A stretch of DNA of 64,000 nt. It comes from Hyalangium gracile. GTDB lineage: Bacteria; Myxococcota; Myxococcia; Myxococcales; Myxococcaceae. Both the position numbers and the translations under genes were made by a program. A model generated the notes under the pieces. The model was not told the origin of the DNA. It did no database searches and saw only the letters and a list, made by a program, of their open reading frames with translations. This document shows, piece after piece, positions 1 through 64,000 of this stretch. Within the stretch, counting starts at the first letter, position 1, and each line of letters begins with the position of its first letter. The stretch is from contig NZ_JAHXBG010000009.1 in NCBI RefSeq assembly GCF_020103725.1, positions 248,001-312,000 of the forward strand, given 5' to 3'.

Positions 1-2
1 AC

Positions 3-1394
3 GATCCGCCGGGGCTTGTCGACGGCGCCACGGCGCTGAAGGGCACCTTCGCGCGGCTGCGAGCCCTGGAGCAGAAGCAGGCCACGGAGCGGCTGGGCAT
101 CGTCCAGCTCGGAGCGTCCCACACCTCGGCGCACTACTTCACGGACGCGGTCCGAGGCGCGCTCACCCGGAAGTTCGCGGACGCAGGGCGCGGCTTCATC
201 GCCGCGGGCAAGCCTTCCCAGCGGCTGGCTGCCGCCCACGTGACACGAGAGCTGACCGGCGAGTGGCAGGTGCTGGACGCGCTGCAGCCGGAGGCTCAGC
301 CCGGCGAGGCGTGGGGGCTCAGCGGCATCCGCGCAGTGGGAGCGCCCGGAGCCTCGCTGCGCATCCAGTTCTGCGACGACTGCGCGCCCGCGAAGTCGCC
401 TCCGGCACAGCTGGCCCTGTACTGGCTGGACGCGCCGGGAGCCGGGAAGATGGAAGTGAAGGTGGATGGGCAGCCCGTGCCGCCCGAGGATCCGCCACCC
501 GCGCCCGTCACCGCGCCCACGGTGCGCATCCGCACCTTCCCCGTCACGGGCCCGGCGCACTCGCTCGAGGTGACCAACGCCGGAGAGGGCCCCATCACGG
601 TGCTGGGAGCCTCGCTGGACTTCGAGCAGCCCGGCGTCACCTACGACTCGGTGGGCCTGCCCGGGAGCACGGCCTTCACACTGAGCCGCCATGACCCGGC
701 GGCGCTCGACACGCAGCTCGCCGCGCGCAAGCCGCAGCTCCTGGTGCTCTGGTACGGGACCAACGAGGCGGGCCTGCCGGACCTGGATCCCGAGACGTTC
801 CGCAAGGAGTACGTCACCCTGCTCTCGCGGCTGCGGGCCTCGACGGGCGCGGAGTGCCTCCTCATCGGTCCCACGGACCGCCTGGTGCAGGACACGAACG
901 GCCGGTGGACGGAGGCCGTCGCGCTGGGGCGGGTGCTCTCCACTCTGCCAGCCGTGGCCCGCGAGGCGGGCTGCGCGTACTGGTCTGCCCGTGCGGCCAT
1001 GGGCGGCGAGCGCTCCATGATGCGCTGGCAGCGCGCCGAGCCTGTGCTGGGCCACGAGGACGGCACGCACCTGACGCAGCCCGGCTACGAGCAGCTCGCC
1101 GCGTCCTTCGTGAAGGAGCTGCTCGCGGCCTACGAGACGTACAAGACGGCGCCCACGGAGCAGGTGCAGGCACCGACTCCGGGCCAGGTTCCGACCCAGG
1201 GCCCCACGCCGCAGCAGGCGCCCCCCGAGACACCTCCCGAGACGCAGCCTCCTGCCCCGACGCAGGGCCAGGCCCCCACCCCGATACCCGCTCCCGAGCC
1301 CCTGACGGCGCCTCCCGCCCAGGCGCGCGCCTCGCGCGGCCCTGCCCCTACCCTCACGCCGGCCTCCGCCGCGCGGACTGCGGAGGGAAGCTGA
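3..1394 (+). CDS. SGNH/GDSL-type esterase, 5' truncated by the window edge
   Basis: The frame is open from the first bases of the window, so the true start lies upstream; about 463 residues are visible. Seen: a block-I-like motif LGASHT at visible residues 36-41 (nucleophile Ser kept, usual Asp replaced by Ala), a block-III-like LWYGTNEAG in the middle, and DGTH at about residues 353-356, which fits the catalytic Asp-x-x-His pair. The last 80 or so residues are a Pro/Thr/Gln-rich tail, probably a wall or periplasmic spacer. One base separates its stop from an MBOAT O-acyltransferase. Such pairs (AlgI with AlgJ/AlgX, PatA with PatB) O-acetylate polysaccharides, with the SGNH partner acting in the periplasm. 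The substrate here is unknown; a GTG at 240 is internal to the open frame. Confidence 0.8.
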   Translation, partial: DPPGLVDGATALKGTFARLRALEQKQATERLGIVQLGASHTSAHYFTDAVRGALTRKFADAGRGFIAAGKPSQRLAAAHVTRELTGEWQVLDALQPEAQPGEAWGLSGIRAVGAPGASLRIQFCDDCAPAKSPPAQLALYWLDAPGAGKMEVKVDGQPVPPEDPPPAPVTAPTVRIRTFPVTGPAHSLEVTNAGEGPITVLGASLDFEQPGVTYDSVGLPGSTAFTLSRHDPAALDTQLAARKPQLLVLWYGTNEAGLPDLDPETFRKEYVTLLSRLRASTGAECLLIGPTDRLVQDTNGRWTEAVALGRVLSTLPAVAREAGCAYWSARAAMGGERSMMRWQRAEPVLGHEDGTHLTQPGYEQLAASFVKELLAAYETYKTAPTEQVQAPTPGQVPTQGPTPQQAPPETPPETQPPAPTQGQAPTPIPAPEPLTAPPAQARASRGPAPTLTPASAARTAEGS

Positions 1395-1395
1395 C

Positions 1396-2820
1396 ATGCA
1401 GTCCACCAGCATCCCCTATCTGGCCTTCCTGGCCCTCACCTTCGGGCTGTACTGGCTGGGGCACCGCCACCGCATCGTTCGGATGAGCGTGCTGCTCATC
1501 GCGAGCCTCTTCTTCTACACGGTGTGGACGCCGCTGCCGGTGCTGGTGTTCTTCTGGTGCGCGGCGTTCGATCACCTGATCGTCAAGGGGCTGGCGCGAG
1601 CGAAGTCCCCGGGCGTGCGCAAGGCGCTGGTGACGGCGTCGGTGGTGTCCAACCTGGGCCTGCTGGCGACCTTCAAGTACGCGGAGCTGTTCCGCGAGAC
1701 GGCGCGCTCGCTGCTGGCGCCGCTGGGCGTGGCGGTGCGCGAGGAGCCCTTCGGGCTGCTGCTGCCCATCGGGCTGTCGTTCCTCTGCTTCCAGGCCATC
1801 AGCTACGTGGTGGACGTGTACCGCGGCAAGGCGAGCGCGGACCATAGCTACCTGGAGCACCTGCTCTACCTGCTCTTCTTCCCGCGAGTCGTCTCCGGCC
1901 CCATCGTGCGCGCCTCGGAGCTGCTGGAGCGCTTCCGCGAGGTGCCCACGCTGACGGCGGAGGACGGCGGCCGCGCGCTGTACCGCATCGCGGTGGGCCT
2001 GGTGAAGAAGATGGTGATCGCGGACGTGCTGGGCAGCGGCCTGGTGGACCCGGTCTTCGCGGATCCGGCCGCGTACACCTCCGCCGAGTGCCTGATGGCG
2101 GCGGTGGCCTACACCTTCGAGCTGTACTTCGACTTCTCGGGGTACTCGGACATCGCCATCGGCGCGGCGACGCTGTTCGGCTTCACGTTCCCGGAGAACT
2201 TCGCGCGGCCCTACCTGGCGAAGAACCTGTTCGAGTTCTGGAACCGCTGGCACATGAGCCTGTCCAGCTGGCTGCGCGACTACCTCTACATTCCGCTGGG
2301 CGGCAACCGGCGCTCGAAGCCTCGGGTGCTGTTCAACCTGATGACGGTGATGGTGCTCGGCGGCCTGTGGCACGGAGCAGACTGGCGCTTCGCCGTCTGG
2401 GGTGCGGTGCACGGCGTGGGGCTGTGCGCCACCCGCATCTGGTGGTGGATCCGCGGCGGCCGGCCCGAGGCCGAGTCGGTGGGAGTGGTGCGCACCGCCG
2501 TGGGGATGCTGCTCACCTTCACGGTGGTGGTGCTCACGCGCATCGTCTTCCGCGCCCCGAACATGTCGCACGCGGCCGAGTTCTACTCGCGCATGATGCT
2601 GCTCATGCCCGGGCTGGCCAACGTGAGCCTGCTGGTGTGGGTGATGCTCGCGGTGGCGGTGGTGAGCCACATGGTGCCCATGAAGCTCTATGACCTCGGC
2701 GGGACGATCTTCGTGCGGCTGCCCGCGCCGGTGCGCGCGGTGGCGCTGGTGGCGCTCGGCCTGGGCATTCGCCACCTGACCTCCGTGGAGGCCCGGCCGT
2801 ACGTCTACCTGCAGTTCTGA
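1396..2820 (+). CDS. MBOAT-family membrane O-acyltransferase (AlgI-like)
   Basis: This 474-residue polytopic membrane protein has the MBOAT landmarks: FWNRWHMSLSSWLRDYLY in the middle, followed by GGLWHGADWRFAVWG, which holds the conserved catalytic His (WHG). The length matches AlgI/PatA proteins. Family knowledge: these move acyl groups, usually acetyl, across the inner membrane to a periplasmic partner that modifies a glycan. The start follows the SGNH gene by one base with GAGGGAAG just upstream, so the two are translated as a unit. The next gene is convergent, ending 10 bases after this stop. Which polysaccharide is modified cannot be read from the window. Confidence 0.9.
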   Translation: MQSTSIPYLAFLALTFGLYWLGHRHRIVRMSVLLIASLFFYTVWTPLPVLVFFWCAAFDHLIVKGLARAKSPGVRKALVTASVVSNLGLLATFKYAELFRETARSLLAPLGVAVREEPFGLLLPIGLSFLCFQAISYVVDVYRGKASADHSYLEHLLYLLFFPRVVSGPIVRASELLERFREVPTLTAEDGGRALYRIAVGLVKKMVIADVLGSGLVDPVFADPAAYTSAECLMAAVAYTFELYFDFSGYSDIAIGAATLFGFTFPENFARPYLAKNLFEFWNRWHMSLSSWLRDYLYIPLGGNRRSKPRVLFNLMTVMVLGGLWHGADWRFAVWGAVHGVGLCATRIWWWIRGGRPEAESVGVVRTAVGMLLTFTVVVLTRIVFRAPNMSHAAEFYSRMMLLMPGLANVSLLVWVMLAVAVVSHMVPMKLYDLGGTIFVRLPAPVRAVALVALGLGIRHLTSVEARPYVYLQF

Positions 2821-2829
2821 GAGGCCCGC

Positions 2830-3444
2830 TCAGGCCGTTCCGCGTCCGACGGGCCGGGACGGGATGCTCACGGGCAGCTGCGCGATGTGCTCCAGCAGCA
2901 TGTAGAGGATGCGCGCCGTGGCGCCCCAGATGACGTGGGACTCGTAGGTGTAGAAGAAGACGTCGTACTCCGTGCCCCCCACCGAGCGCTTCTCGGTGCG
3001 ACGGATGGCCGGGTCCATCAGGCCCGAGAGCGGCACCTCGAGGATGAACGCCACCTCTTCGATGTTCGGCCGGTACTGTCCGTCGTTGGGGATGACGCCC
3101 ACGAAGGGCTGGATGCGGAACGCCGTCGTCGTGGGCTGTTCGTCCAGCATGCCGAGCACGCGCACCCGCGAGCGCTCGATGCCCAGCTCCTCCTCCGTCT
3201 CCCGGAGCGCGGTGTGCAGCGGCGTCGCATCCTCCGGGTCCCGGCCGCCGCCGGGGAACGAGAACTGGTTGGCGTGGTTGCGCAGATGGGCGGGACGACG
3301 CGTGAAGAGGATGTAGGGCACGTCCTCGCGCTCGAAGATCGGGACGAGCACCGCGGACTCGCGCAGCACCAACCCCGGCAGGTTCACCAACCGGGGCGGG
3401 AGGGAGGACAGTCGAGCCTCCAGCGTGTCGAACAGGGCGCTCAC
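2830..3444 (-). CDS. Nudix hydrolase, CoA pyrophosphatase (NudL)-like
   Basis: The 204-residue protein has a Nudix box starting GGGRDPEDATPLHTALRE and ending TEEELGI, which supplies the Mg-binding glutamates. Just before it lies the segment TRRPAHLRNHANQFSFPGG, matching the UPF0035/CoA-pyrophosphatase signature that separates NudL-type enzymes from generic Nudix proteins. The expected reaction is cleavage of CoA or acyl-CoA to phosphopantetheine and 3',5'-ADP. The start is GTG at 3444, one base after the uppP stop, so the two genes are cotranscribed. Substrate choice is inferred from the signature only. Confidence 0.85.
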   Translation of the reverse strand: MSALFDTLEARLSSLPPRLVNLPGLVLRESAVLVPIFEREDVPYILFTRRPAHLRNHANQFSFPGGGRDPEDATPLHTALRETEEELGIERSRVRVLGMLDEQPTTTAFRIQPFVGVIPNDGQYRPNIEEVAFILEVPLSGLMDPAIRRTEKRSVGGTEYDVFFYTYESHVIWGATARILYMLLEHIAQLPVSIPSRPVGRGTA

Positions 3445-3445
3445 G

Positions 3446-4339
3446 TCAGTCCGTCACCTGCTTCTCCACGGGAGGCTGGAGCGACTTCTCCGGCACCGTG
3501 AGGCTCTCCACGCCGGAGAGGGGCTCGAGCACGCCCGCCTGCAGCAGCCCGATCAGCACCAGCCCGAGCGCCACGCGGTACACCACGAAGATCATCGTCG
3601 AGCGGGTGCGCAGGTAGCGCAGCAGCCACGCGATGGACGCCAGCCCCGAGCCGAAGGCCACCACCGTCCCCGTCACCAGGGCCACGGTGGAGGGCCGCGA
3701 GTCCGCCTCCAGCAGGTGCTTGAGCTCGAAGACGCCCGCCAGCGTGGTGGCGGGAATGGAGAGCAGGAAGGAGTAGCGGGCCGCGTCCTCGCGCTTCAGC
3801 CCCAGCGACAGCGCTCCGGTGAGCGTCGTGCCCGAGCGCGACGAGCCCGGGATGAGCGCCAGCGACTGCCACACGCCGATGATCAGCCCGTCCCGAAGGC
3901 GCATGTCCGCCAGGGTCCGCTGGTGCGCGGCGAGGCGCTCCACGATGAGGAGGATGATCGCCAGGATGATGAGGCTGGCGGAGATGATGTAGAGCGAGCG
4001 CAGCGAGCTCTCGATGTGCTTCTTGAAGGCCAGGCCCATCACCCCGATGGGCAGCGTGCCCACGAGCACGAACCACGCCAGCCGCGACTCGACGGTGCCG
4101 AACGGCTGGCGCCGCGCGAGCCCCTGGAAGAAGGCGGTGGTGAGCTTCACCAGATCTCGCCAGAAGTAGATGAGCACGGCCGCCACGGTGCCGAGCTGGA
4201 TGACGGCGGAGTACGCCGCCCCCGGATCCTTCCAACCGAGCAACTCCGGGACGATGCGCAGGTGCGCCGTGGAGCTGATGGGAAGGAACTCGGTGAGTCC
4301 CTGGACCAGCCCGAGGACGATGGCTTCGATGAGACTCAT
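3446..4339 (-). CDS. uppP: undecaprenyl-diphosphatase UppP (BacA)
   Basis: UppP recycles the lipid carrier of cell-wall synthesis by removing a phosphate from undecaprenyl diphosphate. The 297-residue membrane protein begins MSLIEAIVLGLVQGLTEFLP, holding the Glu-rich first signature, and carries the second signature PGSSRSGTT with the catalytic Arg/Ser region. The ATG at 4339 is chosen because it places the family's normal N-terminus; an in-frame ATG at 4393 would add 18 atypical residues. The C-terminal tail after the last membrane segment (about 30 residues) is somewhat long. It is followed without a gap by the Nudix gene. Confidence 0.93.
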   Translation of the reverse strand: MSLIEAIVLGLVQGLTEFLPISSTAHLRIVPELLGWKDPGAAYSAVIQLGTVAAVLIYFWRDLVKLTTAFFQGLARRQPFGTVESRLAWFVLVGTLPIGVMGLAFKKHIESSLRSLYIISASLIILAIILLIVERLAAHQRTLADMRLRDGLIIGVWQSLALIPGSSRSGTTLTGALSLGLKREDAARYSFLLSIPATTLAGVFELKHLLEADSRPSTVALVTGTVVAFGSGLASIAWLLRYLRTRSTMIFVVYRVALGLVLIGLLQAGVLEPLSGVESLTVPEKSLQPPVEKQVTD

Positions 4340-4467
4340 AGGGCGAGCCCGGATGTAAGCCTTCCACCCCCTGCCCGCAAGGCCCATGTCCACCCAGCGT
4401 TCAGTCCTCTCGTGGAACGTTTGGAGGTAGGCACGCTCCCACAGCGGTAGGCTCCGGACTCACGGCC

Positions 4468-4938
4468 ATGCCCCCTGCCCCGCTCTGCCCCTGTTCCTCC
4501 GGACTCCGCTACCGCCAGTGCTGCGCCCCCTACCACCGAGGCGAGGCCGAGCCGCCCGACGCGGAAGCCCTGATGCGCTCGCGCTACAGCGCCTTCGCGC
4601 TCCGAGAGGTGGCCTGGCTCTGGAAGAGCCTGCACCCGGACCACCCGGACCGCTCCCGCCCGGAGGCGGAGATGCTCAAGGAGCTGCGAACCTACGCGCA
4701 GGGCCACCAGTTCCCGGGGCTCGTGGTGATGGATCGCCGACCACCGGATGAGCGGGGCGTGGCGCAGGTGCTCTTCTTCGCCAAGGTGTTCGAGCGCGGC
4801 AAGGACCGCTCCTTCGTGGAGCGCTCGGACTTCCGCCACGACGGGAAGGGCTGGCGCTACGTGTCGGGCGCCGCGCGCCTCCCGAAGGACCTGGCGGGGC
4901 CGCCAGAGGCGCTCACGCTGGCCACCTTCCCGGAGTAA
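4468..4938 (+). CDS. YchJ-like protein with SEC-C zinc-binding motif
   Basis: A 156-residue protein whose N-terminus CPCSSGLRYRQCCAPYH is a SEC-C motif (Cys-x-Cys ... Cys-Cys/His), a zinc site like that at the end of SecA. It is followed by the YchJ/UPF0225 landmark LMRSRYSAFAL and an NTF2-like body. The length equals that of E. coli YchJ. The molecular role of this family is not established. It stands alone between divergent uppP and a long non-coding stretch, so context adds nothing. Confidence 0.85.
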   Translation: MPPAPLCPCSSGLRYRQCCAPYHRGEAEPPDAEALMRSRYSAFALREVAWLWKSLHPDHPDRSRPEAEMLKELRTYAQGHQFPGLVVMDRRPPDERGVAQVLFFAKVFERGKDRSFVERSDFRHDGKGWRYVSGAARLPKDLAGPPEALTLATFPE

Positions 4939-4998
4939 CGAGGCGCTGTCAGGATTCTTCGGGCCTTTTCGTCCCTCTCGATAGCTGCCCGGCCGGAG

Positions 4999-5060
4999 AG
5001 GCCCTACACGCTCCTGGTAATCGCCTGATACGCGACGCGGTTCAAATCCGCCCAAGGCCT
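4999..5060 (+). other. tRNA-like remnant, resembling tRNA-Ile(GAT), incomplete
   Basis: Seen: a T-arm-like hairpin with loop TTCAAAT (5041-5047) between GCGG and CCGC; before it a 4-bp stem TCGC/GCGA around the loop CTGATAC (5025-5031), which would present anticodon GAT; and before that CTGGTAA, typical of a D-loop. The ends AGGCCCT (4999-5005) and AAGGCCT (5054-5060) pair at six of seven positions. At 62 nt it is about 10 short of a tRNA: the 3' half of the D-stem and the variable loop are missing and no CCA is encoded. It is not a working tRNA as read; it could be a decayed copy, an old attachment-site relic, or chance. Confidence 0.3.
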
Positions 5061-5271
5061 GGAAAGGTCTGCCAACCAAACAGCGGCTTCTCCACTCGGG
5101 CAGCTAACCTTCCCTTCTCTTTCCCAGGCTCGCGCCCCCCTCTCCCACCGGAGAGCGCCGGTGGCGCGCTGCCTGCCCGCTGTGTTCGCGCCGTGTGTCC
5201 ACCGGTGTGGGCCTGAAGCCGCTGATGTGCGGCTTCGAGAGCACATTCTGAAGCACTGCGCTCCAGAAACG

Positions 5272-5310
5272 ACAAACGCGCGTGACCCACCGGGGGGCAC
5301 GCGCGTTCGT
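5272..5310 (-). terminator. probable metK transcription terminator
   Basis: Read on the minus strand just after the metK stop, a 13-bp stem (12 Watson-Crick pairs plus one G-U) forms between 5298-5310 and 5272-5284 around a 13-nt loop. The 3' side runs into TTTGTCGTTT, a weak but recognisable T-rich tract. It is the strongest hairpin near metK. Confidence 0.7.
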
Positions 5311-5333
5311 GTCAGCCGGACTCGGCTCCGGGA

Positions 5334-6515
5334 TTACGGGCTGCCCACGGCCTTCAGCCGCGACGAGCCGCCCAGGGCCTCACGCAGCAGGTCCTTCTTG
5401 TCGGTGCGCTCCCAGGTGAACTCCTTCTCGGTGCGACCGAAGTGCCCGTACGCGGCGGTCTTCTGGTAGATGGGCCGCAGCAGGTCCAGGTGCTCGGTGA
5501 TCTCGCGCGGGCGCAGACCGAACGTCTGGCGCACCGCCTGCGCGATCTTCTCCTCGGCCACCGTCGCCGTGCCAAACGTCTCCACCATCACGCTGACCGG
5601 GTCCGCCACGCCGATGGCGTAGGAGACCTGCACCTCGCAGCGGCGCGCCAGGCCAGCGGCCACCACGTTCTTGGCGATGTAGCGGCCCATGTACGCCGCC
5701 GAGCGGTCCACCTTCGACGGGTCCTTGCCCGAGAAGGCGCCGCCGCCGTGACGGCCCATGCCGCCGTAGGTGTCGACGATGATCTTCCGACCCGTCACGC
5801 CCGAGTCGCCCATGGGGCCACCCACCACGAACCGCCCGGTGGGGTTGATGAAGTACTTGGTCTTCTTGTCCAGCAGCTTCGCCGGCAGGACCTTGGCGAT
5901 CACGTCCTCGCGGATGGCCTCGTGGATCTTCTTGTTGGAGATGTCATCCGCGTGCTGCGTGGACACCACCACCGTGTCGATGCGCACCGGGCGGCCATCC
6001 TTGTACTCGATGGTGACCTGGCTCTTGCCGTCCGGACGGATCCACGGGTGCTGCTTGCGGCGCACGTCGGCCAGCCGGCGGGTGAGCGCGTGGGCGTAGT
6101 GGATGGGGGCCGGCATCAGCTCCGGCGTCTCGTCGCAGGCGTAGCCGAACATCATGCCCTGGTCGCCGGCGCCCTGCTCCTTCTTGTTGTCCACGCCGCG
6201 GGCGATGTCCTGGCTCTGGCCCTCGATGGCCACCATCACGCCGCAGGTGTTGCCGTCGTAGCCCATCGAGCTGTCCGTGTAGCCGATGCGGCAGATGGTC
6301 GACCGGACGATCTTCGGGATGTCCACGTAACAGTTCGTCGTCACCTCGCCCGCGACGATGGCGAGGCCCGTCTTGACCAGCGTCTCCACGGCGACGCGGC
6401 CCTGCGGGTCCTTGGCGATGATGGCATCCAGCACGCCGTCGGAGATCTGATCGGCGATCTTGTCCGGGTGCCCTTCAGTGACGGATTCAGACGTGAACAG
6501 GAAGTCGGTAGGCAT
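5334..6515 (-). CDS. metK: S-adenosylmethionine synthetase
   Basis: MetK makes S-adenosylmethionine from methionine and ATP, the cell's main methyl donor. The 393-residue protein is full length. Seen: the N-terminal [20 protein letters not shown] with the ATP-binding His, the [12 protein letters not shown] signature, and the glycine-rich P-loop [16 protein letters not shown]. The ATG at 6515 is preceded by GAGAAG at good spacing. It is a single-gene unit: 225 bases lie upstream before a divergent gene, and a terminator follows. I looked upstream for a SAM riboswitch and did not recognise one. Confidence 0.97.
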
Positions 6516-6700
6516 GTCTTCTCAGAAAGTAACGGGCAGGCTTGAACCACGTATAGCGGGCGCACACTAGACGTGGCCTCCTTCCTCAGTCAAACCCCGT
6601 AAGCAGGTGGGGAATTCGGTTCCATCAGGACGAGCGGGCAGGCGAGGGCCGAAGCCCTGAGGGTGAATTTTCCCCAGCGTGGGACGTTCCCCTGAGCTAC

Positions 6701-6718
6701 AGGAAGCCGCCGCTTCCT
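6701..6718. other. perfect 7-bp inverted repeat in the metK / mlaC-like divergent region
   Basis: AGGAAGC and GCTTCCT flank a 4-base loop 23 bases before the start of the MlaC-like gene. It could be a leader hairpin or an operator for either divergent gene. The rest of 6516-6740 shows no further element I can name. Confidence 0.3.
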
Positions 6719-6740
6719 CTCGACAGGAACAAGGATCCGT

Positions 6741-7325
6741 ATGAACGCTCGCCTCCGCTCCGTCTCCCTCCTGGCCGCCCTCGTGCTCTGCGTACCGGCG
6801 CTCGCCGCGCCGAACGAGGCCGTGACCAAGCCCGTGAAGACCGTCGTCCAGTCCGTGCGCTACAACAAGGATCTGGCTGCCCTGAAGAACTTCGGCGGAG
6901 AGCAGCAGGCGAAGTTCCTCCTGGGCGAGGCCTGGGACAAGGCCTCCGAGGAGCAGCGCAAGGAGTTCATCGAGCTGTTCCACACCCTCTTCGCGAAGAT
7001 CGCCTTCCCCAAGGTCCGCGACAACTTCAAGAACCTGGCCTCCATCACCTACGAGGACCCCGAGGTGGCCGGCGAGGAGGCGAAGGTGGGCTCCACCGTC
7101 GTCATCGATCACCCGGTGAAGAAGCAGGAGCTGAAGCTCAAGTACTCCCTGGCCAAGGACAAGGGCGGCTGGAAGGTGGTCGACGTGGCGGTGCTCGGCG
7201 ACTCCATGCTCACCGGCATCCGCGATGATCAGGTGCGCCCCCTGTTGAAGGAGGGCGGCTGGGACGCGCTGATCACCGCCATGCGCGAGAAGAACAAGGA
7301 GCTGGCGAAGGTCACCCTGAAGTAA
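6741..7325 (+). CDS. MlaC/Ttg2D-family periplasmic lipid-binding protein (HpnM-like)
   Basis: A 194-residue exported protein: signal peptide MNARLRSVSLLAALVLCVPA ending near ALAAPNE, then one MlaC (toluene-tolerance Ttg2) domain filling the rest, with the family's FLLGEAWDKASEEQRKEF and a C-terminal region rich in Lys/Glu. MlaC proteins carry phospholipids across the periplasm for an ABC system; relatives called HpnM work with the RND transporter HpnN in hopanoid trafficking. No Mla ATPase or permease is adjacent, but an MMPL/RND transporter lies 2.4 kb downstream on the same strand. A stem-loop after the stop suggests it can be transcribed alone. Confidence 0.85.
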   Translation: MNARLRSVSLLAALVLCVPALAAPNEAVTKPVKTVVQSVRYNKDLAALKNFGGEQQAKFLLGEAWDKASEEQRKEFIELFHTLFAKIAFPKVRDNFKNLASITYEDPEVAGEEAKVGSTVVIDHPVKKQELKLKYSLAKDKGGWKVVDVAVLGDSMLTGIRDDQVRPLLKEGGWDALITAMREKNKELAKVTLK

Positions 7326-7348
7326 CCCGCCTGCCGGGCGTCCGGCCG

Positions 7349-7377
7349 GGCCTCCTTCCTTGGAATGGGAGGAGGCC
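7349..7377 (+). terminator. stem-loop after the MlaC-like gene
   Basis: An 11-bp stem (one G-T pair) forms between 7349-7359 and 7367-7377 around loop TTGGAAT, starting 24 bases after the stop. Only a short TT follows, so termination is plausible rather than clear. Confidence 0.45.
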
Positions 7378-7421
7378 TTCAGGCCGTGTAGGCTCCGGTC
7401 TCTGCGTGAGAGGCCGGCCTG

Positions 7422-9590
7422 ATGCCCAACTCCCACATCACCATGCCGCCCCGCTCGCGCGCCGAGCCCTCCTCTCGTGAGGTGGACGCCTTCTGTGTGC
7501 GCTATGCCCCCCGTGCTCCGGGCCATGCGTCCGTGAGGGACTTGTGCCGGCTGCTGTATGCCCTGCCCACGGACGGGCTGGAGAGCCGCTTCTCCTGGGT
7601 GGAGAAGCTCGTGGCCTGGCTGCGCGAGCCGCGCCCCGCGCATGGGCTCGTCGAGGCCGATGAGCCCGAGAGCTCCGCCGCCGCCAGCCGATTGACGCTG
7701 CTGCTCCGGGTGCTCGAGGGTGAGGCCGCCACGCGACAGGCCGTGGCCCGGCTGGTGGGCCACATCGCCGCCGAGGCCCGGGGCCTGAAGCTCTTCGCCC
7801 AGGTGGGCCTGCCGGGCCGCCAGGGCTTCTTCTCCGAGCTCACCGACCGCGTGCTGCGGCACCTGCTCCCCGCGCCGCCGGATCCGGAGCGGCTCTCGGA
7901 GCTGCTGCTGCGGCTGTTCCCGGGCCCCGCGGAGCTGGACTGGCTGCAGTCCCTTCCCATCGCGCCCCTGGCGCGGCTGCTCGCCCTGGTGAGCGAGCCG
8001 CAGCACCCGCTGCCCGCGCCCGCCGGGTTGATGCGCTCCCACCTGGTGGATGCCCTCACCCTGGTGGCCGCGCAGACGGCGGCGCTGGGGCTGGCCGAGG
8101 ACGTGCGAGACCGCAGCCCCGAGGTGGCCTTCCGCGCCTCGCCCTTCCTGCGCCTGCGCCGTAGCTGCGACAGCGTGCTGGCCCGTGACGCGGCCCAGGA
8201 CACCCTGCGCGAGCTGAACGCCGCGCTGGGGGAGTGCCGGCAGGTGGTCACCCTCGTCACCGGCCACCTCGAGCAGTCCGGCGTGAGCGTGGACCTCGTG
8301 TACCGCCTGGAGCGCATCTGGCGCGGGCTGGACCGCATGGAGGCCATCGCCCGGGTGCTCGGGGCGGCCCGGGGCGAGGAGCGCTGCCGCGAGGGGCTGG
8401 TGCTCGTGACGGAGCTGCTGCGCCACGCGTACTCGGACCGCTCCGTGCGGGCGCTGATGCGCACCAACCTCCGGCTCCTGGCGCGCAAGGTCATCGAGCG
8501 CGCCGGCCACTCGGGCGAGCACTCCATCACCTCCAGCCGGGCCGAGTTCCACGCCCTGCTGCACTCGGCCGCGGGAGGCGGGCTGCTCACCGCCTTCACG
8601 GCGGCGCTCACGCTCTTCCTCACGAAGCTCGCGCTGGCGCCCTTCTTCGGCGGCCTGCTCGCCGCGCTCACCTACGCCGGCAGCTTCGTGCTGATGCAGC
8701 TGCTCGGCTTCACCCTCGCCACCCAGCAGCACTCCACGACGGCGGCGACTCTGGCGGGAGCCATCGGCGAGGGGGGTACCCGCGAGCGGCTGCGGCGGCT
8801 GGTGGAGCTCATCCCCCGCATCACCCGCTCCCAGCTCGCGGCGGCCCTGGGCAACCTGAGCTGCGTGATGCCCGCCGCGGTGGGCCTGGCCCTCGCCTGG
8901 CAGCACCTCACCGGTCAGCCGTTCCTCACCGTCGAGAAGGCTCGCGGCATCGTGGAGTCCTTCCATCCCTGGCGCAGCGGCACCCTGCTGTGGGCCGCCT
9001 TCACCGGCGGGCTGCTCTGGGCCTCGAGCCTGGCGGCGGGCTGGCTCGAGAACTTCCTCGTCTACCGGCGCATCCCCGAGGCGCTCGCCCACCACCGCGG
9101 GGTGCGGAGGATGCTCGGCGAGGCCCGCGCCCAGCGCCTCGCGGAGGCCGTGCTGCGCCACTCGGCAGGAATCGGCGGCGGCGTCACGCTGGGCGTCCTG
9201 CTGGCCATCGCCCCGGGCATCGGGCGCTTCTTCGGCCTGCCCCTGGCCGTGCGCCACGTCACCCTCTCCTTCGGCGCGCTGGCCTTCGCCGGGTGCGCCC
9301 TGGGGCCCGAGGCGGTGACGCAGCCCGACTTCCTCGCCGCCCTGCTGGGCGTGCTGGCCATCGGCGCCCTCAACCTGGCTGTCTCCTTCGCGCTCGCCCT
9401 TGCCGTGGCCCTCCGAGCCCGAGACGTGCCACTCAAGGACGGCCTGCTGCTGGCCCGGGCGCTCGCGGTGCGCTTCCTGCGCCAGCCCCGCGCCTTCCTG
9501 CTCCCCCCACCCGAGACGCCCGCCTCCCACCCGGCCGAGGCGCCTGGAGCCGCTGACTCCGCTCCCGCCCCCGGCCCACCTGCCCTCTGA
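7422..9590 (+). CDS. Gcr-family ('site-specific recombinase' COG4389) integral membrane protein
   Basis: A 722-residue protein with a soluble, Leu/Arg-rich N-terminal half and a membrane-embedded C-terminal half. The segment GGGLLTAFTAALTLFLTKLA, the following LLGFTLATQQHSTTAATLA and the preceding helical region match the Gcr family, which databases label 'site-specific recombinase'. No recombinase catalytic motif (Ser or Tyr type) is visible and several membrane spans are, so the recombinase label looks historical; the true role is unknown. The C-terminus is Pro/Ala-rich. It sits between a periplasmic lipid-binding protein and an RND lipid-type transporter on the same strand, suggesting an envelope role. 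Confidence 0.7.
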   Translation: MPNSHITMPPRSRAEPSSREVDAFCVRYAPRAPGHASVRDLCRLLYALPTDGLESRFSWVEKLVAWLREPRPAHGLVEADEPESSAAASRLTLLLRVLEGEAATRQAVARLVGHIAAEARGLKLFAQVGLPGRQGFFSELTDRVLRHLLPAPPDPERLSELLLRLFPGPAELDWLQSLPIAPLARLLALVSEPQHPLPAPAGLMRSHLVDALTLVAAQTAALGLAEDVRDRSPEVAFRASPFLRLRRSCDSVLARDAAQDTLRELNAALGECRQVVTLVTGHLEQSGVSVDLVYRLERIWRGLDRMEAIARVLGAARGEERCREGLVLVTELLRHAYSDRSVRALMRTNLRLLARKVIERAGHSGEHSITSSRAEFHALLHSAAGGGLLTAFTAALTLFLTKLALAPFFGGLLAALTYAGSFVLMQLLGFTLATQQHSTTAATLAGAIGEGGTRERLRRLVELIPRITRSQLAAALGNLSCVMPAAVGLALAWQHLTGQPFLTVEKARGIVESFHPWRSGTLLWAAFTGGLLWASSLAAGWLENFLVYRRIPEALAHHRGVRRMLGEARAQRLAEAVLRHSAGIGGGVTLGVLLAIAPGIGRFFGLPLAVRHVTLSFGALAFAGCALGPEAVTQPDFLAALLGVLAIGALNLAVSFALALAVALRARDVPLKDGLLLARALAVRFLRQPRAFLLPPPETPASHPAEAPGAADSAPAPGPPAL

Positions 9591-9711
9591 GGGAGGAACC
9601 GGCGCGCCTACCACGGGCCCCTGACAGTTTCGAGGGTGGCCGGCGCCCCAGCGACCGGCCGCCCATGCGCTGCTTCCGGGCGAGGCCGTTTGCCGGTAGG
9701 GTCGCGCGCAC

Positions 9712-12321
9712 ATGAGCGCCTCGTCCCACCCGCCGCACCGCTTCGCTCTCGCCTACGCCGGACTCATGGTCCGCAGGCCGGGCCTGGTCCTCCTCGTCAT
9801 CCTCGCGCTGCTCGGCGTCTCCGCCTGGGGCACCTCGAAGCTGACCATCAACTCCAACCAGCTCGATCTCATCTCGCAGGATCTCCCCGAGGTGAAGGAG
9901 GTCAAGCGCATCATCGACATGGTCGGTGGCAGCGGCTACTTCATGCTCGCGCTGCGCTCCTCGGACGAGGCCACCCTCAAGCGCGTCGCGGACGACCTGG
10001 CGGCGAGGCTCCAGGCGGACAAGGAGAACGTCCGCTTCGTCACCTACAAGATTCCCGTCGAGTTCGTGCAGCAGAACATGGCCCTCTTCATCAAGACGGA
10101 GGACCTGGCCGAGGGCAAGTCGCGCATCAGCCGCTACATGAAGGACCAGCTGCGCCGCAACAACCCGTTCTTCATCGAGCTGAAGAAGACCGAGCCCGTG
10201 AAGCTCGACCTGCAGGACCTGATCAACAAGTACTCCAGCGTCGGCAAGAAGAGCATCATCGACGACTACTACATCTCGCCCGATCGCAAGATGATGATGA
10301 TGCTCATCAAGCCGATGTGGGACACCAACGAGCTCGGCAAGACGAAGGCCTACGTCACCAAGCTCACCCAGGAGCTGGCCGAGTACTCCAAGACGAACCC
10401 CCAGGGCGTGAAGCTGGTGGAGGACTACGAGCTGATGGGTGACGACAAGACGGTCGCCTACGGCTACACCGGCTCGTACAAGACGGCGGTGGACGACTCG
10501 TACGCCATCGAGGAGTCGCTCCAGCCGGTGGCCATCTACGCCTTCCTGGCCATCCTGGCCATCACCATCGCCTTCTTCCGCAAGTGGGCGCCCACCGTCA
10601 TCGTCGTGAGCGGCATGGTGATTGGCACCATCATCACCATGGGCTTCACCTACGCCACCGTGGGTGAGCTCAACATGATCACCAGCATCCTGGGCGGAAT
10701 CCTGATGGGGTTCGGCATCGACTTCGGCATCCACTTCGTCTTCCGCACGAGGCTGGAGCTGGGCGCCGGCAAGCCGTACGACATCGCCATCCGGGACGCC
10801 ATCATCAACGCGGGCCGCCCGGCCATGGTGTCCGCGGTGGTGACGGCCGGCTCGTTCTTCGTGCTCATGGTCAGCGAGTTCCGCGGCTTCAGCCAGTTCG
10901 GCTTCCTGGCCGGCTGCGGCACGCTCATCCTCGGCCTCACCCTGTTCTCGTGGAGCCCGGCGCTGCTGGCGCTCATCGGCCGCATGAACCCCGCGCTGCC
11001 CGCGCGGCTCATCGGCACCATGACGCCCCCGGCCACCAACAACGCCTCGGGCAAGGAGATCCGCTTCCCCCGGCCCGGCCTGCTGCTGGGCGTCAGCTCC
11101 ACCATCGTCGTGCTGGTGTGCGCGTGCGCCATCCCCTGGAGCAGCCAGGAGGTGTCCGCCAGCAAGGAGCTGCCCCTGCTCGAGCGCATCACCCACGGCG
11201 TGCGCTTCAACTACAACACCCGCGCGCTGATGCCGGCCAACCAGCCCTCCGTCCAGCTCCAGGACGAGATCGCCCGCCGGTTCCAGATCTCCAGCGACCC
11301 CATCGCCGTCTACACCAAGACGCTCGAGGAGGCGAAGGAGGTCTACGACGAGCTGACGCTGAACAAGGAGAAGTACAAGTCCATCGACCAGGTGGTCAGC
11401 ATCTACACCTTCGTGCCTCCGCCCGAGGTGGCCCAGGCCAACGCGAAGATCCTCCAGGAGTGGCAGGAGGAGCTGAAGGACATCGACGTGGCCGCCCTGC
11501 CGCCCGAGATGCAGGAGAAGGCCGCCGTCTTCAAGAAGATGCTGGAGGCGCGGCCCTTCGACGTGAAGGGCGTGCCGGAGATCTACGCCACCCAGTTCCG
11601 CCACCTGCCCACCACGAAGCCGGAGAACCACGGCTTCCTCACGTTCATCTACCCGAGCGTGGACCTGTGGGACGGCAAGCTGATGCTCCAGTTCGCCGAC
11701 GAGACGAGCGTCATCAAGACCGCCTCCGGCAAGGAGTTCCGCTCCGCCGGCGCCGCGCAGCTCTACGCGCGGCTGGCGCGCATCGTCCTCAAGGATGGGC
11801 AGCTCACCGTCATCCTGGTGGCGCTGTGGATCCTCGTCATGCACTTCGCGGACTTCCGCAGCGTGCCGCTGGCGCTCGCCTCCGTCATTCCGCTCACCGT
11901 GGGCCTGGCGATGATGCTGGGGTTCATGGCCATCTTCGATCTGCGCCTGAACTTCATGAACATCATCATCCTGCCCATCCTCCTGGGCTTCGGAGTGAGC
12001 CACGGCCTCTACCTGCTCCACCGCTTCCTGGAGGGCACCTCGCCCGTGGTGGCGCTGCGCAGCGTGGGCGCCGCGGTGGCCTCCTCCACGCTGACGGCGG
12101 TGTCCGGCTTCGCCGCGCTACTGGCGGCCAGCCACAACGGCCTGCGCTCCATGGGACTGGTGGCCTGCATCGGCCTCATCACCACGCTGGTGGTGTCCTT
12201 CACGGTGCTCGCCGCGGTGATGCAGCTGATGCACGACCGGCGCGTGCGCAAGGCCGGTCAGCAGCCCCCCTCGGACACCGGGACCCCCGGGGGCCCGAGC
12301 GCCGAGACCCGGGCCGCCTAG
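9712..12321 (+). CDS. MMPL/RND-superfamily transporter (HAE3 or HpnN-like)
   Basis: This 869-residue protein shows the RND plan: one N-terminal membrane helix, a large periplasmic loop, a block of membrane helices starting near residue 265, and then a second loop and helix block. TM4 of the first half carries GFGIDFGIHFVFR, whose Asp fits the proton relay; the matching place in the second half reads GFGVSHGLYLLHR, without an Asp. The length fits HpnN and other MMPL exporters of lipids, rather than drug pumps of about 1,040 residues. The start ATG at 9712 is followed by a short cytoplasmic segment. A lipoprotein gene follows after two hairpins, and an MlaC-like protein lies upstream, both consistent with lipid export to the outer membrane. 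Confidence 0.85.
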   Translation: MSASSHPPHRFALAYAGLMVRRPGLVLLVILALLGVSAWGTSKLTINSNQLDLISQDLPEVKEVKRIIDMVGGSGYFMLALRSSDEATLKRVADDLAARLQADKENVRFVTYKIPVEFVQQNMALFIKTEDLAEGKSRISRYMKDQLRRNNPFFIELKKTEPVKLDLQDLINKYSSVGKKSIIDDYYISPDRKMMMMLIKPMWDTNELGKTKAYVTKLTQELAEYSKTNPQGVKLVEDYELMGDDKTVAYGYTGSYKTAVDDSYAIEESLQPVAIYAFLAILAITIAFFRKWAPTVIVVSGMVIGTIITMGFTYATVGELNMITSILGGILMGFGIDFGIHFVFRTRLELGAGKPYDIAIRDAIINAGRPAMVSAVVTAGSFFVLMVSEFRGFSQFGFLAGCGTLILGLTLFSWSPALLALIGRMNPALPARLIGTMTPPATNNASGKEIRFPRPGLLLGVSSTIVVLVCACAIPWSSQEVSASKELPLLERITHGVRFNYNTRALMPANQPSVQLQDEIARRFQISSDPIAVYTKTLEEAKEVYDELTLNKEKYKSIDQVVSIYTFVPPPEVAQANAKILQEWQEELKDIDVAALPPEMQEKAAVFKKMLEARPFDVKGVPEIYATQFRHLPTTKPENHGFLTFIYPSVDLWDGKLMLQFADETSVIKTASGKEFRSAGAAQLYARLARIVLKDGQLTVILVALWILVMHFADFRSVPLALASVIPLTVGLAMMLGFMAIFDLRLNFMNIIILPILLGFGVSHGLYLLHRFLEGTSPVVALRSVGAAVASSTLTAVSGFAALLAASHNGLRSMGLVACIGLITTLVVSFTVLAAVMQLMHDRRVRKAGQQPPSDTGTPGGPSAETRAA

Positions 12322-12335
12322 CCCGCAGCAGCGTT

Positions 12336-12385
12336 CCGGGGCCTCGAGCCCCGGCATGAACGGAGGCCCCTCCGCGCGAGGGGCC
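12336..12385 (+). other. two tandem GC-rich hairpins between transporter and lipoprotein genes
   Basis: The first is a perfect 7-bp stem, CCGGGGC (12336-12342) with GCCCCGG (12348-12354). The second is a perfect 8-bp stem, GGCCCCTC (12365-12372) with GAGGGGCC (12378-12385). Neither is followed by a T tract; the second ends just before the AGAGGGAG ribosome site of the lipoprotein gene. They may stabilise or separate the two messages. Confidence 0.45.
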
Positions 12386-12399
12386 GGGAGAGGGAGACG

Positions 12400-12999
12400 A
12401 TGATGACGAAGCGACTCGCGCTCGCGGTGGGCCTGGCGGGGCTGGCGGCCTGCGCCACGGTGAAGGACAGCTTCACCCGCCCCGACTACGAGCAGGTGGA
12501 TCAGCACAAGGTGAAGCGGCTGGCCGTGGTGACGCAGCCGCTGCCCGACGGCAAGCAGGCCCTGGGCGAGCTGTGGAGCCTCATCGCCCGCCAGTACATC
12601 AACCAGAACCGCGACTTCCTGGTGAAGTCCAACACCACCCTGGCCGAGCCCGCCACCGACGCCTCGCTCAAGGCGCTGTGCGTCGAGGGCATCGAGGGCG
12701 TGCTCCTGCTGGTGCCCGAGGTGAAGCGCACCCAGGACGGCGCGGACGAGGCGGTGCGCGCCCGGCTGATGCGCTGCGAGGACGGCCAGGACGTGTGGAC
12801 GGCCGAGGCCACCGGGAGCTGGGGCTCGCAGGACGAGAAGTACCGCGAGCGCGCCGCGCAGTACGTCCAGCAGTTCGGGCCCGAGGTGGAGCCCTACGTC
12901 GTCCCCACCTACAAGCTGCTCAAGGCCACGCTCGACACGCTGCCCAACCCCAAGCTCACCGAGCAGGACATCGACGAGAAGATCGAGCTGGGGGAGTAG
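12400..12999 (+). CDS. small lipoprotein, MXAN_6521/LA_1396-like family
   Basis: A 199-residue protein with a lipoprotein signal MMTKRLALAVGLAGLAAC, the Cys at residue 18 being the likely lipidation site; the following ATV does not suggest inner-membrane retention. The body contains VKRLAVVTQPLPDGKQALGE and a pattern like the small lipoproteins named for M. xanthus MXAN_6521; that match is from memory of the family and is not checked. No function is established. Its place directly behind an RND transporter suggests an outer-membrane accessory factor. Confidence 0.7.
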   Translation: MMTKRLALAVGLAGLAACATVKDSFTRPDYEQVDQHKVKRLAVVTQPLPDGKQALGELWSLIARQYINQNRDFLVKSNTTLAEPATDASLKALCVEGIEGVLLLVPEVKRTQDGADEAVRARLMRCEDGQDVWTAEATGSWGSQDEKYRERAAQYVQQFGPEVEPYVVPTYKLLKATLDTLPNPKLTEQDIDEKIELGE

Positions 13000-13005
13000 C
13001 CCTCC

Positions 13006-13512
13006 GTGGACGAGCGCACCATCGTCCTGCGCCTGGCGCTGGCGCTGCTGCTGGGCGGACTGCTCGGGCTGGAGCGGGAGCTGCGCGGCCAGTCCGCGGG
13101 GCTGCGCACGCACCTCATCGTGTGCCTGGGGGCCTGCCTCTTCACCCTGGTGAGCATCGCCGCCGGGGACACCGTGGCCGGCCCCGAGCCCGAGGGCCTC
13201 CGGGCCGACGTCACCCGCATCGCCAGCCAGGTGGTGGTGGGCATCGGCTTCCTGGGCGGCGGCGCCATCCTCCGCCACGGAACCTCCATCCGCGGGCTCA
13301 CCACCGCCGCCAACCTCTGGCTCACCGCCTCCGTGGGCCTGGCGGCTGGCTTCGGCTTCTTCCTCGGCGCCGCCGTCACCGTGGCCTTCGCCCTGCTGGT
13401 GCTCGTGGGCCTGCGCCCGGTGGAGCACCTGCTCGAGCGCATCCGCAAGCGCCGGGGCATTTCCCCCGAGAGCGCGCAGGAGCCCGAGGAGCCCGCTCCT
13501 CCTGGCCCGTAG
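13006..13512 (+). CDS. MgtC/SapB-family membrane protein
   Basis: A 168-residue protein starting at GTG 13006, seven bases after the previous stop. It has the MgtC/SapB pattern: LGGLLGLERELRGQSAGLRT after the first membrane helix and GIGFLGGGAILRHGTSIRGL, then TTAANLWLTASVGLAAG. Four to five membrane segments are followed by a short charged tail ending in Pro/Glu. The short type without a C-terminal ACT-like domain is common in environmental bacteria. The family is linked to magnesium limitation and membrane-potential homeostasis, but many members are uncharacterised. A small GCGGC/GCCGC hairpin lies downstream. Confidence 0.85.
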   Translation: MDERTIVLRLALALLLGGLLGLERELRGQSAGLRTHLIVCLGACLFTLVSIAAGDTVAGPEPEGLRADVTRIASQVVVGIGFLGGGAILRHGTSIRGLTTAANLWLTASVGLAAGFGFFLGAAVTVAFALLVLVGLRPVEHLLERIRKRRGISPESAQEPEEPAPPGP

Positions 13513-13582
13513 AAGCCCCTCCCAATGGAGCACGGCGGCTTTTGCCGCTCTTGCTCGCAAGGCTGGTTTGCGGCGCAGACCA

Positions 13583-13615
13583 GTTGTTGACGCCGAAAAA
13601 CAACGTCGTTAGCCT
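13583..13615 (+). promoter_or_regulatory. possible promoter/operator before the membrane-protein and regulator pair
   Basis: A locally AT-richer patch holds an inverted repeat GTTGTT (13583-13588) and AACAAC (13599-13604) and a TTGACG box (13587-13592) with a weak -10-like TAGCCT 17 bases further on. It lies about 50 bases before the start at 13667. The downstream pair encodes a winged-helix regulator, so self-control through this repeat is plausible but unproven. Confidence 0.3.
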
Positions 13616-13666
13616 GAGGACGTTGGTGGCAGGGGGAGCGCAGCATCTCGAGCGCGGAGGCCCATC

Positions 13667-14341
13667 ATGTCCGAGCTTCGCCGCATCCAGTTCGTGACGA
13701 GGTTCTTCCCATACCTGCAGGGGCTGCGCCTGCTGCCCATCGGGTTGGGGATGCTGGCCCTGGCGGCCTGGGCCGCGTGGCGAGGCTCTCCCGGAGCGGT
13801 GACGCTGCTGCGCCCCGAGCGACTGCCCGTGCTGCTGCTGGCCGCGCTGCCGGTGCTCGGCCTCTACTCGCTGCTGGGCCTGTACTACCGGCAGACGTAC
13901 GGCATGGTCCGCCAGCCGTGGACGACGCGCCGGCGGGTGCTGCGCGCCATGCTGACGGTGTCGTTGATGGGCATGGTGATGGGCATCCTCGAGCGCAGCG
14001 GCCCGAGCTCTCCCGCGCCCACCTCGTTCTTCCTGGGCCTGCTGGGGCTGAGCTTCACGTGGTGCTGGATCCGCAGCAGCTACCTGGCCCACCACTACTG
14101 CGTCACCGGGGTGGCGGTGATGATGTTCGCCACCGCCCACGCGCTGGGCTACCCGCCGGTGGGCGCGCTGCTCCAGACGCTTCCCTTTACCTCGGACGCG
14201 AACTGCCCCGAGGTGACGCTGTTCAGCACGTGGGGCACCGCCCTGGTCGTGCTCGGTCTGCTGGACCACCGCATGCTGGTCCAGACCCTGAGGCCCATCC
14301 CGGACTCCGAGCCGGATGCGACGCCGGGGGTGATGGGATGA
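13667..14341 (+). CDS. multi-pass membrane protein of unknown function
   Basis: A 224-residue protein with about six hydrophobic spans and little else recognisable. An Arg-rich loop, WTTRRRVLRA, sits mid-protein. I do not recognise the family. Its stop overlaps the start of the following winged-helix regulator gene by four bases (ATGA), so the two are translationally coupled, as seen when a small regulator controls its neighbouring membrane protein or resistance trait. A possible promoter with an inverted repeat lies upstream. Confidence 0.7.
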   Translation: MSELRRIQFVTRFFPYLQGLRLLPIGLGMLALAAWAAWRGSPGAVTLLRPERLPVLLLAALPVLGLYSLLGLYYRQTYGMVRQPWTTRRRVLRAMLTVSLMGMVMGILERSGPSSPAPTSFFLGLLGLSFTWCWIRSSYLAHHYCVTGVAVMMFATAHALGYPPVGALLQTLPFTSDANCPEVTLFSTWGTALVVLGLLDHRMLVQTLRPIPDSEPDATPGVMG

Positions 14342-14670
14342 AGGCGCCTTTCGAAGAGCTCGCCACGCTGGACCGGCTCGTCCATGAGCCCGCGCGGCTG
14401 TCCATCCTCACCGCCCTCGCCTCGTGCGAGAGCGCGGACTTCCTCTACCTGCAGCGGCTCACCGGGCTGTCCAAGGGCAACCTCTCCAGCCACCTGTCCA
14501 AGCTGGAGGAGGCCGGGCTGCTGGTGGTGACCAAGCAGTTCAAGGGCAAGACGCCCAACACGCAGCTGGCCATCAGCGAGCAGGGGCGTCAGGCCATCGA
14601 GCGGCACTGGGAGCAGCTCGACCGGCTGCGCAGCAGCACGCGGCGGTGGGAGCCGGAAGGCGCCGAGTAG
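14338..14670 (+). CDS. small winged-helix transcriptional regulator
   Basis: A 110-residue protein overlapping the preceding gene (ATGA). The pattern DRLVHEPARLSILTALAS, then LYLQRLTGLSKGNLSSHLSK and LEEAGLLVVTKQFKGKTPNT, is the classic winged-helix of the ArsR/MarR-like 'transcriptional regulator' group: a helix-turn-helix with recognition helix around SKGNLSSHLSK and a beta-wing. There is no visible metal site (no Cys-x-Cys), so the signal is unknown. The likely target is its own operon, possibly through the inverted repeat near 13583. Confidence 0.85.
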   Translation: MKAPFEELATLDRLVHEPARLSILTALASCESADFLYLQRLTGLSKGNLSSHLSKLEEAGLLVVTKQFKGKTPNTQLAISEQGRQAIERHWEQLDRLRSSTRRWEPEGAE

Positions 14671-14796
14671 CGCCCGCTCGCGCCAGTCGGCCCCTGGCGC
14701 TCCGTACAAGTCGTGTCTCTCCGGTCCTCGAGCAGCGGGGGGCCGGCACGGGGAAGGTGTGCCCGTGGAGTCTCTGCTGCATGGGGGTAGATCGAC

Positions 14797-15522
14797 ATGA
14801 TTGAAGCCAGGGGGTTGTCGAAGAACTGCCAGGGGAGCACCTCGGTCCGGAACGTGACGTTCACCGTCGCGCCGGGAGAGGTGGTGGGGATCCTCGGACC
14901 ACAGGGAGCGGGAAAGACGACGCTGCTGCGCATGCTCGCGGGCATCGTCGTGCCCTCGTCCGGAGAGAGCGTGGTGGCGGGGCTGAGCACCGGGGTGGAT
15001 CCGTTCCGCATCAAGAACCGGGTCGGCTATGTCACTGGAGACGCCTCGCTGCCGCCGCAGCCCACGCCGCGCGAGCTGCTCAAGCAGCGGGGGCAGCTGC
15101 ACCACATCCAGGCCCAGGAGCTGGCATCCCGCGTGGAGGCGCTCATCACGGCGTTCGAGCTGGAGCGGCTGGCGGATCAGCCCGTCGCGACGATGACGGC
15201 CGAGCAGCGACAGCGCTTCCACCTGGCGCGCGCGCTGCTGCACGATCCGCCGGCGCTCATCCTGGACGAGCCCACGCACTCGCTGGACATGCTGAGCGGA
15301 CACTTCGTGCTGATGGCCATCCGCGCCGCCCGTGACGCGGGCAAGGCCGTGCTGCTGGCCACCCGCTCGCTGAGCGACGCCGAGTACCTGTGCGACCGGG
15401 TCCTGCTGATGAACCAGGGCCAGGTGGTGGACCAGGGCACGCTCTCCGAGGTGTGCGCCCACGTCGGCGCGCGCACCTTCGCGGAGGCCGTGCTCCGACA
15501 GCTCCAGCTGCGCTCGGCCTGA
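14797..15522 (+). CDS. orphan ABC ATPase with degenerate signature and switch motifs
   Basis: A 241-residue nucleotide-binding domain of the NatA/CcmA-like type. Walker A (GPQGAGKTT) and Walker B (ALILDEPT, with Glu158) are intact. The ABC signature is MTAEQ (residues 133-137) instead of LSGGQ, and the switch His is replaced by Arg190 (LATRSLSDAEYLCDRV). Both changes should weaken ATP hydrolysis or sandwich formation. No permease is adjacent: upstream lies the membrane-protein/regulator pair 126 bases away, downstream the MbnPH region. It may act with a permease elsewhere, or be a regulatory ATP-binding protein. Confidence 0.85.
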   Translation: MIEARGLSKNCQGSTSVRNVTFTVAPGEVVGILGPQGAGKTTLLRMLAGIVVPSSGESVVAGLSTGVDPFRIKNRVGYVTGDASLPPQPTPRELLKQRGQLHHIQAQELASRVEALITAFELERLADQPVATMTAEQRQRFHLARALLHDPPALILDEPTHSLDMLSGHFVLMAIRAARDAGKAVLLATRSLSDAEYLCDRVLLMNQGQVVDQGTLSEVCAHVGARTFAEAVLRQLQLRSA

Positions 15523-15620
15523 GCCCCCCGCGAGCGCGGCCGTGCGCCCCCCACCCGGCCGCGCCGCGACAACTCACCGCAGGGCCCCGGCGAGGCGGCG
15601 TCTGTAGATTGAGCCTCGCC

Positions 15621-16508
15621 ATGTGGAAGTCCTGTGCGTTGCTCCTCGCGGGGGCGCTATTCCTTACTCCCCGGATTGCCCGGGCCTGCGCCACGTGCGC
15701 GTGTGGAGACCCGACGCTCACCTCCATGGGCACGGAGCAGCCCTTCGCCGGGCGCCTGCGCCTGGCCACCACGCTGCGCGCCTGGGGGCAGACCGAGGGC
15801 GAGCAGGCGGTGGACGCCGTCTCCCTGCGCGAGCTGCGCATGGACGTGTCCGCGGCCTACGCGCCGCGCTCCTGGCTGTTCATCTCCGCCACGCTGCCGC
15901 TCCAGGCGCGAAGGGTGAAGGACGTCAGCCTGACGCGCGAGCAGTCCTGGGGCCCTGGAGACATGGAGCTCAGCGCCAAGGTGTACGTCTTCCGCGACCG
16001 GGACTTCTCGCCGGACCACCTGCTGGGGGTGCTCGTCGGCTCCCGGCTGCCCACCTCCCCCACCCTGCGTGACGCGGAGGGCAGGACGCTGTCACTCGAT
16101 GCCCAGCTGGGCACCGGCTCGTGGGATCCGTTCGCTGGACTCTCCTACACGGCGTTCCGTGGGGAGTGGTCCTTCCTCGCCAACACGACGGGCTATTTCC
16201 CGACCCGGGGACGTGAGGGCTTCCGCGCCGGCGCGTCCCTGCGCACGACGGTAGCCGCTCAGTACCAGCCGAGCACCCGATGGGCCCTGCACCTGGCGGT
16301 GGACACCCGCCTCGAGGCCGTCAGGAACGTCCGGGGCGTGCACGATCCGATAGGCAGCGGCTTCATCGGCTTCCTGTCTCCGGACGTGCTCTTCAGCCCG
16401 ACCACAGACGCCGTCGTCCAGCTCGGCGTGCGCGTGCCCGTCCTCAACCTCCTGCGGCAGACCCGGCAGACGCCCATCTTCCAGGCCGCCGTGGCGTACG
16501 ACCTATGA
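15621..16508 (+). CDS. outer-membrane beta-barrel-like protein with N-terminal Cys motif
   Basis: A 295-residue exported protein: signal peptide MWKSCALLLAGALFLTPRIA, then a mature N-terminus CATCACGDPTLTSMGTE with three Cys, a possible metal or disulfide site. The rest alternates hydrophobic and polar residues with many aromatic strand ends, as expected for an outer-membrane barrel of about 10-12 strands. The ATG at 15621 is chosen because it starts the signal peptide. Its stop overlaps the next gene's ATG (ATGA), tying it to the MbnP/MbnH genes downstream. A transport or anchoring role for metal is an inference from position. Confidence 0.65.
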   Translation: MWKSCALLLAGALFLTPRIARACATCACGDPTLTSMGTEQPFAGRLRLATTLRAWGQTEGEQAVDAVSLRELRMDVSAAYAPRSWLFISATLPLQARRVKDVSLTREQSWGPGDMELSAKVYVFRDRDFSPDHLLGVLVGSRLPTSPTLRDAEGRTLSLDAQLGTGSWDPFAGLSYTAFRGEWSFLANTTGYFPTRGREGFRAGASLRTTVAAQYQPSTRWALHLAVDTRLEAVRNVRGVHDPIGSGFIGFLSPDVLFSPTTDAVVQLGVRVPVLNLLRQTRQTPIFQAAVAYDL

Positions 16509-17230
16509 AGCCACCGTCCCTGCTCGCCACCTTCCTCTTGCCGCTGCTGGCCGGATGCGGCTCGCGGGAGGAGGGCATCCGCCTTCACCTCCAGCTGGCG
16601 CTCCATGGGGCGGGCGCGGTCCAGATGGAGCAGAGCGCCCGGAGCTTCACCAACGATCGCGGCGAGCGCGTCATCCTCACCCGCGCCCACGTGAGCCTGA
16701 GCAGCGTGGAGATCTTCCCCTGCGCGGACTCCGGCGCGTGGCGGTGGCTGCGCGAGCTCTCGCCCATCGGCACGGCGCACGCGCACTCCGAGTCCAGCCC
16801 GCGGCGGCTGGGCACTCCGCACGTGAGCAGCCTGGAGCGCCCGGATGGAGAGGTGCTGGAGCTGGGCACCCTGCGTCCTCCTCCGGGCCGCTACTGCCGG
16901 CTCCACCTGGTGTTCGGGCCCGCGGATGCGGACGCCGAGGGCCTGCCCACCGATGGCGTCATGGTCGGCCGGACGTTCCTGCTGGAGGGGGAAATCCCCT
17001 CCGCCGACGGAGGAGCTCCGCGCCCGTTCCGGGTGGAGAGTTCCCGCATCGCCAACCAGGAGCTGGTGCTCGACGGGCTCTCCCTCTCGGCCGAGGAGCT
17101 GGAGGCCGAGCAGCGAATCACCCTGGCCTACGACCACTGGCTGGATGGCACCTCTCCGCTGGACCCGGACGCAGCGACACAGGTGCTTCGCAACGTCGCC
17201 AGCGCGGCCGCGGTGACCTCCGTACGCTGA
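16505..17230 (+). CDS. lipoprotein with MbnP-like beta-sandwich features
   Basis: A 241-residue protein with lipoprotein signal MKPPSLLATFLLPLLAGC (lipobox LAGC). I do not recognise it with certainty. The order of elements, a strand-rich segment with VSLSSVEIFP, a short His-rich stretch (HAHSESS ... TPHV), then GTLRPPPGRYCRLHLVFGPA, parallels that of MbnP (a Gly-x-Tyr turn before a long strand). It is translationally coupled to the barrel-like gene upstream and 92 bases before mbnP. The His cluster around residues 85-102 could bind metal. A second MbnP-type partner is the working guess. Confidence 0.55.
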   Translation: MKPPSLLATFLLPLLAGCGSREEGIRLHLQLALHGAGAVQMEQSARSFTNDRGERVILTRAHVSLSSVEIFPCADSGAWRWLRELSPIGTAHAHSESSPRRLGTPHVSSLERPDGEVLELGTLRPPPGRYCRLHLVFGPADADAEGLPTDGVMVGRTFLLEGEIPSADGGAPRPFRVESSRIANQELVLDGLSLSAEELEAEQRITLAYDHWLDGTSPLDPDAATQVLRNVASAAAVTSVR

Positions 17231-17322
17231 GCGCCCCTGCGGCAACGTGCCGCGTGGGCCTGACGGGCTCCTGCTGGTAATCGCATATCCTCTTCCAGCA
17301 TCGACACACGGAGCCCGTCCCC

Positions 17323-18192
17323 ATGAAGCGCTCTCTCGGAAGCATCCTGCCACTCGCCCTCACCGCGCTCGTCGCCACCGCCTGTGGAGACGAGGAGCCA
17401 GCCCCCACGCCTGAACCGCCCCTGGACGTCGCCATCACCTTCAAGCCCATGGTGGGCAGCCAGCCGTTCGCCTGCGGCCAGACGTATACGAACCTGGGGA
17501 CGACGGGCACCACCTACGAGCCCAAGGACTTCCGCCTCTACGTCCACAACGTGCGGCTGCTCTCCCACGGTGTCACCGAGGTGCCGGTGGAGCTCGCCGA
17601 TGATGGCGCCTGGCAGCAGGAGGGGCTGGCGCTGCTCGACTTCGAGAACAAGACGGGCCTGTGCAGCAACGGGACGACGGCGATGAACAACCGCGTCGTC
17701 GGCACCGTCCCCGCGGGCCACTACTCGGGCCTGCGCTTCACCGTGGGCCTCCCCTTCGAAAAGAACCACCAGGACGCGTCCACCGCGCGCGCGCCCCTCA
17801 ACATCAGCACCCTCTTCTGGGGCTGGGCCGGCGGCTACATCTTCATCCGCATGGACGGGCGCACCACGGGGCTGCCCGCCGGGCACAGCCTCCACCTGGG
17901 CAGCACCGAGTGCCAGCTGTCGGGCCCCAACCAGGTGACGTCCTGCGGGCGCCCCAACCGCTTCGAGGTGGAGATCGCCGGCTTCGATCCCACCGCGTCG
18001 AAGGCCGTGGTGCTGGATGTGGCCGCGCTGCTCGCGGGCACGAACCTGGATACGAACCAGGCCGAGACGGCCCCGGGCTGCATGTCCGAGAGCACCGACA
18101 ACGACTGCGCGCCCATCTTCCAGCGGCTGGGGCTGGGCTTCGGCGGCGCCCAGGCCAACCCGAGCGCCCAGGTCTTCTTCCGCAAGGAGTAG
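17323..18192 (+). CDS. mbnP: MbnP, copper-binding partner of the MbnH di-heme enzyme
   Basis: A 289-residue lipoprotein (lipobox ATAC) of the 'metallo-mystery pair four-Cys' family (AZL_007920/MXAN_0976). Seen: FACGQTYTNLG, TYEPKDFRLYVHNVRLL, NKTGLCSN, the Trp-rich LFWGWAGGYIFIRMDG, and HLGSTEC ... TSCGRP. Family knowledge: in methanotrophs the partner MbnH oxidises a conserved MbnP tryptophan to kynurenine, which helps form a copper site; the WGW segment is the likely place here. Five bases separate it from mbnH. The role in a non-methanotroph is open, presumably periplasmic copper handling. Confidence 0.9.
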   Translation: MKRSLGSILPLALTALVATACGDEEPAPTPEPPLDVAITFKPMVGSQPFACGQTYTNLGTTGTTYEPKDFRLYVHNVRLLSHGVTEVPVELADDGAWQQEGLALLDFENKTGLCSNGTTAMNNRVVGTVPAGHYSGLRFTVGLPFEKNHQDASTARAPLNISTLFWGWAGGYIFIRMDGRTTGLPAGHSLHLGSTECQLSGPNQVTSCGRPNRFEVEIAGFDPTASKAVVLDVAALLAGTNLDTNQAETAPGCMSESTDNDCAPIFQRLGLGFGGAQANPSAQVFFRKE

Positions 18193-18197
18193 GCACG

Positions 18198-19331
18198 ATG
18201 CGTGGCTCCCTGACCGCATGCGTGGGCTGGCTCCTGGGGTTGACCGTGGCGTGCGGTGGCGACCCGAAGCCCGAGCCCGAGCCCTATGTCTGGCAATTGC
18301 CCCAGGGCTTCCCCGAGCCCGCCGTCCCCGACGACAACCCCATGAGCGCCGCCAAGGTGGAATTGGGGCGCTTCCTCTTCTACGACAAGCGGCTGTCGGG
18401 CAACGGCACCCAGTCCTGCGCGAGCTGCCACGTCCAGAAGAAGGCCTTCACGGACGGGCGGAAGACGGCGCTCGGCTCCACGCGGGAGTCCCACCGTCGC
18501 AACTCCATGCCCCTGGCCAACGTGGCCTATGCCGCCAGCCTCACCTGGTCCAACCCCGTGCTGCCGGACCTGGAGGCGCAGGCCCTGGTGCCGCTGTTCG
18601 GCGAGCACCCCGTGGAGCTGGGGCTCGCGGGCCAGGAGGAGCTGCTCTTCCAGCGGCTCTCCGAGGATGCCCGCTACCCGCAGCTCTTCGCCGACGCCTT
18701 TCCCGAGGAGACGCAGCCCATCTCCATGGCCTCGATCGTGCGGGCCATCTCGGCCTTCGAGCGCACCCTCATCTCGGGCGGCTCTCCTTATGATCGGTAC
18801 ACGTACCGGAACGAGCTCGACGCGCTCTCCCTCTCCGCCAAGCGGGGCATGACGCTCTTCTTCTCGGAGCGCCTGGAGTGCTTCCACTGCCACCAGGGCT
18901 TTGCCTTCAGCGACTCGGTGAAGACGAAGACCACGGTGTTCCCCGAGATCACCTTCCACAACACCAACCTCTACAACGTGGACGGCAAGGGGAGTTACCC
19001 CGCCACGGACCAGGGCCTGTTCGAATTCACCAACAAGCCCGAGGACACGGGGCGCTACCGCTCCCCCACCCTGCGCAACATCGCCGTGACGGCGCCGTAC
19101 ATGCACGACGGCTCCATCGCCACGCTCTCCGAGGTGCTGGACCACTACGCGGCGGGAGGCCGGGCCCAGGCCCAGGGCTCCGGCGCCAGCCCCTACCAGA
19201 GCGAGCTCCTCCGAGGCTTCACCCTCACGCCTCAGGAGAAGGAGGACGTGCTCGCCTTCCTGGAGTCCCTCACCGACACGGAGTTCCTCACCGACCCGCG
19301 CTTCTCGGATCCGTTCGCCGAGACGCCCTGA
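18198..19331 (+). CDS. mbnH: MbnH, di-heme cytochrome c peroxidase-like enzyme (MXAN_0977 family)
   Basis: A 377-residue lipoprotein (lipobox TVAC) of the bacterial di-heme peroxidase/MauG superfamily. Two c-type heme motifs are seen, CASCH at about residue 74 and CFHCH at about 230. Other landmarks are KVELGRFLFYDKRLSGNGTQ and YRSPTLRNIAVTAPYMHDGS near the end. In characterised homologues MbnH reaches a bis-Fe(IV) state and oxidises a tryptophan of MbnP. The start at 18198 follows the mbnP stop by five bases, so the pair is cotranscribed. The next gene runs the other way and ends 20 bases past this stop. Confidence 0.93.
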   Translation: MRGSLTACVGWLLGLTVACGGDPKPEPEPYVWQLPQGFPEPAVPDDNPMSAAKVELGRFLFYDKRLSGNGTQSCASCHVQKKAFTDGRKTALGSTRESHRRNSMPLANVAYAASLTWSNPVLPDLEAQALVPLFGEHPVELGLAGQEELLFQRLSEDARYPQLFADAFPEETQPISMASIVRAISAFERTLISGGSPYDRYTYRNELDALSLSAKRGMTLFFSERLECFHCHQGFAFSDSVKTKTTVFPEITFHNTNLYNVDGKGSYPATDQGLFEFTNKPEDTGRYRSPTLRNIAVTAPYMHDGSIATLSEVLDHYAAGGRAQAQGSGASPYQSELLRGFTLTPQEKEDVLAFLESLTDTEFLTDPRFSDPFAETP

Positions 19332-19350
19332 GCCTCGCGGCCCGGGCGGG

Positions 19351-19785
19351 CTACCGCGGCAGCCCGCACCGGAGCCAGGTGAGGATGGCCACGCGCTCCT
19401 CGACCGTCATGGTCACCCCGGAGTCGCTGGGCGGCATGATGCACTCGCGCACGTAGTCTCGGATCGAGTCCTGCCAGTCCGAGACATGCCCGTAGTCGTC
19501 CAGGGGCCAGGGGCCTCCGCTGCCGTTGTGACAGACGACACACCGCTGCTGGAAGATGGGCGCCACGTCCGCATAGCGAGGCGCTGGCTCGGGACAGCTC
19601 GTGGGAGCCGTCACGGCGCACACCGGAGGCGGCTGCTGAGGGCCTGTCCCGCCATCGGGTGGCGGCGTTCCCGCATCCGGCTCGTTCGCCGGAGGGGCAG
19701 GCGTCGAGCCTCCGCAGGCCAATACCGCGAGACTGCCCGCGATGGTTGCCCACCGTGCAATCACTCTCAGAATCCTGTCGTGCAT
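19351..19785 (-). CDS. small monoheme c-type cytochrome lipoprotein
   Basis: A 144-residue protein with lipoprotein signal (MHDRILRVIARWATIAGSLA, lipobox VLAC), a Pro/Gly-rich linker, one heme motif CVVCH and a later MPPSDSG that supplies the likely Met ligand. The C-terminus ERVAILTWLRCGLPR closely resembles that of the cytochrome at 20886. The ATG at 19785 is chosen because it begins the signal peptide; an upstream start at 19872 would add 29 unlike residues. It is convergent with mbnH and divergent from the YcnI gene, with 110 bases between. An electron-transfer role with MbnH is an inference. Confidence 0.8.
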   Translation of the reverse strand: MHDRILRVIARWATIAGSLAVLACGGSTPAPPANEPDAGTPPPDGGTGPQQPPPVCAVTAPTSCPEPAPRYADVAPIFQQRCVVCHNGSGGPWPLDDYGHVSDWQDSIRDYVRECIMPPSDSGVTMTVEERVAILTWLRCGLPR

Positions 19786-19800
19786 GTGAACCCAGCCTAG

Positions 19801-19825
19801 CGCACGGCCCAGACGCTCGCGTGCG
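19801..19825. promoter_or_regulatory. inverted repeat in the cytochrome / YcnI divergent region
   Basis: CGCACG and CGTGCG arms of 6 bp are spaced by 13 bases between the two divergent starts. It could be a shared operator; no family can be assigned. Confidence 0.25.
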
Positions 19826-19895
19826 ACGATTTGTCTCATTGCCGCGGTCAGAATCCCTCTCAAGATGCGCACCCCATTCCACGAGAGGTGTCACC

Positions 19896-20594
19896 ATGCA
19901 CAAGACGATCGCCGCACTGCTTGCGGGAGCAGGCTTCCTCCTCGCACCGTCCCTGGCCCTGGCGCATATTTCGGCTTCCTCGGCCTCCTCGGGCCCGGGC
20001 ATCGCCAATGCCACACAGGAGATCGTGTTCGGCGTGGGGCATGGGTGCGAGGGCGCGGACACGTACAGCGTGAGGGTGGAGATCCCCGCTGGCGTGACGT
20101 CGGTGCGCCCCATGACGAGTGACTTCGGCAAGGCGACCGTGGAGAAGAACAGCGCGGGCACCATCACCGCCATCCTCTGGCAGAAGGCCGACGAGGAGCT
20201 GCAGCCGAGCGACACGCACTACTACAAGCTCTCGGTCCGGCTGAAGCTTCCCAACCAGCCCTTCACGACCCTGTACTTCCCGACCCGGCAGACCTGCAAG
20301 TCGAGCGATGGGACCATCACCACCACGGACTGGGTCGGCACGCCGACGGTGACGGCGCCGGAGCCCGCGCCAGCGCTCGTCGTGGTGCCGGCCAGAGCGC
20401 CGGGTTGGAACAAGTTCACCGTGCCCGCCGACATCTCCGATCTCAAGGCCTACTTCTCGGACGCGCAGATCGTGTGGAAGGGGACCTCCGCCTATACGGC
20501 CAACCCGGCCACCGAGGAGCTCGTCAAGGCGACCTCGGGCGTCACGGTGCTCAGCTCGCTGAAGGCCAACGACGAGATCTGGGTGAGGTACTGA
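19896..20594 (+). CDS. YcnI-family (DUF1775) copper-binding exported protein
   Basis: A 232-residue exported protein. The signal peptide MHKTIAALLAGAGFLLAPSL ends in SLALA, so the mature protein would begin HISASSASSG, placing a His at the N-terminus as in YcnI, which binds Cu(II) through a single-His brace. The body follows DUF1775 (VEIPAGVTSVRPMT, YYKLSVRLKLPNQPFTTLYF); the last 80 residues form a second module with PARAPGWNKFTVP and end in WVRY. The stop overlaps the start of a tiny lipoprotein gene (TGATG). It supports a copper theme for the region around mbnPH. Confidence 0.85.
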   Translation: MHKTIAALLAGAGFLLAPSLALAHISASSASSGPGIANATQEIVFGVGHGCEGADTYSVRVEIPAGVTSVRPMTSDFGKATVEKNSAGTITAILWQKADEELQPSDTHYYKLSVRLKLPNQPFTTLYFPTRQTCKSSDGTITTTDWVGTPTVTAPEPAPALVVVPARAPGWNKFTVPADISDLKAYFSDAQIVWKGTSAYTANPATEELVKATSGVTVLSSLKANDEIWVRY

Positions 20595-20806
20595 TGCGAC
20601 GCGCGCTCATGCAGTCCCGGTGGCTGTTGCTCCTGGTGCCGCTGGTGGCGGCTTCCTGCTCGGACGACGCTCCTCCCACGCCCGCCCCAGGGCCAGGCGA
20701 CGGTGACGTCTTGAAGCCCTGCCTCGAGCAGCCCTCCGCGCTCGCCTCCCCGCCCTCCGAGGGACAGCTCCCCTGCGAGCTGCTCCCTCCCGGCTTCTCG
20801 CGCTGA
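20594..20806 (+). CDS. tiny lipoprotein coupled to the YcnI gene
   Basis: A 70-residue predicted lipoprotein: MRRALMQSRWLLLLVPLVAA then SCSDD, with the Cys at residue 22 as lipid anchor. After a Pro-rich spacer it has two further Cys in LKPCLEQPSAL and GQLPCELLPPGF. It starts within the stop of the YcnI gene (TGATG), so expression is coupled. I do not recognise the family; the two Cys could form a metal or disulfide site. A hairpin TGCGAC/GTCGCA (20833-20849) lies just after it. Confidence 0.65.
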   Translation: MRRALMQSRWLLLLVPLVAASCSDDAPPTPAPGPGDGDVLKPCLEQPSALASPPSEGQLPCELLPPGFSR

Positions 20807-20885
20807 CACCTGGCGAGTCGGCCTCTCGACCCTGCGACACTTCGTCGCACCCTCGCCGGATGAAGGGATGGGGGATGGTTGCTCC

Positions 20886-21335
<450 letters not shown>

Positions 21336-21396
21336 GCCACTGACGCCCTACCCTCCAGCTGATCCTGGCACGCTCGCCCACCCCGACGCGCGCACC

Positions 21397-21430
21397 TTGA
21401 CTTTGATAATGAATATCAATACCATATTGA
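21397..21430 (+). promoter_or_regulatory. sigma70-type promoter with a Fur box in its spacer
   Basis: A -35 box TTGACT (21397-21402), a 17-base spacer and a -10 box TACCAT (21420-21425) are seen. Within the spacer lies TGATAATGAATATCA (21404-21418), which differs at one position from the 7-1-7 Fur consensus TGATAATnATTATCA. A second palindrome, TCAATA-CCA-TATTGA (21416-21430), overlaps it across the -10. This AT-rich island in very GC-rich DNA lies 25 bases before the start of the heme-uptake genes. Iron-loaded Fur bound here would block RNA polymerase. Confidence 0.85.
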
Positions 21431-21454
21431 CCCACTCCAAAATGGGGAGCCTCC

Positions 21455-21652
21455 ATGCGGGACGTGAGCAGTCCTGAATCCGCGGAATGTGACGTGCGCT
21501 GCATGTGCGGCAGCCTGCTCGCGCGACTGGTCCCGGGAGGCGTGGAGCTGAAGTGCCGGCGGTGTCACCGGATTCAACTGGTGCCGCTGGAGGCCCCTTC
21601 GGCTCAGGTGCAAGGGGCGAAGGTGGAGCACCCGCCACGGCGGGAGGTTTGA
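21455..21652 (+). CDS. Com-like small zinc-ribbon protein
   Basis: A 65-residue protein with two Cys pairs, CMCGSLLARLVPGGVELKC and RRCHRIQLV, the layout of phage Mu Com and related zinc-ribbon RNA/DNA-binding proteins. GGGGAG precedes the ATG at good distance. It is the first gene after the Fur-box promoter, so it should be iron-repressed. A CCGGGG/CCCCGG hairpin (21664-21680) lies between it and the receptor gene and might act as an attenuator. Mu Com opens an inhibitory mRNA structure to allow translation of mom; a similar post-transcriptional role here is only a guess. Confidence 0.7.
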   Translation: MRDVSSPESAECDVRCMCGSLLARLVPGGVELKCRRCHRIQLVPLEAPSAQVQGAKVEHPPRREV

Positions 21653-21773
21653 GCGGAGCTTGTCCGGGGCTGCTCCCCGGCTGACACAATCCTGAGGCCA
21701 GAGGCCCGAGAGCCCAGCGCCCAACAGGTCCTCCCACGAGAGGGCTTCCCGGCCATCTGCCGGAGGACGCGGG

Positions 21774-23738
21774 ATGTCCTGGCGCTGGTGTCTTCTGTTC
21801 GTGGCCTGGTCCACGCCTGGAGTGGCGTGGAGCCAGGAGGCTTCGCCTGGCGATGGTCGCGTCGAGGCTCCCGTGCAAACGGGCGAGGCGGCTCCTCCGC
21901 AGACGGGCGAGGTCCCCCTTCAGACGGTGGTGACGAGTTCCCGCACTCCCGAGCGACTGGAGGACGTGCCAGTCGCCACCGAGGTCATCACCCGCGCCGA
22001 CATCCAGGCGAGCGGGGCCCAGGACGTGGCGGAGCTGCTCGCCGCTCATCCGGGCCTGCAAGTCCAGTCGACGTTCTCGGGCGCCAGCATCCAGTTCCAG
22101 GGGCTCGGGCCCGAGTACGCGCTGGTCCTGGTGGACGGCGAGCGCGTCACCGGGCGAGTGAACGGAGCGGTCGATCTGTCCCGGCTCTCGCTCGAGGACA
22201 TCGCGCAGGTGGAGATCGTCAAGGGCGCCTCCTCCGTCCTCTACGGGAGCGACGCCGTGGCTGGCGTGGTGAACCTCATCACCCGGCGCGCGCGCAAGCC
22301 GCTCGGGGCCAACCTGCGCCTCTCGTATGGAAGCCTGCGGCAGGTGGATGTGGACGGCACCGGCGAGGCCCAGGGCGAGAGCTGGGGCCTGCGGGTGAGC
22401 GGCGGGCTCCAGCGGCGCGATGCGTATGATTTAACGCCCGCGGACATCGGCACCACGGGCAGCAGCCTGGCGGGCTTCCAGGTGTCCGCGCGCGGAGACC
22501 TACGCGGGAGCGAGACCCGCGAGCTGACCAGCACGATGTCCTATGCGCGGCGCGTGCAGCGCGGCGTGGACCTGGGCGCCACCGGCGCCACCTTCGATCG
22601 CGCCAGCCGGGACGACACGCTCACGGTGAGGCTGGCCCCCACGTGGAAGCTCGGCGAGTCGGTGACGCTGCGCACGGAGGGGTACTACACGGGGTTCCAG
22701 CGGCGCTATGTGCTCGACCAGCGTCAGGCGTCCGAGCTCGACTCGGTGGAGGACACCCGGGACCAGCTCGCCCGGGTGGGAGGACAGCTCGATGCCCGCC
22801 TGGGTGAGCGCCACGCGTTCATGGCAGGCGTGGAGCTGCTCGGCGAGCACCTCAAGTCCGACCGGCTGGAGGGAAGCTCCGGCGAGCGAGGCCGCGTGTC
22901 CATCTACACGCAGGACAGCTGGACGGCGCTCTCAAACCCCCGCCTGGTGGTCGTCCCGGGAGCGCGGCTGGACCTGGACTCGCAGTTCGGCCCGGCCGTC
23001 ACGCCGCGGCTCGCGCTACGGATGGATCCCCTGTCCACCCTCACGCTGCGGGCCAGCTACGGCTGGGGGCTGAGGGCGCCCAGCTTCCAGGAGCTGCTGC
23101 TCGACTTCGAGAACCCGAGCGTCGGCTACACGGTGCGCGGCAACTCGGACCTGAAGCCGGAGCGCTCGCGCAGCCTGAACCTGTCCATGGAGTTCCGACC
23201 GTTCTCCCGGTCGATCCTGTGGCTGAACGGCTTCCAGCACTCGCTGCGGGACATGATCTCCGTCTCCCTCCAGCAGGACACGGAGGGCCAGCACTTCGTC
23301 TACACGAACCTCGAGCGGGCCAGCGTCCGCGGCGGTGAGATTGGCCTGCGCCAGAAGCTCCCCGCCGGCGTCATGGTGGACGCGAGCTACTCGCTCACTG
23401 ACGGCAAGGATCGCACCACGGGCCAGCCCCTGGAGGGCCAGGCTCGCCACCGCTTCACGGGCCAGGTGTCGTGGCGGTTCCGCCCGTGGGGGCTCGAGGC
23501 GTGGGCTCGAGGCGCCCTGGTGGGCTCGCGTCCCTTCTACCCGGACGTGGATGGCGATGGCGTCGCGGATCGCTACGACTCCGACCCCTACGTCACGGTG
23601 GATGCCCGGCTCACCAAGGATCTGCCCGCCGGGCTCCGCCTCTTCGTGGCGGGCGCGAACCTGGCGGCGGCGGGCAACCCGGATGACCTGCCCATCCCTC
23701 CGCGCACGTTCCAGGTCGGCCTCTCCGCCCAGCTCTGA
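21774..23738 (+). CDS. hmuR: TonB-dependent outer-membrane heme receptor (HmuR-like)
   Basis: A 654-residue receptor: signal peptide ending near GVAWSQ, a Pro/Thr-rich linker, a TonB-box-like LQTVVTSSRTPE, then the plug with VLVDGERVTGRV and SSVLYGSDAVAGVVNLITRR, and a 22-strand barrel ending in FQVGLSAQL. A heme substrate is inferred from the following hmuY-hmuS-hmuTUV genes rather than from ligand residues; a siderophore or cobalamin receptor would look similar. It is 29 bases before hmuY and under the Fur-box promoter at 21397. Confidence 0.85.
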   Translation: MSWRWCLLFVAWSTPGVAWSQEASPGDGRVEAPVQTGEAAPPQTGEVPLQTVVTSSRTPERLEDVPVATEVITRADIQASGAQDVAELLAAHPGLQVQSTFSGASIQFQGLGPEYALVLVDGERVTGRVNGAVDLSRLSLEDIAQVEIVKGASSVLYGSDAVAGVVNLITRRARKPLGANLRLSYGSLRQVDVDGTGEAQGESWGLRVSGGLQRRDAYDLTPADIGTTGSSLAGFQVSARGDLRGSETRELTSTMSYARRVQRGVDLGATGATFDRASRDDTLTVRLAPTWKLGESVTLRTEGYYTGFQRRYVLDQRQASELDSVEDTRDQLARVGGQLDARLGERHAFMAGVELLGEHLKSDRLEGSSGERGRVSIYTQDSWTALSNPRLVVVPGARLDLDSQFGPAVTPRLALRMDPLSTLTLRASYGWGLRAPSFQELLLDFENPSVGYTVRGNSDLKPERSRSLNLSMEFRPFSRSILWLNGFQHSLRDMISVSLQQDTEGQHFVYTNLERASVRGGEIGLRQKLPAGVMVDASYSLTDGKDRTTGQPLEGQARHRFTGQVSWRFRPWGLEAWARGALVGSRPFYPDVDGDGVADRYDSDPYVTVDARLTKDLPAGLRLFVAGANLAAAGNPDDLPIPPRTFQVGLSAQL

Positions 23739-23766
23739 AGTCTTCCTCCGCTCACAGGAGCCTCAC

Positions 23767-25341
23767 ATGCGTGTCCTGTCGTCCTCCTTCCTCTTCCGCG
23801 CCTCATCCTCCCTGCTCCTCGCGGGGTGGATGGCGGCATGCGGCCCGGATCTCCAGCCCGCCCCCGGAGAGAACCCCGACGTCGAGAACCCGGATGAGGA
23901 GGTGCCCACCGATCCCAACGTGGCCCACGTGGACAACGGCGACGGCAGCTTCACCACCACCGTCAACGCCACCAGCCAGACGGAGTGGATCGGCCTGGAC
24001 CTGGACCAGCGCCGCCAGGCGAGCGCGGCGGAGGACAAACAGTGGGACCTCGCGTTCCAGCGCTTCCACATCCGCCTGCGTGGGGGCGTTCACGGCGCGG
24101 GAGCGGTCGAGGCCGCCCTGCTCCCAGGCGCGAGCTTCGCCCAGGTGACCCAGGCGCCCTCGGCGGGCTACTCCACCGACGCGGCGGATGGCGCTGACGA
24201 GAACAGCGACCCGGACACCGCCTTCGAGGTGGGGGATGGCTGGTACAGCTACAACCCCACCACCCACAAGCTCGCTCCGAGGGAGCAGCTCTACGTCGTG
24301 CGGACGGACGCGGGCGCCTTCTTCAAGGTGCAGCTGCTCTCCTACTACGACACGGCCGGGACGCCGGCCATGATCCAGCTCCGCTGGGCGCCCGTGCAGC
24401 CTCCCACCACGGGCGAGCTGCAGGTGAATGCCACGGACTCCAATGCCTGGGTCTACCTCCGGGTGGATCAGGGCGTGGTGCAGGTGGCCAACCCCGAGAG
24501 CTCCCTGGACTGGGACGTCGCGGTGCGGCGCACGCAGTTCCGTACCAACGGCGGCAGCAGCGGCCCCGGCGTCGGTGGGGCGCGCATCGCGGAGCAGTCC
24601 GACTTCGCCGCCGTCCAGAAGGCCTCCACCGTTGGCTACGTGGACGACGTGAACCAGCCGCTGCCGGGTCCTCCCAACAGTGGCACGGCCTCCGTCAACG
24701 CCGTCCTGAATGACTGGTACGACTACGACATCAACACGCACGTGGTGACGCCGAAGGCCCGCGTCTTCCTGGTGCGGACCGCTCGCGGTGAGTACGCCCG
24801 GATGCGCATCACCTCGTACTCCTCGGGCCAGTACACGCTGCGGCTGACCTCCGTGCCTCGCGATACCGGCGTGGTGCGGCTCACCGTGGACGCGTCGCAG
24901 TCGTCGCAGACCGTGGGAGTCCGACTGGGGCGCGGCGCGGTGGCCACGCTCTCCACGGCGACGCCGTCTTCGGACTGGGACATCTCCTTCCGCCGCACGT
25001 GGATCCAGACCAACAGCGGGACGAGCGGCTCCGGCCACGCGGGCGCGCTGCTGTCCACGGCCACCTCTCTCGCGGAGCTCACCACGGCTCCCGAGGGCAC
25101 CTACGTCGAGGATCGGATGCTGACGGTGCCGGGACCCACGCCCAGCGAGGCGTCCGGCAACCCCGTCCTGAATGACTGGTACGACTACGACATGGCCACC
25201 CACGTCGTCACGCCAAAGGCCTCCGTCTTCGTGGTGAAGACCGTGGAGGGTGCCTACGCCAAGGTGCGCATCGTCTCCTACGAGGGTGGCCGCTTCACGC
25301 TCGAGTACGCCTACTCCGGGCCTGGCCGCACCGCCTTCTGA
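23767..25341 (+). CDS. hmuY: HmuY-family heme-binding lipoprotein with three tandem domains
   Basis: A 524-residue lipoprotein (lipobox MAAC) built of three HmuY-like units of about 150-165 residues. Each unit shows a WD(L/V/I)(A/S)F/V-R core (KQWDLAFQRF, DWDVAVRRTQF, DWDISFRRTWI) and a later WY-Y/D signature (GWYSYNPTTHKLAPRE, DWYDYDINTHVVTPKA, DWYDYDMATHVVTPKA). HmuY of Porphyromonas is a single-domain heme-capturing protein of about 215 residues. The third unit ends at the C-terminus. It sits between the receptor and HmuS genes, so capture at the surface and hand-over to the receptor is the likely role. Confidence 0.85.
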   Translation: MRVLSSSFLFRASSSLLLAGWMAACGPDLQPAPGENPDVENPDEEVPTDPNVAHVDNGDGSFTTTVNATSQTEWIGLDLDQRRQASAAEDKQWDLAFQRFHIRLRGGVHGAGAVEAALLPGASFAQVTQAPSAGYSTDAADGADENSDPDTAFEVGDGWYSYNPTTHKLAPREQLYVVRTDAGAFFKVQLLSYYDTAGTPAMIQLRWAPVQPPTTGELQVNATDSNAWVYLRVDQGVVQVANPESSLDWDVAVRRTQFRTNGGSSGPGVGGARIAEQSDFAAVQKASTVGYVDDVNQPLPGPPNSGTASVNAVLNDWYDYDINTHVVTPKARVFLVRTARGEYARMRITSYSSGQYTLRLTSVPRDTGVVRLTVDASQSSQTVGVRLGRGAVATLSTATPSSDWDISFRRTWIQTNSGTSGSGHAGALLSTATSLAELTTAPEGTYVEDRMLTVPGPTPSEASGNPVLNDWYDYDMATHVVTPKASVFVVKTVEGAYAKVRIVSYEGGRFTLEYAYSGPGRTAF

Positions 25342-25367
25342 TCACCACTCTCCATCACGGAGGTCCC

Positions 25368-26456
25368 ATGTCCCAGCTCCATTCCGTCGACAGTTCCTCG
25401 GAGTCCCTGTCCCTCCGCGAGCGCTGGCGAGCCCTGCGCCAGGCCCAGCCCCGCGCGCGCGCCCGTGACGCCGCCGAGCAATTTGGCGTCAGTGAGGCCG
25501 AGCTGCTCGCCTCGGGCGTGGGGGACGATGTCGTCCGGCTCGACAACCGCGTCGGAGAGATCCTCTCCCGGCTGGAGTCGCTGGGCCCCGTGATGGCGCT
25601 CACCCGCAACGAGTCCGCCGTCCACGAGAAGCGCGGCGTCTACCAGCAGCTCGAACTCCACAGCTCCCGGGCGCTGTTCCTGGGCGAGGACATTGATCTG
25701 CGCCTGTTCCTCTCGCACTGGCGCTTCGCCTTCGCGTCCCAGGAGGGCGGCGCCAGCAATGGCAAGCGGAGCCTCCAGTTCTTCGACGACACCGGCACCG
25801 CCATCCACAAGGTGTTCCTGGAGGAGGACAGCCACGTCGCCGCCTTCGAGCGGCTGGTGGCGGAGTTCGCCAGTGGCGAGCAGTCGCCACTGCTGCCCGT
25901 GGTCCGGCGCGAGCCGCCGGCACCGCCTCGCCCGGACATCACCGTGGATGTGCAGGGACTGCGAGGGGCCTGGCTCGCGCTCCGAGACACCCACGAGTTC
26001 TTCGGGATGCTCCAGCGCTTCGAGGTGGCTCGGGTGCAGGCGCTGCGACTCGTGGGCGCGGATCTCGCCCTGCCGGTGGAGCCCGGCGCCCTGACCTGGG
26101 TGCTGGAGCAGGCGGCCGCCTCGCAGGTGCCCATCATGGTCTTCGTGGGCAACCGAGGCGCCATCCAGATCCACACCGGTCCGGTCCAGAAGGTGCGCCC
26201 GACAGGCCCGTGGATGAACGTGCTGGACCACGGGTTCAACCTGCACGTCCGCGCCGACCACATCGCCACAGCCTGGATCGTCCGCAAGCCCACCATCGAT
26301 GGAGTCGTCACGTCCGTGGAGCTGTTCGACTCGGCGGGGGAGACCATCGCGCTGCTGTTCGGCAAGCGGAAGCCGGGCCAGCCGGAGGCTCCTGCCTGGC
26401 GAGCGCTGACCGAGCAACTGACGCGCGCGCTCCCCCTTCCCGAGGAGTCTCCATGA
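25368..26456 (+). CDS. hmuS: HmuS/ChuS-type cytoplasmic heme-handling protein
   Basis: A 362-residue soluble protein with the two-repeat HmuS/ChuX fold. The first repeat contains VMALTRNESAVHEKRGVYQ, a strong HmuS signature with the likely heme-ligand His; the second has VMVFVGNRGAIQIHTGPVQ and DHGFNLHVRADHIATAWIV. Family members bind heme and can break it down to release iron. It is preceded by hmuY (26 bases) and its stop overlaps the hmuT start (ATGA). Confidence 0.92.
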   Translation: MSQLHSVDSSSESLSLRERWRALRQAQPRARARDAAEQFGVSEAELLASGVGDDVVRLDNRVGEILSRLESLGPVMALTRNESAVHEKRGVYQQLELHSSRALFLGEDIDLRLFLSHWRFAFASQEGGASNGKRSLQFFDDTGTAIHKVFLEEDSHVAAFERLVAEFASGEQSPLLPVVRREPPAPPRPDITVDVQGLRGAWLALRDTHEFFGMLQRFEVARVQALRLVGADLALPVEPGALTWVLEQAAASQVPIMVFVGNRGAIQIHTGPVQKVRPTGPWMNVLDHGFNLHVRADHIATAWIVRKPTIDGVVTSVELFDSAGETIALLFGKRKPGQPEAPAWRALTEQLTRALPLPEESP

Positions 26457-27319
26457 GGCACCTGCCCGCTGCGCGCGTGCTGTCCGCGCTGATGCTCGTG
26501 GCGGCGACCACGGCGATGGCCGCCGACCCGGCGCCTCGGAAGATCGTCACTGTCGGACCCGCCATCACCGACACCGTGCTCGCGCTGGGCGTGGGCGAGC
26601 ATGTGGTGGGCGTGGATGACTCCAGCGTGTCACTGCCTTTGGCCTCGCGGCTCCAGAAGGTGGGCTATCAGCGGGCCCTGTCCACCGAGGGGCTGCTGGC
26701 GCTCGGGGTTCAGCTCCTGCTGGTCACGGCCGAGGCCGGCCCGCCCGGGGTGCTCGAGCAGCTTCGCGGCGTGGGAGTCCAGGTCGCCGTCCTGCCCAAT
26801 GAGCCGACGGTAGAGGCCACGCGGCAGCGCATCCGCGAGCTGTCCCGTCTGGTGGGGAGGGAGGAGCGGGGCAAAGCCCTCCTCGCGACGCTGGATCAGG
26901 AGCTCGCTCGGGCCGCGACACGCGTCGGGGCTCTGAAGGGAAAGATCCGCCCCCGCATCCTGTCGGTCCATGCGCGGGGAGCCGGCGCCCTCATGGTCGC
27001 GGGGCAGAACACCACGGCGGACACGCTCATCCGGCTCGCCGGGGGAGAGAATGTCATCACCGGCTACGAGGGCTACCGCCCGCTCACCGCCGAGGCGGTG
27101 GTGCAGGCCCGTCCCGACTTCATCCTCGTGCCGAAGAGCCTCCTGGCGTCGAGCGGCGGACCCGAGGGACTGGCGCGCCTGCCGGGCCTGTCCGTGGTGA
27201 AGGGCTGGCGCGTGGCTCCGCTGGAGGATGTGCACCTCATGGGCTTTGGCGCTCGGCTGGGAGAAGCGGTGCTGCAGCTCGTGGAGCAGTTCCACCCGCC
27301 GGAGCGCGGTACGCCGTGA
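26453..27319 (+). CDS. hmuT: periplasmic heme-binding protein HmuT
   Basis: A 288-residue class III substrate-binding protein with signal peptide ending near TAMAADP. Seen: KIVTVGPAITDTVLALGVGE at the N-lobe, ARGAGALMVAGQNTTADTLI, and GYEGYRPLTAEAVVQARPDF, where the Tyr fits the heme ligand of HmuT/ShuT proteins. It delivers heme from the receptor to HmuUV. Start and stop both overlap neighbours by four bases (ATGA with hmuS, GTGA with hmuU). Confidence 0.92.
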   Translation: MRHLPAARVLSALMLVAATTAMAADPAPRKIVTVGPAITDTVLALGVGEHVVGVDDSSVSLPLASRLQKVGYQRALSTEGLLALGVQLLLVTAEAGPPGVLEQLRGVGVQVAVLPNEPTVEATRQRIRELSRLVGREERGKALLATLDQELARAATRVGALKGKIRPRILSVHARGAGALMVAGQNTTADTLIRLAGGENVITGYEGYRPLTAEAVVQARPDFILVPKSLLASSGGPEGLARLPGLSVVKGWRVAPLEDVHLMGFGARLGEAVLQLVEQFHPPERGTP

Positions 27320-28407
27320 GCTCCTCGTCCGCGGCGGCCTCGCTGCCACCCCTGCCGCCCGAGCGTCTGCGTCCCGGCGCCTCGTGGCTCTGGGCGGGTC
27401 TGGTGGGAGCGCTGGTGATCGTGGCGCTCGCGTCCCTGGCCGTGGGAGCGGTGGCCATCTCCCCCAAGGCGCTGGGAAGCGCGCTGCTGGAGGCGCTCGG
27501 GAGCGAGTCGGGGCGCCGCCTCGAGCCTGTGCAGGAGGCCGTGCTCCTCTCCATCCGGCTTCCCCGCCTGGTGCTCGCCATCCTGGTGGGAGGCATCCTC
27601 GCGGCCAGCGGGGCGGCTCTCCAGGCGCTATTCCGCAATCCCATCGTGGAGCCCGGGCTGCTGGGCACCTCCAGCGGCGCGGCGCTGGGCGCGGTGTGCA
27701 CCATTGTCTTCGATGTGGCGCTGGCCACCCATCTCGGAGCGCTCCGGCAGGTGGCGGTCCCTGCGGCAGCCTTCGTGGGTGCCCTGGGCGCCACGCTGCT
27801 GGCCCACCGGCTGGGGATGGCCTCGGGCCGGACGGAGGCCACGCGGGTCTTGCTCGCGGGAATCGGCATCAACGCGGGGGCGGCGGCTGGCATCAGCCTG
27901 CTCACCCACATCGCCACGGACGCGCAGCTTCGCACCATCACGTTCTGGACGCTGGGCAGCCTGGGCGGAGCCTCGTGGCAGACGGTTCGCGTCGCCGTCG
28001 TGCCCCTCGCGCTGGCGCTCTTGCTGCTGCTGCGTGAGGGCTCGGCGCTCAACCTCCTGCTGCTGGGGGAGCGAGAGGCCATGCACCTCGGCGTGAACGT
28101 GGAGCGGCTCAAGCGGCGACTCATCCTGGCCGCGGCGCTGGGCGTGGGCTCCGCCGTGGCCTGCGTGGGCATCATCAGCTTCGTGGGCCTGCTCGTGCCC
28201 TCGCTCCTGCGCCTCATCCTGGGACCGGACAACCGATGGCTGCTCGGGGCCTCGGCGCTGCTCGGCGCCGCGCTCCTGCTGGGCGCGGACCTGCTGGCAC
28301 GCACGGCGGCCTCGCCCGCGGAGCTCCCGGTCGGCGCGCTCACCTCCGCCCTGGGGACCCCCGTCTTCATCGCGCTCCTGGCGCGTGGCAGAGGGGCGGC
28401 GGGATGA
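27316..28407 (+). CDS. hmuU: heme ABC transporter permease HmuU
   Basis: A 363-residue FecCD-family permease with about ten membrane helices. Seen: LSIRLPRLVLAILVGGILAA and SGAALQALFRNPIVEPGLLG, the standard first signatures, and GIISFVGLLVPSLLRLILGP in the coupling region. The start is GTG overlapping the hmuT stop; the stop overlaps the hmuV ATG. It forms the import channel with HmuV. Confidence 0.93.
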   Translation: MSSSSAAASLPPLPPERLRPGASWLWAGLVGALVIVALASLAVGAVAISPKALGSALLEALGSESGRRLEPVQEAVLLSIRLPRLVLAILVGGILAASGAALQALFRNPIVEPGLLGTSSGAALGAVCTIVFDVALATHLGALRQVAVPAAAFVGALGATLLAHRLGMASGRTEATRVLLAGIGINAGAAAGISLLTHIATDAQLRTITFWTLGSLGGASWQTVRVAVVPLALALLLLLREGSALNLLLLGEREAMHLGVNVERLKRRLILAAALGVGSAVACVGIISFVGLLVPSLLRLILGPDNRWLLGASALLGAALLLGADLLARTAASPAELPVGALTSALGTPVFIALLARGRGAAG

Positions 28408-29234
28408 GCCTGATCGCCCGGGAGATCGATGTCTGGCGAGGGCGCCGCCGCATCCTCGGTCAGGTGTCCCTCGAGGTTCATCCCGGCGAGTTCCTCGCCG
28501 TCGTCGGGCCGAATGGCGCCGGCAAGTCCACGCTCCTGGGAGCGCTGGCCGGAGAGCACCCCTGCCGCATGGGCGAGGTGCTGATGGAGGGGATTCCCCT
28601 CTCGCGATGGAAGCCTCGGGATCGCGCGCGCCAGCTCGGCGTCCTCCCGCAGGAGTCCTCCCTCGTTTTCGGCTTCACCGCGCTGGAGGTCGTTCTTCTC
28701 GGCAGGACGCCGCACGGGCGCGGACGGGAGAACAAGGAAGACGTCCGGATCGCGCTGTCCGCCCTCGCGGCGACGGGCACCCGGCACCTGGCCGCTCGCC
28801 CCTACCCCACCCTCTCGGGCGGTGAGCGTCAGCGGATCCACCTCGCCCGTGTGCTGGCACAGCTCTGGGAGCCTCCCGCGCGCGGCTATCGCTACCTCCT
28901 GCTCGATGAGCCGACCTCGAGCCTGGACCTGGCGCATCAGAACCTGGTGCTGGCGCAGGCGGTGCGCTTCGCCCGGCAGGGCGGCGCGGTGCTCGCCATC
29001 CTCCATGACCTGAACCTCGCCGCGCGCCATGCCCACCGCGTGGCGGTGCTCGACAGCGGCCGGGTGGTGGCGCTCGGGCTTCCCGCGCAGGTGCTCCAAC
29101 CCGAGCTCATCGCCTCCACCTTCGGCATCGCTGTCGAGGTGATCGAGCGTCCGGGCTCCTCCGCACCGCTGATCGTCCCCTCGAACGACGCTTCCGAGTT
29201 GGAGCCAGCGCCCCCAGCGCCCATCGGGGAGTGA
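28404..29234 (+). CDS. hmuV: heme ABC transporter ATP-binding protein HmuV
   Basis: A 276-residue ATPase with intact motifs: Walker A GPNGAGKSTLL, signature LSGGERQR, Walker B LLLDEPTSSLD and switch His in LAILHDLNLAARH. The region AALWE-like insert between signature and Walker B (LAQLWEPPARGYRYLLLDEP) is typical of HmuV, which has an extra loop there. The last gene of the heme operon; a hairpin lies just past its stop, facing convergent ptsI. Confidence 0.93.
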   Translation: MSLIAREIDVWRGRRRILGQVSLEVHPGEFLAVVGPNGAGKSTLLGALAGEHPCRMGEVLMEGIPLSRWKPRDRARQLGVLPQESSLVFGFTALEVVLLGRTPHGRGRENKEDVRIALSALAATGTRHLAARPYPTLSGGERQRIHLARVLAQLWEPPARGYRYLLLDEPTSSLDLAHQNLVLAQAVRFARQGGAVLAILHDLNLAARHAHRVAVLDSGRVVALGLPAQVLQPELIASTFGIAVEVIERPGSSAPLIVPSNDASELEPAPPAPIGE

Positions 29235-29252
29235 GCTGCTGGCACCGGCCGG

Positions 29253-29271
29253 GGCCCTACCACGTAGGGCC
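29253..29271. terminator. bidirectional stem-loop between hmuV and ptsI
   Basis: A perfect 8-bp stem, GGCCCTAC (29253-29260) and GTAGGGCC (29264-29271), with a 3-base loop sits between two convergent genes, its last base being part of the ptsI stop. No T tract is present on either side, so it could instead be an mRNA 3'-end stabiliser. Confidence 0.55.
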
Positions 29272-31037
29272 TATGGCTCCGCGGAGATGAAGCGCCGCTC
29301 CATCTCCGTGCGGATGTAGCGCTCGATCTCCTCCGCCGTGGTCAGCTCCATGGCGGAGTTCAGCAGCGCGATGGCCTCCGCGCGGTTGGCGCTGCGCAGG
29401 ATGTTCTTCACCACCGGGATCTGCCCCGACGTCATCGACAGCTCGTCGAACCCCAGCGCCAGCAACACCAGCGAGTAGATGGGGTCTCCCGCCATCTCTC
29501 CGCACATGGACACGGGGATGCCGGCGGACTTCGCCGCGGCCACGATGTTCTGGATCGAGCGCAGCACCGACAGGTGCAGTGGCTTGTAGAGGTAGGCCAC
29601 GTCCCGGTTCTGGCGGTCGATCGCCAGCGTGTACTGGATGAGATCGTTCGTGCCCACGGAGAAGAAGTCCGCCTCCTGGGCCAGTCGGTCCGCGATCAGC
29701 GCGGCGCTCGGCGTCTCCACCATGATGCCCACCGGGAAGCGCTTGCCCAGCGGCACTCCCGCCCGGCTCAGCTCCGTGCGGCAATGCTCCAGCTCCGCCC
29801 GCGCCTCTCGCAGCTCGCTCATGCCGCAGATGAGCGGGAACATCAGCCGCAGGTTGCCGTGCGCGCTGGCCCGCAGCAGCGCTCGCAGCTGCGCCCGGAA
29901 CAGCTCCCGGTTCGCCAGGCAGTAGCGGATGGCCCGCAGGCCCATCGCCGGGTTGGGCTCCTTCTCGTGCTTCGTCTTGCTCGGGACCTTGTCCCCGCCC
30001 AGGTCCAACGTGCGAATGGTGACGGGCCTGCCGCCCATCGCCGCCAGCACCTGCTTGTACGCCCGGTAGTGCTCCTCCTCCGAGGGCACGCTCTTGCGGT
30101 CCAGGAACATGAACTCGGTGCGGTACAGGCCAATGCCCTCCGCACCGTGCGCCAGCAGCGAGGGGATCTCCTCCAGGAACTCCATGTTCCCGTTGAGCCG
30201 GATGCGGTAGCCGTCCGCGCTCGTCGCCGGCAGATCCTTCGTGCGCAGGGCGAGCTGCTCGCTGGCCTGCTGCACGCGCTGCGCCTCGCGGAACAGCGCC
30301 AGCTGGTCCGGCGTGGGGTTCACCAGGATGACGCCGCTCGAGCCATCCAGCGCCACCAGGTCTCCCGGGGAGATCTGCTCGCTGGCCTTGCCCGCGCCCA
30401 CCACCGCCGGCGTCTCCCGGGCGCGGGCGACGATGGCCGTGTGGCTCGTCTGGCCGCCCAGGTCGGTGATGAAGCCCGCCACCCGCCCGCTGCGCGCCAT
30501 CATCGCCGCGTCCGCGGGCGACAAGTCGTGCGCCACGACGATGGCCTCGGCGGGGATCTCCACCTCCTCGTCCACCACCTGGCCCATGAGGTTGCGCACC
30601 ACGCGGTCGGCCACGTAGTCCACGTCCGAGCGGCGCTCGCGGAAGTACTCGTCCGGGATGTTGTCGAACAGGTGCTTGAGCTTGCGCGCCACCCGCCGCA
30701 CCGCCCACTCGGCGTTGATGCGGTCCTCGACGATGAGCTTGTCCACCTCGTCCACGAGCATCGGATCGTGGAGCATCAGCCGGTGCGCCTCGAGGATGAG
30801 CGCGTGGTCATGCCCCTCGGTGCGGGTGATCTGATCCTTGAGCTCGGCGAGCTGGCGGTCCGACAGCTCCAGCGCGGTGCGCATGCGCATGCGCTCGGGC
30901 TCCACCTCCGCCTCGGCCAGCCGCAGCTTGGGCGTGCGCACCCGCTTGCGGTCCAGGATGAAGGCGTGCCCCACCCCGACGCCCGGGGAGGCGCCGATGC
31001 CCTTCAAGTTCAAGGTGGGTGTGCCTGGCGTGCTCAC
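29271..31037 (-). CDS. ptsI: PTS Enzyme I (phosphoenolpyruvate-protein phosphotransferase)
   Basis: Enzyme I takes phosphate from phosphoenolpyruvate and passes it to HPr. The 588-residue protein has GIGASPGVGVGHAFIL at the N-terminus, the phospho-His motif GGQTSHTAIVARA, GIGLYRTEFMF, and the PEP-binding end with FSVGTNDLIQYTLAIDRQN and SMCGEMAGDP (catalytic Cys). Length is normal. The start is GTG at 31037, 39 bases after ptsH; it is the last gene of the PTS cluster. Confidence 0.96.
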   Translation of the reverse strand: MSTPGTPTLNLKGIGASPGVGVGHAFILDRKRVRTPKLRLAEAEVEPERMRMRTALELSDRQLAELKDQITRTEGHDHALILEAHRLMLHDPMLVDEVDKLIVEDRINAEWAVRRVARKLKHLFDNIPDEYFRERRSDVDYVADRVVRNLMGQVVDEEVEIPAEAIVVAHDLSPADAAMMARSGRVAGFITDLGGQTSHTAIVARARETPAVVGAGKASEQISPGDLVALDGSSGVILVNPTPDQLALFREAQRVQQASEQLALRTKDLPATSADGYRIRLNGNMEFLEEIPSLLAHGAEGIGLYRTEFMFLDRKSVPSEEEHYRAYKQVLAAMGGRPVTIRTLDLGGDKVPSKTKHEKEPNPAMGLRAIRYCLANRELFRAQLRALLRASAHGNLRLMFPLICGMSELREARAELEHCRTELSRAGVPLGKRFPVGIMVETPSAALIADRLAQEADFFSVGTNDLIQYTLAIDRQNRDVAYLYKPLHLSVLRSIQNIVAAAKSAGIPVSMCGEMAGDPIYSLVLLALGFDELSMTSGQIPVVKNILRSANRAEAIALLNSAMELTTAEEIERYIRTEMERRFISAEP

Positions 31038-31076
31038 GGTCTCTCGTTCACCTGTCCTGGGTCCACTTCCGCGGGC

Positions 31077-31355
31077 CTACTGCCCCTCTCCGAAACGGTC
31101 ATTGATGAGCTTGACGATCTCCGCCAGGCAGGCCTCCGCGTCCTCGCCCTTGCAGGTGAGCTTCACCTTCGAGCCCTGCCCCGCCGCCAGCATGAGCACG
31201 CCCATGATGGACTTGGCGTTGGCCTTCTGCCCCTCGTGCTCGATGGACGTGTCGCACTTGAAGCGGTTGGCCACCTTGACGAGCTGCGCGGCCGCCCGGG
31301 CGTGCAGGCCCAGGGCGTTGATGATCTCGTACGTGCCTTCAGCGACGTTAGCCAT
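31077..31355 (-). CDS. ptsH: PTS phosphocarrier protein HPr
   Basis: A 92-residue HPr. Seen: ALGLHARAAAQLVK with the catalytic His, and NAKSIMGVLML with the Ser that HprK phosphorylates in organisms that have it; hprK does occur at 46457. ATG 31355 is chosen over the GTG at 31367 because GGAG lies six bases before it, whereas the ribosome site would be too close to the GTG. It lies between the IID gene and ptsI. Confidence 0.95.
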   Translation of the reverse strand: MANVAEGTYEIINALGLHARAAAQLVKVANRFKCDTSIEHEGQKANAKSIMGVLMLAAGQGSKVKLTCKGEDAEACLAEIVKLINDRFGEGQ

Positions 31356-31383
31356 GTGCGGCTCCACTCCCCCTCTTCATCAT

Positions 31384-32154
31384 CTAGAGAAAGGCTCCCG
31401 CCGCGCACGCCAGCCCCGCGGCAAGGTACAGCACGACGTAGTTGGGCACCCGCTGTTGAACGAGCACATAGGACACCACTCCCAGGACCAGACAGCCAGC
31501 CACCAGCCAGGGCGCATGGTCCCCACCCGCAGTCCTCCCCAGGTCCACCGCGAGCCAGGCGGCCAGGCCCCCGGCGCTCGCCGCCGCCACCGAGCGCAGC
31601 CGCGCCCCCCGAGAGGGCAGGTTGGCGCGCGCCACCGCCTCCACCAGCCTGTCCCCCAGCGCCAGCCCCATCATGTAGAAGCGGGCCCGCAGGGAGAGGT
31701 GGACCAGGTTGTAGAGGAACAGGAAGAGCAGGGCCGCCCAGGCATGCAGCACGGGCACCAGCGCGGCGCACACCGCGCCCACCGCCGGCTTGAGCGACAG
31801 CCAGAAGAACCCATCGCCCAGCGCCGCCAGCGGCCCCATCAGCGCGGCCTTGAAGGCCACCACCTTGTCCGGCGTCTCCTCGCCCCGAGCGATGCGCTGC
31901 TCGTGGTTGAGCACCCCGCCGACGATGGCCGCCGCCACGTACGGGTGGCTGTTGAAGAAGACCAGGTGCCGCTGCACCGCGGCCTCCTGCGCCTTCTTGT
32001 CCGGGTAGAGCTGCTCCAGCGCCGGGAACAGGCTGTAGACCAGCCCCAGGTTCTGCATCCCCTTGGGGTTCCACGAGGCCTGCAGCGCCAGCGAGCGCAG
32101 GAAGACGCGCAGCAGCACCGCTCGGCTCAGGGTAGGAGCGGGGGCGGTGCTCAC
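31384..32154 (-). CDS. mannose-type PTS permease subunit IID
   Basis: A 256-residue membrane protein of the mannose/fructose/sorbose PTS family: QASWNPKGMQNLGLVYSLFP near the N-terminus and KAALMGPLAALGDGFFWLSL further on are clear IID signatures. The GTG start overlaps the IIC stop by four bases. The C-terminal half is less conserved and rich in Ala/Leu. The sugar is unknown: no catabolic genes are near. Confidence 0.92.
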   Translation of the reverse strand: MSTAPAPTLSRAVLLRVFLRSLALQASWNPKGMQNLGLVYSLFPALEQLYPDKKAQEAAVQRHLVFFNSHPYVAAAIVGGVLNHEQRIARGEETPDKVVAFKAALMGPLAALGDGFFWLSLKPAVGAVCAALVPVLHAWAALLFLFLYNLVHLSLRARFYMMGLALGDRLVEAVARANLPSRGARLRSVAAASAGGLAAWLAVDLGRTAGGDHAPWLVAGCLVLGVVSYVLVQQRVPNYVVLYLAAGLACAAGAFL

Positions 32155-32867
32155 CGACGCTCCTGGAGGCTGAAGAGGATGACGGCCAGGGTGACCACCG
32201 TGGCCCCCAGCCCCGCGTACAGGGGCGCGCGCCGCGCATGGCTGCCCTGCGCCGCCAGCGCCGCCGCCACCGAGGCCATGGCCGGGAAGGCCCACGCCAG
32301 CCCGCGCAGCAGATCCAACGGCAGCCGCTCCAAAAGCGGCCCGAGGAAGTAGCCCAGCAGCGCGCACGCGGCCGTCACCAGGCCGTAGAGGCAGAAGTGC
32401 GGCCACATGCCCCACAGGTTCTGCCGCACCGCGCGCGAGAGGTTGCCCGCCTCGGCCGAGGCCAGCGCCACGCGGGCCAGCCGCGCCATGTACCCCTCGA
32501 GGAGCCGATCCAGGTACCGCCCGCCCCGGCCCAGCGCGATGAAGAGCAGCACGGCGATGGACCAGAGCGCCTGCGTGGAGCCCGAGCCCGTGGCCGCCGC
32601 CATGGTGGCCGCCGCCGCCGCCGTGCCCGTGGCCGACACGGTGTCATTCTCCGGCAGCGAGGCGCCCAGGTTCGCGGTGCCCAGGTAGAACAGCTCCAGC
32701 AGCATGCCCACGTAGAGGCCGGAGTGGACATCTCCCAGCAGCGCGCCCATCACCGTGGCGGACACCAGCGGCCGCGAGAGCATGGCCTGGAGGAACGCCT
32801 TGCGCTCCACCGCCACCACGCCGCCCCAGAGCCCCGCGAGCAGCACCTGGGTCCAGCCCACGCTCAC
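32151..32867 (-). CDS. mannose-type PTS permease subunit IIC
   Basis: A 238-residue membrane protein with ALLGDVHSGLYVGMLLELFY and GTANLGASLPENDTVSATGT, matching IIC-man/sor. It is slightly shorter than enteric IIC proteins (about 260). GTG start, four bases after the IIB stop; its own stop overlaps IID. It should form the sugar path with IID. Confidence 0.9.
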   Translation of the reverse strand: MSVGWTQVLLAGLWGGVVAVERKAFLQAMLSRPLVSATVMGALLGDVHSGLYVGMLLELFYLGTANLGASLPENDTVSATGTAAAAATMAAATGSGSTQALWSIAVLLFIALGRGGRYLDRLLEGYMARLARVALASAEAGNLSRAVRQNLWGMWPHFCLYGLVTAACALLGYFLGPLLERLPLDLLRGLAWAFPAMASVAAALAAQGSHARRAPLYAGLGATVVTLAVILFSLQERR

Positions 32868-32871
32868 GGGT

Positions 32872-33357
32872 TCACCCGCCCTTTGTCCAACGCTCGGTCA
32901 GCTCTCCCAGCTCCACCGACTTCTCGGAGGGCACGGCGCGCGCCTCCACCCGGACGCCCTTGTCCGCCAGCCCCTGCAGCGCCTGCACCTCCGCCTCCGC
33001 CAGGAAGACGGACGGAGACACCTGCCGACGCCCGGTGCCGAAGTGCACGTTGCCCAGGTTCAGGTGGTCCATCAGCAGGCCGTGCGCGAAGGCGAAGGGC
33101 ACCGCCGCCACATCCCGGAGCAGCACCAGCGTGCGCACCCCGTCCTTGGACACGGCGGCGAAGTCCACCTGCGCCAGGGGGAGGATCTGCACTTCAATGG
33201 CGGACTGCACCGCCAACGCCATGGCGGCGCGGATGAGCGGACTGGAGGCGGCTTCGTCATCGGCGACGACGACGCGCTGCACCTTGAGGTGCGGCAGCCA
33301 GGCCTCGACGACCTGTCCGTGGATGAGGCGGTTGTCGACCCGGACCAGGGTGATCAC
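32872..33357 (-). CDS. mannose-type PTS subunit IIB
   Basis: A 161-residue cytoplasmic IIB protein; the N-terminus LVRVDNRLIHGQVVEAWLP carries the phospho-His (LIHGQV). Other family marks are VVVADDEAA and LGNVHFGTGRRQVSPSVFL. IIB receives phosphate from IIA. GTG start 33 bases after the IIA stop. Confidence 0.94.
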   Translation of the reverse strand: MITLVRVDNRLIHGQVVEAWLPHLKVQRVVVADDEAASSPLIRAAMALAVQSAIEVQILPLAQVDFAAVSKDGVRTLVLLRDVAAVPFAFAHGLLMDHLNLGNVHFGTGRRQVSPSVFLAEAEVQALQGLADKGVRVEARAVPSEKSVELGELTERWTKGG

Positions 33358-33390
33358 GGCTGTCTCGAATCGCCTACAGGCGCTCAGGCG

Positions 33391-33813
33391 TCAAGTTCGC
33401 GGCGACTGCTGAGCCTCGCGAAGAAGGGCGGACGCGCAGGTGATGTTGCGCTGGCCATAGGCGGCCAGCAGGGAGGCCATCTCCGGGAGCGGCAGGTGCT
33501 CGCCGCGCAGCGAGTTGGCCTTGAGGATCATCGGAAGGTTGACGCCGGCAAGAACTTCAAGGTTGCCCCGCTGACACATCATCAGGGACTCCTTGCAGGG
33601 TGTACCTCCGAACAGGTCGGCCATGACGATGACACCTTCCCCGTCATCCACCTTGGCCACCGCCTGCTTCATCTTCGCCCGCAAGTCCTCGACGGACGTG
33701 CCTGGCTCGATGTTGCACGTGGCCACAGCGGGCAGCTTGCCCACAATCTGCTCGGCGGTGGCAACCAGCTCTTCTGCCAGACGCCCGTGAGATGCGACAA
33801 CGAGGCCGACCAT
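33391..33813 (-). CDS. mannose-type PTS subunit IIA
   Basis: A 140-residue EIIA-man protein: MVGLVVASHGRLAEELVATA carries the phospho-His (ASHGRLA), followed by VIVMADLFGGTPCKESLMM. The ATG at 33813 has GAGGAG five bases before it, so it is preferred over the GTG at 33819. It heads the cluster IIA-IIB-IIC-IID-HPr-EI. A soluble single-domain IIA can also act as a regulator. Confidence 0.94.
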   Translation of the reverse strand: MVGLVVASHGRLAEELVATAEQIVGKLPAVATCNIEPGTSVEDLRAKMKQAVAKVDDGEGVIVMADLFGGTPCKESLMMCQRGNLEVLAGVNLPMILKANSLRGEHLPLPEMASLLAAYGQRNITCASALLREAQQSPRT

Positions 33814-34141
33814 ATTCACTCCTCACCACCCCCCGGGCTTGCGGTCTACGCCTGAATGCTACGACGTGCAACCCCGGTGAAAGGTTCCGCGTCCCGCTAC
33901 CTGCTCCAGCCTACCCTTCTGTCTCGAAAGGTAAGACCGACCCCGGCTGCGCGCCCATGATTCCTTGGCCGGTGAGAAAGGGCGCCGTCGCCCACCGGTC
34001 GGGGGAGCATGTCCAGAGCTTCCCACATTTGATGGATGCCCGGGCATGACTAAAGGTGCGGGCCCAGGCCGATTTTCCGGGGGTTGCATGTCGTCTGGCC
34101 GTCGGGCAGGCAGCCGGGCTGGGGCGAGGAGGTGCTTCGGC
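33814..34141. other. non-coding stretch upstream of the PTS cluster
   Basis: These 328 bases hold no convincing gene. Near the middle a compound hairpin is seen: outer arms CCGGT/ACCGG (33969-33973 and 33994-33998) and inner arms GGGCG/CGCCC (33980-33984 and 33989-33993). It may terminate the protein pair on the right or belong to the PTS leader. Confidence 0.6.
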
Positions 34142-35122
34142 TCACAAGCAGAGGTCTCGGAGTGGTTCCTCGGGAGGTGCGCGACTCTCCATGAGGTCGA
34201 TGCAGCGATCCTGGTAGTAGGGTGGCGCCGGCAGATCACAGTAGGCATGGGGGTCCGAGGTAGGTTCGGACTGCTGGGCTCCCGCTGCATTGGAGCGGCG
34301 ATAGAAGCGAATGGCCTCGTCGATGTTGCCGGCCTCCTCGAACAGCTCTCCGCGAAGGCCCCAGCACATGGACTCCACAGAGGCCGGGTATTGATCGAGA
34401 AAGGCATCAAGCGCCGCAGCGGACTGGTCGCGCTGCCCGAGCGCCCGGTAGTAGCTGACCTGCACCCGAGCTTTCCGACAAGCTTCTTGTTCGGAGAGCG
34501 GCGTAGGCTCTTCCTGAAGAAGGGCACCCTCCGTCCGACGAACCGTCCCATGCCACGTCGCGTCGGTTGCACCGCTACGAGTATCCAGCCACGCAGTCAA
34601 GACGTACTCACCCACTGGGATAGGCTCCACGTCCTCCACGGCCATGAGAAGTGTCAAGCGCCCAGCAGGGTTCTTCTCGTCGAGCACGAGGGAGCCTGAT
34701 GAGGGACTGCCCGCGATTTTGAGCGGCCAGTCCTGGCGCACATCCGCCTGGCCACGAATGCGTCGGAGCACCTCCAGTTTGATGAACTGGTGCCACTCGC
34801 CCGACTTCGCGGCAATGGTAATCGGTGGGACAGGCTCGGCCCCGGATACATCCGGGTGGTAGACGCTGACCTCGATGACGAGAGGCCAACGACGGTAGAT
34901 CGCCTCGGAGAGATCGCCGTTGAGCTTGATCCCCACCGCGGGCCCAGGAGCAGGCTCAGCGAGGGTCCCCCTGGGGGGGACCGATTCAGGCGCGCGCGGA
35001 CGTGCCTCTGCGGAACGAGCCAATGGGGTTGCGAGTTCCTTCTCGGGGGAAGGTCCGGCGGCCTCCGCCATCGAAGCACAGCCTAGAAGGAGAGGCAGCC
35101 CGAAACGAAAGAGCGAGATCAT
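34142..35122 (-). CDS. exported protein of unknown function, coupled to a metalloprotease
   Basis: A 326-residue protein with signal MISLFRFGLPLLLGCASMAE (possible lipobox LLGC). I do not recognise a family. The middle is beta-rich; the last third has helical TPR-like repeats (QSAAALDAFLDQYPASVES, GELFEEAGNIDEAIRFYRR). Its start overlaps the protease gene stop by four bases. Base composition and codon use look less GC-rich than neighbours, as in the protease gene. A partner or inhibitor of the protease is possible. Confidence 0.6.
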   Translation of the reverse strand: MISLFRFGLPLLLGCASMAEAAGPSPEKELATPLARSAEARPRAPESVPPRGTLAEPAPGPAVGIKLNGDLSEAIYRRWPLVIEVSVYHPDVSGAEPVPPITIAAKSGEWHQFIKLEVLRRIRGQADVRQDWPLKIAGSPSSGSLVLDEKNPAGRLTLLMAVEDVEPIPVGEYVLTAWLDTRSGATDATWHGTVRRTEGALLQEEPTPLSEQEACRKARVQVSYYRALGQRDQSAAALDAFLDQYPASVESMCWGLRGELFEEAGNIDEAIRFYRRSNAAGAQQSEPTSDPHAYCDLPAPPYYQDRCIDLMESRAPPEEPLRDLCL

Positions 35123-37332
35123 GGGGCGTTCCGTGGGGGATGACCGTGGGCGTCATTGACGCAAACGTGGTGAACACAATCTCCCCGCTTGGGAGCCGCA
35201 TCCCCGTGCCGTGAGGTACGGACCGTCCCGTCCGGGTACAGCCCATCACTGTTGAAGGTCTTGCCCTTGCCGTCGGAGCAGAGCGTCGTACCGAGTGGCT
35301 CTGGCTGCAGCAGGAAGTACCGAACCGAGCGCTCACCAGAGCGAATGACGGCCCGGGCTGAGGCGTACCGCATGAAGCAGGTCTCATCGCCGCTGAACAG
35401 CCCACCATGCGCGGTCGAGACAATGACAGCGGGAAGTGAGTCGGGCAGTGTGAGCCCGAAGCCTGTCCCCTCCTGTTTGAAGGTGACCACGTCACCTGCT
35501 GGCCCGTTATCCATTCCGGGTACCTCAAGGAAGCGACCATCGGGCTGCTTCCGCCAGGCCACGTCCCTCCGTGCTCCCTCCCCATGATGGGGAATGTCAA
35601 CGGAGTGCCCAAGTTCATGGGCCACGGTGTTGGCAAGTTCGCGAGGAGGGATTTCGCGCGCGAGTTCAATGACGCCAGCGTGTTTCGGGGTGCTAGGCCC
35701 TCCTTGGGTTTGGGATCTCCTTCTTTCCTGGCTGGACCTTGTGAGCATGACGAGGTGCTGGTCGACACGATGTCTCCCACCATCATGGAGGGCGTTGAAG
35801 TTGGCGACTCGCGTTGTTGGATCGAAGTCCCCACTGCTGAAGTTGAAGCCCGCGTGGACTTGAAGTCTCGTAGCCCTCTTGAAGAGATTGATGCCCGCCA
35901 CTGCATCGCCCTCCAGTTCATTATAGAGGAAGTAGTCCACCGTCTCAGGATTGGTGGAGAACCAGCTTCCATCCGCAATAAAGCCCCGGTACTCCTCATA
36001 GAGGGTAAGACCATCGCCCGCGTGGCCGTCTCCTCCGCCGCCAGGCAGGCGTTCGCCGTCGTACGAGTCCGCCAGTGCCATGGCGCCGTTTTCTCTCTTC
36101 CACACATCCGCCACGAACGAGTCTGGCGCTCGCTTTGGGATGCGAAGCGGTAGCAAGTGGAAGGAGTCCCCCTCATCGCGCACCTTCGCTACAAGCAGTG
36201 TTCCATCAGCCATCTCGGCGATGGCGGTCACCTCGCCGTAGGCGCCGAAGTCGAACGACGACAGGTCCGCAGCAGCCTGCGTGTACTCGCCCGCTGGCGT
36301 CTCGACACGATCCTTGCTGACGAAGGTCAGCCCCAACGTCTCGTTGGGCTCCCGCTCGAACTGGATATCCTGGGGGCTTGCCTCCCCGTCTGACAGTGGC
36401 GAATTCATGGCCACCCCAGGGACCTTTGAAGAGCGTAGAACAAAGGAGATTCTCGCCGCCTTTTTTGGCAGGAACGGCCCAATCGGGATGACCAGCGCTC
36501 GAAGACGCAGCGTTGCCCCCGCGCGCATGGGCTGCGGCCCGGGAGCTACCTCCTTCGGGGCTCGAAGGAGCGAAGATCCGAGAGTTGTCACCCCCACGGG
36601 TGGCAGTTCATCAGCAGGCAGAGTGCCCACGAATGCCAGGGGACGCCACGCGTCATAGCCTTCCGCTTCAAGCAGGAGTTCCGCCTCTGAGTTCCTGGGC
36701 GCAAGATTCCACTGAACGACCCAGTCCGTGGAGTGCCCTGTCTCGTCATCCGTCGAGAAGGTCACGGTCTCACTCAACTTCAACCCCTCCGTGGGAAGAG
36801 ACACAAACAGCTTCTCCGCTGGTGGCGTCAGGCGCACGGAGGTGCCGGCCGGGATCTCCTGCCCATCGAGGGTGATGCTCCCCTCACAAGGAGCAAAAAC
36901 GTCGCTGAACGACAGCCTGTACTGGCCGGTAGCAGAAAACTCCAGGGTGGCCGCGAGACTTCCACTCCCAGAGCAACGCTCCCTCTCGACTTGGCTGCCA
37001 CTCTCCGTAGTGAGGGTCGATTGAAACCGGGCCTCGTGAAAGACTGGTGCAGGGCCAAGAGCGGATCGGAGAGGAGCGCGGTGCTCTAGCTCCACGATGC
37101 CCCAACTCCACATCGTGCGATCCCACGCCTCTGTCAGTCCCTCGAGGGACCGCTCACCTTTGCTGCTACTCCTGACCGAATACGTCCCTACCCACTGAGA
37201 GACACCAAGAAAGCGGCTGTTCATGTCCGGTGGCGGCCGAGCGCCCGCAGGCTCCGTCGGCTTACATGCCGAGGCCACGAGCACGATCCACACCACCACC
37301 CAGTTCCCGCTCCTTGTAAAGAGTGTGAGCAT
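35119..37332 (-). CDS. zinc metalloprotease-like lipoprotein (zincin)
   Basis: A 737-residue protein with lipoprotein signal ending SACKP. The C-terminal part has HELGHSVDIPHH at residues 572-583: His572, Glu573 and His576 form the HExxH core and His582 the third ligand of the HExxHxxxxxH pattern of metzincins, with Asp in place of the usual Gly. Before it, GDGHAGDGLTLYEEYRGF is a calcium-loop-like segment common in this protease group. The N-terminal 400 residues are beta-rich and unassigned. Composition is less GC-rich than the surroundings. It overlaps the next gene (ATGA). Confidence 0.75.
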   Translation of the reverse strand: MLTLFTRSGNWVVVWIVLVASACKPTEPAGARPPPDMNSRFLGVSQWVGTYSVRSSSKGERSLEGLTEAWDRTMWSWGIVELEHRAPLRSALGPAPVFHEARFQSTLTTESGSQVERERCSGSGSLAATLEFSATGQYRLSFSDVFAPCEGSITLDGQEIPAGTSVRLTPPAEKLFVSLPTEGLKLSETVTFSTDDETGHSTDWVVQWNLAPRNSEAELLLEAEGYDAWRPLAFVGTLPADELPPVGVTTLGSSLLRAPKEVAPGPQPMRAGATLRLRALVIPIGPFLPKKAARISFVLRSSKVPGVAMNSPLSDGEASPQDIQFEREPNETLGLTFVSKDRVETPAGEYTQAAADLSSFDFGAYGEVTAIAEMADGTLLVAKVRDEGDSFHLLPLRIPKRAPDSFVADVWKRENGAMALADSYDGERLPGGGGDGHAGDGLTLYEEYRGFIADGSWFSTNPETVDYFLYNELEGDAVAGINLFKRATRLQVHAGFNFSSGDFDPTTRVANFNALHDGGRHRVDQHLVMLTRSSQERRRSQTQGGPSTPKHAGVIELAREIPPRELANTVAHELGHSVDIPHHGEGARRDVAWRKQPDGRFLEVPGMDNGPAGDVVTFKQEGTGFGLTLPDSLPAVIVSTAHGGLFSGDETCFMRYASARAVIRSGERSVRYFLLQPEPLGTTLCSDGKGKTFNSDGLYPDGTVRTSRHGDAAPKRGDCVHHVCVNDAHGHPPRNAP

Positions 37333-37380
37333 GACTTCGAGGAAGACTAGCAGTCTCCCGAGACATCTGTGACCTCCCGC

Positions 37381-38310
37381 TCACCCGAGTGACGACACCA
37401 CGAGTCGGGCCCGTTGCGCCGCCGGCCTGACGTGGGCGGTAGCCCCGGCGTTGAAGGCCAGGAAGTCCTCCTCCACCCCATCGCTGAAGATGACGCCCCC
37501 CGAGGGCATGCGGGACTCCAGCACCAGCTCCCGCTCGGCGGTGACGAAGCCGCTGATCAGGTCTGCCGAGGAGTGGCGGCTGACGAAGGGCTCACGCACC
37601 ACGAAGGCCAGCCGGGGGTCCTCCCAGCCCATCCGCCAGGTGCTCCCCGGCACCCCGCCCGTGGAGGAGGTGAGCCCTCGGGCCAGGGTGAAGACCGAGG
37701 AGAGCCAGCCGCTGGAGCCGGCCCCCGTGGAGACGATGACGCCGCTGGAGGACTGGGGCTCGGCTGTCTCTCCGTGTCGCAGCGTGTAGCGCGCGGACAC
37801 GTGCGTGCGCGCCCCGAGGAACAGCTCGTTGAAGGCCAGCAGCCGCTGCCCATCCGCCAGGCGCGCCTCGGCCAGCGTCACCTCGCGCATGCTCGCCTTG
37901 CCCTCCAGCGTCCGCCGCACCGCCGCCCGGGCCCCGTCCACCCGGAAGGGCAGCAGCACCCCGTCGAAGCGGGTCGGATCCGGGTTCACCCCCACCAGCG
38001 GCTGCCGGTCCACGTACTTGGCCACGTTGGCCACCAGCCCGTCCTGCCCCACCGCCACCACCAGCTCCTTGCCGCTGAAGAGGAAGGTGGGCACCAGCGA
38101 GCGGTCCACCTGCTGCACCGGCAGCCCGAACGCCAGGGCGCCGTGGAGCCCGTCCAGCGCCCGGCGATAGGTGTCGTCCTCGCGGGCGTAGTCCTCGAAG
38201 TCCTGCCCGGCGTGCTCCAGGTAGAAGCGCGCCTGGGCCCGGGTGTTCAGCCGCTCGATGAGCTCCGCCAGCCGCGTCTTGCGCGTGACGAGGACGATCT
38301 TCTCGTACAT
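37381..38310 (-). CDS. NAD kinase-like protein
   Basis: A 309-residue protein related to NAD kinases. The phosphate-binding GGDG motif reads VVAVGQDGLVANVAKYV, keeping the catalytic Asp but with Gln for Gly; the downstream NELFLGARTH (NE motif) and STGAGSSGWLSSVF (TGxxGSS/TGSTAY-like) also fit. The C-terminus has RLVVSSLG. Standard NAD kinases have about 270-300 residues. It follows an SPFH gene by seven bases, behind a strong palindrome. Activity on NAD is unproven given the altered motif. Confidence 0.75.
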   Translation of the reverse strand: MYEKIVLVTRKTRLAELIERLNTRAQARFYLEHAGQDFEDYAREDDTYRRALDGLHGALAFGLPVQQVDRSLVPTFLFSGKELVVAVGQDGLVANVAKYVDRQPLVGVNPDPTRFDGVLLPFRVDGARAAVRRTLEGKASMREVTLAEARLADGQRLLAFNELFLGARTHVSARYTLRHGETAEPQSSSGVIVSTGAGSSGWLSSVFTLARGLTSSTGGVPGSTWRMGWEDPRLAFVVREPFVSRHSSADLISGFVTAERELVLESRMPSGGVIFSDGVEEDFLAFNAGATAHVRPAAQRARLVVSSLG

Positions 38311-38317
38311 GGCGCCC

Positions 38318-39316
38318 TCACTTGTTGCCCCGGCCGCGCGGCGGCTCGGCGGACGGCTCGCGCTGCGAGGGGCCCAGCAGCCCGCTGAGCAGCTCCGGCG
38401 ACATGTTCAGCTCGCCGATCTTCTGCGCGTTCTCCGCCATCTCCCGGAAGGCCAGGGCGATGTTCAGCTTGGGGTCGCTCCCTCCGCCGTTGGCCGCCAG
38501 CAGCGTCTTCCAGTCCACGCCCTTGACGGGGTTGAGCACCTTCTCCAGCGCGTAGGCCCGCGCATCCGCCGCCTGGCGCTCGTTCTGCGTCCAGCGCTCC
38601 ATGAGCGCCGCGCGCTGCTCCTCCACGGCGATGTCCGCCGCCATCTGCGCCTCGCGGATCTGCCGGCGCTTCTCCTCCACCGCCAGCTCCGTGGACAGCT
38701 CGCTCTCCTTGATGCGGCGCTCCTGCTCCACGGCGGCGTTGCGGCGGGCGTAGATGGCCTCGTCCGCGCGGCGCTGCAGCCCCTCGCGCGCCTCGGCCTC
38801 CAGCGCCCGAGCCATCTCCGGCGTGGGCCGTACCGACAGGAGCGAGAAGCCCATCACCTCCACGCCCAGCAGGCGGATGGCCTCCGAGTCCGACAGCGCC
38901 CCGAGCACCTGCCCCTCCACCACGTCCGCGCGCCCCAGCACCTCGCGCAGCGCCATGCCCTGCACCACCGTGCGGGCGCGCACCTGCGCCACCTGCACCA
39001 GGCGCTCCTCCAGCTTCTCTGGATCGCTGGAGAGGTACCGCCCCGAAGCGTCGATCGAGTAGTCCAGCAGCGAGGCCAGCCGCTTGGGGTCCGCCACCCG
39101 GTAGGTGAGCTGCCCCTGCAGCGTCACCGCCTGGAAGTCCTGCGTCACCTCATTGAAGACGAAGGGCACGTCCGCGCTGGCCAGCGGCACCCCGACCAGC
39201 GTCGTCGTTGGAGCCCAGTACAGGAAGGAGAGCCCGGGGCCCTCCCGCCTCACCTTCCCGTCCTGGAACTGGATGACGTACGTCGTCGGCGCAGCCTTGA
39301 TGTAGCGGATGGGCAT
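38318..39316 (-). CDS. SPFH/band-7 (stomatin-like) protein
   Basis: A 332-residue protein: residues 1-180 form the SPFH domain (VPLASADVPFVFNEVTQDFQ, VQVAQVRARTVVQGMALREV), followed by a charged coiled coil with many Glu/Arg/Ala (about 185-260), then a flexible tail. No N-terminal membrane anchor is evident, unlike most prohibitins. ATG 39316 is chosen because AAAGGAG precedes it; the frame's earlier ATG at 39349 lies inside the palindrome. It probably scaffolds membrane microdomains; cotranscribed with the NAD-kinase-like gene. Confidence 0.85.
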   Translation of the reverse strand: MPIRYIKAAPTTYVIQFQDGKVRREGPGLSFLYWAPTTTLVGVPLASADVPFVFNEVTQDFQAVTLQGQLTYRVADPKRLASLLDYSIDASGRYLSSDPEKLEERLVQVAQVRARTVVQGMALREVLGRADVVEGQVLGALSDSEAIRLLGVEVMGFSLLSVRPTPEMARALEAEAREGLQRRADEAIYARRNAAVEQERRIKESELSTELAVEEKRRQIREAQMAADIAVEEQRAALMERWTQNERQAADARAYALEKVLNPVKGVDWKTLLAANGGGSDPKLNIALAFREMAENAQKIGELNMSPELLSGLLGPSQREPSAEPPRGRGNK

Positions 39317-39330
39317 GGCCCGCTCCTTTC

Positions 39331-39370
39331 CGTGTAACTTCGACACCAAGCTTAGTGTCGAATCTACACG
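39331..39370 (-). promoter_or_regulatory. 40-bp near-perfect palindrome upstream of the SPFH gene
   Basis: The arms are CGTGTA (39331-39336) with TACACG (39365-39370) and TTCGACAC (39339-39346) with GTGTCGAA (39355-39362); the centre holds AAGCTT (39348-39353). 36 of 40 positions are symmetric. On the minus strand a weak -35 TTGCAT (39372-39377) and -10 TAAGCT (39349-39354), 17 bases apart, overlap it. It looks like an operator for a dimeric or tetrameric repressor controlling SPFH and NAD-kinase-like genes. Confidence 0.7.
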
Positions 39371-39402
39371 AATGCAACATCATCGCGCGCGCTTGACGGG
39401 GG

Positions 39403-40359
39403 CTACTCGAAGAGGACCTCGCGGCGCTCCCAGTTGGTGCCACCGCGCCCGTCGCGGACGACGACCCAGACGCTCACCCGCTCGGTCTTCTCGGCCGGCT
39501 CCCGCCAGGAGGCCTTGGGCCCGACGTTGTCGGGCGAAGGGTCTCTCGGGTCCTTCTGCCGCGTGAGGTTGCGCTGCCAGGAGCCCTTGTCGGTGAACCA
39601 GTAGAAGATGAGCCGCTCGCGCTGGAGCTCCTGCTCTCCGGTGATGCCCCGCGCCTCGTAGAACTGGGCCTCGGACTCGTCGAAGAGGGGCTCGATGTCG
39701 TGCTCGCACACCTTCACGAGGCTCTCGTCGGCCGCCTCCACCTCCTCCTTGTCCTCCTCCGGGCAGTCCCCGTACTTGAGCGTCCTCGGGGTGTCCGGGA
39801 GCCAGTCCTCGCCGTCCAGCGTGAGCCCCTTCAGCACCGGGTTCCGGTTGGGCTCCTGCCCCTCCGGCAGGACCGCCGTCACGGCGACGCTCTTCACGGC
39901 CGTCAGGGGGCCCTTGTCGGAGCTGACCTCGAGCTGGAGCTGGAGCTGCGGCGCGGGAACGTCCTCTCCGGCGGCCAGCACCCCGGCCACGTTCTCCGGC
40001 AGCGGGATGCTCTGGGAGACGGAGTTGATGGCCGCGCTGCCGCTCGTCTCCATGACGATGGTGTTGCTGTCGGTGCAGAGCTGGTCCTCGCCCTCCCCCG
40101 CCTCCGCGTTGGAGCGTGGCGGAAGGAGGCAGGACCACCAGCGCACCTCGGCGACGGCCAGCTGGTCCGCGGGGTCGGCGACCAGCGCGCGCGCCCGCAC
40201 CGAGTCGGGCTGCGAGGCCCCACTGGTCAGCTCCGGCGGATCCACCTGGATGGCGAGGATGCGGCGATCGACGACCTCGCTCGAGCGCTCGAAGTCATAG
40301 GTGCAGCCCGACAGCGCCAGCAGCCCACCGAGCGGAAGCATCATCAGACGGGCGGACAT
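39403..40359 (-). CDS. lipoprotein of unknown function, coupled to a TonB receptor
   Basis: A 318-residue protein with lipoprotein signal MSARLMMLPLGGLLALSGC (lipobox LSGC). The body is acidic, with Cys at DCPEEDKEEVE and VCEHDIEPL, and ends WVVVRDGRGGTNWERREVLF. I do not recognise the family; it resembles surface lipoproteins that pair with TonB receptors in myxobacteria. Its ATG overlaps the receptor stop (TGATG). A surface substrate-binding or accessory role is likely. Confidence 0.65.
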   Translation of the reverse strand: MSARLMMLPLGGLLALSGCTYDFERSSEVVDRRILAIQVDPPELTSGASQPDSVRARALVADPADQLAVAEVRWWSCLLPPRSNAEAGEGEDQLCTDSNTIVMETSGSAAINSVSQSIPLPENVAGVLAAGEDVPAPQLQLQLEVSSDKGPLTAVKSVAVTAVLPEGQEPNRNPVLKGLTLDGEDWLPDTPRTLKYGDCPEEDKEEVEAADESLVKVCEHDIEPLFDESEAQFYEARGITGEQELQRERLIFYWFTDKGSWQRNLTRQKDPRDPSPDNVGPKASWREPAEKTERVSVWVVVRDGRGGTNWERREVLFE

Positions 40360-43013
40360 CAGAACTCTCCCTTGACGCCAAAGGTGGGAAGGAACGGGAG
40401 CCCCCGGAGCGGAGCGTTCTCGCGGTAGCGGTAGTCCCAGAGCGTCGCCTCCGGGTTCGAGGCGTTGTAGACATTCTGGATGTCCAGGTAGGCCGACAGC
40501 CTCCAGCGCTCGAACGTCCAGAGGCGCTCGGCGCGGAGATCCAACTGGTGGAAGGTGGCGCCTCGCGCGGAGCCCGGCGCTCCCTCCAGCGGGAAGAACC
40601 GGCCGGTGTCCGCGTTGAAGGTGCCCCCCGTGATGGGCGTCTCCGGCCGGCCCGAGGTGAGGCGGAAGCGCGCTCCCAGCTCCCAGCCGTTGGCCAGCTT
40701 GTAGGAGCCCACCACCGTGAGGATGTGGGACTGGTCGAACTCGACCGGGACGAAGGCCTCCACGTCCTCGTCGAACTGCACGGAGCGCGAGAGCGTGTAG
40801 GCCACCCATCCATAGAAGCGCTCGGTGAGCTCGTGCTTGAGCAGCACCTCGACACCGTAGGCGCGACCACGGCCGTCATTGTTGTAGACCTCGGGCTCGC
40901 GCTTGCCGTCGCGCTCCACGAAGTCCTCGGACTCGACGACGAGCTGATCGCGCCAGTTGTAGAAGCCCTGGAGGTCCAGGAGCACCGCGTCGGTGAGCTT
41001 CCACTCGATGCCTCCGGCGGTCTGCCGGCTGCGCAGCAGCCCGAGCTCCGTGTTGCCGAACGTGGGGGCGATCTCCCCCGGCTGCGGGGCCTGTCGGAAG
41101 AGGCCCACCGCCGCCTTCGCGGTGAGCACGTCGTTCACCGCGTAGCGCGTCGCGAGCCGAGGCTCGAGGGAGGGACGGAACCCGCCGGGGAGCTGGTAGC
41201 CCTCGAACCGGACGCCGGGGACGATCTTCAGCGCCTCGATGGGCGACCAGACCGCCTCCGCGTAGGCCGCGTAGGTGGAGATGTTCACGTCCTGGTCGAT
41301 GACGAGGGGAGCAGGCGGCTCGGTGTCCTCCGGCCGGGCCACCCCCGGGAACTCGAAGCCGATCGAGTAGTAGTTCGCGTTGAGGTCGATGCCCGTCTCG
41401 AAGGTGAGCCCCTTGATGAGCTCCTTCTCGGCCGACCCGCGCACGTTCACGTCCCGCGACGTGATGTCTCCCTTGAACTGATCTCCGATGCGGAAGTTGA
41501 AGATGGTCAGGCCCACCGTCGGCGCCAGGCCCACCCGCCAGCCGGAGTCGGTCCGCCTGTCCCAGGAGAAGCGGAACCGGTGGAACGCCTGGAGCGTGTC
41601 CAGCGAGAAGGGCTGCGTCTCCTCCGAGCCGCTCTGCGAGAGCTCCAGCAGGTCGCTCGAGCCGAACGCCACGAACCCGAGCTGGTCCTTGCCGAGCTTC
41701 AAGTCGTAGCGCGCCTGGTAGTCCCAGTAGTACGGCGAGGCCACCGTCGAGGCCGCGCCGGGCTCGCGGACCGCCTCCAGGATGGGCGGCAGCAGCACGT
41801 CGATGTAGCTGCGCCGCGCGGAGAGCGCGAGCGAGCCGTAGTTCTTCTTCGTGCTCAGCGGCGACTCGACGTAGAAGCCCGAGTCCAGCAGGTCGATGTC
41901 CACCTGGCCGTGCAGGCGCTTTGGCTCGGGCGGGCGCGTGCCCACGTCCACGATACCCGCGATGGCTCGCCCGTACTTCGCGCCATAGGCCCCCGGGAAG
42001 AAGTCGATCCGGTCGATGAAGGACGCATTCACGACCGAGGGCCCACCCGCGAAGTGGTAGAGCAGCGGGATGGGCACCCCGTCGATCATCACCTGGGTGT
42101 CCTGCGGCTGGGCGCCGCGCACCAGCAGGGCCCCCGAGATGTAGGGGGCTCGCGCCATGCCGGGCATGTTCTGCAGCACGCGCAGCGGGTCGCCGAAGGT
42201 GCCCGGGACGCTCTGCACCTCCTGCTTCTGGAGCGTGCGCCGCGCCACCTCCTTCTTCTCACGAGCGCCCACCACCACCGTCTCGAAGCCGTTCTCGATC
42301 TTCTTCCAGATGTACGCGGTGAGGTCGGTCACCTCGCCCTCGCGCACCTCCTCGATGGTGTAGAACTTCTTGTGGCCCGGCTCGGAGATCTCCACCTTGA
42401 TGCGCCCGGGCGTCACGCCGCGGATCTCGAAGGAGCCGTCCTCACCTGTCTCCGCGGTGAGCCCCTGCTCGGGCAGGAACACCGTGGCGTTGGCGACGGG
42501 ATCTCTCGTGCCGCGCTGGAGCACCCGGCCGCGGAAGTTGATGGGCTTCTCGACCACGGCTTCCGGCGGCGGCTCCGGCGGCGGCTTGGGGACGAAGTGG
42601 TAGACGTACTCGATGCGGACCGGCGCGGGCTTGTGGTCCACCTCGGCCGGAGAGAACTCCAGTTGCAGCACGGCCTCGCGCGCCGCCGCGTCGAACTCGG
42701 GCCCCGCCGAGCGCGTCACCTCGGCCTGAATCACCTTGCCCGTCTCGTCGATGTCGATGAAGAAGGCCACCTCCGCCGACTCGTTGCGGGCGAGCGCCTC
42801 GGGCGGATAGGTGGCCTCGACGAACCTGAGCAGCTCGGGTGCCTTGGTGAGCTGGGGCGCGGGGGGTGGCACTCCACCGTCCGTCGGCCCCCGCTGCAGC
42901 CCGGCGCCTTCATAGGCGCTCGCGCTTCCAGCCAGCAGCGTACAGGCCAGGAGGAGAACACACGCCGCGCGTCCCCGTTCGAAGGAGCCAGGACGACGGG
43001 AATGGATGAGCAT
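40359..43013 (-). CDS. TonB-dependent receptor fused to a TonB C-terminal-like domain
   Basis: An 884-residue outer-membrane protein. Order: signal peptide (MLIHSRRPGSFERGRAACVL to GSASA), a TonB C-terminal-like domain at about 58-142 (FVEATYPPEALARNESAEVA to VRIEYVYHFVP), a Pro linker, a carboxypeptidase-regulatory-like domain (INFRGRVLQRGTRDPVANAT), then plug (LLVRGAQPQDTQVMIDGVPI) and barrel to the end in GEF. ATG 43013 starts the signal peptide; the open frame to 43070 would add 19 unlikely residues. The coupled lipoprotein follows. The substrate is unknown. Confidence 0.8.
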   Translation of the reverse strand: MLIHSRRPGSFERGRAACVLLLACTLLAGSASAYEGAGLQRGPTDGGVPPPAPQLTKAPELLRFVEATYPPEALARNESAEVAFFIDIDETGKVIQAEVTRSAGPEFDAAAREAVLQLEFSPAEVDHKPAPVRIEYVYHFVPKPPPEPPPEAVVEKPINFRGRVLQRGTRDPVANATVFLPEQGLTAETGEDGSFEIRGVTPGRIKVEISEPGHKKFYTIEEVREGEVTDLTAYIWKKIENGFETVVVGAREKKEVARRTLQKQEVQSVPGTFGDPLRVLQNMPGMARAPYISGALLVRGAQPQDTQVMIDGVPIPLLYHFAGGPSVVNASFIDRIDFFPGAYGAKYGRAIAGIVDVGTRPPEPKRLHGQVDIDLLDSGFYVESPLSTKKNYGSLALSARRSYIDVLLPPILEAVREPGAASTVASPYYWDYQARYDLKLGKDQLGFVAFGSSDLLELSQSGSEETQPFSLDTLQAFHRFRFSWDRRTDSGWRVGLAPTVGLTIFNFRIGDQFKGDITSRDVNVRGSAEKELIKGLTFETGIDLNANYYSIGFEFPGVARPEDTEPPAPLVIDQDVNISTYAAYAEAVWSPIEALKIVPGVRFEGYQLPGGFRPSLEPRLATRYAVNDVLTAKAAVGLFRQAPQPGEIAPTFGNTELGLLRSRQTAGGIEWKLTDAVLLDLQGFYNWRDQLVVESEDFVERDGKREPEVYNNDGRGRAYGVEVLLKHELTERFYGWVAYTLSRSVQFDEDVEAFVPVEFDQSHILTVVGSYKLANGWELGARFRLTSGRPETPITGGTFNADTGRFFPLEGAPGSARGATFHQLDLRAERLWTFERWRLSAYLDIQNVYNASNPEATLWDYRYRENAPLRGLPFLPTFGVKGEF

Positions 43014-43105
43014 GGTCAGAGAGGGTGCTCTTACAACCTGATGAGCAATGGCCGGCCCAGGGGCCCGCATGCTTGTCCAGGGGTTTTCCTCCCGTCAAGC
43101 GCCGT

Positions 43106-44695
43106 TCACGCCCGGTAGCGCGTCACCACCTCGGTCAGCTTCCGGGAGACGTCGTCGAGCATCACCGCGGCGTTCTTCGTGGCGTCGAGCTCCTTCTCCG
43201 TGTCCTCCATCATCTTGGACAGCTCGATGACGGCGCCGAAGATCTGCGCGATGCCCAGGTCCTGCTGGCTGACGGCCGCGACGATCTCCCGCACCGCGTA
43301 GGTGTTGTCGCGGATGAGGGCGGACAGCTCGCGCAGGTTCTCGCCCGTGGCGCGCACCTGCTCCAGCCCGGCCTGCATGCGCTCGGCGTTGCGCTGGGTG
43401 ATGCTCACCGTCTCCGCCACGGCGCGGCCCACCGCGTCGAGGATCTCCCGCACCCGCAGGGTGGCCTCGATGGACTGGTCGGCGAGCGAGCGAATCTCCC
43501 GCGCCACCACGCCGAAGCCCTTGCCGTGCTCGCCGCTGCGCACCGCCTCGATGGCGGCGTTGAGCGCGAGCATGTTGGAGCGGTCCGCCAGCTCCTTCAC
43601 CGTCTTGGTGATGGCGCCGATCTGCTGGGTGCTCGCCCCCAGGTCGCGGATGCGCTGGGCGATCTCCTGCACCTGGGTGCCCATGTCCGCCAGGCCCGAG
43701 ACGCCCAGGGCGATGGAGGCCTCGCCCGCGCGGCCGAGCGTGTCGGCGCGCTCGGCCACCTTGAGCACGGACCCGGCCGTCTGGGCGGCCGTGGAGGAGG
43801 TCTGCCGCAGCTGCTCCACGGTGATGCGCGTCTCGTGCAGCGCCGCGGCCTGGCTGCTGACCGTCTCCTGTTGCTGCTCGGCGGAGCGGCGCATCCTCGC
43901 GGAGGACTCGGCCAGCGTGCCGCCGGAGGCGCGCAGCTCGTGGTGGATGGTCCGCAGCCGCTCCACCATCTCCCGGAAGGCATCGGCGAGCTGGCCCACC
44001 TCGTCTCCGGAGCGGACGGGCACGGTGAGCGTCAGGTCTCCGTTCTGGCTGATCTCGTGCGCCACCCACGTGAGCGCCCGGAGCGGGTGCACCAGCGAGC
44101 CCCTCAGCCCGAAGGCCAGCAGCAGCGCCACGGCGATGCAGCCCAGCACGCCGCCCGCGAAGAGGAACGCGCCGCGCTTGAAGTTCAGCCGCAGCTCCCA
44201 GAAGGACGAGCGCACCAGGTCCGCCTCCTCCTTCGCCATGGACTCCAGCAGCTGCTCGAGCACGCGCGTCTGCTCATGGAAGCGCGCGGACTGGGACTCG
44301 ACGCGCTCCGCGCCCCGGCTCGCGAGCAGCCCACGGCCCAGGCTCAGCGCCTCCTTGAAGCGCCCCTGCACGTCGGCGAGCCGCGCGGCCGGGTAGCCCT
44401 TCTGCCGCAGCGAGCTGATCTGGGCGCCGAAGTTCTTCTCGAGCGTGTCGAGCTCCTCGCGCAGGTGCGGCGGAGCCCCCTGCTCGTTCGAGGAGAGCAG
44501 GACGGTGGTCTGCTGGTGGATCGTCCTCAGCTCGAAGAGCGCCGTGGCGATCGCGAAGGAGCGCTCCAGCGAGAACTCGACTCCCTTGGCGAGCCTGTAG
44601 GACGAGACGATGTGCGCTCCCCCGAGCACAGCGAATGCCACCACGAGCAGCCCGAAGGACACATACATTCGTCGGCCGATACTGGCCCTCATCAT
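43106..44695 (-). CDS. methyl-accepting chemotaxis protein
   Basis: A 529-residue chemoreceptor: first membrane helix at about 10-32, a four-helix-like sensor segment of about 145 residues, a second membrane helix near 178-200, a HAMP domain ([20 protein letters not shown]), and the signalling domain. The tip reads [20 protein letters not shown] then [19 protein letters not shown], normal for CheA/CheW contact. No pentapeptide for CheR is at the C-terminus. No che genes are near. A hairpin overlaps its ribosome site. The ligand is not predictable. Confidence 0.94.
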
Positions 44696-44700
44696 TCCTC

Positions 44701-44729
44701 CTCCCCCCAGCGTCCTTCGGACTGGGGAG
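44701..44729 (-). promoter_or_regulatory. hairpin overlapping the ribosome-binding site of the chemoreceptor gene
   Basis: On the minus strand CTCCCCAG (44729-44722) can pair with CTGGGGGGAG (44710-44701), with an inner GTCC/GGAC helix. The right arm flows into GGAGGAGG just before the start codon, so the structure may limit ribosome access. The rest of the 235-base gap up to 44930 holds further GC-rich repeats but nothing I can name. Confidence 0.35.
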
Positions 44730-44930
44730 AGGATGCAATAGGTAGGGTTGCTTTCCCTGTAGGCCTGAATCCTCCCTGACCTGGAGGCCAGGGTTCTCCC
44801 CTGGAGGGGTATTGCGCCGGCCGGGGACCCAACGCAGAGCGTAGTGCCGCTTCCAGCGCGCTCCGGGCCTGACGCCGAAGGTGGGAGAACCCCTCTCTCC
44901 AGAGGCCCAGGTGATTAAGGTACGGCCCTC

Positions 44931-45581
44931 ATGGCCGCCCCGAGCAACGAGGAGCACGTCCGGCAAGTGTACGGGGAGATCGCCTCCGCCTACGAGGTGC
45001 TGTTCCCCTCGCTGCACCGCTATGAAGACCGTGTGGAGCGCTTCCTGGCGGGCGGGGTTGCGCCTGGCTGCCGGGTGCTCGACGTGGGGTGCGGCACGGG
45101 CCTGCTCACCCGGCAGCTCGATGCCTCCGTGGAGGTGGTAGGGCTGGACCTGGCGCCTGAGATGCTCGAGCTGGCGCGCCAGGGACGGCCGTCGGGCACC
45201 TGGCGCGTGCACAGCTACCACGAGCCGGTTCCGCCCGAGCTGGGGCACTTCGACGCGGTGCTGGCCATCGGCTGCCTGGACTTCTGCGAGGACCTGCGGC
45301 GGGTGCTGGGCCACCTCGCCGCCGTGCTGAAGCCCGAGGGGCGGATGCTCTTCACGGTGCTCGAGCGCCGGCCGGGGCTCGAGGGGCACGAGGAGTCCCG
45401 GCGCCAGGTGCAGACGGCGGGGCCGGCGGTGTGGCTGTCCTTCCCCTCGTTCGAGGAGACGGCCTCGGCGCTGACGGCGGCGGGGCTGGTGCCGCTGCGC
45501 TACACCCACGCTCCGGGCTGGGAGCACCTCACCGAGCAGCGGACGATGTACTTCGGCTGGTGGGAGGTGGGACGGCGCTGA
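44931..45581 (+). CDS. class I SAM-dependent methyltransferase
   Basis: A 216-residue protein with motif I RVLDVGCGTGLLTRQL at about residues 45-60, VVGLDLAPEMLELARQG, and FDAVLAIGCLDFCEDL as later SAM-fold marks (Methyltransf_11/25 type). The N-terminus is YGEIASAYEVLFP. The acceptor is unknown; UbiE-like and small-molecule methyltransferases share this pattern. It stands alone, convergent with rapZ (15 bases apart). Confidence 0.88.
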   Translation: MAAPSNEEHVRQVYGEIASAYEVLFPSLHRYEDRVERFLAGGVAPGCRVLDVGCGTGLLTRQLDASVEVVGLDLAPEMLELARQGRPSGTWRVHSYHEPVPPELGHFDAVLAIGCLDFCEDLRRVLGHLAAVLKPEGRMLFTVLERRPGLEGHEESRRQVQTAGPAVWLSFPSFEETASALTAAGLVPLRYTHAPGWEHLTEQRTMYFGWWEVGRR

Positions 45582-45596
45582 GCTGCGAAGGCCGCC

Positions 45597-46456
45597 CTAC
45601 TCCTTCTCGATGTCGCGGTCCCAGAGCTGGATGCGGGGAATCTCCTCCTGGAGCCTGCGCGTCAGCTCGGCCGCGATGGCCACCGAGCGGTGCTTGCCGC
45701 CCGTGCACCCCAGCGCCACCGTGAGGTACGCCTTGCCCTCCTTCTGGTAGCGCGGGAACAGGAAGCGGCAGAGGTCCACCACCTTCTCGAGGAACTGCTG
45801 CGTCTCCTCGCGCTCCAGCACGTACGCGGCCACCCGGGGGTTCTTCCCCGTCAGCCCCTTCAGGTCCGGCACGAAGTAGGGGTTGGGCAGGAAGCGCACG
45901 TCCAGCACCAGGTCCGCCTGCGGCGGCACCCCGTGCCGGTAGCCGAACGACATCACCGACAGCGAGGGCCCCGTCGCCGGCTCCGGGCTGAAGCGCGCCT
46001 GCACCATGCGCTTCAAGTCGTGCACGTTCAGCGCGGACGAGTCGATGACCTGGTCGGCCAGCTCGCGCAAATCCCTCAGCTCACCGCGCTCGGCGGCGAT
46101 GCCGTCGGCCACCGAGCCGGTGGGCGCCAGCGGGTGGCGGCGGCGCGTCTCGCTGAAGCGACGGATGAGGCTGTCGTCGCTCGAGTCCAGGAAGAGCACC
46201 TCCACCTGGTGCCCGGCGCGGCGGACCTCGTCCAGCACGCGCGGCGCCTCCTTGAGGAAGATGCCCTCGCGCACGTCCACCACGAGCGCCATCCGCTCGA
46301 TCTGTCCGCTGCCGGCCAGCTCCGTGAGCTTGGGCAGCAGCAGCACCGGCAGGTTGTCGATGCAGAAGAAGCCCGAGTCCTCCAGCGCGCGGATGGCCGT
46401 GGACTTACCCGAGCCGGACATGCCGGTGATGATGACGATGTGCTTGGCGGGGGCGC

Positions 46457-46460
<4 letters not shown>
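45597..46460 (-). CDS. rapZ: RNase adapter RapZ (YvcJ family)
   Basis: A 287-residue protein: Walker [20 protein letters not shown] at the N-terminus, [30 protein letters not shown] and the C-terminal [20 protein letters not shown] match RapZ/YvcJ. In enteric bacteria RapZ directs RNase E to GlmZ RNA and so controls GlmS; in Bacillus YvcJ binds nucleotides and affects wall synthesis. The GTG start overlaps the hprK stop by four bases, the usual pairing. Confidence 0.95.
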
Positions 46461-47431
<971 letters not shown>

Positions 47432-47481
47432 CGTCAGGAAGTGGATATCACCCGGCGGACCATTTGAGATGCCTGCTCGAC

Positions 47482-48954
47482 GTGCCGCCCACCGCTCCTA
47501 CCCCTGAAGACTCCTCGTCCGAACCCTACCTCGCAAGGGGCCTTCTGGTCCTGGCTCTTCTGCTGGGGGCCATACTCCGGGTGCGGCTGGCCCTGACGGA
47601 CGACGGGCTGTACTGGCCGGATGAGATCTACCAGAGCCTGGAGCCGGCGCATCGGCTGGTGTTCGGCTATGGCCTGGTTGCCTGGGAGTTCGTTGCAGGT
47701 GCACGCAACTGGGCCCTCCCCGGCCTGGTCGCCGGGCTGATGCAGGTGGCGCGGGGGCTCGGGCTGGACACGCCGGGTGGCTACCTGGGGTTCATCAAGG
47801 GGTTCTTCGCCCTGGTGGGCACCGCCACCGCGTGGGGCAGCTACCGGCTGGCTCGAAGCTATGGCGCCGGTCCGCTCGCCGCCGCCGCGGGCGCCTCGCT
47901 GCTGGCCCTGGCCTCGGTGCCCATCTACTTCGCCCCCCGGGCCATGAGCGAGAACGCCTCCGCCCTGCCCGTGGTGTGGGGGCTGGCGCTCGCGCTGGCG
48001 CCCAACGCATCGCGGCGGACGCTCGCGGTGGGTGCCTCGCTGTTGGGACTGGCGGTGCTGCTGCGCCTGCAGAACGGCATCTTCTGCGTGGGGCTGCTGG
48101 CCCTGCTGGCGGCGCGGCGGCAGTGGCGGGCGGCGGGGCTCGCGCTCGGTGTGCTCGCCGGCTGGGCCTTCCTCTTCGGGCTGCTGGACCGGCTGACGTG
48201 GGGCGAGTGGTTCCACTCGGCCCGCGTCTACCTGGAGTTCAACCTCGTGCAGCAGGGCGGCACCGGCTGGGGCACGGCGCCTCCCAGCTACTACAGCCGC
48301 GTCCTCCTGCGGGCCATGAAGGGCGTCACGCTGGTGGCCACCGGCCTGAGCCTCGTCGGCCTGTGGCGGGCTCGGGGCCTGGCGGCGCTCATCGTCTCCT
48401 TCTACGTGCTCCACGCCCTCCAGCCGCACAAGGAGCTGCGCTTCCTCATCCCCATCCTCCCCTTGTTCGCCGCGCTGGCGGGCGTGGGGCTGGAGGTGGT
48501 GATGGCCGAATGGAAGACGTACCGCATCCGAGCCGCCCTGGCCCTCATCGTCGCGGCGGTGGGGCTGGGCTCCGCCGTCGTCGCCGGCAACCTCACCTTC
48601 GGGCAGATCGGCCAGTACGAGCACACGCGGCCGCAGGTCAGCGCCTATGACGACTCGGGCCCCATCAACCGGCTGCTGGCGGTGGCGGGCCAGCGCGAGG
48701 ACATGTGCGGGCTCAAGATAGAGGCCCCCGGGCACCTGGCCTGGACGGGCGGCTACAGCTACTTCCACCGCCGCGTGCCCCTGTACTGGAGCCAGGGCCC
48801 GGACCGGGGCTCGGGCCTGTTCAACTACGTCATCACCGTGCCGGAGCTCGCCTTCGGCGGCCAGCAGGTGGCGCAAGACCATGGGTTCCTCCTGCTGCGC
48901 CTGGCGCTGCCGGGCTGCACGCCCGACCCGGGCTACAGCTGGCGACTGCCATGA
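47482..48954 (+). CDS. GT22-like membrane mannosyltransferase
   Basis: A membrane protein of about 490 residues with the landmarks of dolichol/GPI-type GT22 mannosyltransferases: WPDEIYQSLEPAHRLVFGYG with the catalytic acidic pair at the first lumen loop, then AWEFVAGARNW, and HALQPHKELRFLIPILPLF, the HKExRF motif. About nine membrane helices. GTG 47482 is preferred since ATG 47422 would overlap the divergent hprK start by 10 bases. Bacterial GT22-like enzymes use polyprenyl-phosphate sugars; the product here is unknown. Confidence 0.75.
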   Translation: MPPTAPTPEDSSSEPYLARGLLVLALLLGAILRVRLALTDDGLYWPDEIYQSLEPAHRLVFGYGLVAWEFVAGARNWALPGLVAGLMQVARGLGLDTPGGYLGFIKGFFALVGTATAWGSYRLARSYGAGPLAAAAGASLLALASVPIYFAPRAMSENASALPVVWGLALALAPNASRRTLAVGASLLGLAVLLRLQNGIFCVGLLALLAARRQWRAAGLALGVLAGWAFLFGLLDRLTWGEWFHSARVYLEFNLVQQGGTGWGTAPPSYYSRVLLRAMKGVTLVATGLSLVGLWRARGLAALIVSFYVLHALQPHKELRFLIPILPLFAALAGVGLEVVMAEWKTYRIRAALALIVAAVGLGSAVVAGNLTFGQIGQYEHTRPQVSAYDDSGPINRLLAVAGQREDMCGLKIEAPGHLAWTGGYSYFHRRVPLYWSQGPDRGSGLFNYVITVPELAFGGQQVAQDHGFLLLRLALPGCTPDPGYSWRLP

Positions 48955-49013
48955 GTGGACGCTTCGTGCGCGAGCCCGTTCCCAGCCGCGCCCGAGGTTG
49001 GTAAGCCGTCCCC

Positions 49014-49364
49014 ATGTCCCAGACGAACTGCCTCTTCTGCAAGATTCGAGATGGTCAGATCCCCGCCCGGGTCGTCTACCGCGACGACACGTGCATGGCC
49101 TTCGAGGACATCAACCCGCAGGCGCCCACGCACGTGCTCTTCATCCCGCTCAAGCACATCTCCACGGTGAATGACGTGGAGATGGATGACCGGCAGACGG
49201 TGGGGCACCTCTACACGGCGGCCGCGAAGGTGGCCAAGGAGCGGGGCCACGCGGACAAGGGGTACCGCCTGGTGATGAACTGCAACGAGGACGCCGGCCA
49301 GACGGTGTTCCACATCCACCTGCACCTCGTCGCGGGCCGCCCCATGGGCTGGCCGCCGGGATAG
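49014..49364 (+). CDS. HIT-family (Hint-like) nucleotide-binding hydrolase
   Basis: A 116-residue protein with the triad HIHLHLVAGRPMGWPPG near the C-terminus (HxHxH), two Cys at the N-terminus CLFCKIRDGQIPARVVYRDD, and FIPLKHISTVND. It fits the Hint branch, which hydrolyses AMP-linked amides. Full length. Convergent with the next gene, 10 bases apart. Confidence 0.95.
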   Translation: MSQTNCLFCKIRDGQIPARVVYRDDTCMAFEDINPQAPTHVLFIPLKHISTVNDVEMDDRQTVGHLYTAAAKVAKERGHADKGYRLVMNCNEDAGQTVFHIHLHLVAGRPMGWPPG

Positions 49365-49374
49365 GCGCCGCCCC

Positions 49375-50232
49375 TCAGATGCCGCAGCGGAGCTCCTTCG
49401 ACGGCGGCCGCCGAGGAGCACCCGTGTGCCGCCGCGCGCCCGGCTTCGGTAGCGCCAGCACCAGGGGCTCGGCCTGAGGCAGGCGGAGCGTCCACTCCAC
49501 CGTGGAGGTGCTTCCGGGCGGGCGGCCCTCCACCGAGTAGAGGCCGGGCGCCAGTCCCTCCACGCGGAAGCGGCCCGCGGCGTCGCTCGTCACCGTCACC
49601 CGCTCCTCGGCGGGCGCGTCCGGGCGATCCTCCTGCTCCCAGCCATGGACGTCCGGCGTGAGCGTCAGCTCGGCCTCGGGGAGCGGGCTGCCCGAGCCCT
49701 GCAGCACCGTGCGCCCCGAGAGGGAGGTGGCCTCCTCCAGCCGCAGGCTCACCGGCGTGCGGGGCCCGCCCAGCGGATGCATCAGGTTGAGCCAGGCCGG
49801 AGCGAGCCCCTCGGCCCTCGCCACCAGCAGGTAGGAGCCCGCCAGCGCTGGCATCAGCAGGCGCCCATCGTTCCCGGTGGCTCCCGCGGCCGCGACGCGC
49901 CAGTCCACCCGCCCGGTGTCGGGGATTCGCCCATCCCTTCGGTAGAGCCGCACCTGCGCGCGCGGCACCGGCAGCCCCCCGGACATCACCTGAAGATCGA
50001 GCAGCCCGTCCGCCTCGCTGGCCGCCTCGGCCACGGGGAGCGTCCGCACCTCCCCGGGTGGGCCGGAGGGAAGCCCCAGGGCCTCCACGCGCGGCGGAGC
50101 TTCCGAGGCCTCGGCCTGCTCGCGGGGCTCGACCTGATGGGCCGCCCGCTCTTCCGCCCGGCCATACAGGGCCAGGCCGATGGCGGTCGCCACCACCGCG
50201 AACACCCACGCTCTGCCGAGAAACCTCCGCAT
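49375..50232 (-). CDS. membrane-anchored protein with carboxypeptidase-regulatory-like domains
   Basis: A 285-residue protein: an N-terminal membrane anchor (MRRFLGRAWVFAVVATAIGL), an acidic linker, then two beta-sandwich units: SGGLPVPRAQVRLYRRDG to PALAGSYLLVARAEG and GSGSPLPEAELTLTPDVHG to EGLAPGLYSVEGRPPG. The latter is the CarboxypepD_reg pattern. ATG 50232 has GGAGGCAGG upstream; 50328 would add 32 unlike residues. The role is unknown; such proteins are common in myxobacterial envelopes. Confidence 0.7.
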   Translation of the reverse strand: MRRFLGRAWVFAVVATAIGLALYGRAEERAAHQVEPREQAEASEAPPRVEALGLPSGPPGEVRTLPVAEAASEADGLLDLQVMSGGLPVPRAQVRLYRRDGRIPDTGRVDWRVAAAGATGNDGRLLMPALAGSYLLVARAEGLAPAWLNLMHPLGGPRTPVSLRLEEATSLSGRTVLQGSGSPLPEAELTLTPDVHGWEQEDRPDAPAEERVTVTSDAAGRFRVEGLAPGLYSVEGRPPGSTSTVEWTLRLPQAEPLVLALPKPGARRHTGAPRRPPSKELRCGI

Positions 50233-50421
50233 CCCTGCCTCCACGCCTGCCCCCAGCCTGAAGGCCGACGCTTTGACCAGCAACAACATGGAGGAGATAG
50301 CGGTTCCCTCGAGTACGTGCCAGGCCATTCCCTGCCTGCCCTCCGGAGGGCCGAGCGGGACTTCCGACTGAACAGACGAGAGGCGGGTGTTAGCATCCCC
50401 GCAGTCCCGAGCCTTCGCTCA

Positions 50422-51192
50422 ATGCCCTTTTCCAGCGCCGAGATATCTCCCGCCAGCCGCCGCGCGTACATGCTGCTTGCCCTGCTCCTGGCCAGCGTGG
50501 CGGGAGAGGTGAACGCGATCAGCTTCTTCGCGCTCGGCACGCACACGTCCCACATGACGGGCAACCTGGCCAACGTGGGCGAGTACCTCGCCAAGGGGAC
50601 ATGGGACCTGGCGGTGGAGGCGGGCCTGCTCGTCTTCGCGTTCCTGCTGGGGGCCGTCACCGCCACGGTGTTGATGGACATGTCGCGCCGCCGGCCGCGG
50701 GGACGGCACGCCATGGCACTGCTGGTGGAGGCGCTGACGCTGGCGGCCGTGGGGCTGTGGGCCACTCGGCACCCGGGGTTGAAGGAGCCCACCATTGGCT
50801 GGGGCATGGCCTACGCCATGGGCATCCAGAACGCGCTCGTCACCCGCGTGTCGGGCGCCGTGGTGCGCACCACGCACATGACGGGCGTCGTCACGGACAT
50901 CGGCATCCAGCTCGTGAAGATGATGACGTGGGTCCGCGATGGGGCCCGGGGCCATGGGCTCGGCGGGCTGGTGTGGATGATCCGCAGGCTGCCCACGGCC
51001 GAGCAGTTCGCACGCACCCGGCTGCACCTGGGGCTGGCCACGGCGTTCCTCATCGGGTGCACCGTGGGGCCGCTGCTCTTCTTCCACTTCGGCGCGGCCG
51101 CCATGGCCATGCCGTGCGCCGTCCTGACGCTGCTGGTGGTGCTCGACCTGAGCCCGGCCGGAGCGTATGCGCCGGTGACTCCCGGCTCCTGA
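50422..51192 (+). CDS. DUF1275 (YoaK-like) membrane protein
   Basis: A 256-residue membrane protein with six to seven spans and the DUF1275 landmarks GEVNAISFFALGTHTSHMTG and MGIQNALVTRVSGAVVRTTH, then MTGVVTDIGIQLV. The family's substrate is unknown. ATG 50422 is preceded by a weak ribosome site. It is convergent with the ClC gene, six bases apart. Confidence 0.85.
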   Translation: MPFSSAEISPASRRAYMLLALLLASVAGEVNAISFFALGTHTSHMTGNLANVGEYLAKGTWDLAVEAGLLVFAFLLGAVTATVLMDMSRRRPRGRHAMALLVEALTLAAVGLWATRHPGLKEPTIGWGMAYAMGIQNALVTRVSGAVVRTTHMTGVVTDIGIQLVKMMTWVRDGARGHGLGGLVWMIRRLPTAEQFARTRLHLGLATAFLIGCTVGPLLFFHFGAAAMAMPCAVLTLLVVLDLSPAGAYAPVTPGS

Positions 51193-51198
51193 GCCGGC

Positions 51199-53250
51199 TC
51201 AGGGCCGCAGCTCGGTGACTCCGACGGGGTGCTCGTGCAGCGGGGCCGAGTGGTGGCCCGCCTGGAGGAAGCGCTCCAGGCCCATGCGCGTCACCACGCC
51301 CACGCGCTCGCCGCCCTCCACCGCGAGCACGTTCACGGACTGCGCGTCCATCGTCGCCAGGGCCTCGGCCACCGGCGTCTCCTGGGAGAGCGCGGGCCCG
51401 GCGTCCAGCAGCGCCTCCACGGTGGCGGCCTCTCCCGCCTGCCGCCAGCGCTCGCCCAGCGCGCCCGCCACCACCACGCCTCTCAGACGCCCGTCCGCGC
51501 CACGCACCGGCAGCGCCGCCGATACCGAGGAGAGCAGGCGCTCGCGCAGGGCGGTGGCGGGGAGCTCCGGCGCCACGGGCTCCTCCCAGGTGACCAGCTC
51601 CCGCACGGGCGTGCGCCTCAGCGCGAGCCTGTGCGCTCCGGCGCGTGCCGCGCGGCGCTCGACCAGCACGTGGCAGAGCGCGGAGGCCAGCGTGCAGGTG
51701 ACCATGAGCGGGAGGATGATGGCGTAGTTACCGCTCAGCTCGTACACCATCATCATCCCCGTGAGCGGCCCGCGCGTCATGGCCGCCACGGCTCCGCCCA
51801 TGCCCACCATGGCGTAGGCGCCGCTGGGCGCGGTGACGGAGGGCACGAGCGTCTGCAGCACCTCGCCGAAGGCCCCGCCCGCCATCGCGCCGATGACCGT
51901 CACCGGGAAGAAGGTGCCTCCCGAGCCTCCCGAGCCCAGCGTCAGCGCGGTGGCCACCAGCTTGAGCACGCACCCGGAGGCGAGCAGGGCCAGCGGCAGG
52001 CCTCTCACCAGCGCCTCGTTGGCGAACTCGTGCCCCGTGCCCCAGACGATCGGGTGCGCCAGCGCGAGCAGCCCCACCAGCAGCCCCCCAAGCGCCGCGC
52101 GGATGGGCAGGGGCTGCTGGCCGAGCCAGGCGGACACTCGCCCCGGGCGGCGGCCCTGGAAGAACTCCTCCACGCCGTGCAGCGCCTGGATGAAGGCGTA
52201 GGCCAGGGCGCCGCAGATCAACCCGAGCGCGGTGTAGAAGACGATCTCCCAGCCGCTGACCATCATGTACGCCACGCGCTCGAGCATGGCGGCGCTGCCC
52301 ATGATGCCGCGGCTGACCATGGTGGCGGTGACGCTGGCGAGGATGATGGGGGAGAAGACGCGGAGCTGGAACTCGCGCAGGAGGATCTCCATCGCGAAGA
52401 TGGCGCCGGCGATGGGAGCGTTGAAGGAGGCGGCGATGCCCGCGCCCGCGCCGCTGGCCATGAGGATGGACAGCTCCCGCTGGGTGAAGCCGAGGGTGCG
52501 GCCGACCTCGGAGCCGAAGGCGGCGCCGCCGTAGACGATGGGGCCCTCGCGTCCCGCCGAGCCGCCGGTGCCGATGGTGACGGCCGAGGCGGCCAGCTTG
52601 AGCAGGCCATCCCGCGCGGAGAGACGTCCCTCGCTCTCCACGGCCTTGACGACCTCGGGCACGCCGTGGCCGTGAGTCTCTGGCCTGTCCCGGAGCAGCC
52701 GCCCCACCACCGCGCCACCCAGGGCGGGGGCGAGGACCACGAAGAAGGGAGACAGCTCCTCGAGGTCCTTGCCCATGCCGTGCGCGTGGCTCAGCAGGGT
52801 GTTCACCGCGGCCAGCGCCACGAGGGGGTAGTAGAGCGACAGCGCGCCGAGCACGAGCAGCGCGAGCACCTCGAGGCGGCGGCGCACCACCTCCCGGCCA
52901 TCACCGGGCTGGATGAGGCGAGCCAGGCCGAGCGCGCCCAGGCCCAGGGGGATGCCGACGATGATGAACTCGAAGTGCCAGCGGGCCGCCGTGAGCGCCT
53001 CGGTGAGGAGCAGCCGGGCCTCCGAGTCCGAGCGGAAGGCGTCCACCAGGAGCGGGAAGCCCAGGCTCAGCCCGCGAACGAGCAGGATGAGGTTGGCGAA
53101 GAGGCCGGCGGCCAGACCGCTGTAGACGCCCACGACGGCGCCAGCCACGGGCAGCACCGAGGGCCCTGGCAACCGGAGTCGCTGGATGGCCGCCAGCAGC
53201 CGTCGCACCGCTCCGCGCAGCCCTGCGCCCAGCATCGAGGAGGCCGACAT
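51199..53250 (-). CDS. ClC-family chloride channel/antiporter with C-terminal CBS domains
   Basis: A 683-residue protein. The ClC core has GHGVPEVVKAV (Ser of the usual GSGxP replaced by His), GTGGSAGREGPIVYGG with the gating Glu, FNAPIAGAIFAMEILLREFQ, and GSGGSGGTFFPVTVIG near the second half. The last 130 residues hold two CBS repeats (ALPVRGADGRLRGVVVAGAL, SVNVLAVEGGERVGVVTRMG) that often bind nucleotides. ATG 53250 gives a normal N-terminus; a longer frame to 53514 would overlap the next gene. Whether it is a channel or proton antiporter is not settled. Confidence 0.92.
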   Translation of the reverse strand: MSASSMLGAGLRGAVRRLLAAIQRLRLPGPSVLPVAGAVVGVYSGLAAGLFANLILLVRGLSLGFPLLVDAFRSDSEARLLLTEALTAARWHFEFIIVGIPLGLGALGLARLIQPGDGREVVRRRLEVLALLVLGALSLYYPLVALAAVNTLLSHAHGMGKDLEELSPFFVVLAPALGGAVVGRLLRDRPETHGHGVPEVVKAVESEGRLSARDGLLKLAASAVTIGTGGSAGREGPIVYGGAAFGSEVGRTLGFTQRELSILMASGAGAGIAASFNAPIAGAIFAMEILLREFQLRVFSPIILASVTATMVSRGIMGSAAMLERVAYMMVSGWEIVFYTALGLICGALAYAFIQALHGVEEFFQGRRPGRVSAWLGQQPLPIRAALGGLLVGLLALAHPIVWGTGHEFANEALVRGLPLALLASGCVLKLVATALTLGSGGSGGTFFPVTVIGAMAGGAFGEVLQTLVPSVTAPSGAYAMVGMGGAVAAMTRGPLTGMMMVYELSGNYAIILPLMVTCTLASALCHVLVERRAARAGAHRLALRRTPVRELVTWEEPVAPELPATALRERLLSSVSAALPVRGADGRLRGVVVAGALGERWRQAGEAATVEALLDAGPALSQETPVAEALATMDAQSVNVLAVEGGERVGVVTRMGLERFLQAGHHSAPLHEHPVGVTELRP

Positions 53251-53279
53251 CGCCCGGAGCTTGGCACAAGCGCTCGGCG

Positions 53280-54188
53280 TCAGTCCTCCAAGTACCACTC
53301 CGGCCTGCAGAGCCAGGGCGAATCCGTTGGAAACTGAAGACAGGTGAAGCCCACGCCACAGGCCTCGGGCTCCGAAGGAGAGCAGAGGCGTTCGCAGCCC
53401 GTCGGGCGGCAGGCGTAGCCCTCGGGACAAGGCTCGTCTTCCGGGTCGCCACAATGCTGGACACACCGCAGCCATGCTTCCCCAGGTCGCTGCGGCACGA
53501 GGTAGTCGTCGCACCGGTGTCGGTCAGGACATGGTGTCTGCTGGCAGTTGCTGCCGTGCACCACCGCGCACGTAGAGGCTCCATCTTGCGGCGTCCGGAT
53601 GCACTCCTGCCCCTGCGGGCAGCCCTTTGCCTCGCACGTGGGCAGGCATGCCGGCTCCGGTGCTAGATCCGCGCAGAAGAACCCCTCCGGGCAGGTAGAC
53701 GGGACATCCTTGCGACAGGGCCGACTGCACCAGCCATCACCGGCGCAGACAAGACCGGGGCGACATCCGTCCTCTTGGTTCGAGGGCAGCTTGGAACAGC
53801 GCTCCCCTTCCTCACGCACACCCAATGCCACACAGCGGCGGACCCAAGGCCCGTGCGCTGTGGTCAGCACGCGACAGACCTGGCCCTCCTGGCACTGCGC
53901 ATCCGTCATACACTCGCTATCGGTGCAGTAGTGCTTCCTGGCTCGCGCATCCGACAGACAGCCCAAAGGGGGTTCGCAGGCTGCATTTGAAGAACAGCGG
54001 CGCTTGTATGTAGTCAGAACCTTCCGCTCCTCGAAGGCCAGAACAGGGCTGATCTTCGCCGACACCGACTCCGCCCCCGATGAATGGAGCGGTCGATACA
54101 AGACGGACTGAGCCAGCCATGCCAGCGGCAGCACCAGGAGAAGTCCCAGGCAGGCTCCGAGGGCAGCACGCCAGTTCACTAACCGCAT
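53280..54188 (-). CDS. membrane-anchored Cys-rich protein
   Basis: A 302-residue protein: a membrane helix near residues 8-28 (LGACLGLLLVLPLAWLAQSV) then an ectodomain with 32 Cys spaced in EGF/Dickkopf-like blocks such as CMTDAQCQEGQVC, GCRPGLVCAGDGWCSRPC, CPEGFFCADL and CPEGYACRPTGC. These look like stacked small disulfide modules. I do not recognise an enzyme. Start ATG 54188 overlaps the stop of a small lipoprotein gene by 10 bases. Composition is slightly less GC-rich. A surface adhesive or binding role is possible. Confidence 0.7.
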   Translation of the reverse strand: MRLVNWRAALGACLGLLLVLPLAWLAQSVLYRPLHSSGAESVSAKISPVLAFEERKVLTTYKRRCSSNAACEPPLGCLSDARARKHYCTDSECMTDAQCQEGQVCRVLTTAHGPWVRRCVALGVREEGERCSKLPSNQEDGCRPGLVCAGDGWCSRPCRKDVPSTCPEGFFCADLAPEPACLPTCEAKGCPQGQECIRTPQDGASTCAVVHGSNCQQTPCPDRHRCDDYLVPQRPGEAWLRCVQHCGDPEDEPCPEGYACRPTGCERLCSPSEPEACGVGFTCLQFPTDSPWLCRPEWYLED

Positions 54189-54391
54189 ATCTCCAGGCAC
54201 TCTTTGGTCGTGTCTTTCCCCTCCCCGCAGAGTGCGTCATAGACCTCTTTCGTGCAGTCAGGGCGCGCGAGGTTCTCCTCGGCATCTTTGTGCACGGCAC
54301 GGTCGATGGTCCCCTCGCGCCCGAAGGCATGGGGACAGGCCGTCAGCCCGAGCAGCCACACGAAACAGGCACCTACGCGCAACGAGCGCAT
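54179..54391 (-). CDS. small lipoprotein with C-terminal Cys motif
   Basis: A 70-residue predicted lipoprotein (MRSLRVGACFVWLLGLTAC; lipobox LTAC), with DCTKEVYDALCGEGKDTTKE at the end and two more Cys in KECLEICG. GGGAGAGGAACGG precedes the ATG at 54391. It overlaps the Cys-rich protein gene by 10 bases, so the two are likely coexpressed. I do not recognise the family. Confidence 0.65.
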   Translation of the reverse strand: MRSLRVGACFVWLLGLTACPHAFGREGTIDRAVHKDAEENLARPDCTKEVYDALCGEGKDTTKECLEICG

Positions 54392-54464
54392 CCGTTCCTC
54401 TCCCATCAGGGCAGCGTGCACCGGAGAGGCTACTCCAGGACCCCCGCGATGGTTCGGCGGAATC

Positions 54465-56672
54465 TCAGGGGGAAGCCGGCTGGGCCACGGGCACGGCGGA
54501 GGGGGGCTCGGTGATGGTCCGCGCATTGACCAGCGGGCGTAAGAGCCGGAGCACGGGCAGCACGCTGCTGCGGTCATCCGTCCAGGTGATCGTCGGAGGC
54601 TCCGCCAGCTCCAGGCGGTGCACCTTCCCACTCGACTGGGCGAAGGTCCGCCCCCAGGAGAACGCCGCGTCCGGGCTGAGGATCATCCACTGGCTGCGCA
54701 GCGCATCCCCCTTCGTCTCGTTGATGGCCATCGTGGCGTGCATCCCGAAGGCTCGAGCATGCGCCAGCGCGATGGGCACCAGGTCCAGGTGCACGTTGCT
54801 GATGTGCAGCGCCAGCACACCATGGGGCGCCAGGTGCTTGCGATACACCGCCACCGACTCCTCGGTGAGCAGGTGCATCGGGATCGAGTCCGAGCTGAAC
54901 ACGTCCAGCGCGAGCACGTCGAACGCCTGCGCCTCGCCCCGCTCCAGCTCCTGCTCCAGGGAGATGCGCGCATCCCCCTCCACCACCTCCACCTTCGCCC
55001 CGGTGTCCTTCAGGAAGCTGAAGTAGTCCCCCTCGCCCTGCGCCAGGGAGATGACCTTCGGGTTGATCTCGTAGAAGCGCACCGTGTCACCCGCCTGGGT
55101 GAGCGCCGCGCTCGTGCCCACGCCCAGCCCCAGCACCCCGATGCGCAGCCCTGCCGACTGCCCCCGGGCCTCCCGCACGCGCCGGAGCTCGGCGATGGTC
55201 AGTCCCAGGCCACTCTCCGGAGTGAAGTACGCCGTGGCCTGCCGCCGCCGATCCGGCGAGGCGAACTGGACGCCATGGGTGATGGCGCCGTGCTTGAGCG
55301 TGTACTGGTGCCGGTACGCATCGCCCCTGGCGCTCTCGAGCACCTGCACCACCCCGAAGAAGTTGCGCGCTGTCAGCCGCACCTCCTTCCGGCTGTCCGC
55401 CACCGCCACCACCAGCCCGCACACCACGCCCGCCAGCACGAAGACGCGCAGGTTCCGTCCCAGCCGCGCCACCGGCTGCTCCCCCGCGGGGCGCGGCAGG
55501 AGCACCACCAGCGCCACCAGGCAGCACGCCGCCAGCGCCAGCGGGTACTCCGCGTACGTATCGAAGACTCGCGGCGCCACGATGCTGACGATGATGCCGC
55601 CCAGCACCCCGCCCACCGAGACCCAGAGATAGAAGGCGCTCAAGTAGCGAGGCGAGGGCCGCAGGCGCACCAGCTCGCCGTGGCACACCATGCAGCCCGC
55701 CAGCAGCGCTCCGCCGTGCGCCAGCAGCTGCAGCGTCAGCGGGAAGTGCGGCCCCTCGAAGATGGAGCGGATGACGCCCCCCACCGTGATGATGAGCAGC
55801 AGGATGCACACCGAGCGCGGGTACAGCGTCTCCCGCTCGAAGGTCAGGATGAAGGTGAGCAGGTACAGCGCCAGCGGCAGCACCCAGAGGAACGGACCGG
55901 CCGCCACGTCCTGCGAGAGCTGGTTCGTCGTGGCCAGCAGCAGCACCGACGCGCACGCGCTCAGCCCCAGCCACGCCAGCGTCCTTCCGAGCCCCGGACG
56001 CGTCCCCTCCTCCGCCGACGGCTCCTGACGAGGAGCAGCTCCAGGCTCGGGTGCCGACACCGCCTCCCGCTTCCACAAGTCCCAGGCGCACACCCCGCAG
56101 CCCACGACGAACAGAACGAAGCCCACCGCCCAGCCCCAGCCCTGCACGCTGCGTGGCACATACGGTTCGACGAGGAGGGGGTAGCTCAGCAGCGCCAGCA
56201 GCGAGCCCGCGTTCGACAGCGCGTAGAGCCGATAGGGCGAGGCCCCCGGCCGCGAGCGGGCAAACCAGCTCTGCAAGAGCGGCGCGCTGGTGGACAGCAC
56301 GAAGAAGGGCAGGCCGATGGTCACCGCCAGCATCGCCAGCAGCCGGCCGGTGAGCCCCTCCACCCCTTCCGGCCGCCACTCCGGCCCGGGCGCCACCGGC
56401 GAGCCCACCCACAGCGCACGCACCGCGAGCACCCCCACCGTCAGCCCCAGCAGCCCCAGGTGCAGCTTCACCTGGGAGCGCGGCGCCAGGCGCGTGGCCA
56501 CCCCGTGCGCATACGCGTAGCCGGCCAGCAGCGCCGCCTGGAAGAAGAGCATGCAGGCCGTCCACACCGCCGGCGTGCCGCCGAACCACGGCAGCGCGAA
56601 CTTGCCCACCAGCGGCTGGACTCCAAAGAGCAGGAAGGCGCTGGCGAACAGGGTCAGGGCGTACCGAGGCAT
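54465..56672 (-). CDS. fused MFS-like / spermidine synthase-like membrane protein
   Basis: A 735-residue protein. The first 500 residues form about 12-14 membrane helices (start LTLFASAFLLFGVQPLVGKF, TSAPLLQSWFARSRPGASPY), and the last 230 form a spermidine-synthase-like domain with IGVLGLGVGTSAALTQAGDT, FYEINPKVISLAQ and LDVFSSDSIPMHLLTEESVA. These fusions are widespread in proteobacteria. The catalytic Asp pattern differs from true aminopropyltransferases, so polyamine synthesis is uncertain. A single gene, 108 bases after the FecE-type ATPase. Confidence 0.85.
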   Translation of the reverse strand: MPRYALTLFASAFLLFGVQPLVGKFALPWFGGTPAVWTACMLFFQAALLAGYAYAHGVATRLAPRSQVKLHLGLLGLTVGVLAVRALWVGSPVAPGPEWRPEGVEGLTGRLLAMLAVTIGLPFFVLSTSAPLLQSWFARSRPGASPYRLYALSNAGSLLALLSYPLLVEPYVPRSVQGWGWAVGFVLFVVGCGVCAWDLWKREAVSAPEPGAAPRQEPSAEEGTRPGLGRTLAWLGLSACASVLLLATTNQLSQDVAAGPFLWVLPLALYLLTFILTFERETLYPRSVCILLLIITVGGVIRSIFEGPHFPLTLQLLAHGGALLAGCMVCHGELVRLRPSPRYLSAFYLWVSVGGVLGGIIVSIVAPRVFDTYAEYPLALAACCLVALVVLLPRPAGEQPVARLGRNLRVFVLAGVVCGLVVAVADSRKEVRLTARNFFGVVQVLESARGDAYRHQYTLKHGAITHGVQFASPDRRRQATAYFTPESGLGLTIAELRRVREARGQSAGLRIGVLGLGVGTSAALTQAGDTVRFYEINPKVISLAQGEGDYFSFLKDTGAKVEVVEGDARISLEQELERGEAQAFDVLALDVFSSDSIPMHLLTEESVAVYRKHLAPHGVLALHISNVHLDLVPIALAHARAFGMHATMAINETKGDALRSQWMILSPDAAFSWGRTFAQSSGKVHRLELAEPPTITWTDDRSSVLPVLRLLRPLVNARTITEPPSAVPVAQPASP

Positions 56673-56780
56673 CGGGCGCGTAGGCTACACCGCCAGAGCC
56701 AGCCTGCCCCACCCCGCGAGCACCTCACTCGCCCGCCTGCCGCGACCACCAAGGGAGCAGGCATCGGCAGCCGCCGCCCC

Positions 56781-57557
56781 TCACCGGGCCCGGGGAGCGA
56801 AGAGCCGTGCCCCCGAGGGCGCCTGCGCCATCTCCATGGGCAGGTCATACAGCGCCTCGAGCCGCTCGCGCTCCAGCACCGTGTCCACCGGCCCCTGTGC
56901 CAGCACCCGGCCGTCCCGCATCAGCAGCGCGTGGGTGGCGAAGGCCGCGGCGAGGTTCACGTCATGCAGCACCGCCACCGCGCCCAGCCCCGCCTCCACC
57001 CGCGCCCTCACCCGGGCGAGCGCCCCCACCTGGTGGGCCACATCCAGGAAGGCGGTGGGCTCGTCCAGCAGCAGCAGCGCGGGCTCCTGCACCAGCCCGC
57101 GAGCCAGCAGCAACATCCGGCGCTCGCCGCCGGACATGGCCTCACCCGGCCGCTCCGCCAGGTGCGCCACGCCCAGCTCCTCCAGCACCGCGCGCGCCAG
57201 CGTGACGTCTCGCTCGGAGGTGAGGCCCCACAGCCCCAGGTGCGGGCTGCGCCCCATCAGCACCAGCTCCAGCCCGCTGAAGCCCTCCGCCGGCTCGAAC
57301 GTCTGCGGCACCCACGCCACGCTCCGGGCCAGCTCGCGCGACTCCCACCGCGCCCGCTCCCGGCCCAGCAGCCGCACGCCTCCGCGCGTCCAGGGCAGCA
57401 CGCCCAGCACCGCGCGCAGCAGCGTGCTCTTGCCCGTGCCGTTGGGCCCGAGCACCGCCCACAGCTCCCCGGCCCGCACCGAGAAGTCCACCCCCTGCAG
57501 CACGGGCGAGGAGCCATAACCCCCTTGAAGCCCCTGTGTCTCGAGCAGCGGCGCCAC
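56781..57557 (-). CDS. FecE/BtuD-type ABC transporter ATP-binding protein
   Basis: A 258-residue ATPase with intact motifs: GPNGTGKSTLLRAVLGVLPW, signature MSGGERRM, Walker B LLLLDEPTAFLD and switch His in VAVLHDVNLAAAF. It belongs to the iron/heme/cobalamin importer class (GFSGLELVLMGRSPHLG). No permease or binding protein is near; they may lie elsewhere. The GTG start is five bases after the kinase stop (TGAGCCCGTG), so it may be read with the kinase gene. Confidence 0.88.
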   Translation of the reverse strand: MAPLLETQGLQGGYGSSPVLQGVDFSVRAGELWAVLGPNGTGKSTLLRAVLGVLPWTRGGVRLLGRERARWESRELARSVAWVPQTFEPAEGFSGLELVLMGRSPHLGLWGLTSERDVTLARAVLEELGVAHLAERPGEAMSGGERRMLLLARGLVQEPALLLLDEPTAFLDVAHQVGALARVRARVEAGLGAVAVLHDVNLAAAFATHALLMRDGRVLAQGPVDTVLERERLEALYDLPMEMAQAPSGARLFAPRAR

Positions 57558-57561
57558 GGGC

Positions 57562-60500
57562 TCAGTTGCGCTTCTGCTCGAAGAGCCTGCGCAGCGTCCT
57601 CACCTCTTTGTGAAGACTCTGGCTGTACTCGTCACCCAGCTCGTTCATGCTCTCCTTCGCCTCCTCGTAACGGGGGCAGAAGATGGCGATGCGGCTGCTC
57701 TCGCACGGCTGATCCTGGGTGAACTTCCCATAGAGGCTGCGCACCGCGCTCCAGTCCTTCTGGAGCTCGGTGGCCTCCCTGCTGCGCGGGCCCTTCTTGG
57801 AGGGCCGCGTGTTCGCCTTCTTGGCCGGAGGCGGCGGCGCGTCGGGCAGCGGAACGAAGAAGTCATCCTCGACGGCGGCCTCGGGGCTGGCCGTCTCGGC
57901 GGGCGGAGGCGTGGACGGAGCCGCGGCAGCCTTGGCCGCATCGTTGGCGGGAGGCGCGGCCACGGGCGCCGGAGGCACGATGGGCGTCGGGTTCGCGGCC
58001 GCGGGCGCCATCCCCGGCGGGCCACTCGGAGGCTCCACTCGGGGAATGGGCGTGGCCGGCGCGGGCTTGGGCGGAGCATCGTCCGTCAGCTTCAGCGCGT
58101 GCTGCAGCTGCGGCAGCGCCACCACCACGGCGGCTCCGGCCACCACCAGCAGCAGGAAGCTCACGAGGACCCACGCCCACGAGCGCTTCCGAGCGGGCTC
58201 CGGCGCCGCGCCACGCCGCGCGTCCTCTCGCTGCGCACGGCGGCTGCTCTCCCCGGGCCGGGTGGGGATCGGCGTCTTCCGGGTGTCATCGCGGGGATCC
58301 CGAGGCGCGTCCGCCCCTCCATCCTCGATCTCGATGACCACGGGCCCGGAGTCTTCCTGCTCGGCGCTCGCGTCCTCTTGCTCCTCGCGCTCCACGGGGC
58401 GCTGCGCGCGCAGGTGGGGGCGAGACACGGACGGCATTCCCGTGGCCGACGCGCGGGTGCGACGCGGAGCCTTCGGGCGCGCCGGCGTCGGCTCCTCCAG
58501 CACGCCGTTGATGATGACCTGCTCCTCGGCCTCCTGGTGCGCTCGGAAGGCATCCTCATCCAGCACGACGCGCGGCTGCGTGTCTTCCGGAGGCTTCGAG
58601 GAGGCCATCAGGTAGCTGGGATGCGTGTCGTCCAGGCCGCGGCGGCTCGGATCGGGGCGCTCGTCCTCGCCCTCCGCTGACAGCTGCTGCGCGGGATCCA
58701 TGGCCCAGACCGGCGCCTCTCCCATATCGGACTGAGCCGCGCGAGACGACGCGGAGCCGCGCGACCACTCCCGCGAGGAGGCAGGGGGCGCCTCGGAGGG
58801 CGGCTCCTCGTCCGGGACGGGAGGCGGCGCTGGCTCACGCATCGGATGGGCATCCGGCGGAGTGAGGCTCGCGGGCGGAGGCGGCGGCATGGCCGACGCG
58901 GAGCCTGGCCCCTGCGCCTCGGGAGTCCCCACCGTCGCGAGGTTCTGGAGGGTGAGAGCCTGCGAGCGGGCCACGTCGGGACCGCGAGGCTCATGCGCGT
59001 GCGCGCTGGCGGGCGACGGGGGCGGCATCGGCGCGCGCTGCGCCTCGACGGCCTTGAACGAGCCGGTGCCAGGCGCGGACGGAGCCCCCGCGCGCGGCAC
59101 CTCTCCGGACCTCGGCGCGGGAGCGCCGCCAGAAGGCGGCGGAGGCGGCACGGCAGCCCGCGCCGGCTCCAGCGCCTTGAGCGAGGGCGAGCTGGCAGGC
59201 GGCGGAGGGACCTTCGGGGCCTCCAGCGTCCGCGCGGTGCCCGCGGTCTGCGCCGGCGGAGCCACACCGGGTGGCACGGCCGCCGCGGGGACGTACGGAA
59301 TCGCCACCTCCAGCGTCGGCGCGCTCGTGCGCGGGGACGAGGGCGCCGCCGTGCCCACGGGCAGCGGAGGCGTCCGCTCGTGTGGATCGGTGCGCACCTC
59401 CACCGTGACGGTGTCGGTGGTGGGCGAGGTGGAGGAGAGCGACGGGCGCACGCGGGCACGAGCGGCCGCATCCAGCGCCTCGAAGGAGACGGCGGGACGC
59501 GTCTCCGCCACCGCCACCCCCGGCCGCGTCTCCTCATCATGCACCGAGGCCCCCGGCCGGCTGCGAGGCGTCGGCTGGAAGGAGAGCGGCTGGGTGGGCG
59601 GGTCCAGCTTGATGGTCTTCGGCGGGAGGCTGGGCACCGGGAAGCGCGCGCCCGGATCCGTGTCCAGCTCGGAGCGAGGGGGAAGCTCGCCCGTCTTCGA
59701 CACCTCCTTGAGCTGCGCCAGCAGCTTGCGCTCGCCCTGGAACTCGGCGGCGAACAAGTCACGCATGAAGCGGCTGACGCTCTCCGGGCCCGCGCTCGGA
59801 TCGATCTCCATCAGCACGCTCACCAGCTTGCCGCGGAACTCCTCGGCCGTCTGGAAGCGCTGGGCCGGCTCCACCGCCAGCGCCTTCATCACCAGCTGCG
59901 CCACGGGCGGCGGCGTGAACGGCTCCACCTCGAGCAGCGGGACGATGCGCGGGTTGGCCACCGCGGACATCAGCTCGCCGGAGTGCACGCTGTCGAAGGG
60001 GTTCTTGCCGGCGATGAGCTCGTAGAGGCACAGCCCCACCGCGTACAGGTCGCTGCGGCGGTCCACCTGCTGGTGCTTCGCCTGCTCCGGGGACATGTAG
60101 AGGAACTTGCCCAGGATGATGCTCGGGTTGGTCTTCGCCGCCGACAGCCGGCTCTTGGCCAGCCCGAAGTCGATCACCTTCACCTCCCCCTCGTAGGAGA
60201 TGAGGATGTTCTGCGGCGAGATGTCCCGGTGGACGAGGTGGATCTCCTTCTCGTCGTCGTCCCGCTTGCGGTGCGCGTACGCCAGCGCGTCCAGCACCCG
60301 CCCCATCACGAACAGCACGAAGGTGAGCGGCAGCGGCACGCCCTTGTCGCGCACGCGCCCGGCCACCTTTCTCAGGTCCTTGCCGTCCACGTACTCGAGG
60401 GCCATGTACGCATCGCCCTCGTGCAGCCCCATGTCCAGCACCTGGGCGATGGAGCCGTGCTGCAGCTTCACCAGCGTGCGCGCCTCACCCACGAAGCGGT

Positions 60501-60699
60501 CGACGAACTCCTTGTCCTCGGCCAGCTGGGGAAGGATCTTCTTGATGACGCACAGCTTCTCGAAGCCCTGCGCTCCCTCCAGCCGCGCCAGGTAGATCTC
60601 CCCCATCCCGCCCGTCGCCAGGTGGGACAGGAGCGTGTACCGGCCGAACGGCTGCGGCCGGAAGGGACGCAGCCGGGCTGAGGAGGGAGACGTGTTCAT
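57562..60699 (-). CDS. membrane-anchored Ser/Thr protein kinase with long Pro-rich region
   Basis: A 1,045-residue Hanks-type kinase. The kinase domain (about residues 19-290) is complete: GGMGEIYLARLEG (P-loop), VIKKIL (Lys), EYVDGKDL, HLVHRDISPQNILIS and VIDFGLAKS (DFG). Then a Pro/Ala-rich, low-complexity linker of about 500 residues, an acidic stretch, one membrane helix at about 842-865 (SWAWVLVSFLLLVVAGAAVV) and a 180-residue C-terminal part outside ending in CPRYEEAKESMNELGDEYSQ. ATG 60699 gives a normal N-terminus. It follows an FHA protein gene, a natural reader of phospho-Thr. Confidence 0.93.
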   Translation of the reverse strand: MNTSPSSARLRPFRPQPFGRYTLLSHLATGGMGEIYLARLEGAQGFEKLCVIKKILPQLAEDKEFVDRFVGEARTLVKLQHGSIAQVLDMGLHEGDAYMALEYVDGKDLRKVAGRVRDKGVPLPLTFVLFVMGRVLDALAYAHRKRDDDEKEIHLVHRDISPQNILISYEGEVKVIDFGLAKSRLSAAKTNPSIILGKFLYMSPEQAKHQQVDRRSDLYAVGLCLYELIAGKNPFDSVHSGELMSAVANPRIVPLLEVEPFTPPPVAQLVMKALAVEPAQRFQTAEEFRGKLVSVLMEIDPSAGPESVSRFMRDLFAAEFQGERKLLAQLKEVSKTGELPPRSELDTDPGARFPVPSLPPKTIKLDPPTQPLSFQPTPRSRPGASVHDEETRPGVAVAETRPAVSFEALDAAARARVRPSLSSTSPTTDTVTVEVRTDPHERTPPLPVGTAAPSSPRTSAPTLEVAIPYVPAAAVPPGVAPPAQTAGTARTLEAPKVPPPPASSPSLKALEPARAAVPPPPPSGGAPAPRSGEVPRAGAPSAPGTGSFKAVEAQRAPMPPPSPASAHAHEPRGPDVARSQALTLQNLATVGTPEAQGPGSASAMPPPPPASLTPPDAHPMREPAPPPVPDEEPPSEAPPASSREWSRGSASSRAAQSDMGEAPVWAMDPAQQLSAEGEDERPDPSRRGLDDTHPSYLMASSKPPEDTQPRVVLDEDAFRAHQEAEEQVIINGVLEEPTPARPKAPRRTRASATGMPSVSRPHLRAQRPVEREEQEDASAEQEDSGPVVIEIEDGGADAPRDPRDDTRKTPIPTRPGESSRRAQREDARRGAAPEPARKRSWAWVLVSFLLLVVAGAAVVVALPQLQHALKLTDDAPPKPAPATPIPRVEPPSGPPGMAPAAANPTPIVPPAPVAAPPANDAAKAAAAPSTPPPAETASPEAAVEDDFFVPLPDAPPPPAKKANTRPSKKGPRSREATELQKDWSAVRSLYGKFTQDQPCESSRIAIFCPRYEEAKESMNELGDEYSQSLHKEVRTLRRLFEQKRN

Positions 60700-60798
60700 T
60701 CGGTGTGGGGGCCCACGGTCCACGCATTCAAGCCTGTTTCGGGGCCGCCTCTCAACCGGTCAACCGGACGCGGGGCCATGGGACAGGCGATTCCCTGC

Positions 60799-62499
60799 CT
60801 ACCTGACCCCTGGATTGGTGAGCTGGGGGACGTCCTCCTCCAGCACCTCGAAGGCCGCCACCTTGTCCTTGGGGGGCCTCACGAGGCGCTCTCCCAGAGG
60901 GAGGACGTCGAAGCGCGCTCCGATGGAAGCCAGGGTCTTCCCGGTAATCAGGACCTGCCCCGGGGTGGCGGTGTTCGCCAGCCAGCCGGCGATGGGGACA
61001 CCCTCTCCCACCGCGCTGAGGTCCAGCCGGGCCTCGGGGCCGATCATCCCCACCAGACCTCGAGTGGTATGGATCGCGATGCGCAGCTCGCACCGCTCGT
61101 CCGCGGGGCGGCGCGCCATGGCCCGCTGCCAGTCGGCGCGCAGCGCCAGCCCCGCCCGGACCGCCCGGACGGGATCATCCGGCCGGCCCGTGGGGTAGCC
61201 GAAGAGGGCCCGGACGGACTCGCCCAGGAAGGACTCCACCGAGCCCTCGAAGCTGTAGATGAGGCCACTCATCTTCGCGTGGAAGTCGTTGAGGACGGCG
61301 GAGGCCCGCGTGGGGCCGATCCGGGAGCTGAGCGCGCCGAAGCCCGCCATCTCCGCGTAGAGGACAGTGAGGGGCCGCTCCTCCAGCGCCGGCAGCCGGC
61401 CTCCGGTGCGCAGGGCCTCCACGGCGCGGCGCTCGGCCACCTCGGGCGGGTGGAAGCGCTCCAGCAGGCGGCGCAGGCCCGCGCCGCTGCCGGCCCCCTC
61501 CTTCTGAGGCTGCGCCGAGAAGCGCTGCACCCCGCTGGCCACCAGGTGGGCCACGGCGGTGCAGGCCTCGAGCATCACCTCCAGGGTGGTCTCCGCCTCC
61601 GCGGGGGTGTTGACGTAGAGCACGCCGGCGAAGGGGGGCTCGCGGCCGATGGGGATGCACAGCACCCGGTCCACTCCATAGAGGATGACGCTCTCGCGGC
61701 CAGCGAAGCGCCGGTCATCGCGCACATCGCCCACGGCCAGCGCGCGACCCTGGCGCAGGGCCTCCTCGACGACGGCATCCGAGACGGGCACCTCGCCCTT
61801 GGCCAGCTTGCCTCGGTGACGCACGGAGGCGGGCACCAGGACGCCGCTGGAGTGGCGCAGCAGCACCACGGCGGTGGTGGCCTCGGTGCGCTCGAGCACG
61901 CGGTCCATGGCGGACTCGAGGAAGGCGGGCAGCGTGTCGGCGGTGGCCAGCGACTCCGCCGTGCGGAACAGCAGGACGAGCGTCTCGTAGGAGACGCGGG
62001 GGCTGGCCGTCCCAGGGTCGATGGGCGTGCCGGCCCCCGTGGGATTATCGAAGGCGACGGGCTCGAAGTTGTCGAGCGCCCTCAGCACGTCCAGGTCCTT
62101 CACGTTCTTGGCGAGGATGACGGAGGGCGCCACGTCATCCCCCATCCCGAAGCGGCGCACCCCTCCGGCGCCCAGGTCCACCATCTCCGTGGCGGCGCTC
62201 TCCACCGTGTGGGGCTGGCGCACCGAGAGGGTGTTCTCTCCGAGCGTGACGGTGTCTCCGGGGGACAAGTCCTTGCTGCCCTGCAGGGGCTGACCGTTGA
62301 TGCGGCTGCCGTTGCGGCTGCCCAGGTCCTCGATGCGCAGCGCGTCCCCATCCACGTGCAGACGGGCATGCTTGCGGGAGACGAGATCTCCGCCGAGCAC
62401 GATGTCGTTCTCATCTGCTCGGCCGAGGCTCGTCACCCCTTCGGGGAGATCGTACGGAGTGTCGAAGTAGCCCGGGCCGTTGATGATGATCTGCCACAT
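60799..62499 (-). CDS. FHA-GAF protein with a degenerate nucleotide cyclase-like domain
   Basis: A 566-residue protein. Order: FHA (1-95; GRADENDIVLGGDLVSRKHA, LGSRNGSRINGQ), a linker, GAF (about 170-320), and a class III cyclase-like domain (about 370-550; VLYAEMAGFGALSSRIG, GSVESFLGESVRALFGYP, RIAIHTTRGLVGMIGPEARL). The two metal-binding Asp expected 44 residues apart are both Glu (E383, E427), and the downstream Asp/Asn region is altered (AVGEGVPIAGWLANT). It is probably not an active cyclase. The FHA domain should bind a phospho-Thr made by the kinase encoded next. Confidence 0.85.
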   Translation of the reverse strand: MWQIIINGPGYFDTPYDLPEGVTSLGRADENDIVLGGDLVSRKHARLHVDGDALRIEDLGSRNGSRINGQPLQGSKDLSPGDTVTLGENTLSVRQPHTVESAATEMVDLGAGGVRRFGMGDDVAPSVILAKNVKDLDVLRALDNFEPVAFDNPTGAGTPIDPGTASPRVSYETLVLLFRTAESLATADTLPAFLESAMDRVLERTEATTAVVLLRHSSGVLVPASVRHRGKLAKGEVPVSDAVVEEALRQGRALAVGDVRDDRRFAGRESVILYGVDRVLCIPIGREPPFAGVLYVNTPAEAETTLEVMLEACTAVAHLVASGVQRFSAQPQKEGAGSGAGLRRLLERFHPPEVAERRAVEALRTGGRLPALEERPLTVLYAEMAGFGALSSRIGPTRASAVLNDFHAKMSGLIYSFEGSVESFLGESVRALFGYPTGRPDDPVRAVRAGLALRADWQRAMARRPADERCELRIAIHTTRGLVGMIGPEARLDLSAVGEGVPIAGWLANTATPGQVLITGKTLASIGARFDVLPLGERLVRPPKDKVAAFEVLEEDVPQLTNPGVR

Positions 62500-62610
62500 C
62501 GGTCCTCCGAGATTACACGACCGTTCTGATTGTCAGCGCGGTTCTCCATTTGGGTGCTGACGATTTCACGGGCAGGTCGAGTCGCTGGGAAGGAGGCGTA
62601 TCGCAACGCG

Positions 62611-63999
62611 TCATTCCAGGCTATCCTCCCGGCGCGAGTCCCAGAGCTGCAGCTCCCCATTGCCACTGAGGACGTATTGAAGGGCCGTGGGGCTGTCCGG
62701 AAACGCCTTGCGGACCTCCTGCCGGGCTCGAAGGACGGCGTCCGCGATGGGCAGGCCGGTGAGCAGATCGCGGTGAAGGGCGGCCATGAAGGTCGCTCCG
62801 GCCTCCGCGCCCGGCATGTCGAAGGCTCCGACGAAGGCGCCCACGCCCAGCTCGGTGGCCATGTCCAGGAAGCCCTCGCGCCCTTCGAAGACGGTGCCCG
62901 GGGAGATGGGAGCGGGCATCCGCTGGGCGCGAGCGTCCGTGAGGTACCACCCCAGCACCGGCGGAGCGAACGCCGAGGAGGGGGCGTTCAGCACCAGGAA
63001 CGGCAGGCGTCCGCGGCTGAGGATGGAGCGCAAGGTGCCTTCCGAGAGGTCCACGTCCCCCGCGAGCCCCAGGAAGAGCTCGCCGTCCCTGCGGCCCACG
63101 AAGCCCGTGTAGTGGAGGAGATCGGGCAGCGCGGCATCCAGCTCCGCCATGACGCGGGTGAAGGTCGCGTCCGAGCCCTGGAGAACGGTGCAGGAGAACC
63201 CGCGCGCGCCCTGGTACTGCCGTGCGATGCGCTCGAGCTCGCGGGCCGAACCACCTCCAGCCGCGCCTCGTCCCTCGACGAGCAGGACGCGAGGAGCTGA
63301 ACGAACCGGAGGAGCCCCTCGGGACTTGGCCGGGACACCGACGGGCACACGGACCAGCTTGCGCTGGAGGCACATCGGCTGGCCCTGGATGGGCAGCAGC
63401 TCCCAGGGGAAGCGCGACAGGCGGGGAGGCACACGCAGCAGGAGCGGCTCCTGCGACGCGGCGCCGCTGGCTCCCAGCACGTCGAGGACCTTGCGCACCT
63501 CCTGCCGCTCGAAGACCCGCGTGAGCTCCGCGTAGCGCGAGGCCGGCAGCTCCCCGCCCAGGCCCTCACCCACGGCCTGCTGCAGGACCAGCGCCATCTC
63601 CCGGTTCAACGCCGCTCGCCCGATCTCCTCGGCCACTTCCCGGCCCTGGCGGCTCAGCCGGAGCTTCACCAGCCCGTTCTTGAACCTGCCGAGGGCGAGC
63701 ATGTCCGGCCCGGAAGCATCCAGCGGGAGCTCCTCGGCCACCGACTCGGCCGGCACGCCCTCTTCCAAGGCGTCCCCCAGCTCGTCATCCAGGGAGAACG
63801 ACTCCAACGAGGGCTTGAAGGTCTGGGCCGTCTGAGGAGGCGCGGCACCCGGGGGCGCGGCGGGCGGCTTGCTCGTCGCGGACGCCGGAGACGGAATCGG
63901 AGCCGGGGCTGCCGCCGGCGCGGCCTCGGGCGTCTGGTTGAAGCTCAGCCAGGCAGGCCCCGTCTTCGCGGGCACGGCCTGGTTGTGCGAGACGACCCC
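62611..63999 (-). CDS. CHAT-like protein lacking the protease dyad, 5' end outside the window
   Basis: The frame stays open to the window edge (GTG at 63975 is one possible start), so the N-terminus is unsettled. About 460 residues are visible. A Pro/Ala-rich segment leads into a helical region, then a CHAT-like core: DLLHYTGFVGRRDGELFLG where HxxxHG is usual, and FLVLNAPSSAFAPP where the catalytic Cys is usual. The last part LDMATELGVGAFVGAFDMPG and FMAALHRDLLTGLPIADAVL is typical of CHAT. The His-Cys pair appears lost, so it may act as a scaffold. It is 111 bases before the FHA gene. Confidence 0.7.
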   Translation of the reverse strand, partial: GVVSHNQAVPAKTGPAWLSFNQTPEAAPAAAPAPIPSPASATSKPPAAPPGAAPPQTAQTFKPSLESFSLDDELGDALEEGVPAESVAEELPLDASGPDMLALGRFKNGLVKLRLSRQGREVAEEIGRAALNREMALVLQQAVGEGLGGELPASRYAELTRVFERQEVRKVLDVLGASGAASQEPLLLRVPPRLSRFPWELLPIQGQPMCLQRKLVRVPVGVPAKSRGAPPVRSAPRVLLVEGRGAAGGGSARELERIARQYQGARGFSCTVLQGSDATFTRVMAELDAALPDLLHYTGFVGRRDGELFLGLAGDVDLSEGTLRSILSRGRLPFLVLNAPSSAFAPPVLGWYLTDARAQRMPAPISPGTVFEGREGFLDMATELGVGAFVGAFDMPGAEAGATFMAALHRDLLTGLPIADAVLRARQEVRKAFPDSPTALQYVLSGNGELQLWDSRREDSLE

Positions 64000-64000
64000 G

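Follow-up and report, generated by a model that had tools for sequence, protein, structure and literature searches.

A predicted tandem NrtR operator in the promoter of an SPFH-NADK2-like operon of Hyalangium gracile

The SPFH and NADK2-like genes and their promoter

In the window, i.e. the whole 64-kb stretch of Hyalangium gracile DNA that was analysed, two minus-strand genes follow each other closely. The first (38318..39316, ATG start at 39316) encodes a 332-aa SPFH/Band 7 protein matching Band_7 (PF01145, 7.2e-19). The first-pass annotation had called it a membrane scaffold. Its SPFH domain is genuine, but the protein shows no transmembrane-like stretch, so that this description is unproven. 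The second gene (37381..38310), placed 7 nt past the SPFH stop, encodes a 309-aa NADK2-like protein (NCBIfam NAD kinase, 7e-4; profile search against NADK2, 5.5e-17). Its AF2 model (pLDDT 93.6) matches human mitochondrial NADK2 with a Z score of 27.5 over 290 residues. In agreement with the profile search, NADK2 structures scored Z 26-27.5, against Z 20-22 for other NAD kinases. The predicted NADK2 fold (Z 27) confirms the NAD-kinase-like identity proposed earlier.

The alignment of NADK-like proteins shows no variation in the motifs G-x-D-G, N[E/D] and TG-G, while the second Gly of GGDG is replaced by Gln or Pro. Relative to human NADK2 (7r4j/7n29), the fold match covers the whole length, the catalytic Asp of GGDG is kept (GQDG) and so are N[E/D] and TG-G; the differences are Gln at the second Gly (Pro in genome G110), and that this predicted enzyme is bacterial and SPFH-linked. 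With Gln or Pro at this position, the protein is still likely, as judged from its motifs, to have kinase activity. Two other minus-strand reading frames of the window were recorded: one at 40359-43070 combines in a single ORF a TonB C-terminal domain, a carboxypeptidase-regulatory-like domain and a TonB-dependent receptor barrel, and a 737-aa ORF at 35119-37332 has a HELGH zinc-protease-like motif and no Pfam match.

Between the stop of an upstream lipoprotein-like gene (39403) and the SPFH ATG, where all genes are on the minus strand, lies the palindrome reported by the first-pass annotation, at 39331-39370. It reads CGTGTAACTTCGACACCAAG|CTTAGTGTCGAATCTACACG, split at its centre. It is an inverted repeat of 20-nt arms without gap, 85% complementary (17/20 pairs), which makes 34 symmetric positions out of 40, one pair fewer than the 36 counted before. 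No other 40-bp palindrome of the window is better (the runner-up has 15/20), and when the window was simulated 60 times with an order-2 Markov model, palindromes of at least 17/20 occurred 0.03 times per 64 kb.

The palindrome overlaps a promoter, as had been suggested. A -35-like TTGCAT (39377-39372) is separated by 17 nt from a -10-like TAAGCT (39354-39349), and a Shine-Dalgarno-like GGAAAGGAG (39323..39331, minus strand) begins with a G that is also the last base of the palindrome. A consensus promoter scan gave 0 hits, the TTGCAT/TAAGCT pair being too weak for it, yet the pair is kept in all close orthologues. The minus-strand order is TTGCAT-TC-GTGTAGATTCGACAC-TAAGCTTG-GTGTCGAAGTTACAC-GGAAAGGAG-CGGGCC-ATG. 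It contains two 15-bp sites, each a palindrome of its own, with half-sites GTGT and ACAC and 7 bp between them (GTGT-N7-ACAC). Site 1, GTGTAGATTCGACAC (39355..39369, minus strand), falls within the -35/-10 spacer; site 2, GTGTCGAAGTTACAC (39332..39346, minus strand), is immediately 3' of the -10, its centre 23 bp from that of site 1. The HindIII-like AAGCTT at the centre of the palindrome, pointed out previously, is largely the -10 element and carries no meaning by itself.

Conservation of the two sites within the family

The first-pass reading was made to depend on conservation of the palindrome upstream of orthologous SPFH genes, and it withstood this test. We looked for the SPFH orthologue in 96 family genomes and read the upstream region in 70 cases. 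Both GTGT-N7-ACAC sites were perfect in 55 of them, all close orthologues, and the other 15 came from diverged, distant genera. These 15 mostly carry GAGTC-N5-GACTC, which in the g26 genus occurs twice, at a distance of about 32 bp (three turns). In the 55 promoters, the half-sites and the TTG of the -35 never vary, the -10 region shows strong conservation (several relatives read TATAAT or TATATT), and the 7-nt spacers are nearly free. The gap between the two sites is 7 bp in 51 promoters and 8 bp in 4. Invariant half-sites and free spacers indicate that the 40-bp palindrome is in fact a pair of adjacent palindromes whose centres are 22-23 bp, or two helical turns, apart. What had been described as nested arm pairs are thus tandem neighbours, in which the half-sites are conserved and the spacer matches of the window copy are not. 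The long unbroken arms of the H. gracile copy are an accident of its spacers. This also explains why a search with the arms TTCGACAC/GTGTCGAA and an 8-nt gap returned the site alone in the 11.7-Mb genome, even at 2 mismatches: TTC and GAA fall in the variable spacers. Taken together, the inverted-repeat search, the simulations and the orthologue comparison lead us to read 39331..39370 (minus strand) as two tandem predicted operators of NrtR type.

The same comparison bears on whether the palindrome acts as RNA, as a 5' leader hairpin of the SPFH mRNA that would control translation or RNA stability or sense a ligand. The minus-strand RNA does fold to -37 kcal/mol (z -3.5), its hairpin ends beside the Shine-Dalgarno, and two asymmetric positions become G-U pairs. 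However, among the 55 promoters the spacers that should extend the stem are not paired above shuffles (of 7 columns, 5 pair no more often than by chance and one clearly more often), the -10 element would fall in the loop, some promoters have a single site, and GAGT lineages place their two sites 32 bp apart rather than 22. An Rfam search gave no family over threshold and one sub-threshold miRNA chance match. We consider a leader hairpin very unlikely. An intrinsic terminator of the lipoprotein-like gene, for which a strong hairpin inside a short intergenic gap would speak, is more improbable still: there is no T-run, no terminator-like site was found, and the site stays beside SPFH though the upstream sequence differs among genera.

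Look-alike sites of other regulators were also considered. MrpC sites are GTGTC-N8-GACAC and the NrdR box is ACAC-N8-GTGT. The host is a myxobacterium, and the inner arms of the window copy happen to read ACAC-N8-GTGT; but 51 of the 55 orthologues have an inner spacing of 7 rather than 8, so that ACAC-N8-GTGT is not the conserved unit, and GTGTC-N8-GACAC was not found in the 64-kb window. Moreover, the predicted targets described below are NAD and ADP-ribose genes and nrtR. Control by MrpC or NrdR is thus highly improbable.

The SPFH-NADK2 module across phyla

With an alignment of the NADK-like protein, at least 505 relatives were retrieved from GTDB genomes, and the best 80 were used as loci. 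They span some ten phyla, among which Myxococcota, Acidobacteria, Planctomycetota, Chloroflexi, Elusimicrobia and Obscuribacterales. An SPFH gene lies directly 5' of the NADK2-like gene, on the same strand, in all 80 loci (best 80 of at least 505): the pairing, first noted as unusual, is a conserved module.

We then looked at the 260 nt preceding SPFH in these 80 loci, the best of at least 505. Two or more GTGT-N7-ACAC sites were present in 42, one site in 8, and GAGT-N7-ACTC in 9, while in 1392 other 260-nt blocks of the same loci a GTGT site occurred 3 times. The GTGT site is absent from 30 of the 80 promoters; 9 of these have the GAGT form, and about 21 are unexplained. The tandem score was 16/16 in 38 of the 80 loci, against a coding-control maximum of 11/16, and the TTGNNN-17-(-10) spacing was exact in 36 of these 38. 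The L271 promoter, for example, reads TTGACATAGTGTCATATCAACACTATAATAGTGTCATAGATACAC.

In 11 of the 80 operons (again the best of at least 505), nrtR is the third gene, directly after NADK. The double site is present in 10 of these 11, the exception being L234, which has no GTGT site, and several have near-perfect TTGACA and TATAAT hexamers. In genomes G087 and G110 the operon is NrtR-SPFH-NADK, with nrtR first. In a Gemmatimonadetes MAG (L267), the two tandem sites upstream of SPFH form a near-perfect full palindrome, as in the window.

The regulator

The regulator was reached through its motif, by searching 92 genomes for the symmetric site TCGTGT-N7-ACACGA. This led to conserved promoters of genes for PARG (PF10021/TIGR02452), NADAR, PP2C and a Nudix-winged-helix protein. 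The latter is NrtR, with an N-terminal Nudix domain (PF00293, 4.6e-24) and PF21906/NrtR_WHD (about 2.7e-30 to 2.8e-30); it matches the NCBIfam model "ADPR responsive transcriptional repressor" at 4.6e-52, under the strict cut-off of the model. The window's own genome encodes one NrtR (G000:C20:116020-116706, helix DKRNFRK), away from the SPFH-NADK2 operon. Its promoter, TTGACTTGGTGTTATTTCGACACTATGTTGGTGTCGAAGGGACACGGA, carries the tandem operator TTGACTTGGTGTTATTTCGACACTATGTTGGTGTCGAAGGGACAC and is almost identical to the SPFH promoter; in this genome nrtR is thus predicted to be autoregulated by the tandem operator before it. Autoregulation is not universal: at distant loci (L143-L157), nrtR has no operator next to it.

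The best PDB match of this NrtR is BtAraR (1.3e-58), an NrtR-family repressor of Bacteroides (BT0354; 5bs6/5dd4/5ddg/5deq) crystallised on GCAAAAGTGTTACTTTTACACCCATGC, i.e. GTGT-N7-ACAC (PMC4666351). The base contacts K179, R180, N181 and K184, which "define GTGT" (PMC4666351), have identical equivalents in the DKRNFRK helix, and wing residue R205 is kept, K204 being His. The two systems share the half-sites and spacing, the contact residues, and tandem sites at a target promoter. They differ in that BtAraR controls arabinose genes and binds L-arabinose (PMC4666351), whereas the H. gracile targets are NAD and ADP-ribose genes, and the H. gracile protein lacks the AraR-specific pocket residues and has what looks like a complete Nudix signature. 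The AraR-specific Phe36, Leu67 and Gly89 are replaced by Leu, Glu and Arg, respectively, and SoNrtR has at the position of Gly89 an Arg98 that contacts ADP-ribose (PMC4666351). The arabinose-contacting R34, R86 and H131 are found in this NrtR as well; according to the same study, SoNrtR, which binds ADP-ribose, largely shares them (PMC4666351). As read from the BtAraR alignment, the signature GX5EX7REUXEEXGU is complete, which suggests that this NrtR may also hydrolyse its ligand. The myxobacterial NrtR at L140:4021-4710 has, unlike most described NrtRs, a complete Nudix box, and may be both repressor and hydrolase.

Predicted targets

A scan for tandem sites in 12 genomes gave 1-3 places in each, with one chance match in controls. 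The third tandem site of the own genome stands before a nicotinamidase-like gene, 3.6 kb downstream of nrtR (a call based on a weak isochorismatase match, below the Pfam cut-off). The PARG gene of the same genome (C2) has a single site a little over 50 bp upstream, and in relatives the site is found before NADAR and PARG genes. With sites before the nicotinamidase-like gene, the NADK2-like operon and PARG, NrtR is predicted to regulate genes of NAD metabolism. Two further single sites of the own genome may be due to chance, one at C5:191084 and one before a phage-like gene, terminase small-subunit-like by eye (L079:1501-2095, G000:C32:3462).

Proposed mechanism

The palindrome is thus very probably, on the basis of sequence comparison, a double operator of the genome's own NrtR, which would repress the SPFH-NADK2 operon until a NAD breakdown product, most likely ADP-ribose, releases it. 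The sequences themselves show the sites with their conservation and placement, the similar autoregulatory promoter of nrtR, the operon linkage of nrtR in other genomes and the matching DNA-contact residues; from these we infer that NrtR binds and represses here, which ligand frees it and what SPFH-NADK2 does in the cell. Two NrtR dimers would sit on the tandem GTGT-N7-ACAC sites, 22-23 bp apart and on one face of the DNA, the first over the -35/-10 spacer and the second just downstream of the -10, so that RNA polymerase could not start the operon. The first-pass proposal of a repressor binding as two dimers over this promoter finds support in the two conserved tandem dimer sites. Binding of the NAD breakdown product to the Nudix domain would release the repressor, and switch on SPFH-NADK2 together with nrtR-PP2C, the nicotinamidase-like gene and the PARG gene.

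As to the ligand, ADP-ribose is, from the pocket and the targets, the probable one. The same operator and NrtR-family protein could instead respond to another inducer (NAD, a pentose or another nucleotide), and the operon would then answer a different signal. The closest solved relative, BtAraR, responds to L-arabinose, a Corynebacterium NrtR binds NAD (PMC4666351), and R34, R86 and H131 are there to contact arabinose; but the AraR-specific pocket residues are missing, the Arg at the Gly89 position matches Arg98 of SoNrtR, and the targets are NAD and ADP-ribose enzymes. We regard another inducer as possible, and rather unlikely.

A role of the SPFH-NADK module in stress or conflict is possible, by analogy between the G050 operon and predicted anti-ADP-ribosylation systems (PMC9503650). 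This operon (L141:3426-7510, G050:C30) consists of NrtR, a NADAR/Macro fusion, DUF4291, an ADP-ribosylglycohydrolase and SPFH as last gene. A bolder and tentative proposal is that SPFH and the NADK2-like enzyme form a widespread stress or conflict module, switched on by ADP-ribose via NrtR. Upon NAD cleavage or ADP-ribosylation, an SPFH assembly might carry a NADK2-type enzyme that protects or converts the remaining NAD, beside PARG and NADAR stripping ADP-ribose.

Relation to known systems

The NrtRs of NAD metabolism, SoNrtR of Shewanella (3gz5/3gz6) and MsNrtR of Mycobacterium (PMC6800001), share with the present system the Nudix and NrtR_WHD domains, autoregulation through a palindrome, and NAD-related targets. 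MsNrtR sites likewise have N7 between half-sites, GTTTTCGA-N7-TCGAAAAC, of a sequence that differs from GTGT/ACAC (PMC6800001). Targets of the H. gracile type include SPFH, NADK2-like, PARG and NADAR genes, not nadABC. The ARG-centred anti-ADP-ribosylation systems predicted by comparative genomics (PMC9503650) associate a Nudix-HTH regulator with NADAR, Macro and ADP-ribosylglycohydrolase genes, as in G050, whereas most loci here are SPFH-NADK alone, with or without NrtR; the text of that study mentions no SPFH, stomatin, flotillin or NAD kinase. SPFH-NfeD operons (PMC2636767) are also conserved two-gene SPFH operons, but the partner is NfeD, not NADK, and the word "kinase" does not occur in the text.

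The literature searched gave no match for NrtR with SPFH, for NrtR with NAD kinase and regulon, or for SPFH with NAD kinase and operon; the founding NrtR papers (Rodionov 2008, Huang 2009) may already mention SPFH targets. Operator and regulator are thus of known kinds, and NrtR control of a widespread SPFH-NADK2 module appears undescribed in the literature searched. The orphan palindrome can now be tested as a switch whose regulator, half-sites, helix residues and targets are named, and a two-gene module found in many phyla becomes tied to NAD/ADP-ribose sensing. Little is understood of SPFH proteins in bacteria, and NADK2 of humans is a mitochondrial enzyme, so that the regulated pair offers a concrete entry to both.

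Operator variants

In genera whose NrtR helix reads DPGNFRR, GAGT-N7-ACTC is found at SPFH and nicotinate-phosphoribosyltransferase-like promoters. The link between this helix and the GAGT sites is indirect: they occur in the same genomes, and in three of these the sites are 18-20 kb from nrtR. With its matching changes in the helix, the natural split between GTGT and GAGT provides a ready example of repressor-operator co-evolution. In five loci (L190, L198 and L201 of genus g4, L188 and L202), GAGTC-N5-GACTC precedes nicotinate-phosphoribosyltransferase-like genes and also a 2OG-Fe(II) oxygenase gene that has an ornithine-cyclodeaminase-like gene after it. Finally, the NrtR-SPFH-NADK2-like operon of G087 (L142:1-3828, G087:C110) has near 991-1034 a palindrome with 21-nt perfect arms, TTTTATGCGCCATGCATATAA-CC-TTATATGCATGGCGCATAAAA, over the NrtR start; with the helix NKDSFRR in its NrtR, it represents a third class of operator.
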